The translations under genes and the position numbers were made by a program. From a virus: DNA of 32,827 bases. The DNA lies in the IMG/VR virus record IMGVR_UViG_3300031857_000798, positions 1 to 32,827 of that record. One strand, given 5' to 3'. How positions within the stretch are numbered: position 1 is the stretch's first letter; each line of letters opens with the position of its first letter. The notes under the pieces are model-generated. The model did no database searches and was not told the origin of the DNA. It saw nothing but the letters and a program-made list of their open reading frames with translations. Shown here one piece after another: positions 1 through 32,827 of this stretch.

Positions 1-2
1 AT

Positions 3-614
3 GACGCGCTCAAAAAACAAATGATGACCATCGCAGCAGGCTCAGAAATTACAGCGGTGAATGCGGCAGCAATGCTTAACAAACTTTTGCAAGTTGCGCA
101 AGGGGCGGTATATACCGATGATGGTGGCGTTGTTGAGTTTGATGTAACCAACCGCATGAGTGAGTTGTTAAACGTGATCGAGCAGACCGACCATAAGATA
201 TTGGTGTTTATCCCATATCGACACACGCTTCAAATGGTTGAGAATACTCTGCTCAAAGAAGGTTACACAGTGCAGACAATTCATGGCGGTGTTGCGTCAA
301 CACGACGAGCAGACATAATTAAAGAATTCCAAACAGAAGATGACCCACGCATACTCCTCTTAGTACCGCAGGCAACTGCACACGGTATCACGCTGACTCG
401 TGCCGACCAAGTTGTGTGGTGGGGTCCAGTAGCGTCCACAGAAATCTATTTGCAAGCTAACTCACGAGCGCACCGAGCAGGGCAGACAAACAAAGTTACA
501 GTCACACACCTGCAAGGCAGTCCGGTCGAGCGACGCATGTACACCATGCTGCAAAATAAAATAGATTTACATCAAAGTTTGGTAGATTTATACAAACAAG
601 AGCTTGACACGTAA
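3..614 (+). CDS. SNF2-type DNA helicase, C-terminal part (5' end outside window)
   Basis: The reading frame is open to the left edge, so this is the C-terminal end of a longer protein and the ATG at 21 need not be the true start. The visible part matches the second RecA-like lobe of superfamily 2 helicases of the SNF2/Rad54 type. It has a strand with IPYRHTLQMVE, then a TIHGGV segment (motif IV region), then LLLVPQATAHGITLTRAD (motif V) and QANSRAHRAGQ at about 452-484 (motif VI, with the two arginines that act as finger residues in this superfamily). The C-terminal helix resembles the tail that follows motif VI in phage SNF2 proteins. Such proteins are ATP-driven DNA translocases; in phages they sit in replication or recombination modules, which fits the primase downstream. 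The Walker A and B lobe is not in the window, so an intact ATPase cannot be confirmed. Confidence 0.85.
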   Translation, partial: DALKKQMMTIAAGSEITAVNAAAMLNKLLQVAQGAVYTDDGGVVEFDVTNRMSELLNVIEQTDHKILVFIPYRHTLQMVENTLLKEGYTVQTIHGGVASTRRADIIKEFQTEDDPRILLLVPQATAHGITLTRADQVVWWGPVASTEIYLQANSRAHRAGQTNKVTVTHLQGSPVERRMYTMLQNKIDLHQSLVDLYKQELDT

Positions 615-631
615 ATTTTACAGTGTATAAT
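604..631 (+). promoter_or_regulatory. sigma70-type consensus promoter
   Basis: TTGACA lies at 604-609 and TATAAT at 626-631, separated by 16 bases; both hexamers match the bacterial housekeeping consensus exactly. The -35 box overlaps the last codons of the helicase gene. Transcription would start near 638 and leave a leader of about 114 bases before the ATG at 752. The promoter would let host RNA polymerase express the 129-residue, 296-residue and helix-turn-helix genes independently of the helicase gene. This is seen in the sequence; activity is inferred. Confidence 0.75.
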
Positions 632-667
632 TTCTAAAAAACGGGGGGAAAGCTGCTACTGATTGTT

Positions 668-683
668 AAGTCGAGACTTTTTT
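668..683 (+). promoter_or_regulatory. short dyad with T-run in the leader
   Basis: Inside the untranslated leader, AAGTC and GACTT form an inverted repeat separated by two bases, followed directly by a run of six T. As RNA the loop would have to open to four bases, leaving only a 4-bp stem, so it is too weak for a convincing terminator. As DNA it could be a small operator for a repressor such as the helix-turn-helix protein at 2045. Nothing else recognisable is seen in 632-751 apart from the ribosome binding site. Confidence 0.2.
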
Positions 684-751
684 AAGATCGCATCAATCGG
701 ACGAGCGGTTAGTACCCTCACCCAATGTTCAACGTAAATCAAAGGAATCCT

Positions 752-1141
752 ATGGATGCAAGTCAGTTAGTCAATGTGTATATCAAGATACGTGACGCCA
801 AAGAAATAAAAAAGAAACAGATGGAAGCCGAGATTGCTGACCTTGATGTTCAGCTTGAGGCAGTCGAGCAAGAGCTTCTAGAAATCTGCAAGACCACTGG
901 ACAAGACGGTGGCAAAACACAATTCGGTTCGTTCACACGAGCCGTCAAAACACGCTACTGGACCAGTGACTGGGACAGTATGTACAAATTCATCCGTGAG
1001 CATGATGCACCTGACTTACTCGAACGTCGGATTGCGCAAGGTAACTTCGCACAGTTCGTCAAAGAGAATCCGGACAGCATGCCTGCAGGTGTGAATATCG
1101 AGTCGAAATACTCGATCACGGTTCGCCGTTCATCCAAGTAA
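752..1141 (+). CDS. hypothetical phage protein with N-terminal coiled coil
   Basis: The preferred start is the ATG at 752, which has AAAGGA six bases upstream; an in-frame ATG at 725 lacks such a site. The 129-residue product begins with a lysine/glutamate-rich helix (roughly residues 10-50: KEIKKKQMEAEIADLDVQL and continuing), predicted to be a coiled coil. A compact C-terminal part follows, with WTSDWDSMYKFI, LLERRIAQGNFAQF and a final strand ending SITVRRSSK. I do not recognise a named family with confidence. The coiled-coil-plus-strand layout recalls small phage replication or recombination accessory proteins, and its position just after the promoter and before a possible ssDNA-binding protein supports a role in DNA metabolism. 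That role is inference only. Confidence 0.8.
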   Translation: MDASQLVNVYIKIRDAKEIKKKQMEAEIADLDVQLEAVEQELLEICKTTGQDGGKTQFGSFTRAVKTRYWTSDWDSMYKFIREHDAPDLLERRIAQGNFAQFVKENPDSMPAGVNIESKYSITVRRSSK

Positions 1142-1161
1142 CTTCCCAATAGGAAATCAAA

Positions 1162-2052
1162 ATGAGTAACATGACACTTTTTAAATCCGGTTCCGTTATC
1201 CCTGACTATTTACGTGAGGCTTCTGACGCTACTACCCGTGACATTGCAGGTAGCTCTGGCGGTAAGCAAATCTCTATCAAGGGCGGTGTGTGGCGTATGG
1301 TCGTAGGCGGTGAAGAAGTCGCCAAGAACGAAGAACGCGCCATGAACTTCGTGGTGATTGCATCCGGCAAGGGTGTGACACGTACGTTCTATGCAGACAA
1401 ATACGAAGAAGGCAAGGACATTAAACCTGCCTGCTGGTCTGCTGAAGGCGTAGTGCCCAACGAAGAAGTGACTAACCCACAGGCTAAGACCTGCGCTACC
1501 TGCCCACAGAACATCGAAGGCTCTGGCGATGGTAAGGCTCGTGCCTGCCGTTACAGTAAGCGCTTGGCTGTAGCTTTAGAGAACGACATTGGTGGCAACA
1601 TCTACCGCTTGTCAGTCCCCGCCAAGTCATACTTCGGTCGTGCTGAAGGTGAGAAGATGCCACTGCAAGCGTTTGGTAAGTTCTTGTCAGGACACGGTAT
1701 TCCGATTACAGGCATTGTGACCGAAGCTCGCTTCGACACTGCCGAAGCAGTGCCCGTGTTGAAGTTCCGTGCTGTACGCCCCTTGTCGAAAGAAGAGTGG
1801 GAACTGGGTAAAGCACAGAGCCTGACAGAAGACGCTCGTCAAGCTATCGAGTTGAAGATGGTTCCATCTAAAGCCGAAGGCATGCCTGCGTTACCACAGT
1901 CGTTCAAGGAAGCCCCTGCTGCCGTCGAGAAAGCGGAAGCCGTGGCTGAGCCAGTGAAACGTGCCCCTGCTAAAGCAAAGCCTGAGACGCCTGCAGCAGC
2001 AAAGAACGTATCTGACATCTTGAGTGACTGGGCTACTGACGAAGATGCGTAA
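1162..2052 (+). CDS. hypothetical replication-module protein with four possible zinc-ligand cysteines
   Basis: The ATG at 1162 is preceded by AGGAAATCAAA, a good ribosome binding site. The 296-residue protein has a structured part (about 1-240) and a proline/alanine/lysine-rich linker ending in an acidic tip (ILSDWATDEDA). Cysteines at about 91, 111, 114 and 129 (CATCPQN, ACRYSK) could hold one zinc ion. A beta-rich core, a central zinc site and a flexible tail ending in acidic residues are features of phage single-stranded DNA-binding proteins such as T7 gp2.5 and T4 gp32. The acidic C-terminus and the place between helicase and primase fit that role, but no sequence motif proves it. It overlaps the next gene by 8 bases. 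Confidence 0.85.
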   Translation: MSNMTLFKSGSVIPDYLREASDATTRDIAGSSGGKQISIKGGVWRMVVGGEEVAKNEERAMNFVVIASGKGVTRTFYADKYEEGKDIKPACWSAEGVVPNEEVTNPQAKTCATCPQNIEGSGDGKARACRYSKRLAVALENDIGGNIYRLSVPAKSYFGRAEGEKMPLQAFGKFLSGHGIPITGIVTEARFDTAEAVPVLKFRAVRPLSKEEWELGKAQSLTEDARQAIELKMVPSKAEGMPALPQSFKEAPAAVEKAEAVAEPVKRAPAKAKPETPAAAKNVSDILSDWATDEDA

Positions 2053-2293
2053 TAGACCACGGGGGCATGACACCCTCTTCATTCAGAAAGTTGAAGATGC
2101 AGACCAGAGGCCGATTGTTATGCAGTTGGCTGACGTTTGCATCAACAAAGGTACACCGATTACCGAGATAGCGCTGATGTTTGGCGTGACTCGTGCGAGT
2201 GTGTACAACTGGCTGACTGGTAGATCGGTGCCACGCGCTCGTCATCAGGCAGCAATGCCTAAAGTTATTGCACGTCTTTCAAAACGTAAGTAA
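2045..2293 (+). CDS. small helix-turn-helix DNA-binding protein
   Basis: The ATG at 2045 overlaps the end of the previous gene by 8 bases, giving an 82-residue product; an in-frame ATG at 2024 would lengthen the overlap. The middle reads ITEIALMFGVTRASVYNWL followed by a basic stretch, a clear helix-turn-helix of the Cro/XRE or transposase-like class, where SVYNWLTGR would be the recognition helix. The N- and C-terminal ends are basic (MRNRPRG, LSKRK). Its small size and place just before a terminator suggest a transcriptional regulator of the replication module. It could equally be an origin-binding or accessory protein. Translation is probably coupled to the upstream gene, since no strong ribosome binding site is present. 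Confidence 0.8.
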   Translation: MRNRPRGHDTLFIQKVEDADQRPIVMQLADVCINKGTPITEIALMFGVTRASVYNWLTGRSVPRARHQAAMPKVIARLSKRK

Positions 2294-2300
2294 CCCTCGT

Positions 2301-2334
2301 GGGGTGGCAGGTAGCACTGTCACCCCTATTTTTT
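2301..2334 (+). terminator. intrinsic (Rho-independent) terminator
   Basis: GGGGTGGCAG (2301-2310) pairs with CTGTCACCCC (2317-2326) as a 10-bp stem with one G-U pair around a 6-base loop. TA and six T follow at once (2329-2334). It lies 8 bases after the stop codon of the helix-turn-helix gene and only 22 bases before the GTG of the primase gene. Primase expression therefore needs read-through, antitermination or another promoter. Confidence 0.8.
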
Positions 2335-2356
2335 CCCCTCAACCCAGTGAGGTTCT

Positions 2357-5206
2357 GTGACTGACTTTCTCAACTCCGTATTACCTACGCAGGGCTTGTA
2401 TTGCACTGTGGGTATTCGGTCAAACGCCGTCAAGCAGTCGTTCCAAGCGACGATTGAAGACGTGGAGGCAGTCGGCTCAGGTATGGATTCTCAAGGCGTG
2501 GATGCGTATTTTGCGCTTGCCACATTTGAAGATGACTCAGGTCGCAAGGTGGACAATGCCATCTTTCTGCGGTCGTTCTTTCTAGACCTAGATTGCGGTA
2601 CAGGTAAGCCATACGCTGACCAAGCTGCTGCTGCCCAAGCCCTATCCATATTTGTTGCTGACACGAAGCTCCCAAGTCCAACGCTTGTTAACTCAGGTGG
2701 TGGGCTACATGTCTATTGGCCCTTGACCGAAGACGTGCCCGTATCCGAGTGGATACGACACGCAAAATCACTGAAGCGTTTGTGCGCTCAGAAGAAACTA
2801 TTTGCTGACCCTGCCGTAACTGCAGATGCTGCACGTATCTTGCGCATACCCGGCACCCATAACTTTAAGAACGAAACCTCGAGACCCGTACAGATTATTG
2901 CAATGGGTACGCCCGTATCCCTTGCTGAGTTTATTGAGCCGTTACCCGCCCCTGCAATGGACTTGAGTGCTGCCAAACAGTTTGGCATGGACGATACGTC
3001 TAAGGATATTGGTGGCACTGGCGACTACCCTAAGTGTTCGTTTAAGCGCATAGCTATCCGTAGCATTAACGGTAACGGTTGTGCGCAGATGAAGCATGCC
3101 ATTGAGCAAGCACCTACACTGGAAGAGCCGTTGTGGAGGGCTGCGCTGTCTATCGCTGTGCGTTGTGAAGATGGCCCCACGGCTATCCATACCATGTCCA
3201 AACGGCATCCCGAGTACTCGGCAGAGGCGACTGAAGCTAAAGCTGCTGAGACCAAAGGCCCGTACACCTGCGAGTGGTATCGGGACAACAACCCATCACT
3301 GTGCGAGGGTTGCCCACAGAAGATTTCTACACCTCTTCTGTTGGGTAAGTTTGTAGAGCAGGCAGTGGTTGAGGATGACCAGTACATCATTGAGACGCCC
3401 AAGGACGAGACGGCACCTGCACTCACCATGTCGATACCGGCATATCCGTTCCCATACTTCCGTGGGGCTAACGGTGGTGTATACAAGAAAGAACGTACCC
3501 CTGATGGTGAGGAAAAGGATGTTGAAATTTACCCATACGACCTATACCTGACAGAAAGGTTCTTTGACTCTGACCAGTATGGCAATGGTGAAGGCGAGAT
3601 GGTGGGGCTGAACTTGCACATGAAGCAAGACGGTATCCGCAGGTTCTACGCCCCAGTGACAACACTGTTCACTAAAGATAAGATGCGTGACCTACTGATT
3701 AAAAACGGTGTGGTCGCTTACGGAAAACACTTGGATGCAATCATGGCTTATTTTGCTTCGACACTACGCAAACTGCAGTCGCAGTACGCTGCAAACAGAA
3801 CCCGCAATCAAATGGGGTGGACACCGGATGGGCTTGGCTTTGTTGTAGGTGAGTTGGAATACACGGCAGCGGGTACTAAACTAGCGCCCCCCGCAAGCGG
3901 TACACGAGAGTTGGCTGAGCAGTTTAAACCAACTGGCACGTTAGAGGAGTGGAGCAAGATCGCTAACTTCTACAACCGGCCCGGACTTGAGACACATGCA
4001 CTGGCGTTGTTTTTTGGCTTTGGTTCACCCCTGTTGAAGTTTATTGGCCCCAAGCAGAACGTAAAGGGCGCGTTGATTCACCTTAAACACAACGGGTCAG
4101 GCTCCGGCAAGTCAACGGCTCAGATGGTGGTCAACTCTATCTTTGGCAACCCTGACACCCTACTGCTGAAGCAAGACGACACGTACGCTTCCAAGATGCA
4201 CTTGCTTGGCATGATGAACAGCATTGCGTTTACTGTGGATGAGATCACCAACGAGAAGCCTGAGGTTCTGTCTGACTACGCCTATGGATTCACCTCAGGG
4301 CGAGGCAAGCACCGTATGGAATCGCAGAGTAATAAACTGCGTGTGAACAACACAACATGGTGTAACTTTACCCTGTCGTCCGGCAATGCCTCTGTTGTTG
4401 ACGCCCTGCAGAACCTTAAGAGTACGGCAGATGGTGAGCTTCGTCGGGTGCTTGAGGTTGCGTTCCACAAATACACAGGCTCAACCAAGGCCGAGATTGA
4501 CGAGACGTTTGGCAAGCTTAATTCTAACTACGGCTTGGCAGGCCCGATATACATTCAGTACATCATTGACAACCACGACCATGTAATGAAGCTGCTTGCT
4601 GATATGCAAGCCAAGGTGGACAAGGCGCTGAACCTAGATCAGACTGACCGTTTCTATTCTTGTTTGTTGACGTGTGCCTTTGTGGGTGCCTTGATTGCAA
4701 AAAAGCTTGGCCTAATTGACATCGACATTACACGTATTTACCAATACGCACTGGGCGTAGTTCGGGAGTCGATTGCATCTAACTTGTCTAGCGTTGGTAA
4801 TCCAATGACTGTGGCACAAGAGACACTGGGCGCGTTCATCAACGAGAACGTCAACAATGCAATGGTGGCTGCATATACCCCCAAGGGTGGCTTGCCTGAG
4901 AGACCTGCGCTAACACCCAAGGGCAAACTGGTGATGCGGTACGACCCTGACACCAAGACGCTTGCAATCCCTGTGGCTGATTTACGCAAATACTTTACCG
5001 GTAGACAGGTGGACGTGCGTGATAGCTTGGCACGGCTAACCACTGCGGGGTATCTAAAGCACGGTGGCAAGTCGCATCCAACTCGGATTGGTGCGGGAGC
5101 CGTTGGTGGGCTTAGCGGTATTGCAGTACGCTGCTACATCTTTGATGGAGACGTAATTGGCATTGACGAAACGGCGTTCGCGCAAGCGGAAGCTTCCGAC
5201 ATTTAA
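2357..5206 (+). CDS. DNA primase-helicase (archaeo-eukaryotic-type primase fused to P-loop ATPase)
   Basis: The start is GTG with GAGG four bases upstream. The 949-residue protein carries an N-terminal primase-polymerase domain of the archaeo-eukaryotic superfamily. Its metal-binding motif is FFLDLDCG (Asp77 and Asp79), the second motif is SGGGLHVYW (His118), and the third is ADAARILRIPGTHNFK (about 156-171). About residues 300-325 hold a cysteine cluster (CEWYRDNNPSLCEGCP), probably a zinc site. The C-terminal half has a P-loop GSGSGKST (580-587) and a Walker B-like FTVDEI (Asp628, Glu629), as in DUF927- or SF3-like replicative helicases. The protein should lay down primers and unwind DNA at the phage fork. 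It is the core replication enzyme here; no DNA polymerase gene is in the window. Its 3' end overlaps the next gene by 50 bases. Confidence 0.88.
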   Translation: MTDFLNSVLPTQGLYCTVGIRSNAVKQSFQATIEDVEAVGSGMDSQGVDAYFALATFEDDSGRKVDNAIFLRSFFLDLDCGTGKPYADQAAAAQALSIFVADTKLPSPTLVNSGGGLHVYWPLTEDVPVSEWIRHAKSLKRLCAQKKLFADPAVTADAARILRIPGTHNFKNETSRPVQIIAMGTPVSLAEFIEPLPAPAMDLSAAKQFGMDDTSKDIGGTGDYPKCSFKRIAIRSINGNGCAQMKHAIEQAPTLEEPLWRAALSIAVRCEDGPTAIHTMSKRHPEYSAEATEAKAAETKGPYTCEWYRDNNPSLCEGCPQKISTPLLLGKFVEQAVVEDDQYIIETPKDETAPALTMSIPAYPFPYFRGANGGVYKKERTPDGEEKDVEIYPYDLYLTERFFDSDQYGNGEGEMVGLNLHMKQDGIRRFYAPVTTLFTKDKMRDLLIKNGVVAYGKHLDAIMAYFASTLRKLQSQYAANRTRNQMGWTPDGLGFVVGELEYTAAGTKLAPPASGTRELAEQFKPTGTLEEWSKIANFYNRPGLETHALALFFGFGSPLLKFIGPKQNVKGALIHLKHNGSGSGKSTAQMVVNSIFGNPDTLLLKQDDTYASKMHLLGMMNSIAFTVDEITNEKPEVLSDYAYGFTSGRGKHRMESQSNKLRVNNTTWCNFTLSSGNASVVDALQNLKSTADGELRRVLEVAFHKYTGSTKAEIDETFGKLNSNYGLAGPIYIQYIIDNHDHVMKLLADMQAKVDKALNLDQTDRFYSCLLTCAFVGALIAKKLGLIDIDITRIYQYALGVVRESIASNLSSVGNPMTVAQETLGAFINENVNNAMVAAYTPKGGLPERPALTPKGKLVMRYDPDTKTLAIPVADLRKYFTGRQVDVRDSLARLTTAGYLKHGGKSHPTRIGAGAVGGLSGIAVRCYIFDGDVIGIDETAFAQAEASDI

Positions 5207-5459
5207 GACACCGAAGGCTCCTAAGCCAAAGCCGAAGCTGTCGGACAACATGAGAGTACTCACCCTGTTTGGGGTTGAGTATTTTCTCCTTTGGGAGCGG
5301 TTTGTTATCGGTAGCTCGTTCTTCTTGCCTACCACTGCAACACCCGCGCAGGTGCGAAACGCACTCCTACCGGCTACTAGGTTTCTTAAAATCAAAATAG
5401 AAGTACGCGCCCGTTGTGAGTACGGGCGGTACGGTACGCGAGTTTGGCGGGTCTACTGA
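5157..5459 (+). CDS. hypothetical protein nested in the 3' end of the primase gene
   Basis: The frame begins with TTG at 5157, six bases after GGAG (5147-5150), inside the primase gene; the next in-frame ATG is at 5250. The 100-residue product has a very basic N-terminus (KRRSRKRK, then KAPKPKPKPK-like repeats), followed by a compact domain with LFGVEYFLLWERFVIGSSFF, ALLPATRFLKIKIEV and a C-terminal GTRVWRVY. This pattern (aromatic core, SFF, final RVWR) looks like a conserved small phage protein rather than a chance frame, although I cannot name it. The basic tail suggests nucleic-acid binding. It is the last gene of the rightward module and its stop overlaps the end of the convergent late operon by 7 bases. 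Confidence 0.7.
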   Translation: MALTKRRSRKRKLPTFKTPKAPKPKPKLSDNMRVLTLFGVEYFLLWERFVIGSSFFLPTTATPAQVRNALLPATRFLKIKIEVRARCEYGRYGTRVWRVY

Positions 5460-8400
5460 ACTTTGCGTAGTTCTGCTTTGGCTTCACGTACCCAACCAAC
5501 CAACTCAATCTCCATCTGTTTCAGTTCTTTGAGTTCTGCTTCGCGGTCTGCCTTGCTCATGTCATTAGCACCCTCTGGGCTGTTCAAGAACTTGCGATAA
5601 GCACGGGTGCGTTCCAGTTGTTCAAGCGTAGAGTTAACTGCGCTCTCTAACATTAACTCATCCCCATGTTCCTCAATGTATTTCTCAGCACGGGTTAAGT
5701 CGGTTTTCATCAACTCATTCAGCGTAGTGTTTGCCTTGCCGACCTTCTCGCGCTCCTCGTAGAACTCAGTCATGCGTCGTGTGCCAACTGGGTCATATAA
5801 GTAGTTGCTGAACAGTGCGTACTTATGTAGTGGGCGATCAACTCGCGTTGGGTTAAGTAAGCTGTCCGTCACCATCGTAACCATTGCAGCAGTTGAGCCG
5901 AAGTATCCACGCAGTGCGTTGTCAAGCATGATTGGAGAAACTTCAACGCCAATCTCATCACGGCTAAATACGGCAATGGCTTTAGCCAACTCAGACGTCT
6001 GCTCAGTCATACGCATGCTTGGGTCCATCGCCCTGTGGTGATAGCCTTCCAAGTCTTTGCCAGTCAAGAATGACTTGTTAGCCCATGCCTCAATCACCGG
6101 TTTGATAGCTTGCGGTATTGGCACGGCACGACCTAAGTACTGCTCAAACATATAGCTCAGCGTTGTACGCACGGCTTCAAATGCCGTTTGCTCTTCTGGT
6201 GTACCCTGACGACGCATGTATTCTACGATACGCTCGGGAATGACTTTAAAGATAGCACCTAGTTCGCCCGGAACTCCGATCTTGTATCCGCCACCAAGAA
6301 TCCAGTTGCTGTCCCGAGTACGCAAGTCCATCTCGTTGTAGTCTTCGTCGTCATCGCCCTTACCCAACGCATACAGGGAACTCAGCATCGTGACAGTAAC
6401 CGCACGGCTATAGAACAATCGCCGAGCTTGCGCACGATCAACAGAAGAACTTGAGTCCTTGCCTGACGCTGCGCGATACAGCACATCCATACCTTGTATG
6501 TAAGCGTTAAAGAACGGGATGACCGTAATCATGTCAGTCACAAACTGATTCGCACCACGGCGACGGAAGTTAATAAACTCACGGGCACGGGTCTGTGCCA
6601 ACAACTCATCGCCCTTGCTTTCCTTCATGGTCTGATCGTAGATTGCCTTACGAACGGCCAAGTCAGACGCACGGGTAATGCCATCGAGTTTGTGAATCAG
6701 TGACTCAAACCTACCGCGCTTTTTGTAACCTAAATCTTTTAGCAAAGATGTTGCAGGCTTACCGGCTTCAAAGTCGTACTCACCAGTCAAACCGAGGCGT
6801 CCAAAATCTCTGACGTATGGGTGTTCAAGCCCCGGCAAACCAAACAGCGCCTTCACAGTTTGTTTCCCTTCGTGCCACACTAAATTACCAAAGTTAGTCA
6901 AAGACATCCATACCAATGCGCCGGGGTTTCTTACACCGGAGGTCATGATGGCACGTTGCACGTCGTCCATTACCTGCTTCAACGCAAATGGCGGCAGTAC
7001 AGTAACTGTTTTGCGTAGGATGTTAGAGAACGCACCCATTGCCCGAATCCAACCCGCCTTAGGTGGGTTCAAGTCTTTAAACGCCATGACGTCGTACTTG
7101 CTTGGCACTGACCAATACATCATCTCGCCGTCAACATAAGCGCCAACAACGTTTGGTTTGCCTTGGTTAGTGCGCCCCAAGAACTTAGCCTGTCCAATGT
7201 CTTCTAGGCTACGCAAAGTTGTTAAAGTAGCGTCGGCTTTAAGTGTTTGCCCAACCATCCAACCGAGCGTGTTTAGGTAGTTATCGAACACATTGCCCAC
7301 CGGACGGTTGAGCGAACCAACCAACTCAGGTAGCTTGCCAAGTTGTGCCAAACCTTTACCACTGATCTTTTTGGCTTTGTTGAAGTTGGTGGTTACCTCG
7401 TCAATTGTTTCACGGTCAAATGGTACATAGCCTACGACCTCGCGCCACAGCTTGCCTTCTTCAGCAGACAATCTACCTACCGAAACCAAGTTGTCAACCA
7501 TCGCTTTACGGGCTTCGTCCATGAGCTTGCTCATTTCCTGCAAGTCTGGGTCGGCGTTGTATGCTTTTACTAACTGGTCGATCTCGTTGTCTTTTAAGTG
7601 AATCAGGAACGTTGTGCCGTCTTGCGCATTAGACCTGCGCATCTCATTTAAACGCACACCTTCCAACACACGGCTGGCAATTTGTGTGGCGCGTTCACGG
7701 CTGTATCCGTTTTTTTCTCCGTACTTGTCAATCAAACCATAAACTTCTGCAGGTGGGCGTACGCCTTCACCCATGCCGGACTTCCACAAGCCTGTTGTTT
7801 TATCTTTATACAACGTGCCAGTTTGGAAATACTCAAGCAGCATCTTGGTGTAGTCTTGCGCTTGACGGTACAGACCCATGGGGTTTAGCTTGCCCAGCTT
7901 GTCACGCACCGCGCCATCAAACTTCTCACTCAAACGTTTTTCAATCGTGGCAGCAATGTCTGATACTTGCGTACGGAACTTAGTCACGTAGCCAATGTCA
8001 GAGTTGGATTGAACACCGGTAAGTAAGTTTTTTAATCCGGATTTGTCGTCACGGTTTAACGGCCCCATGGAGTCAATAAGTTGCTCGTCGCTAAAGGTAA
8101 CGGCAAAATCAATCTTAGTGTCTGCTGGAGAAACAGAACGCGTACCAGCGGGGTTAAACCCCCATAAGAAAGCATCAGCACTGCCCGGCCCCATGTTTTC
8201 TAAGAATTCTGCAACGGCTCTGGATGGTGGGAACTTACGCCCTGACACCACGGCAACCAAGTCACGCATCATTTGCGCAACTTTAGAGAAGAACTTTTCG
8301 GCAATCGTCAATGGCTTATCGGCAGTGGTGGCCCAACGAGACACGTTGTCTGCAAACCACTCACTAAATCCTAACCAGTATTGCTGTTGCTTTGCTCTTA

Positions 8401-11400
8401 GTTGATCTGTAGTTACGTCAGGAATACCGGACCGTTCCATGTTTTCCGTACCACGGCGGTTGCGAAGATTGGGAACTAACTCCCGCATGCTCTTGCCTTT
8501 GTTGGTGGCAAGCCATGCATCGTACTCATACAAGACCGCTTCTTTTTCTTTTACAGACGCGGTGTCAAACGCAATATGCTGGATCATGTGCCCAAGTTCA
8601 TGAGCAATAATCTCAAGGGTCATGTCCGGGTCCATATCGTCCCGGATATAGAGAAAGAACTCTTGGTAGTTTGGCCCCATTCGCGTTGTAGCGCCTTTGG
8701 TTTCGTCCCCCCGCGCCAACATTTCGTATGGACGAGCGTACCTACCATGCAGATGAAACTTCTCGGGAAAGTTTTCTACGTCTTTACCAGTAAAGAAAAA
8801 TGTGTTGATGTCCTTTAAACCCAATGAGTCCATCAAATCCCGCAGATATGCAACGTATCGTGGGTTAATATTGTCGCCAGCCACTACGTTTGATTTGGCA
8901 TTGGTAAACGGCCCGTTGGGGTATTTCTTGGTTAAGTCTTCTTCACGTTTAACGTCTTCCCGTTTTGCTTTTTGCAGTTCAGCAATTTCTTGGCTGGAAA
9001 AACGTCTGGTAGTTGTTGGGTCCATTACAGACACATCAGTTGACACGTAGGGAGACGTGTCACGCGCTGCACCGTAAACAATTTTGCCGTCGGGGTCTAC
9101 GTACTTAACAAGCGCAATATTGCCTTGGCTGTATGTAACAACGCCTTTGTATTTTATTGCTACAGAATTAGCCCACTTTGGATGCACAGGTTTGGCTGCT
9201 ATAGCGGCTGCGTTTTTGGCAGCGTCTGCCTTGGCTCTGGCTTCTTTTTCCTTGCGCTCCACTTCCTCCATCTGCTTTGCAAATTCATCTGCTTCGCGCT
9301 TGCGTTCAGCCTCTTCCTCAGCTTCTACTTTGGCTTTACGGTCAGCTTCCGCTTTAGCTTCCGCATCCTCTTTGGCTTTACGCTCGGCATCTTCACGAGC
9401 TTTGCGTTGCGCGTCAGTTTCTACAGTTTCAGCAGTGCCAGTAGCAGCCGGTGCTTTAGTCGTTTTGGTAGTGGTAGTTTTAGTAGCTGCCCCAGTAGCC
9501 TTCTTTGATCCCTTAGTAGTCGTGGTAGTGGCAGGAGCACCAGTAGCAGCAGGAGTAGTTGTAGGCGCATTTGTTCCTTTAGCGAGTCGTTCTGCTTTGT
9601 CTAGCGAATCCCACTCCGCTTTCTTTTGAGAAAGCAGGTCAGTTATCTCATCCCATCTTGCACGAGCTTTAGATTTCACAGCGGGCCGTTTCCCTGCGCT
9701 AGTGAGAAGGGCTTGTTGCTCTTCCCTTAGCACCCGCATTTCATCCATAACTTGGTCGGCTGTTCTATTAGCCGTTACTGCAGGGGGCTGAGTTCCTTGA
9801 GCTTGAGTTCCCGTGCCAGCAGGTTGTCCAGCAGGTGCCAATCCGAGTCCGTCAGGTGTTGCAGATGTTCCGGTGGTGGCGGGAACTCCGGTTCCGGGTT
9901 GTACCACGTCGGTGCCGGTAGGCTTACCAGATACTCCCACGCTTGGCTCACCTCCTCCGAGGTCAAGCTCGCCTTGAGGCTGATCCGTTTGGGTAGGGGT
10001 CGGGACATTTTTCTTCTCCTCAAAAACTGCAGGTTGTGGCGATACCAACGCTTTCAATACCCCCGCACGCGCCCCAGTACCACTGATAAGTTTAGGGTCA
10101 CGCTGAACCAGCGCTTTAATTTCCTCAACGGTTTTGCCTAGCACATTGTCTTGTATCCACTTTGCGGATGTTTTCAAAGGCAGACCTATGGCATCAATAT
10201 CTGCTTGTGTAATAGGTGCAGTAGTTGCACCAGCCAATCCGGGAAAGCGTTGCGCACCGGCTTCGTCAGCGGCTTTTTTCTCTGCTTCTTCCGTAAGTCG
10301 TTGTTCTTTAATGATTTTTTCGGCTTGACGTCTGCCAATATCGGCTTCGTCGTATGACGCCCGTTGCTCGGCCAGTTCTTTGATACGCGCCTTGACCTCA
10401 GGGGTTTGGGGCTGCATCTTAAGCGTTTCTTGTTCTTTAACAAGGTCAGCGTAGTCGCGCTCGTAATCTAATCCTAAACCAAGTTGTTCGCCTTGCTGCA
10501 CTGCAGCAGGCTGGGCGGGGGCGGGTTCTTCTTTGGGTTCTGGAACCCGCTTGCCCATTTCTTTGGGCGTGAACAGCGTACCCTGCGTACCCACAGGAGC
10601 TTCCTCAGGCAGTTTGGCTCCGGGAACTACTTCTTCTGGGGGTGTAGGCGCGGGTCTTGCCGCTTCTTCAGCACGTTGTTGCTGTTCTACCTGTCCACGG
10701 GCTTGACCGCGTTCTACAACCCCCGCTGCGCCACCTAGCGGGCCACCAATCAACGCAGCTTGGTATGCGGACTCGCCGTACTCTTTGAGGGCATCTGGGG
10801 ATGTTAGGTCTAACCCAGCTTGATAGCGTTCAAGGATTTGCTGGCTAACCTCAACTGGCATTTCAGCAGTACCACGGGCAACACCACGCCCCGCAGATGC
10901 AGCCAGCGAACGCTCGGCGGCTTTGACTAACTCAGCTTGCGATTTGGCTGTAGCAAGTGCGGCATCATCTGCAACACCAAGAATACCTTTGACAACTCGT
11001 TTGCCTAGCGTAAAGGCAGTACCTACGCTCTCTAATGCGGCTTGGCCTGCGGCAGCGGTATAGGCTTTTGTGCGGTCAATACTGACGTCTTTGCCTTCTT
11101 CCATTTGCTCAGAAGCTTGGCGCTCAACGTTAGAACCCATAAACTGGGGGAGAAGCGCACCTGCGGCACCAGCCGCACCACCAATAATTCTGCCTCTTGC
11201 CCCAAACGGGGCACCTGCAGCAGCACCGGCTTTACCGGCAGCATACATAGACGCTAAGTTAGCGCCTTGTCCAGCTAACGCACGGGGGATTTGAGATACG
11301 GCTTCGCCTGCTGCAGACAGTACGCCTTTGTCTTGATACGCTTTTTGTACGGCTTCTAAGGAGGGTCCAACACCAGCTTCTTCTCCAATGGCTTGGCTAC

Positions 11401-11632
11401 GGGCAACACCAGCCTTAGCTGCCTCCTCAGGGTCAAAAACGCTACCAACACCCGTACGAGCAGAAGATACTAACTGTTTGGCACCACGGACTAACTCACT
11501 ACCAAACGTAGATTCTTTGGGTGCGGCGGGTGCCTGAGTATGAGTGTAGTTAGCCCACTGCCATGCCGTGTTGGAATCCGGTGCATCTACTTCGTAGGTT
11601 TTACCACCAACATCGACTTCATACTTAGGCAT
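5453..11632 (-). CDS. giant polyvalent virion protein with zincin-like protease motif and LPD38-like region
   Basis: This 2059-residue protein is the last and longest gene of the late operon; ATG at 11632 follows GGAG at good spacing. In order it has: an N-terminal YEVDVGGKTYEVDAPDSN segment of a type seen at the start of phage internal proteins; an Ala/Gly-rich, membrane-active-looking stretch (about 125-165); Pro/Thr linkers (about 530-750); a Lys/Glu/Ala coiled coil (about 745-812); a metalloprotease motif HELGH (His1011, Glu1012, His1015) with a possible third ligand Glu1091 in SEWFADNVSRW; long helical regions; and, near Pro1706, a PFFNAYIQGMDVLYRA segment typical of large polyvalent protein-associated domain 38. 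Polyvalent proteins are thought to be packaged in the capsid and injected with the DNA to act on host targets. I see no cysteine in the whole protein. The protease substrate is unknown. Confidence 0.88.
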   Translation of the reverse strand: MPKYEVDVGGKTYEVDAPDSNTAWQWANYTHTQAPAAPKESTFGSELVRGAKQLVSSARTGVGSVFDPEEAAKAGVARSQAIGEEAGVGPSLEAVQKAYQDKGVLSAAGEAVSQIPRALAGQGANLASMYAAGKAGAAAGAPFGARGRIIGGAAGAAGALLPQFMGSNVERQASEQMEEGKDVSIDRTKAYTAAAGQAALESVGTAFTLGKRVVKGILGVADDAALATAKSQAELVKAAERSLAASAGRGVARGTAEMPVEVSQQILERYQAGLDLTSPDALKEYGESAYQAALIGGPLGGAAGVVERGQARGQVEQQQRAEEAARPAPTPPEEVVPGAKLPEEAPVGTQGTLFTPKEMGKRVPEPKEEPAPAQPAAVQQGEQLGLGLDYERDYADLVKEQETLKMQPQTPEVKARIKELAEQRASYDEADIGRRQAEKIIKEQRLTEEAEKKAADEAGAQRFPGLAGATTAPITQADIDAIGLPLKTSAKWIQDNVLGKTVEEIKALVQRDPKLISGTGARAGVLKALVSPQPAVFEEKKNVPTPTQTDQPQGELDLGGGEPSVGVSGKPTGTDVVQPGTGVPATTGTSATPDGLGLAPAGQPAGTGTQAQGTQPPAVTANRTADQVMDEMRVLREEQQALLTSAGKRPAVKSKARARWDEITDLLSQKKAEWDSLDKAERLAKGTNAPTTTPAATGAPATTTTTKGSKKATGAATKTTTTKTTKAPAATGTAETVETDAQRKAREDAERKAKEDAEAKAEADRKAKVEAEEEAERKREADEFAKQMEEVERKEKEARAKADAAKNAAAIAAKPVHPKWANSVAIKYKGVVTYSQGNIALVKYVDPDGKIVYGAARDTSPYVSTDVSVMDPTTTRRFSSQEIAELQKAKREDVKREEDLTKKYPNGPFTNAKSNVVAGDNINPRYVAYLRDLMDSLGLKDINTFFFTGKDVENFPEKFHLHGRYARPYEMLARGDETKGATTRMGPNYQEFFLYIRDDMDPDMTLEIIAHELGHMIQHIAFDTASVKEKEAVLYEYDAWLATNKGKSMRELVPNLRNRRGTENMERSGIPDVTTDQLRAKQQQYWLGFSEWFADNVSRWATTADKPLTIAEKFFSKVAQMMRDLVAVVSGRKFPPSRAVAEFLENMGPGSADAFLWGFNPAGTRSVSPADTKIDFAVTFSDEQLIDSMGPLNRDDKSGLKNLLTGVQSNSDIGYVTKFRTQVSDIAATIEKRLSEKFDGAVRDKLGKLNPMGLYRQAQDYTKMLLEYFQTGTLYKDKTTGLWKSGMGEGVRPPAEVYGLIDKYGEKNGYSRERATQIASRVLEGVRLNEMRRSNAQDGTTFLIHLKDNEIDQLVKAYNADPDLQEMSKLMDEARKAMVDNLVSVGRLSAEEGKLWREVVGYVPFDRETIDEVTTNFNKAKKISGKGLAQLGKLPELVGSLNRPVGNVFDNYLNTLGWMVGQTLKADATLTTLRSLEDIGQAKFLGRTNQGKPNVVGAYVDGEMMYWSVPSKYDVMAFKDLNPPKAGWIRAMGAFSNILRKTVTVLPPFALKQVMDDVQRAIMTSGVRNPGALVWMSLTNFGNLVWHEGKQTVKALFGLPGLEHPYVRDFGRLGLTGEYDFEAGKPATSLLKDLGYKKRGRFESLIHKLDGITRASDLAVRKAIYDQTMKESKGDELLAQTRAREFINFRRRGANQFVTDMITVIPFFNAYIQGMDVLYRAASGKDSSSSVDRAQARRLFYSRAVTVTMLSSLYALGKGDDDEDYNEMDLRTRDSNWILGGGYKIGVPGELGAIFKVIPERIVEYMRRQGTPEEQTAFEAVRTTLSYMFEQYLGRAVPIPQAIKPVIEAWANKSFLTGKDLEGYHHRAMDPSMRMTEQTSELAKAIAVFSRDEIGVEVSPIMLDNALRGYFGSTAAMVTMVTDSLLNPTRVDRPLHKYALFSNYLYDPVGTRRMTEFYEEREKVGKANTTLNELMKTDLTRAEKYIEEHGDELMLESAVNSTLEQLERTRAYRKFLNSPEGANDMSKADREAELKELKQMEIELVGWVREAKAELRKVQ

Positions 11633-11643
11633 ATATCACTCCA

Positions 11644-13650
11644 TTAGCGTTTCACCTCGCGAACGGCACCGGGAGGTGGTGTAGAACTGGTTCCGCCGGG
11701 GCTTGCTGCGCCGGGGGCTTCTGGAATTGTAATACCAAACTGTCCGTAGATGGCTTTTGTTCGGTCGTTAATCTGCTTCTCAATAGCGACAATTTTTGCT
11801 TTGTTTGACGGTATTGGCATCTTGGCCAACTCTTTAAGTTGAGCTTGCCAGTTGTTAATAGTCTCGTCCCGTGCAGCCAACTGACTTGCCGCGTTAATCT
11901 TGGCAATTTCTTGGTTGTCTCCACGCTGGGCAGCAGCAGCCATAGCTGCGCGGTATGTCATATCCTGACCACGTCTTGTAACGTCTGCTTGTATGTCTTG
12001 TCCACGGGCGGTGCCTAAAGACTGCAGCTTTTCCCGATCAAACGCCCGCACATCCCCAACGTCTTTCTCACGAGCAGTTCTAACTCCCGTAGCAGAAGTA
12101 GTTTTCTCACCACGTTGGGTATCCTCAACGCCACCCATGAGTTCGTTAATCATCTTAGCCTGCGCTGCGTCTGCGGCACGTTTCTTCTCAGCCATGCTTG
12201 TGTATGCGGGAGCCAAACCAGACAGCCCTTTGTACTGACCAGACTTACCGAGCATGGCAATAAGCTCGTCCATGGGAGACAATTGCGTTGCCGCATACTG
12301 CTTGTTCATTTCCTCAATACGTTCCAGTTTGGCTTTACCGGCGGGTTCGTCTAAGCCCAGACGTTTCTTAATGTCTTGGTCTTCTGCAATAAGGTCTTCA
12401 ACTTTGCGCTCTTTAGGGCCACCCTCCAGTGACGTTCTGTACATAGCTTCCATGCTATCTGGAGCAGGCGCTGCGGGTGCCGCAGGAGGCGCATTAGGGT
12501 TTACCTTAACTGCGTTAGGGTTGACGTTCTGTGGAACATTGCCCTGTGGTTTAGGTCTAGCCGACGCTGGAATAAGGTTGGGCGATACATTGATGCCGTT
12601 GCCCGTAGCAACCTGACCTGTACGGCGACCTTCGGTACCCATGTCTGGAGCCGGTGCTTTTGCAGCCAACCGAGCATTTTCAGAAGCCATGTCGCCTTTT
12701 TGCGATTCACGATATTTCTTGAGCGCGTCGCCTTCTTGGTCAATCAAAGCGGCAAGGCCAGTACCTGCGGCAGCACCGGCTATGGTGCCAGCAACAGGAG
12801 CGGGGATTAAACTTCCCACAGCACCACCTGCAATTGGCAACGCCGTTCTAGCGCCTGTACGGGCAAATTGTTTAATCTTCTCCGCCATTGGTACGTTAGG
12901 ATCGTCATAAAACCCTTGGGCATCGCTTACTTCACCCAGTCCTTGATAAGCCGCTAAGCCTATGTTAGCGCCGGGAATCAGTTTAGTTTTTGCAGCGTTC
13001 TTTGCTGCGTCTATTGCGGGACGCATGGCTTGACCTGCGGCAAAAGCTTTTGGAGACGCACTGCCTTGAACGGTTTGCGGAGTTGGTGCTGCTTGTGCCG
13101 CTGGCGGTGAACCTTGTACGGAACGAAACATGTCCTTAATACTGTCTTGAGCGGCGGCGGGAGACTTTACAAAATCTGTGTAGTCAATACCCATGCTCTG
13201 TAAGAACTTAATAAACTCAGGGCCAGCTTTAACCTTGTCTCCAGTTGCAAACGCAACGATACCGCCACCGGCCATCTTGATATTGGACTGCAGTTGGTCA
13301 AGTCCGGCCATCTGTGGGGGTTGAGGTTGTGCTTCGGGTTGTGGAGTTCCCGTAGGTACAGGTCCTGACATAGGGCGTGCCTGCATCATTGCCTGCTGCT
13401 GCGCACCTTGCTGTGCTTGCTGAAGTCCTAATAGACCTGCTTTTTGCTCAATCTGTTCTTTGACGCTAGGCTGTTCTCCTTGCGCTGCGCCTTGCCTATT
13501 GTTGGCCATCTCAGCAAGTTTTGTTTTAGCCTGCATAACGCCAGTGGCTACCCATGGTGGGATCATGGCTGGATTCATTCCATCCACATACTTTTGCAAG
13601 TCCGGTATGGGGAGCGATTGTGCGTATTCTTGCGCTTTAACGAGATTCAT
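11644..13650 (-). CDS. internal virion / ejection-like protein (668 residues)
   Basis: ATG at 13650 has AAAGG six bases upstream. The N-terminus (IPDLQKYVDGMNPAMIPPW) matches a pattern common in phage structural proteins: a short helix, then a NPxxxPxW/Y turn. A Gln-rich segment follows, then MAGGGIVAFATGD (about 122-139), Pro/Ala linkers, and a Gly/Ala-rich hydrophobic stretch at about 270-305 (IAGGAVGSLIPAPVAGTIAG) that could insert into membranes. The C-terminal third is helical and charged. No cysteine is seen. Gene order (after the tail stabilisation protein, before the giant protein) and composition resemble the ejection proteins of P22-like phages (gp7, gp20, gp16), which form a channel across the host envelope. 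That is an analogy and not a detected homology. Confidence 0.85.
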   Translation of the reverse strand: MNLVKAQEYAQSLPIPDLQKYVDGMNPAMIPPWVATGVMQAKTKLAEMANNRQGAAQGEQPSVKEQIEQKAGLLGLQQAQQGAQQQAMMQARPMSGPVPTGTPQPEAQPQPPQMAGLDQLQSNIKMAGGGIVAFATGDKVKAGPEFIKFLQSMGIDYTDFVKSPAAAQDSIKDMFRSVQGSPPAAQAAPTPQTVQGSASPKAFAAGQAMRPAIDAAKNAAKTKLIPGANIGLAAYQGLGEVSDAQGFYDDPNVPMAEKIKQFARTGARTALPIAGGAVGSLIPAPVAGTIAGAAAGTGLAALIDQEGDALKKYRESQKGDMASENARLAAKAPAPDMGTEGRRTGQVATGNGINVSPNLIPASARPKPQGNVPQNVNPNAVKVNPNAPPAAPAAPAPDSMEAMYRTSLEGGPKERKVEDLIAEDQDIKKRLGLDEPAGKAKLERIEEMNKQYAATQLSPMDELIAMLGKSGQYKGLSGLAPAYTSMAEKKRAADAAQAKMINELMGGVEDTQRGEKTTSATGVRTAREKDVGDVRAFDREKLQSLGTARGQDIQADVTRRGQDMTYRAAMAAAAQRGDNQEIAKINAASQLAARDETINNWQAQLKELAKMPIPSNKAKIVAIEKQINDRTKAIYGQFGITIPEAPGAASPGGTSSTPPPGAVREVKR

Positions 13651-13663
13651 GATTTACCTTTAC

Positions 13664-15637
13664 TTACGGCTTAATGCCCAAGTTAGCCAATTTTTGATAC
13701 AACGATGCTAAGCCAGAAATGTCTGTTTGCACTTTAGATAACGCGTCTTGATCTGTTGATTTAGTTTCTGCACCAATTGGCAAGCCTTCAAGCATCTTGC
13801 GCTGGAACTCCAAGTTAGTGTAAGGACGAGCTTGCTGTTCCTCAAACTGCCGTTTGTCAGCGGTAATACCCTCAGACTCAATTGCACGTTGAGTTTCACC
13901 GGCTCTCATTAAATCACTCAAAGACTTAAGTCCGTAGTCTGCGCTGTACCGGCGGGATTCTTCGGTGGCTTTCTGGGTATCTAATCCACGGCCTTGTTCA
14001 ATATTAAACTGACCCATGGCGGTGTCGTACGCTTTGTTGTAGCCCGAACCGGTAATACCTGCCAAGTTAGCGCCCAAAGAACGCTGAGTTTCGGCATCAA
14101 GAATAGCTTGGCGTGAGCCACCAAATGCACCGGCTTGAGTCATCTTAGCAGCGTTCTGCTGTTGGGTAATTTGAGACTGGCGACGCGCTTCGTCAATCTG
14201 CGGCTGCAATGATGCCTGCAAATACGGGTTCATGTATTTGTTAGCGGCGCTGGCGTCAAATGTGCCAGAGGTAAAGGTCGCTGGATTAAACCCACCCTTA
14301 GTTACTTCGCTAAGCCCTGCAAAACCTTGTTGTTGCAAGTTAGATGCGCCAGCCGTTAAAGGACCGCCGTAAGTTTGCATGGGGGCGTTAGTTAAAGCTT
14401 CGGTTTTACCCAACATATTGGTAACGTAGTCACCGGCCCAAGGGGACAGAGTAGAAGTCTTAGAGGTATCAAGCGGTATCCCGCCTTCTTGAAACTTCTG
14501 CACGGAGCCACCACCGGCATAAGCCGCAGCCAAACCACCTGAAGCTGCAGCAAGGAATTTGTCGGGGTTAATCTTTTTGCCCTGTTCCTTTGTGCCAGTA
14601 CGAGCTTCGCGAATGCGGTCCATCATGGCATACAGTTTTTTAGCGCCAGCATCCGAGTTGCCATTACCTAGGTGGGATACCACATCGGCAGGGATTACGA
14701 ACTCACCATGGCTTAGTGCTGCCTCTTGGTCGCCATCAATTGTGGTTGAAATCTTATCAGCCATGCCATCTGTGTCACCACCTAAATAGCGACCTTTAGC
14801 CATTGCAATACCACCGTCAGCCATGCCAATTGAGTTAATTTTAAAGTTGGGGTCCATAAGCTGTTCTTTGGTTGGTATGGCAGCTATGCCTGCAGTGGTT
14901 CCTGTTGGAGTAGTTGCAGCGGCGGCAGGAGCGTTGTATTTCATAGCCATTTGCCCAGCGTATGGGTTAACCGCTGGAGGGGCGGCGGCAGGTTTATAGG
15001 CTGCCAAAATACCGGCTTTCTGTGCGTCCGAAGCGGCTTGGGCTGCGGCTAAGCCTGCAGCATCGCCTTGTTTTACGTAACGCGGGTCGGTCGTATACTG
15101 GCGACCAGCGGAGCCGGGTCTGCGGTTTGGATCGTTGTAGTCAATCTGTTGTGTAACTGCATCCATCTTAGGGACAGGGACGTTGTAGCCACCCTCGTCT
15201 TTGTTAGTTGCAAGTTTATACGCGCCAATACCAGCAACTAACAATTTTTTGGGGTCAAATTTGCCGTTTGTTTTAAGCAGATCAATCGCTTTTGAACCAT
15301 ACTTTTTTATGTAGTTAAGCAAAGAATTGTCGCCGCCAGCAAAGTTCCCGTCTTTATCTGTGAAGCCGCCTTTCTCTGCGTTGTACGTAAAGTCAGTGCC
15401 TTTGCTGTCTTTAAAAGTTAGGTTGCCAGAGTCGTCTAACTTGTAGGCGTTGCCAGTTTCGTCTTGCAAAAAACCTTGCCCAGCAAGGGCTTCAGATGAC
15501 GTCAGATCATAATCTTGCGATTCTCCCCCAGTAAAGTCGGAGGTATCAACGGTGCCGTCGTCGTAACATTGTTCTTCAACAATGGCAGACCCATCGTCTG
15601 GGTCATAGCCAACAATAATATCTTCACAAACTCTCAT
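13664..15637 (-). CDS. virion structural / ejection-like protein (657 residues)
   Basis: ATG at 15637 follows AAAGGACTC. The only two cysteines are in the acidic N-terminus (MRVCEDIIVGYD, EEQCYDDG). The centre carries MADGGIAMAKGRYLGGD and then HGEFVIPADVVSHLGNGN with GAKKLYAMMDRIR at about 308-345, a block I recognise as recurrent in phage virion proteins of unknown function. A further YAGGGSVQKFQEGGIPL follows. The C-terminal half has MNPYLQASLQPQIDEARRQ and AGAFGGSRQAILDAETQRS (about 467-520), another recurrent phage structural pattern, ending in long charged helices. It is likely a particle component working with the two adjacent large proteins, perhaps ejected with the DNA. No enzymatic motif is visible. 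Confidence 0.87.
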   Translation of the reverse strand: MRVCEDIIVGYDPDDGSAIVEEQCYDDGTVDTSDFTGGESQDYDLTSSEALAGQGFLQDETGNAYKLDDSGNLTFKDSKGTDFTYNAEKGGFTDKDGNFAGGDNSLLNYIKKYGSKAIDLLKTNGKFDPKKLLVAGIGAYKLATNKDEGGYNVPVPKMDAVTQQIDYNDPNRRPGSAGRQYTTDPRYVKQGDAAGLAAAQAASDAQKAGILAAYKPAAAPPAVNPYAGQMAMKYNAPAAAATTPTGTTAGIAAIPTKEQLMDPNFKINSIGMADGGIAMAKGRYLGGDTDGMADKISTTIDGDQEAALSHGEFVIPADVVSHLGNGNSDAGAKKLYAMMDRIREARTGTKEQGKKINPDKFLAAASGGLAAAYAGGGSVQKFQEGGIPLDTSKTSTLSPWAGDYVTNMLGKTEALTNAPMQTYGGPLTAGASNLQQQGFAGLSEVTKGGFNPATFTSGTFDASAANKYMNPYLQASLQPQIDEARRQSQITQQQNAAKMTQAGAFGGSRQAILDAETQRSLGANLAGITGSGYNKAYDTAMGQFNIEQGRGLDTQKATEESRRYSADYGLKSLSDLMRAGETQRAIESEGITADKRQFEEQQARPYTNLEFQRKMLEGLPIGAETKSTDQDALSKVQTDISGLASLYQKLANLGIKP

Positions 15638-15647
15638 CTTGAGTCCT

Positions 15648-18446
15648 TTAGCGTAATAGGTTAAGCAGGTCGTCTACTGTCATCTGCTCCGCCAGCAGGT
15701 CATCAAGGTGCCCGCCGGTAGCCATTTTAGTAGTTTGTTGGGATTTTTTGTTGTCTTTTTTATCTGTGTCGTCAGATAAGAGTTCTGGCAAAGTTGCAAA
15801 CAGATCAAAATCACCCATAGCGCCTGCATAAATAGGGCTTGTAGTTTCTGTATTGACCGCCGCAGTCGAGATGGCAGGGGTAATAGTCGGCGTAACGGTC
15901 GTTGGGGTTACAACCGTGGGAGGCGTAGTAGTAGTAGCAATTGGAACGCAACTTATACCATCTGGGCCGCGCTTAAAGCCAGTGCCGCATTTGGGTATGC
16001 AACTCTTACCGTCAGGACTTTTCTCTTCATTGGCTCCGCATACAAGCGTACTATCTTCAATTTTCTTTAACTCGCACCGTTCAGTAACTGGGTCCCAGTA
16101 CTTACCATCTCCGCAATCAATGGGTACACATTTGCCCGCAGCATTTCGTTGTTGGCCGCTTGGACAGGCTTTAATTACGATCTCATCGTCTTTAACGCAG
16201 CTAATACCATCAGGACCCCGTGTATATCCCGGCCCGCATTTATTTAAACAACTTAGCCCATCGGGGCTTAGTTCTTGGTTGGCTCCGCATACAAGCGTTT
16301 CAACTTTCCTTAGCTCGCATTGTTTGGTAACCGGGTCCCAATACTTGCCGTTGCCACAATCAATATCTTCGCATATGCCTTGAGCATTACGGACTTTGCC
16401 CTCGCCACAAGCGGTAACCGTAATGGTATCGGTGCCATCACCTTTTACCTCTACAGTTTCAACTTTCTTTAGCTCGCATTTACCTGTAGTTGGGTCCCAA
16501 AACTTACCTTCTCCGCAATCAATATCGACGCAATCGCCTTTAGCATTACGCACTTTACCCGGCCCACAAGCGGTAACAGTAACGGTGCCCTTGTCGGTGC
16601 CTTTATCTGTAACATCAACCGTTTCAATCTTTTTCAGTTCACATTGCTTGGTAACGGGGTCCCAGTATTTACCTTCGCCGCAGTCAATATTTACGCATAT
16701 ACCTGCTGCGTTACGGACTTTGCCCTCACCACAACCGGTCACATTGACGGTACCAAGATCGGTACCTTTTGTGGTTAGATTATTACCGGAAGTATCAACA
16801 CCGGTAACGTCTTTATTACCGGTAACATTTAACGTTTCTGTGCCATCTGTGCCGCCGGGAATAGTTTCCCCCGTATCCAGACCCGTGGTATCTGTAATGT
16901 TGCCACCGGCGTCAGTGCCGCCGTAGATCATGTCCAAGATGTCTTGGTTGCTCAGGCCGCTGTCTTTGTTTTCGCTGGCCCCAGCATCAATACCGCTTAG
17001 TAATTTGGTGATGTCTGCTGTATATTTGAGGCCCTTTGTTCCGTATTCGTCGTATACGGCTTTTTCTTCGGGCGTCAATTCGGCAATGGCTTTGGCGTCT
17101 AACGGAGCGTTTAGTTTTCTTTGCTGTGCAATCTCAGCATTTGCGGCAGAAATAGCGGTGTTGATTAAAACTTGATCCAACGGTTTGCCAGATACCGTGC
17201 CAACTACAGCATTGGAAATCAGTTTTTTCTGAGTGTTGCTCAGTTCCTTAAACCCCTCTATATTGGGCAACAGTGCGTTTACCGCACCGTTCAATCCACC
17301 ACTGGTAAATCCTTTTACCACGGCATCGCTAAGGTCTTGGCCAGTCAATAAAGCTTTTGCGCCAGATACTGTTGCAGTCTGGACAGCGTTGTTCAAAGTT
17401 TTAGTTAGTTCTACTGGCAACCCCAGATCACTGATAAAGCTATTGGCTTCTTTCATGATGTCTGTGCCGGGAATCTGCGCTACCGCAAAACTGACCGCCG
17501 CGTTTTTAATTGCGTCGTCAAGGTCTACACCGCTTAAAACTTGAATTGCCATCTGTGCAGCAATCTGTTGGGGGATAGACAGTCCACCCGTAGCAATAGC
17601 CAAACCAATCTGACCAATAGGGCCAAGGTCTTCTAGTAGGTTTGCAAGGTCATTTGACGAGGCGTACGTGGTGTAGAAAATAGGGGTGCCGTCAGGCGTA
17701 AACTGCACGCGATAGCCAGTATTACCATCTCCAGCAAAGGTACCGCCCCAAGCATTTCCTGTTTGGCGCTCGCTGTATGTATTGGGTACTGCTTGACCAG
17801 TAGCTTTATTGCCAAAAGTTTCACCAACTGCAACAACAGGTTTTCCATCTTTAAATGTAATTTTTGATTGATCAACTGGAGTAACAGTGTCGAAGCCGAC
17901 ATACAGACCATAAACAGACCCAAGTTTTGCGTCAGGAGGAACTGGCGCAAACTGTGTTACGGGGTACTGTTGTCCAGTGTCCCAGTCGTATTGATATTCT
18001 CCTGTTGGTTGGCGAATATAGCTAACAGTTTTGCCCTCTTCATCAGTCGTGGTAATGACTTGTTGGCCGTTATACGTTTTGTACATTTCTTGTACCGGCT
18101 CATACGCTGTAACCTTACCAAACTGCTTAATGTCGGTAATCCCAATACCAGTCAGGATGGTAGCCATGTCTTTGGCATTTGCTTCAGCAGAACCGTAGCC
18201 TTGACCTTTCCATTGGGAGGTCAGCTTTTGACCAAGAATTTGGTTTGCAAGAGTGTCAATATTTTTGGTTAAGCCTTCAGTCCCAGCACGGTTTTCATTC
18301 CTCCCGTAGTTGCGGTAATGGTATGCGACGTAAGATTCTGGCGTCCATTTACTAGGCGCTCGTGCTTTAAAACGCTCAAACTCAGCGTTCACATCAGGAT
18401 TGGCATCAAGATATTGTTGTGCAATAGATTTAACTGTTGTTGCCAT
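15648..18446 (-). CDS. virion protein with six tandem cysteine-rich modules
   Basis: ATG at 18446 follows AAGGTAAAAC. The 932-residue protein begins with a YLDANPDVNAEFERF...YVAYHYRNYGRNENR motif like those in bacterial surface and phage proteins. It then has a beta-rich part, a hydrophobic Gly/Ile/Ala helix region (about 277-310, LGPIGQIGLAIATGGLSIPQ), and a Thr/Gly/Asp-rich linker. Residues 572-833 are six cysteine modules holding all 24 cysteines of the protein. A Thr/Pro-rich stretch and a C-terminal tail with MATGGHLDDLLAEQ complete it. The modules resemble small disulfide-knot repeats of extracellular proteins, so this part may be exposed outside the cell, for example as a tail or receptor contact. 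It sits between the tail stabilisation genes and the ejection-like genes. Confidence 0.87.
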   Translation of the reverse strand: MATTVKSIAQQYLDANPDVNAEFERFKARAPSKWTPESYVAYHYRNYGRNENRAGTEGLTKNIDTLANQILGQKLTSQWKGQGYGSAEANAKDMATILTGIGITDIKQFGKVTAYEPVQEMYKTYNGQQVITTTDEEGKTVSYIRQPTGEYQYDWDTGQQYPVTQFAPVPPDAKLGSVYGLYVGFDTVTPVDQSKITFKDGKPVVAVGETFGNKATGQAVPNTYSERQTGNAWGGTFAGDGNTGYRVQFTPDGTPIFYTTYASSNDLANLLEDLGPIGQIGLAIATGGLSIPQQIAAQMAIQVLSGVDLDDAIKNAAVSFAVAQIPGTDIMKEANSFISDLGLPVELTKTLNNAVQTATVSGAKALLTGQDLSDAVVKGFTSGGLNGAVNALLPNIEGFKELSNTQKKLISNAVVGTVSGKPLDQVLINTAISAANAEIAQQRKLNAPLDAKAIAELTPEEKAVYDEYGTKGLKYTADITKLLSGIDAGASENKDSGLSNQDILDMIYGGTDAGGNITDTTGLDTGETIPGGTDGTETLNVTGNKDVTGVDTSGNNLTTKGTDLGTVNVTGCGEGKVRNAAGICVNIDCGEGKYWDPVTKQCELKKIETVDVTDKGTDKGTVTVTACGPGKVRNAKGDCVDIDCGEGKFWDPTTGKCELKKVETVEVKGDGTDTITVTACGEGKVRNAQGICEDIDCGNGKYWDPVTKQCELRKVETLVCGANQELSPDGLSCLNKCGPGYTRGPDGISCVKDDEIVIKACPSGQQRNAAGKCVPIDCGDGKYWDPVTERCELKKIEDSTLVCGANEEKSPDGKSCIPKCGTGFKRGPDGISCVPIATTTTPPTVVTPTTVTPTITPAISTAAVNTETTSPIYAGAMGDFDLFATLPELLSDDTDKKDNKKSQQTTKMATGGHLDDLLAEQMTVDDLLNLLR
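15948..16733 (-). repeat. tandem cysteine-rich modules within the 932-residue virion protein
   Basis: Six units occur in the order A-A-A-B-A-B. Type A has the pattern C-[GP]-x-G-x-x-R-N-A-x-G-x-C-x-x-I-D-C-G-x-G-K-[YF]-W-D-P-x-T-x-x-C-E-L. Type B has C-G-A-N-x-E-x-S-P-D-G-x-S-C-x-x-K-C-G-x-G-x-x-R-G-P-D-G-I-S-C. Each unit has four cysteines, and linkers between the first A units carry VTVTA-like strands. Confidence 0.9.
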
Positions 18447-18454
18447 GTTTTACC

Positions 18455-19120
18455 TTACGGGGGAGTTGGGCGGGGGTCAGGCAACCGCGCAATAAAGTTT
18501 ACAGCCATTACCGCCGAAGCAACAGCAGGGTATGGCGCAGATGCAGGAATAGCTTCCATTGTCACAGCAGTATCGTCTGCGCCCCAGTACATCTCAATGT
18601 ATTCATTGGCCGCCAAGTCAATGTCAAATATCCAAACAACATTCATGTGGTTGTCTGAACCTTCAATCGTGTACCTATGGGAAGAATATCCAATCGTTGT
18701 TGTACCGCGTTTGATCCAAATTTGCACATCTTTGGCAGATGCGTTAGTGCTTTTTAACTGAGCCGACAACTGGAAGTTGTAGACACCGGCAACAGCCACT
18801 TCAATTTTGGATGTACTAGCGGCTTGGAGGGCCACAAAGTTATTAAGGTAAGTCTGGTTAAACGTGATGGGGTAGCCTGTATCTACAGCGGCCAGCGTCT
18901 GGTCTGCGGTGTTGAAAAACAGACCGTTAGGTACGTTAATGTTAGCTGGATCAATGGTTTCGCTTGTTTTTAGTTGAGCCAAAATTGCGTCAAGCCGATT
19001 GAAATACAGCCGCAGGACGTCGTTAAGCTGGTCGGTGTATTGCCGCTGATACTCCGTTGGAGCCAAGGGTAAGTTAGGCGCAACTACCTGCTGGATTTCA
19101 AATTCAGAAATAACAATCAT
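18455..19120 (-). CDS. tail-associated beta-sandwich protein
   Basis: The ATG at 19120 overlaps the stop of the upstream gene as ATGA, indicating coupled translation. The 221-residue product starts with a helical part (LPLAPTEYQRQYTDQLNDVL, LRLYFNRLDAILAQL) that is frequent in short-tailed phage tail proteins. The rest is beta-rich: a YNFQLSAQLKSTNASAKDV strand pair, then IWIKRGTTTIGYSS, and a C-terminal VMAVNFIARL strand. This second part looks like a jelly-roll of the C1q/TNF-like type often found as a trimeric head in phage tail or capsid decoration proteins. The likely role is a tail appendage or decoration acting with the 625-residue protein. The fold is inferred from the strand pattern only. 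Confidence 0.8.
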   Translation of the reverse strand: MIVISEFEIQQVVAPNLPLAPTEYQRQYTDQLNDVLRLYFNRLDAILAQLKTSETIDPANINVPNGLFFNTADQTLAAVDTGYPITFNQTYLNNFVALQAASTSKIEVAVAGVYNFQLSAQLKSTNASAKDVQIWIKRGTTTIGYSSHRYTIEGSDNHMNVVWIFDIDLAANEYIEMYWGADDTAVTMEAIPASAPYPAVASAVMAVNFIARLPDPRPTPP

Positions 19121-20994
19121 GAGTTACCTCTGCGGCCATCTTGTTTGATGTCAATACGGGGGCTACCCAACTGCCATGCACATCCAAGTTGGTTTGATTC
19201 AACTTGCAAAATCATTTGGCGTCCACGAACCCTGACGTAAACTTGACCGGTAAATTGCTCGATAACAGATGTTGATGTACGGGTTACTGTAGCGTTCTCA
19301 TTACCGCCCAACGAGATGGGGTCGTTATACCCAGAGCCAGCGTTTTGCATTGGGATTAGCGTCATAGTAACCTGCGGAGAAGCTGTGTCAGACCCACGGA
19401 ATGTAATGTCAGGCAACATCCTCCAGACAAATCCAAAGTGATCGCCGTCGTCAATGTCAAACTCAGCAGACCCAATGATTGCATTAATTGCTACAGGCGT
19501 GGCTGTTTCCGCATCGTCATTCCCAAATTCGTGGTTAACCAAGTTATATGTATATGTAGCAGCCAGTGGGTAATCGCGCAGCCCTGAGTCAAGCCATGCT
19601 GTACGGCCCAGCGTGCCATAAGACCACACGCCCTCGCCATTGTTTTCAAAATAATTAAAGATAACGTAGCTATCAATGACGGTGCTGTTGGCTGAGCAAT
19701 AGAACCACCAGACTTCGTTAAAACCCTCGTTGGTTCCAGCAAACACTTGAGCCGCTTGGCTTAAATTAATATTTTGAAAAATGTGTTGGCGCAAATCGCA
19801 ACGCAGAGTTTGAGTACGACCATCGTACTTATAGAACTTGTCTACGCCCATCCAATACACAACACCTGATGCAATAACGGCGGCGTTTTGACTGAATATA
19901 GAAATGTTATCGCCAAGCAGTTGGCTTGACCAAATAGCTGGTGGGCCTTGGTACTGAAATGAATACACAGAAGAATCAGTAAAAACCACAATCTCCTGAC
20001 GGGTCTGAACACAAGTCACAATTCTAGAGCCGTGCGAAAGCCTAATGCTATTAGCCTGATTGGTAATAGATGGCGTCCAATTAACTACGGATTCTTGGTC
20101 TGACCAGCGCACAAGCATGGGGTCTTGTGTAGCACTGCCAATTTCATTAGCGCCGAAAGCAAACACAAACCGGCTGATATCAGATACAAAAATAAAGTTT
20201 TGCACTGTTGGAACATCGGAAGCTCCGGCCAAACTAGACACCAATACGCCACGGGTTGTTACACCATTAGTGGCGTCCCAATAGTAAAGCTGCCCCCCTG
20301 CTGGGGCAAAGATCAAATCTTCACCAAAGTTTTGCTGGCTCCAAATGCGAATATTTGTTTCAGTTGTGGATGGAGTTCCAACACCCCAAGCCCCTGCGCC
20401 CCACGCGCCCGCACCCCAACCTGTCAGGGCAACTTCAATTGCTGGGCCAACGCTTACTTGGTATGCGGCTACAACAGAAGCGCCCCCGCCCGTGGCTGTA
20501 GAAGTGGCTGCAGTAGCTGCCGTAATTGTGTATGTATTGGCAGTCAGTACCGTTATCTGATACTCATTGTTTAAATCCAACCCACCAACAGCCGTAGCGC
20601 CACTAAAAGTTACAAAATCGCCCGTTGCCCCACCATGCGCAGTATCAGTAACCGTAACTGTGGTACTTAAATTGGTTGTAGAAAACGGGTTGTTGTTGAT
20701 GGTAGAAGACGAACGAATAGGCGTGATGTCGTTATACGCACCACCTTTTTCAATATAAAACTTTAAGTTAGTGCCCACTCCAATTAGATTGAAGTTTTGC
20801 AACGTAACCCAGTTCCACAAAGAACGACAAACACCTAAGAAAGTACTCGCAGATATGCGCTGCCAGCCGCCAATCTTTTCAGGCGTACCTTGGCGAAACC
20901 GCATCTTGTCGGATATATACCAACCGTTCTCGTTGGTATAGCGGGTGTTTTCTTGGTTTACACCCGGTTTCAGTACAAGTTTTTTCAGCGCCAT
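19117..20994 (-). CDS. P22 gp10-like tail stabilisation protein
   Basis: ATG at 20994 has AGGA six bases upstream. The N-terminus (LVLKPGVNQENTRYTNENGWY, DKMRFRQGTPEKIGGWQ) is the hallmark of phage stabilisation or tail accessory proteins such as P22 gp10, which plugs and extends the portal after DNA packaging. The 625-residue length is somewhat above the family norm (P22 gp10 is about 470 residues). The extra part probably includes an inserted Thr/Ala-rich beta domain at about 100-185 (TVTVTDTAHGGATGDFVTFS), which looks like a short phage Ig-like insert. The rest is WD-like beta strands (LYYWDATNG, YYWMGVDKFYKYDGRTQ-like). It supports a short-tailed particle. It is coupled to the following gene by a 4-base overlap. 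Confidence 0.85.
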   Translation of the reverse strand: MALKKLVLKPGVNQENTRYTNENGWYISDKMRFRQGTPEKIGGWQRISASTFLGVCRSLWNWVTLQNFNLIGVGTNLKFYIEKGGAYNDITPIRSSSTINNNPFSTTNLSTTVTVTDTAHGGATGDFVTFSGATAVGGLDLNNEYQITVLTANTYTITAATAATSTATGGGASVVAAYQVSVGPAIEVALTGWGAGAWGAGAWGVGTPSTTETNIRIWSQQNFGEDLIFAPAGGQLYYWDATNGVTTRGVLVSSLAGASDVPTVQNFIFVSDISRFVFAFGANEIGSATQDPMLVRWSDQESVVNWTPSITNQANSIRLSHGSRIVTCVQTRQEIVVFTDSSVYSFQYQGPPAIWSSQLLGDNISIFSQNAAVIASGVVYWMGVDKFYKYDGRTQTLRCDLRQHIFQNINLSQAAQVFAGTNEGFNEVWWFYCSANSTVIDSYVIFNYFENNGEGVWSYGTLGRTAWLDSGLRDYPLAATYTYNLVNHEFGNDDAETATPVAINAIIGSAEFDIDDGDHFGFVWRMLPDITFRGSDTASPQVTMTLIPMQNAGSGYNDPISLGGNENATVTRTSTSVIEQFTGQVYVRVRGRQMILQVESNQLGCAWQLGSPRIDIKQDGRRGNS

Positions 20995-21002
20995 CGGTTG
21001 TC

Positions 21003-21506
21003 CTAAGATAGAAACAAGGCACGTTCAGCGTCCCTGCGCTTTTTTAGCCCTAGTAGTATTTTGCCACCAGCCATGCAATACAGCAAGAGCGCATCGGCTG
21101 CGCCTTCCCAGTCACCACGGTTTATTTTCATCCGAATAGAAGAACGCTGAAAAGCCCCCACTCCGGCGTTGAAGGCAAAGCTGACACACGCGTCGAAAGC
21201 GCCTTGACGACCAGATAAAGCGGGAGCAAGTCGTAGAACACCACGTTCAGTAGGGCCGACGTCATCTGTGAATAGTTTCTCGATCTCTTCTTTAGTCCAG
21301 ACACGGTTGTCCTCCGGTTTCAGTGGCATCTCTTTGCGGATCATCCCTGTGTAGCCTTCCTTCCTGACTACGGGCAGGCGGATTTGCTCTTGATAGAGTA
21401 CGTGCCCGTACCCAATCGTATGAATATGGGCAGGGCAGAGGTACGGTTTAGTGCGATACCCCTCCCACTGGTGCATCAAATCAGCGCCAGCTTTGCCTAG
21501 TTTCAT
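21003..21506 (-). CDS. endolysin, GH24 lysozyme with E-C-T catalytic arrangement
   Basis: ATG at 21506 follows GGAGCAAGAA and overlaps the holin stop (ATGA). The 167-residue enzyme belongs to the phage lysozyme family (GH24), which cuts the MurNAc-GlcNAc bond of peptidoglycan. Glu15, Cys24 and Thr30 (WEGYRTKPYLCPAHIHTIGYGH region) follow the E-x8-[DC]-x5-T spacing. The middle position is Cys rather than the Asp of T4 lysozyme, as in the P1 Lyz and phage 21 branch. FNAGVGAFQRSS is the second conserved block. There is no hydrophobic N-terminal segment, so unlike P1 Lyz this is not a signal-anchor-release enzyme and should need the holin next door to reach the cell wall. Confidence 0.92.
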   Translation of the reverse strand: MKLGKAGADLMHQWEGYRTKPYLCPAHIHTIGYGHVLYQEQIRLPVVRKEGYTGMIRKEMPLKPEDNRVWTKEEIEKLFTDDVGPTERGVLRLAPALSGRQGAFDACVSFAFNAGVGAFQRSSIRMKINRGDWEGAADALLLYCMAGGKILLGLKKRRDAERALFLS

Positions 21507-22006
21507 TTCTTGCTCCAGCTACGTGAGCCAAACCAAAAACCAATGATGCCTCCAAGCATTGCCATCTCATCAGTGCTGAACAGGATGTCAGTCAAACGAA
21601 CCAAATCGTCCATGCTTGTAACCAAACTGGGGCGAGTGTAGATGTAGTAAGCCATCCAAGCGTTAATGGCACATAGTTCTAGCACAAAGATGTAAGTGAC
21701 CATCGGGCGCACAGTACCCACAAAGTTGACCACCCAGCGGCTGGCTTCTTCCATGATCTTTTTGTCGTGGTCATAGGCCGCTACAGTCATCTGCGCGTCT
21801 GTTTCCATAGCAATCTGATCGGTGCGAATCTCTTCCATGCGCTCTTGGGCGGCAAAGCCCTGCGCCATCATCTGAAGCTGTAACTCCATCTGCACACGGG
21901 CAAGAGCCAACTCATGCTTTTGGTCAGCCTTGTTCTGGAAGAAGTCTAGTAGTTTTGGTAGGCCCGATATGAGCAAGCCACCAAGGGTTGAAAATAGTGA
22001 AAGCAT
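21503..22006 (-). CDS. holin, three-helix type (GTA_holin_3TM-like)
   Basis: The ATG at 22006 shares its A with the stop codon of the upstream small gene (TAATG). The 167-residue protein has a short hydrophobic N-terminus (MLSLFSTLGGLLISGLPKLL), a long charged helix rich in Gln/Met/Glu (about 25-85), then two membrane segments (VRPMVTYIFVLELCAINAWM, and MAMLGGIIGFWFGSRSW at the C-terminus). The VRPxxTY and IIGFWFGSRS features are typical of the gene-transfer-agent/phage three-membrane-segment holin family. It should open the inner membrane for the endolysin, which directly follows with a 4-base overlap. Function rests on this resemblance plus its neighbour. Confidence 0.85.
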   Translation of the reverse strand: MLSLFSTLGGLLISGLPKLLDFFQNKADQKHELALARVQMELQLQMMAQGFAAQERMEEIRTDQIAMETDAQMTVAAYDHDKKIMEEASRWVVNFVGTVRPMVTYIFVLELCAINAWMAYYIYTRPSLVTSMDDLVRLTDILFSTDEMAMLGGIIGFWFGSRSWSKK

Positions 22007-22158
22007 TATCCGAGTCCTATCATTCCAAGTAGTTTATCGACAATTTTCCCCGCCAACTCATCTGGCAGGAATTGGAGAAACCCAAGCACCCACCACGCAA
22101 CACACAGCCTGACAAAAACTTTAAGGAAGAGGTCAAACTGTTTTTGGTACTCATTCAT
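22006..22158 (-). CDS. 50-residue membrane peptide of the lysis cassette
   Basis: This small frame fills the gap before the holin. ATG at 22158 is preceded by AAGG with seven-base spacing and overlaps the stop of the 29-residue gene by 8 bases (ATGAATGA). Its stop overlaps the holin start by one base. The product begins MNEYQKQFDLFLKVFVRLC, has one hydrophobic segment (VFVRLCVAWWVLGFLQFL) and ends in an amphipathic helix (ELAGKIVDKLLGMIGLG). The overlaps on both sides and the sensible membrane topology argue that it is real. It may be a holin partner, antiholin or pinholin-like factor; no family is recognised. Confidence 0.72.
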   Translation of the reverse strand: MNEYQKQFDLFLKVFVRLCVAWWVLGFLQFLPDELAGKIVDKLLGMIGLG

Positions 22159-22240
22159 TGCCCAACCTTGGATAAATAACTATCCAAAAGAAATAGTTAA
22201 AAGGTACAGCAGACCAAAGCAATACATCAAACCAAGTCAT
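22151..22240 (-). CDS. 29-residue membrane peptide of the lysis cassette
   Basis: The ATG at 22240 overlaps the stop of the 164-residue gene (ATGA), and AGGTG lies upstream. The product has the form MTWFDVLLWSAVPFNYFFWI followed by VIYPRLGNE: a single aromatic-rich hydrophobic helix with a short charged tail. It is too short for usual gene finders. Coupled overlaps with both neighbours and the clean membrane-helix composition support translation. Its role is unknown; a small regulator of holin assembly is one possibility. Confidence 0.62.
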   Translation of the reverse strand: MTWFDVLLWSAVPFNYFFWIVIYPRLGNE

Positions 22241-22731
22241 CTTCCACACCTGTTGACAGCACAAAACTCAAACAGTTCATACAAGCCAAACGCCAGCAGC
22301 ATTAACAAAAAAGCACCTGCGGTCAACCCAGCCGCCAATTCAAGTTCTTCTTGTTCTTTTTCTTTACGGCGTTTCTCTTCTTCTTTGGCTTTACGGGCTT
22401 CTATAGCGTCATCCCTATCCATCTCAGCGGCTCTGGCCTTGATCTTGTTCCACACGTCTATGTGGCCCGTCTGCATATAGAGCATCTGCAACTCAGCCTC
22501 CAGCTTGGCGGTCTGCATCAGCGTGTTTTCTATCTGCATCGCCAGCGCAAAGTTAGACTTATTGCCTGATCGCTTGGCTTCCACCATCGCCTTGGATGCC
22601 TGACTCTTAGCGTCAAACATCCGACCAACCATCACGCCTAGGCCACCTAGGTCATTTGCCACCTGTGCCGCCTTACGGACTAGCCCTATGGCACTTTGCA
22701 GTCCTTCTAGCGCGGCAACAGGATCAATCAT
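22237..22731 (-). CDS. coiled-coil protein with C-terminal membrane anchor
   Basis: The ATG at 22731 overlaps the stop of the upstream gene (ATGA). The 164-residue product starts with helices (MIDPVAALEGLQSAIGLVRK, then a Gly-rich turn DLGGLGVMVGRMFDAKSQ), continues with a long highly charged coiled coil (about 95-130, ARKAKEEEKRRKEKEQEELE), and ends in one membrane helix (AAGLTAGAFLLMLLAFGLYEL) and a short CAVNRCGR tail. I recognise it as a type found beside phage holins but know no function. A spanin-like role is conceivable, but the order (coiled coil first, membrane helix last) is the reverse of Rz proteins. Confidence 0.82.
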   Translation of the reverse strand: MIDPVAALEGLQSAIGLVRKAAQVANDLGGLGVMVGRMFDAKSQASKAMVEAKRSGNKSNFALAMQIENTLMQTAKLEAELQMLYMQTGHIDVWNKIKARAAEMDRDDAIEARKAKEEEKRRKEKEQEELELAAGLTAGAFLLMLLAFGLYELFEFCAVNRCGR

Positions 22732-23180
22732 TTCATTTCAAAACTTAAATTCGCATGGCGAGGGTACTGCACAACGCGCTCCCCTTCAGGACACTTGTAC
22801 TTGATCGTTGCCAGCAAAGTGGCTTTGCCGCTGGTAACCTTTTCCTTGCCTACCATCGTAAGTTCGTAGGTGAACGTATCAATCTCTGGCCCGGCTGGGC
22901 CGCTAAACTTACTTGCGGTGGTGGCTGCCTCATGCACCATACCAGCCGCATCACGGATGCTTGGCGTAAAACTCTCAACAGAACAATCGTCCCGTTTTTT
23001 TATTCTTGCAACTGTGACGTTGATAGGCTGTCCAGCGTCTGCCACAATTTTAAAATTCTCTGGCGACCATTCAATGATTGCGCGGTCAAACCAACCAAAC
23101 TTATCGGCAAGCGTGTAACTACCGCCTAAAGCGGCAACGGTAGCGGCAACGGCTCCAATTGCTTTGGTAATGTCAATCAT
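22728..23180 (-). CDS. membrane-anchored or exported beta-rich protein of the lysis cassette
   Basis: The start chosen is the ATG at 23180 (MIDITKAIGAVAATVAALGG) because it follows the stop of the 30-residue gene by one base; an in-frame ATG at 23201 would overlap that gene. The 150-residue product has an N-terminal hydrophobic segment (about 5-22), suggesting export or anchoring, then FGWFDRAIIEWSPENFKIVA and a run of beta strands (INVTVARIKKRDD, TFTYELTMVGKEKV, ATLLATIKYKC). Two cysteines (DDCSVE and KYKCPEG) could form a disulfide in the periplasm. No lipobox is seen, so it is not an obvious outer-membrane spanin. No family recognised. Confidence 0.8.
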   Translation of the reverse strand: MIDITKAIGAVAATVAALGGSYTLADKFGWFDRAIIEWSPENFKIVADAGQPINVTVARIKKRDDCSVESFTPSIRDAAGMVHEAATTASKFSGPAGPEIDTFTYELTMVGKEKVTSGKATLLATIKYKCPEGERVVQYPRHANLSFEMK

Positions 23181-23181
23181 T

Positions 23182-23274
23182 TTAAACCAAACTCCATGCA
23201 ATTATGTAAGTGCCATAGATGACGAAGGCCACTATACAGGCTGCGGCAATGAACGCTTCAGCCCAGTCCCACAT
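23182..23274 (-). CDS. 30-residue membrane peptide at the head of the lysis cassette
   Basis: ATG at 23274 is preceded by GAGGTG with about seven bases of spacing, a strong ribosome binding site, and lies 17 bases inside the end of the upstream gene. The product starts MWDWAEAFIAAACIVAFVI and ends YIIAWSLV: essentially one membrane helix with Trp/Asp at the N-terminus. The stop is one base before the ATG of the next gene. It is the first of the run of tightly coupled membrane genes leading to the endolysin. Function unknown. Confidence 0.68.
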   Translation of the reverse strand: MWDWAEAFIAAACIVAFVIYGTYIIAWSLV

Positions 23275-23767
23275 TTTGGATCACCTCAACCCAAGAAGTT
23301 GTAGCTTCGTCCCAGCTATATTTTTTGCCGTCATTAGGCATGGGGGTTGGCGCTTCCCATCGACCGGTAGTTTCGTTTTTAACCCAACTTGGATACGGTG
23401 ATGGATAAGGAATTTCCACCCAAGCGGTTGTCGCTTCGTCCCAGCGGTACTGTTTGTTGTCTGTCGGATACGCTACCGGAGCAATCCATTGGCAAGTAAC
23501 CTCGTCTAGAACCCAGCTTGGGTAGGGTGTTGGCGGAACAAACGCATCCAGCGTAGGGTTGTATTGGAAACCAATCCCCGCATAATTTTTACGGATGTTG
23601 CCGTTGTAACTTGTTTGCCTCCAGCGCGTACCGGGGAACAATGATTGACAAAAGGCAATTCCAACAGATTCGGATTCATTTCCGTTGTCGCCTAAGCATT
23701 CATTGTTATGTACCACAATAACTTGCAGTACTACATTGTTGTCATCAAGTTGTGCAAAATGTGCCAT
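23258..23767 (-). CDS. tryptophan-rich repeat phage protein
   Basis: ATG at 23767 follows AAGGTGACAC. The 169-residue protein starts MAHFAQLDDNNVVLQVIVVH and has a conserved-looking core with GIAFCQSLFPGTRWRQTSYN and NIRKNYAGIGFQYNP. Two 43-residue repeats follow from about residue 81. Each has the layout PYPSWV...W.AP...P.D.K.Y.WDEATT.WVE. I recognise this type as recurrent in aquatic phages, including cyanophages, with no assigned function. The Trp/Tyr/Pro repeats suggest a surface-exposed binding module on a fibre or particle. It lies between the glycine-rich fibres and the lysis cassette. Confidence 0.85.
   Translation of the reverse strand: MAHFAQLDDNNVVLQVIVVHNNECLGDNGNESESVGIAFCQSLFPGTRWRQTSYNGNIRKNYAGIGFQYNPTLDAFVPPTPYPSWVLDEVTCQWIAPVAYPTDNKQYRWDEATTAWVEIPYPSPYPSWVKNETTGRWEAPTPMPNDGKKYSWDEATTSWVEVIQNVGLG
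23270..23527 (-). repeat. two 43-residue Trp-rich repeats
   Basis: Coding repeats of 129 bases start at 23527 and 23398. Both encode PYPSWV at the start and YxWDEATTxWVE at the end, with a W-x-AP and a P-x-D in between. They are degenerate at the DNA level. Confidence 0.8.
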
Positions 23768-23775
23768 GTGTCACC

Positions 23776-24936
23776 TTAGAAAGTAATTGAGCCGGAGCTA
23801 TTCCATTGATAAATGCGATAGCCCCCCGCAACGGTAATTGTAGGAGAACCGGTTGTACTTGTCGCGGCTTGGAACGTATCTGCGTAGCGAATAATAACAA
23901 CGCCCGAGCCACCATTACCGCCCCTATACTGAACAGCGCAGCCGCCACCACCACCGCCAGTGTTGTCGGTTCCGTATTGGGCATTACCGGGGAAGTTTTC
24001 AGCGTTTCGACCAAAGCCACCACCACCTAAACCTCCGGGGATTGGATCGCCCTGTCCAAGTTGTGTACCACCGCCGCCGCCCGCATAGTAAGTAGCTGTT
24101 CCAGTAATAGAAGACTCTAGGCCATTACCTCCTCGGTAACCTACAGTGTTACCCGCCTGCCCAGCACCGCCACCTCCACCTCCAGAGCCGCCTCCATTAC
24201 TGCCTTGCGATGGACTTGTTGATGGGGTATTACCAGCGCCACCACCGCCTCCATCACGTCCACCGCCACCGCCACTGCCACCAGAGCCGCCACTGCCTTG
24301 GTAAGTTCCGCCAAATCCTCCGCCATTAGAAGTGATGCTTGAAAATACAGAATTTGATCCGGTTGAGCCTTGACCTGTGCTGGAGCCAGTACCCCCGCCG
24401 CCCACAGTTACAGTAATAGAAACGCCAGCAGAAACGGCAAAACCTGTTGCAGTTCTATAGCCGCCCGCCCCGCCACCGCCACCGTTGTAGTGACCAGTAC
24501 CTTGTGAATTATTTGCGCTACCACCGCCACCGCCACCGGCTACAACCAAATACTCGACTGTCGATGTAATAGCAGGGGCCACTGGAGTTACGCTATTTGA
24601 TGCTGCGCTTGCAGGGCCAGTACCTTGTGTGTTGGTAGCCCGTACAGTAAAAGTATATGCCGTGCCGTTGGACAGTCCAGTTACTACAAGAGGAGAAGAC
24701 GCCCCACTAGCCGTTAAACCGCCGGGGGAGGATGTTACGGTGTAGCCCGTAATTGCACTAGAGCCAACATAAGTAGGCGCAGTAAAAGTAACAGACGCTT
24801 GCGCATTACCGCCAGTGGCAGTACCAATTGTAGGCGCTCCGGGGAACTGCGGCCAGTTGCTACCTTGAATAGCTCGCTTGACCTTTTTTACAGTCCATAG
24901 GCCATTGGCGTTTGTTGGTGATGGGAATTGAGCCAT
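23776..24936 (-). CDS. Fn3 plus glycine-rich tail fibre protein
   Basis: ATG at 24936 begins two bases after the stop of the oxygenase gene, with no clear ribosome binding site, so translation is probably coupled. The 386-residue protein has an N-terminal tag (MAQFPSPTNANGLW...GSNWP, about 1-29), one fibronectin type III domain (about 32-118: PGAPTIGTATGG, SAITGYTVTSSPGG, GLSNGTAYTFTV), and a glycine-rich domain (about 125-340) opening with VEYLVVAGGGGGG. It closes with GVVIIRYADTF and GGYRIYQWNSSGSITF. Glycine-rich domains of this sort occur at the receptor-binding tips or shafts of phage fibres (for example long-tail-fibre adhesins), where runs of glycine form polyglycine II sandwiches. It should be an extracellular adhesin part. 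Confidence 0.87.
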   Translation of the reverse strand: MAQFPSPTNANGLWTVKKVKRAIQGSNWPQFPGAPTIGTATGGNAQASVTFTAPTYVGSSAITGYTVTSSPGGLTASGASSPLVVTGLSNGTAYTFTVRATNTQGTGPASAASNSVTPVAPAITSTVEYLVVAGGGGGGSANNSQGTGHYNGGGGGAGGYRTATGFAVSAGVSITVTVGGGGTGSSTGQGSTGSNSVFSSITSNGGGFGGTYQGSGGSGGSGGGGGRDGGGGGAGNTPSTSPSQGSNGGGSGGGGGGAGQAGNTVGYRGGNGLESSITGTATYYAGGGGGTQLGQGDPIPGGLGGGGFGRNAENFPGNAQYGTDNTGGGGGGCAVQYRGGNGGSGVVIIRYADTFQAATSTTGSPTITVAGGYRIYQWNSSGSITF

Positions 24937-24938
24937 GG

Positions 24939-25514
24939 TTAACTGTACCGAACGTTAAAAGACAAGCTAATTCGCTCTTGAGTCGTTGGAATTGTACGGT
25001 GCATCAAGTGGCTTGGAAATATAAAACATCTACCAGTTACCGTTTCATACTCAAGATTGTGGCAATTCTGCGGTGTTAGCTCTGTATGTTTTGGGTAAGA
25101 CGGTTGAAAAAAGTGCCAAGGCGCTTGAGTAATAAAATCTTTGACCCCGTGTGCTTTGAGATACACACAGCCAGACAATACGCTATCTTCATGCGTATGC
25201 AAATCTTGATAGCCGTTAGTTTGATATTCGTTTAGCCAAGAGCCGCTGAACATCAAGTTATTTTTGTTAATCTTTGCAAAGTCACAGTACGTTGCAACGC
25301 ATTCAATTACAAACGTTTTAAGCTGTGCAAACTCTGGCAGTTCTAACACGGTACCAAATGTTCGCACGGTGCTATTACATGGGCTATAAAACGGGTTGTC
25401 GCCATGCGTTTTTAAAATCTGTTTTGCGCAGTCAATAAGCTCAGGTGTGATTAAGCCGTCAGAATCTCGTTCTAACATTGGCACGGGGAACACATAAGAA
25501 CATTTTGCAGTCAC
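24939..25514 (-). CDS. 2OG-Fe(II) oxygenase
   Basis: The start is GTG at 25514, overlapping the stop of the upstream fibre gene as GTGA. The 191-residue protein fits the short phage 2-oxoglutarate/Fe(II)-dependent dioxygenase family. A double-stranded beta-helix core carries DLHTHEDSVLSGCVYL (His106/His108 and Asp110 as HxD-type iron ligands), the distal FIFPSHLMHRTIP (His172), and ERISLSFNVRYS, where Arg181 should bind 2-oxoglutarate. Members hydroxylate proteins, small molecules or nucleic acids; the substrate here is unknown. The nested position between two fibre genes sharing an N-terminal tag is unusual and suggests a virion protein, or a step late in infection, as target. I am confident of the family and not of the substrate. 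Confidence 0.88.
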   Translation of the reverse strand: MTAKCSYVFPVPMLERDSDGLITPELIDCAKQILKTHGDNPFYSPCNSTVRTFGTVLELPEFAQLKTFVIECVATYCDFAKINKNNLMFSGSWLNEYQTNGYQDLHTHEDSVLSGCVYLKAHGVKDFITQAPWHFFQPSYPKHTELTPQNCHNLEYETVTGRCFIFPSHLMHRTIPTTQERISLSFNVRYS

Positions 25515-26728
25515 GATAGATATATCCTTCCGGTAACTCCTGTACCACCGCCCGCAGAACCGCCATTACCCGCAGTGCCACGGTTGGCATCACTTGAATT
25601 ACCTACTGTACCCGTAGACGCATTGCCGCTGTATAGTGTTCCGGATGTAACAACTGAGCCGTTAACGTAGCCAGAACCGCCGCCACCACCAAAACCACCA
25701 GCGTCACCGCCACCTTCACCGCCGCCAAAATAACCCGCGCCGCCACCCCCAGAACCGGCATCACCACCGTTGAACGTACCAACACCGCCCGTTCCAAACC
25801 CAGTACCGCCTGTTGTATATGCTGATCCAGTATTACCGCCGCCACCATTACGACCAGAACCTGAAGCGCCAGTACGACGACCACCATTACCACCAGCGCC
25901 AGCAGCGCTTTGAGTACCACCAAAACCACCGCCTCCGGGAGCAGTCTCACCCGTAGTACCACCACCGCCGCCACCATATCTACCTGATCCACCCTCAGCG
26001 TTACCGCCACCGCCACCGCCAACCATAATTGGTGTAGAGCCAGAAGTAAATTGAATGCCCGAACCCGCACCGCCAGCACTAGCTGCACGGCTAACCGAAG
26101 TGCCTTGACCGCCCGTACCAACAATCAGTTGATATGAGGTTCCGTTAGTCATTGCAATCGTGCCCGTGGCCGCACCAGCGGGGCCGCCGGAAGTTGTCAT
26201 ACCGCCACCGCCCGCACCCCAAACTTTTGCAGATACGTTATAACTTGATGTAGGGACAATAGTCCATGTACCGCCAGAACCGAGATTAAGCGCTCCGTCA
26301 CTCTCTAGTGTCCACGTACTCTTACCAGATACCGCAGGGGATATTGTAAAAGCTCTAACCGATGCGGGAGTAACGCTGTTAGATGCAGCACTTTCCGCAC
26401 CATAACCAATAGCATTTTGTGCCGCCACTGTAAATGTGTAGGCGGTGCCGTTTGTCAAACCTGTAATTGTGATGGGAGATGACGCGCCTGTTGCAGTAAT
26501 ACCGCCGGGTGAAGAGGTAACTCTGTAACCTGTAATTGCGGAACCGCCATCACTGGCTGGCGCTGTAAATGTTACCGATGCAGAAGCACTAGCGCCAGTA
26601 GCCGTGCCAATTGTTGGCGCTCCGGGAACAGTAGCCGTTACAGGCCAATTATCGCCAGCTTCCGCACGATAGACATCCGTCATGTTCCAGACGTCTGATG
26701 CACTAGAGGTGGATGGAAATGTTGCCAT
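25511..26728 (-). CDS. Fn3 plus glycine-rich tail fibre protein (paralogue)
   Basis: The 405-residue product has the same N-terminal tag as its neighbours (MATFPSTSSASDVW...GDNWP), then a fibronectin type III domain (about 34-121, near-identical in layout to that of the 386-residue fibre), a short beta region (TWTLESDGALNLGSGGTWTI) and a glycine-rich domain (about 170-400). Unlike the other glycine-rich fibres it lacks the IRYADT...GGYRIY C-terminal block and ends GGGTGVTGRIYLS. The ATG at 26728 lies two bases after the stop of the upstream gene with no ribosome binding site. Likely an extracellular adhesin or fibre tip; the different end may mean a different receptor or partner. Confidence 0.87.
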   Translation of the reverse strand: MATFPSTSSASDVWNMTDVYRAEAGDNWPVTATVPGAPTIGTATGASASASVTFTAPASDGGSAITGYRVTSSPGGITATGASSPITITGLTNGTAYTFTVAAQNAIGYGAESAASNSVTPASVRAFTISPAVSGKSTWTLESDGALNLGSGGTWTIVPTSSYNVSAKVWGAGGGGMTTSGGPAGAATGTIAMTNGTSYQLIVGTGGQGTSVSRAASAGGAGSGIQFTSGSTPIMVGGGGGGNAEGGSGRYGGGGGGTTGETAPGGGGFGGTQSAAGAGGNGGRRTGASGSGRNGGGGNTGSAYTTGGTGFGTGGVGTFNGGDAGSGGGGAGYFGGGEGGGDAGGFGGGGGSGYVNGSVVTSGTLYSGNASTGTVGNSSDANRGTAGNGGSAGGGTGVTGRIYLS

Positions 26729-26730
26729 GA

Positions 26731-27639
26731 TTAGAACGTGATTGAGCCGGAGCTAGTCCATACATAAATACGATACCCACCAGACACTGTAATAGTAGGG
26801 CCACCTGTTGTTGAAACTGCTGCAATGTATGTGTCTGCGTAACGAATAATAACAATACCTGACCCCCCGGCTCCACCACTTCTGCCGCAAGAGTTAGTTA
26901 CACCGCCAGCGCCCCCACCCCCACCACCAGTGTTGTTTGTTCCTGCTGCACCGTTACCTGTGGAGCCGCAATCATAAGCGCCACCTGTTCCTCCGCCACC
27001 ATTACCGCCTGTAGCAGCACTGCCATCAGCCATGTGGCGTCCACCACCGCCACCACCTGCATAGTAAGTAGCAGAGCCACTAATTTCGGAATATAAACCC
27101 CCGCCCCCGTTACCCGAAGAGTTTCCGGATGCGTTTTGACCAACAACAGAAGCGCCGCCCCCGCCGCCGCCAGTATTAGAGTTACCGCCTGTACCACCGG
27201 CATTTCCTTGACCCGATACCCCTGCACTTCCCGCCGCACCCGTAGCGCCACCGCCACCAGAACCACCAGAACTACCACTAGAGCCGTTGTATCCACCGTA
27301 ACCACCACCAGTAGAAGTGATAGAAGAAAAAACTGAATTAGAACCAGCGGTAGGCAAGGTGCTTTGATTACCGCCTCCTGTACCACCACCGCCAACAGTA
27401 ACAGTAATTGCTGAACCGGAAGAAACCGCAAAACCTGTAGCCGTTCTACAACCCCCAGCACCGCCGCCACCACCCCCCGCCCATTGACCGCCCCCACCGC
27501 CACCAGCAACTACAAGGTATTCAACGGTTGGTGTAACTAGCGGCGGAGGTACAGGCCAGTTATCGCCCATTTCGGCGTCGCGCACATCCATGAGGTTCCA
27601 ACGCCCATAGGCGCTGCTAGGGGATGGAAAATCCGCCAT
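26731..27639 (-). CDS. glycine-rich tail fibre protein (short paralogue without Fn3)
   Basis: The 302-residue protein starts with the shared tag (MADFPSPSSAYGRWNLMDV, GDNWP) and passes directly, without Fn3, into the glycine-rich domain opening VEYLVVAGGGGGG (about 38). The C-terminal block (IVIIRYADTY, GGYRIYVWTSSGSITF) closely matches that of the 386-residue fibre. The start codon overlaps the stop of the upstream gene by one base (TGATG). It is likely a fibre or fibre-tip subunit related by duplication to the two Fn3-bearing genes. Its glycine codons are read as long valine/leucine frames on the same strand, which are artefacts. Confidence 0.86.
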   Translation of the reverse strand: MADFPSPSSAYGRWNLMDVRDAEMGDNWPVPPPLVTPTVEYLVVAGGGGGGQWAGGGGGGAGGCRTATGFAVSSGSAITVTVGGGGTGGGNQSTLPTAGSNSVFSSITSTGGGYGGYNGSSGSSGGSGGGGATGAAGSAGVSGQGNAGGTGGNSNTGGGGGGASVVGQNASGNSSGNGGGGLYSEISGSATYYAGGGGGGRHMADGSAATGGNGGGGTGGAYDCGSTGNGAAGTNNTGGGGGGAGGVTNSCGRSGGAGGSGIVIIRYADTYIAAVSTTGGPTITVSGGYRIYVWTSSGSITF

Positions 27640-27992
27640 CAGCTAATGTCCTCGTATGAACACACGCCTTCAAGGTAGCTGTTAACGCTGGCTGTTAAAC
27701 GCAAGGTATCGCCTTCTTCTAAGTAAATACGACTTGAAATAATATCAAGCGTAGCCCCCGCAGGCACGGTCATTAGGTACGCAAGATCGTACGCAACCGA
27801 AGACCGAAAAATATCTATGGTTACGGTCGCATTGTTGGTGCCGTTAACGTTTGTGATAAGAAGCTGGTCTATCTTCAGAACCTTACCGCTGGCGGCAGAG
27901 TTAGTGACAATAGCCGTAGCTGCTGTCGTAATTGCCAACACAGCGGTTTTACCGAGGATTGTTGTTGGTGCGATGATATTAGGTGCTGCCAT
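27639..27992 (-). CDS. small beta-rich tail-associated protein
   Basis: ATG at 27992 follows GAGGTAAATC. The 117-residue product is almost all beta strand: ILGKTAVLAITTAATAIVTN, KVLKIDQLLITNVNGTNNAT, VTIDIFRSSVAYDLAYLM, LDIISSRIYLEEGDTLRLTA, then a C-terminal YLEGVCSYEDIS. This pattern is recurrent among small phage proteins encoded near tail fibres, where they may be decoration or fibre-connector proteins. No enzymatic motif. Located between two glycine-rich fibres and coupled to the next by a 1-base overlap. Confidence 0.82.
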   Translation of the reverse strand: MAAPNIIAPTTILGKTAVLAITTAATAIVTNSAASGKVLKIDQLLITNVNGTNNATVTIDIFRSSVAYDLAYLMTVPAGATLDIISSRIYLEEGDTLRLTASVNSYLEGVCSYEDIS

Positions 27993-28000
27993 GATTTACC

Positions 28001-28873
28001 TCAAAATTCTATTGAACCTGAACCCGTAAAACGGTATGTGCGGTATCCGCCTGAAACTGTGACTGTTGGAGAACCTGTCGTGGTAGCTGCAGCAAAAGTG
28101 TCAGGGTATTTAATGACAACTACGCCGGAACCACCGATACCGCCGTCACTTCCACCGCTATTACCAGCAGCGCCCCCGCCAGCGCCAGAACCGCTATTAG
28201 CAGCCCCGTTAGCGCCTTGGTAATTACCAGAAGTTCCCGTACCACCTTCACCGGAACCAGCAGAAGCGCTGCCTGATCCACCAGCACCGCCAGCACCGCC
28301 ACCACCGCCTCCGCCAGCGGCATACCTATTTCCATCAAACCCTAGAGTACCGTTGGTTGAACTGCCACCGCCAGTGCCGCTACCATTTTCACCAATAGAA
28401 TTAGAGTTGCCGCCACCGCCACCGCCCCCATTGTCTGGGGCGCTTGTAAAACCACCGTTACCGCCAGCGTAACCTTCAACGGGAGAGTAGCCCCCCTCAT
28501 TACCCGGCCCCCCCGTGCCGTCTATACGTCCACCACCACCGCCACCAGAACCGCCGTAACGACCATTATTACCCGGGTCACCGCCGTACCCACCACCCGT
28601 GGCCGAAATGGTAGTTATAGCCGCAAAACTGGAAGCACTACCCGCGCTAAAACTACGTTCTCCACCCGCGCCAACAGTTACAGTGTAAGAGTCGCCCGGA
28701 TTTACAGCAAGTGAACTGCCGGTTCTGTATCCCCCAGCCCCACCGCCGCCACCACCGCCGTTGATGTTATCGCCAGCACCGCCGCCGCCTCCGCCAGCAA
28801 CAACAATATATTGGACAGACGTTAGCCCAGTAACTCTAGGCTTTAGACCTAGCATCATCTGGATACCGCTCAC
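28001..28873 (-). CDS. glycine-rich tail fibre protein
   Basis: The start is GTG at 28873, overlapping the stop of the upstream fibre gene (GTGA), with AGGA upstream; ATG codons lie shortly downstream at about 28858. The 290-residue product has a short leader (SGIQMMLGLKPRVTGL) in place of the FPS...NWP tag, then VQYIVVAGGGGGG and a glycine-rich domain (about 22-245). The end (GVVVIKYPDTFAAAT, GGYRTYRFTGSGSIEF) is the divergent form of the C-terminal block in the other fibres. Its unit differs from the tagged paralogues, so it may attach to the particle through another partner. A receptor-contact role is inferred from the domain type. Confidence 0.84.
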   Translation of the reverse strand: MSGIQMMLGLKPRVTGLTSVQYIVVAGGGGGGAGDNINGGGGGGGAGGYRTGSSLAVNPGDSYTVTVGAGGERSFSAGSASSFAAITTISATGGGYGGDPGNNGRYGGSGGGGGGRIDGTGGPGNEGGYSPVEGYAGGNGGFTSAPDNGGGGGGGNSNSIGENGSGTGGGSSTNGTLGFDGNRYAAGGGGGGGAGGAGGSGSASAGSGEGGTGTSGNYQGANGAANSGSGAGGGAAGNSGGSDGGIGGSGVVVIKYPDTFAAATTTGSPTVTVSGGYRTYRFTGSGSIEF

Positions 28874-30135
28874 GATACGTTTCCTGAGACAACGCAGACT
28901 GTACTGCTGATAAACAAAATGGTTGCTACGCCTCGGGTGGCTAAAGCAAGTGATGCGTTAGAACTATTAGTGCCAGCAATATAAGCGGTGGTAGTGTTAC
29001 AAGTAATCGTAATGTTGCCAGCGGTGTTGTTAAAAATACTAATGGCGTCGCCTTCTGCAAACGTTGAATTGGGAATTACGATGGAGCCGCCTGTACTGAC
29101 TTGCACGTATTTGCCTACATCAGCGGTAGTCAACGTATACGAACTTGTCTTTGTGCCAACGGGTGGAATGCTTCTAAAGCCAACAGCATTTGTGCCGTCC
29201 ACGGTACAGCTAGACAACGTACCGGATGAAGGGGTGCCAAGGACAGGCGTTACAAACGTGGGTGATGTGGCCAAAGCCAATACCGTTCCCGTGCCAGTGG
29301 TTGTGTAGCTTGTACCCCAAGCAGAGCCGGTTGAATTAGCAATACCTGCGCCTGGATAAACCTGCGCGGAACTAGAGGCATTGATCGTTTGATTAGGCCA
29401 TGAGCCACTCACTGTAACGTTAGTTCCAGCCACGATTGCTGGCGTCGCCGTACCCGTACCACCGTTTGCAATGGGCAGAAGTCCAGTTACACCAGTAGAC
29501 AGTGGCAAGCCGGTCAAATTCGTAGCTGTGCCGCTTGAAGGCGTTCCAAGAGCACCGCCCGGAGCCACATAGTCTGTACCCGCAGTGGCCGCTGAGATCG
29601 CGGTTCCGTTACCTTTGAGCACACCTGTGATGCTGGTAGAAACCGTGATGGCGGGGGTTGTGGTTGCTGTGGCCACCGTACCTGCAAAACCATTAGCTGA
29701 TGCTACGCTGACAGAAGTTACCGTACCATTTGAAGTAGACGAGGCCACCTTAACAAAATCAGAATCGCTCCAAGCAACAACGCATTTCTCTCCAGAAACA
29801 ATTGTGACGCCTGCTGTTGGTCCTACGCCGCGAAACACAATGGAGCCAGTTCCAGCATTGATGACTACGTAGGTTTTGCTTTTAGCTGGGGCTGTGACGT
29901 TTCTAGTACTTGCGCCATTACTTGCCGTCCAGCGAATAATCGCCTGCCGTGCTTGGTTTGCTACGTAGTCGGTGGAAGTTAGCGTGACATCTGCGTCAGC
30001 ACTAAGTGTGGTAACCCCAGCAACAGCCGAATCTAACAAAGATGTAATGGAGTCGTTAACGGTGTCGCCCCATGTACCAGACAGGTCGCCCTGTACGGGT
30101 AGCGCAAGGCCAAGAAGTGCGGTAGGTGAAGTCAT
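28870..30135 (-). CDS. tail fibre protein
   Basis: ATG at 30135 follows GGAGAAACA. The 421-residue protein has an N-terminus (LLGLALPVQGDLSGTWGDTV, NDSITSLLDSAVAG) typical of phage fibre base regions, a Thr/Ser/Ala/Gly-rich shaft with the recurrent fibre motif GTATNLTGLPLSTGVTGLLP then IANGGTGTATPA, two copies of a TPSFVTPVLGTPSSGT-like unit, and a C-terminal beta domain (YTLTTADVGKYVQVSTGGSI, ISIFNNTAGNITITCN). Such shafts are usually trimeric beta-helices. It probably forms part of a host-recognition fibre together with the 829-residue protein upstream. Confidence 0.87.
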   Translation of the reverse strand: MTSPTALLGLALPVQGDLSGTWGDTVNDSITSLLDSAVAGVTTLSADADVTLTSTDYVANQARQAIIRWTASNGASTRNVTAPAKSKTYVVINAGTGSIVFRGVGPTAGVTIVSGEKCVVAWSDSDFVKVASSTSNGTVTSVSVASANGFAGTVATATTTPAITVSTSITGVLKGNGTAISAATAGTDYVAPGGALGTPSSGTATNLTGLPLSTGVTGLLPIANGGTGTATPAIVAGTNVTVSGSWPNQTINASSSAQVYPGAGIANSTGSAWGTSYTTTGTGTVLALATSPTFVTPVLGTPSSGTLSSCTVDGTNAVGFRSIPPVGTKTSSYTLTTADVGKYVQVSTGGSIVIPNSTFAEGDAISIFNNTAGNITITCNTTTAYIAGTNSSNASLALATRGVATILFISSTVCVVSGNVS

Positions 30136-30145
30136 TGTTTCTCCA

Positions 30146-32635
30146 TTATCGTCCGAAGACTAAAGACATTCCAACAGCAAAACCTTTTGCTGCGGCTGTA
30201 GATGTTTGCCAAGATGGTGCTGCGCCTGATCCTGCTGATGTTAGTACTTGACCTGCTGTGCCGTAGTTAGCGCCACCGATGCCTAGTTGACCAGCAGAGC
30301 CAATGCGGAATCGTTCAGATAATGTTGTATTGCTAGAAGTCCAAAGACCTAAAGTACTACCAAAACCACCACCTGAATAAACGCCAAAGGCCTTAATATT
30401 GATATTGGATTCGCCAAGAGCACCGCCGCCTGCTGGGTATGTTCCATCAATTGCAAGTCCTGAATCATAGGAAGCACTATAACTATTAGTTTTGACTGCA
30501 AAACTTCCGCCAGTAACGCCCCTTGCGCCAACAATTGCACCAGCAGTTGCTGTAGCCGCAAATGTAAATCCTGTTGTTGTAGATACATCTAGTTTGCTTG
30601 AGGGCGAAGTTGTCCCAATACCCAGACCTGTCGAGGTTAGGCGCATACCTTCTGTTGCATTTGCCGCAAACGCAAGACTGTCAGAACTATGAAAGTATGC
30701 AAGATAACCAGCGTATTCACCACTTCCACTATCAGCATCAGCAAAAAATAAATTAGACTGATTTGAATCTGTTGAGGCTATGGTTATGCCACGCTGACCA
30801 GTTCCAGCAATCACAAGGTTGTTTGCCGCTGAACTGTAATTGTTGGGGGTTGCAGTTCCAATTCCCAAATTAGTCCCATTCCAAGTAAGCGCAGACCCAG
30901 TAGCCAATGCACTTGTGCTAGAAGCGTAAACAACACCGCCTGATGTAAATGATGTAAGCCCCGTGCCGCCGTTTGCAGTGGCAACCGTGCCAGACACATT
31001 AGTTGCAGTACCACTCAACGTGGCTGTAATTGTTCCCGCACTAAAGTTACCCGATGCGTCACGAGCTACAACTTTAGAAGCTGTATTAGCGGAGGTGGCA
31101 TCCACCGTCCATGTTTGTGCTGCTGAACCGTTGTAGGCGGTGCCGGTTAAATATGTACCGGCGGTAAGGCTGTTTAAATTAGAACCTAAAGCCACACCAG
31201 AAATTGTTCCTGACACCCATGTAAACGCAGAACCGTTGTAGTTCAATACGTAGTTAGTGCCGGACGCCGCCGTAGTAAACGCTGTTGTGCCCGCTGCCGT
31301 TTGATACGGAATCTGGTTGGCTGCACCACCAGCCAAGTTAGTTGCGGTTGTTGCGCTTGTAGATGACCCGCTTAGCGTAGCTGTAATCGTACCGGCAGAG
31401 AAGTTGCCAGAACCGTCCCGCGCCACAACCTTGGAAGCAGTGTTTGCCGAAGTCGCGTCAACGGTTGCTGTTACAGCAGCAGAGCCGTTAAAACTTGTGC
31501 CCGTCAGGTATGTACCCAACGTCAGCGCATTCGCCACAGACCCAGCCGATCCAGAGATATTGCCCGTTACAGCAGAACCATTGATGGCAATGTTGGTGTT
31601 GGTTACAGAAGTAACTTGACCCTGTGCATTGGTAACAAACACAGGAACCGCAGAAGCCGAGCCGTATGTGCCAGCAGTGCCTGTATTGGCAATGTTGAAT
31701 GTGTAAGTTGGTGACTCACTAAGTCCTGTGCCAGCCGTGTAGGTAATTGGGGCAGAAAACTGCTGGAACACAATTGCTGTTGTACCAATTGTAATAGGGG
31801 GAGCGGTCTGTTGTACCCAAGCGGTATTAGCATTAACTGTACCGCTAGTGACCAAGAAAAAGTCACCTTCGTCGATTTGGTCAACTCCGGTTCCGGCAGT
31901 ATCAAAGTCTGTAGCGCGAGTTAGGATGTATGGCGTTCCAGCAGCGCCAACTTGCGTAACCGTGTATACACCGTTGTTTGCTTGCGTAACTTCGTTCTTG
32001 ACTAAGATGCGGTTGCTAACAACAGTAAGCGTTGAGTCAACAGACAGAGCGCCATTAGCGTTGGCTGTAAGCGTTGCCCCTACCCCAGATGTTCCGTTGT
32101 TGTACGTGTTTGCTGGCAGGGCTGCGGTAGTTGCCAAGTCCACCGCCTCATGGAAATGGATGCCAGAAGCAATAGCGTCAGCGTACTGCTTATTAACAAT
32201 GTCAGTATTGTTAGTTGGAGTCGTAGAAATCGTACCGGACGTAAGATTTGCAGTTGTAATGTTGGCAGTGGTAGCGTTGATTGTGTTGAACTCATACTGC
32301 ACCAAAACGTTGCCTGCGCTGTCAAGCCAAACCGCCCGTTCAGATGGATAAGTTACAAAAACATCTTTAGAATTGGCCGCAAAACTAACAAGCGACCCGC
32401 TATTACTTGAAGACAACACAGTTGTACGAGACAGCGTAGTCCCAGAAGATGTGTATGTACCAATACCCACTTCCCACGCGCCCGCAACGGGGTCAACAAT
32501 GGCGTAATAAGTACTGTTACCGTTACCTACAGCCGAGAAAGATTGAAACCCCGCGACCGCGCCAGCAAGCGTAATCGTGCCTGTACCAGCGGTGGTAGAG
32601 GTTTCTTTAACCCGATCTTTTAGTACGAGAGCCAT
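30146..32635 (-). CDS. large tail fibre protein
   Basis: ATG at 32635 follows AAGGAATAAAA. The 829-residue protein has the N-terminal region common to many phage fibres (VLKDRVKETSTTAGTGTITL, WEVGIGTYTSSGTTLSRTTV, then SSSNSGSLVSFAANSKDVFV), which likely binds the tail. A Asn/Thr/Ala-rich region with TNNTDIVNKQYADAIASGIH follows, then a KNEVTQANNGVYTVTQVGAA unit, a shaft with two 51-residue repeats, and C-terminal beta repeats with GIGTATPN, LGIGTTSPSSKLDVS and GTAGQVLTSAGSGAAPSWQ. The LGIGTTSPSSKLDV and APSWQT patterns usually precede an intramolecular chaperone (peptidase S74) in fibres, but no such catalytic domain is seen before the stop, so this fibre ends early relative to that class. 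Confidence 0.88.
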   Translation of the reverse strand: MALVLKDRVKETSTTAGTGTITLAGAVAGFQSFSAVGNGNSTYYAIVDPVAGAWEVGIGTYTSSGTTLSRTTVLSSSNSGSLVSFAANSKDVFVTYPSERAVWLDSAGNVLVQYEFNTINATTANITTANLTSGTISTTPTNNTDIVNKQYADAIASGIHFHEAVDLATTAALPANTYNNGTSGVGATLTANANGALSVDSTLTVVSNRILVKNEVTQANNGVYTVTQVGAAGTPYILTRATDFDTAGTGVDQIDEGDFFLVTSGTVNANTAWVQQTAPPITIGTTAIVFQQFSAPITYTAGTGLSESPTYTFNIANTGTAGTYGSASAVPVFVTNAQGQVTSVTNTNIAINGSAVTGNISGSAGSVANALTLGTYLTGTSFNGSAAVTATVDATSANTASKVVARDGSGNFSAGTITATLSGSSTSATTATNLAGGAANQIPYQTAAGTTAFTTAASGTNYVLNYNGSAFTWVSGTISGVALGSNLNSLTAGTYLTGTAYNGSAAQTWTVDATSANTASKVVARDASGNFSAGTITATLSGTATNVSGTVATANGGTGLTSFTSGGVVYASSTSALATGSALTWNGTNLGIGTATPNNYSSAANNLVIAGTGQRGITIASTDSNQSNLFFADADSGSGEYAGYLAYFHSSDSLAFAANATEGMRLTSTGLGIGTTSPSSKLDVSTTTGFTFAATATAGAIVGARGVTGGSFAVKTNSYSASYDSGLAIDGTYPAGGGALGESNINIKAFGVYSGGGFGSTLGLWTSSNTTLSERFRIGSAGQLGIGGANYGTAGQVLTSAGSGAAPSWQTSTAAAKGFAVGMSLVFGR
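31010..31519 (-). repeat. two 51-residue shaft repeats in the large tail fibre
   Basis: Copy one is encoded at 31367-31519 and copy two at 31010-31162. By eye the two copies match at 45 of 51 residues, including ATSANTASKVVARD and SGNFSAGTITATLSG. In the last 22 codons, 15 of 21 shared residues use different codons. Confidence 0.85.
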
Positions 32636-32644
32636 TTTTATTCC

Positions 32645-32827
32645 TTACGACGGCAGGTTAGTCCAACCGGGAGATTGTTCATCGTTTATGACTGTCCATG
32701 CGGGCGATTGAGTATTGCCTATATTTTGCCAGTTTGGGTTCTGGTTGTCATCAATAGAACCCCAAACAAGTACGTCACCAATCAAAACATAAATTTGCAC
32801 CCCAACAGGGTATACGTTAATTGTGGC
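32645..32827 (-). CDS. partial gene: C-terminus of a probable tail protein
   Basis: A frame without stop runs from the right edge to TAA at 32645-32647, giving the last 60 residues of a protein whose start lies outside the window. The visible part reads NVYPVGVQIYVLIGDVLVWG, then DDNQNPNWQNIGNTQSPAW and ends GWTNLPS. The repeated W-x-N/V-I layout and Trp/Asn/Pro content are like fibre-associated or phage Ig-like proteins. It lies 9 bases before the large fibre gene in the same direction, so it is the preceding gene of the late operon. Function cannot be assigned from this fragment. Confidence 0.72.
   Translation of the reverse strand, partial: ATINVYPVGVQIYVLIGDVLVWGSIDDNQNPNWQNIGNTQSPAWTVINDEQSPGWTNLPS

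Follow-up and report, generated by a model that had tools for sequence, protein, structure and literature searches.

Oxygenase locus and fibre array

The window analysed here is the whole 32,827-nucleotide stretch of the IMG/VR virus record IMGVR_UViG_3300031857_000798, and all positions given for it refer to that full length. Its minus strand carries an array of glycine-rich fibre genes, within which lies a gene for a 2OG-Fe(II) oxygenase (Table 1). A preliminary description of this locus gave coordinates, strand, and gene order that proved exact. The oxygenase starts with GTG (25514-25512), just behind the sequence GGAAGGA; this start and the TGA of the upstream fibre gene share the letters GTGA, and the oxygenase stop is followed after 2 bp by the ATG (24936) of the downstream fibre gene, both as described. 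The shared N-terminal FPS..NWP tag reported there is likewise present in all three window fibres.

The downstream fibre scores 74.6 bits against PF21722 (Gly_rich_2), above the cutoff of 24.3. For the upstream fibre, a profile search gave no match to PF21722 or PF12810 at E ≤ 0.1, and a search by sequence for solved structures gave no match to its glycine-rich domain. Judged by its sequence, this domain is a glycine-rich subtype separate from Gly_rich_2. The minus strand also carries a 2059-aa ORF at 5453-11632.

Table 1. Features of the oxygenase locus (window positions)
Feature	Position	Strand	Basis or remark
2OG-Fe(II) oxygenase, PF13759 / PHROG 81, 191 aa, GTG start	24939..25514	-	Profile matches, AlphaFold2 model, dN/dS
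Upstream fibre: FPS..NWP tag, Fn3 domain, C-terminal glycine-rich domain	25511..26728	-	Overlaps oxygenase by GTGA
Glycine-rich domain (279 aa) of upstream fibre	25514..26350	-	Directly upstream of oxygenase in L004, L005, L007, L015
Downstream fibre: NWP tag, Fn3, Gly_rich_2 (PF21722)	23776..24936	-	Profile match
Third NWP-tagged Gly_rich_2 fibre of array	26731..27639	-	Profile match
phrog_7759 protein, usual last member of fibre/oxygenase cassette	23258..23767	-	PHROG match and cassette order
H106-T-H108-E-D110: H106 and H108 invariant, D110 variable	25185..25199	-	Alignment of 50 sequences and hhalign
FPSHLMH: distal His H172, expected metal ligand	24999..25019	-	Alignment of 50 sequences
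RISLSFN: R181 (expected 2OG-binding Arg, 45/50) and invariant N187	24954..24974	-	Alignment of 50 sequences
GGRRTGASGSGRNGGGG stretch, kept in oxygenase-paired domains, largely present in unpaired L138 too	25835..25885	-	
FNGGDAGSGGGG: Asn (domain position 194), Ser (200)	25739..25774	-	Kept in paired domains; replaced in unpaired L138 and L036
GNTPSTSPSQGS loop motif in downstream fibre	24199..24234	-	Commoner in oxygenase-linked glycine-rich fibres elsewhere

Identity, fold, and active site of the oxygenase

The identification of the gene product as a 2OG-Fe(II) oxygenase is borne out by profile matches, with which the predicted fold agrees. Specifically, residues 92-187 match positions 2-101 of the 101-position PF13759 (2OG-FeII_Oxy_5) profile (E = 3e-16; 60 bits, above the curated cutoff of 27), and the protein matches PHROG 81 “2OG-Fe(II) oxygenase” (E = 3e-27); its TIGR02466 score of 46.4 bits is below the curated cutoff of 62.5. 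Comparison with the 93%-identical L004 copy (labels of the form L004 denote the compared records) gave a dN/dS of 0.031 at a dS of about 1.1, so that the protein is strongly constrained.

An AlphaFold2 model built from 43 relatives reached a pLDDT of 95.3 and a pTM of 0.90, superseding one built from 5 sequences (pLDDT 60). Its best PDB matches are two solved PF13759 proteins, 3bvc (TM 0.84) and 2rg4 (TM 0.81). The next-ranked folds are mostly protein prolyl hydroxylases (viral vCPH and P4H-EF-Tu among them), with HygX also high. Since the PDB contains a disproportionate number of prolyl hydroxylases, this rank is weak evidence; the likeness to protein prolyl 4-hydroxylases is a resemblance of modelled fold, and hydroxylation of Pro is one possible activity.

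The preliminary description had assigned an HxD...H iron site and a distal Arg. In an alignment of 50 oxygenase relatives, the distal part of that site holds, with H172 invariant and R181 kept in 45, and the HxD, read as H108-E-D110, is mis-registered. H106, H108, and N187 are likewise invariant in all 50, whereas position 110 is most often N (37 sequences), with D in 5 and G in 4 (Gly in the close relative L015). When aligned with PF13640 enzymes by hhalign, H106 falls on the His and H108 on the Asp of the canonical HxD. The frequency of D at position 110 and this register lead us to reject H108-E-D110 as the iron site. By alignment, the canonical 2-His-1-carboxylate HxD/E...H triad is absent, with His108 where Asp would be expected, and the residues of the PF13759 family (HxH, H, and R) are all present as H106, H108, H172, and R181. 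Based on residue conservation and the hhalign alignment, the family seems to carry HxH...H instead of two His and a carboxylate.

The oxygenase is paired with a glycine-rich domain in four lineages

Relatives of the window oxygenase were found in L004 (93% identity), L005 (61%), L007 (50%), L006 (49%), and L015 (48%). Except on L006, the gene lies directly after a fibre carrying the glycine-rich subtype of the window's upstream fibre; this domain is 59-65% identical between the window and L005/L007, and that of L015 matches the window-type domain by profile (E = 5e-81). The pairing of one enzyme clade with one domain subtype is thus present in four lineages (window/L003/L004, L005, L007, and L015), and blastp between the lineage contigs limits homology to the enzyme and the glycine-rich domain, with two exceptions: one weak match, and a collagen-like fibre that L007 has in common with L015. 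The short L006 contig has no fibre; its oxygenase lies within a run of five tandem 2OG-oxygenase-like genes (5720-8722) of at least two families (PF13759 and PF13640). In cellular genomes, we found no confirmed relative of the window-clade oxygenase.

A second PF13759 clade occupies an ordered fibre cassette

A profile scan of IMG/VR with a related PF13759 alignment (a broad 16-sequence alignment being too diverse as a scan profile) returned at least 598 relatives, of which the best 80 were examined. Their usual gene order is a glycine-rich fibre, a protein of ~85 aa (phrog_21526), the oxygenase, and phrog_7759. Among those of the best 80 of at least 598 with room upstream, a glycine-rich ORF lies no more than three genes upstream of 65 out of 67 oxygenases, a count that is not fully independent because the locus contexts overlap partly; 10,000 draws of random genes from the same loci averaged 21 and never exceeded 36. 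No common flanking gene was found for 64% of locus pairs, and the loci still form one loosely connected set. A tree places the window clade and this second clade well apart and requires the fibre-linked label to be gained or lost at least seven times on well supported branches. No fused oxygenase-fibre ORF was found among oxygenase ORFs over 280 aa.

The ~85-aa protein, “GIDTAMHLLRPGAKWEI...RWDDPRPCPTWEEV”, lies between fibre and oxygenase in most cassettes (L048-L127; e.g., L066:7747-8001) and is missing from the window cassette. In the large cassette, its distances correlate with those of the enzyme at a rho of 0.51, compared with 0.37 for phrog_7759 and 0.34 for the fibre. Because this correlation is the highest, the small protein is an alternative partner of the oxygenase; it is possibly either a fibre chaperone or the enzyme's partner.

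Fibre loci with and without the oxygenase

Viewed from the fibre, a 2OG oxygenase (PF13759- or PF13640-like) lies within five genes downstream in 19 of 63 loci and upstream in none, and 44 of the 63 have no oxygenase. We conclude from these counts that the oxygenase is an accessory of some glycine-rich fibres. It overlaps the preceding gene or lies within 30 bp of it in 134 of 154 cases. The records L138 (122 kb) and L036 have the window-type domain, and neither contains a PF13759 or PF13640 gene. On L042, a PF13640 enzyme, from a different family, overlaps the end of a fibre with a related glycine-rich domain.

The preliminary description had expected the oxygenase to co-occur with FPS..NWP-tagged fibres. 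Comparative synteny upholds the linkage to fibres, specifically to glycine-rich ones, and not the linkage to the tag: NWP occurs in 9 of 91 oxygenase-linked versus 11 of 101 unlinked glycine-rich fibres, and the NWP-tagged phages L039-L041 have no PF13759 gene. The tag is therefore rejected as the partner, and the oxygenase tracks the C-terminal glycine-rich domain. The opposite arrangement, with oxygenases mostly away from fibres, does not apply to the two relevant clades and does apply to some T4-like cyanophage copies and to cellular homologues. T4-like cyanophages have several PF13759 genes each, some far from fibres (the S-B64 copy is near psbA). Among cellular PF13759 loci, an adjoining glycine-rich fibre was found in 0 of 13 (13 of 15 loci yielded the enzyme ORF), and all cellular-genome loci of the second clade lack the cassette. 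A separate conserved neighbourhood is seen in L207-L213, where cellular PF13759 genes of Bradyrhizobium and Gammaproteobacteria MAGs adjoin ~690-aa and ~900-aa genes.

Candidate modification sites in the fibres

Seven positions of the window-type domain, including N194, S200, and N230, are kept across five paired domains but differ in both unpaired ones, a comparison that involves related rows and just two unpaired full-length domains (L138 and L036). Unpaired relatives at a greater distance, however, again have N230. We regard N194/S200 within FNGGDAGSGGGG as a weak candidate modification site. The motif GNTPSTSPSQG, carried by the downstream window fibre, occurs in 68 of 91 oxygenase-linked versus 24 of 101 unlinked glycine-rich fibres, where related rows inflate the significance. 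These motif enrichments (NTPSTSPSQG and N194/S200) may serve as leads only.

Proposed role and alternatives

With moderate confidence, we propose that the gene encodes a fibre-operon 2OG/Fe(II) enzyme that hydroxylates the adjoining glycine-rich adhesin; the substrate, the residue, catalysis, and the effect on host binding are what we infer. The oxygenase would be produced from the fibre operon through translational coupling and would hydroxylate at least one side chain in the receptor-binding domain encoded immediately upstream, a glycine-rich domain that is probably polyglycine-II. Hydroxylation would take place before or during fibre assembly and could alter the stability or the binding surface of the adhesin. 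What the analysis establishes is the enzyme fold (as a model), the conserved HxH...H...R site, purifying selection, and the recurrence of an ordered cassette with glycine-rich fibres across several phage lineages. In favour of a role on the fibre are this recurrence in both clades, the downstream position, the PF13640 enzyme in the same place on L042, and the lack of such fibres at the 13 cellular loci. Against an exclusive role on the fibre, most glycine-rich fibres have no oxygenase, the domain occurs in L138 and L036 with no such enzyme in the record, and in the large cassette it is the ~85-aa protein with which the enzyme co-diverges best.

Phage 2OG oxygenases are abundant and are usually taken as genes that reprogram host metabolism. 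An auxiliary metabolic gene riding in the fibre region, which would use 2-oxoglutarate or act on a host protein or small molecule, is the rival that we take most seriously, although we consider it clearly less probable. It is the published reading of the cyanophage and DSL-LC04 copies (PMC3037559, PMC9602691, PMC10611076), and it agrees with the fibre-distant copies of T4-like cyanophages and with the fibre region being a common site for accessory genes. However, a hotspot predicts varied cargo on either side, whereas the oxygenase is consistently downstream, usually at the short spacing given above, and its partners stay the same while the fibre domains are specific to the clade. Because the pairing is ordered, coupled, one-sided, and clade-specific, we consider a role on the fibre likelier than a general hotspot for accessory genes.

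The pairing with a receptor-binding domain could also be accounted for if the oxygenase were co-selected with the adhesin and modified the host surface (a glycan, an outer-membrane protein, or peptidoglycan) or a small molecule tied to adsorption or superinfection exclusion; one of the nearest folds, HygX, does act on a small molecule, hygromycin. This we judge unlikely, given that 2OG and Fe(II) are cytosolic and that no export signal was noted by eye in the 191-aa sequence. Less probable still is that the protein retains the oxygenase fold without its catalysis and helps the glycine-rich fibre (or the ~85-aa protein) to fold or assemble. Fibre chaperones typically adjoin fibre genes, and the usual carboxylate of the iron triad appears to be replaced (HxH...H), but H106, H108, and H172 (50 of 50) and R181 (45 of 50) are kept over very divergent sequences, which would be needless without catalysis.

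Hydroxylation of a virus's own structural proteins by virus-encoded enzymes already exists in giant viruses: Mimivirus L230 hydroxylates the virus's own collagen-like protein (PMC9546862). On the basis of synteny, the window oxygenase may modify a structural protein of its own virus in an L230-like manner. L230 and PBCV-1 vCPH are, like the window enzyme, virus-encoded 2OG oxygenases, and vCPH is among its fold matches; they differ in belonging to eukaryote viruses and other enzyme families and in having collagen substrates rather than a glycine-rich adhesin. Glycine-rich receptor-binding tips are known from T2/S16-type gp38, and phage adhesins of this kind bind receptors (PMC12892980); the window domain shares the glycine-rich character of gp38, without a sequence match to solved structures.

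Among closer enzymes, the T4-like cyanophage PF13759 / PHROG 81 / TIGR02466-like oxygenases share the Pfam and PHROG families, the HxH...H...R residues, and a similar size with the window enzyme, but are about 24-34% identical to it, and the several copies per phage often cluster with other oxygenases or lie close to photosynthesis genes and are interpreted as metabolic. The closest solved structures, 2rg4 and 3bvc (TM 0.81-0.84), have the same H-x-H motif but are cellular, uncharacterised Roseobacter-group proteins with His at position 110. The oxygenases of phage DSL-LC04 (ORF78) and podovirus ctNMl277 lie among or just after Gly_rich_2 fibres, with phrog_7759, and belong to the other PF13759 clade, at about 30% identity to the window enzyme; the DSL-LC04 copy was published solely as a metabolic gene. 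In the literature searched, we found no paper tying phage oxygenases to fibre modification.

The fixed pairing with glycine-rich fibres, seen in many aquatic phages that otherwise differ, suggests another role for a large group of these oxygenases: they may modify the virion, which can be tested. In that case, adhesin chemistry, and so host range, would not be readable from the fibre sequence alone. More tentatively, these genes could form a widespread aquatic-phage module in which a three-histidine (HxH...H) oxygenase of the fibre operon hydroxylates glycine-rich adhesins after translation and so tunes receptor binding; it would be the first virion-adhesin hydroxylation in phages of bacteria, by a metal site unusual for the superfamily.

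Other oxygenase loci

Near a glycine-rich fibre on L008, a cluster of 2OG-oxygenase-like genes (3016-8641) surrounds a FAD protein (5769-7403) that resembles tryptophan halogenase (identified by eye). In L195 (P-RSM4), L196 (S-B64), and L014, probable 2OG oxygenases are labelled “DNA endonuclease V” or “ferrochelatase”; PHROGs 274 and 3531, which bear those two names, also match 2OG oxygenases, suggesting mis-annotation.
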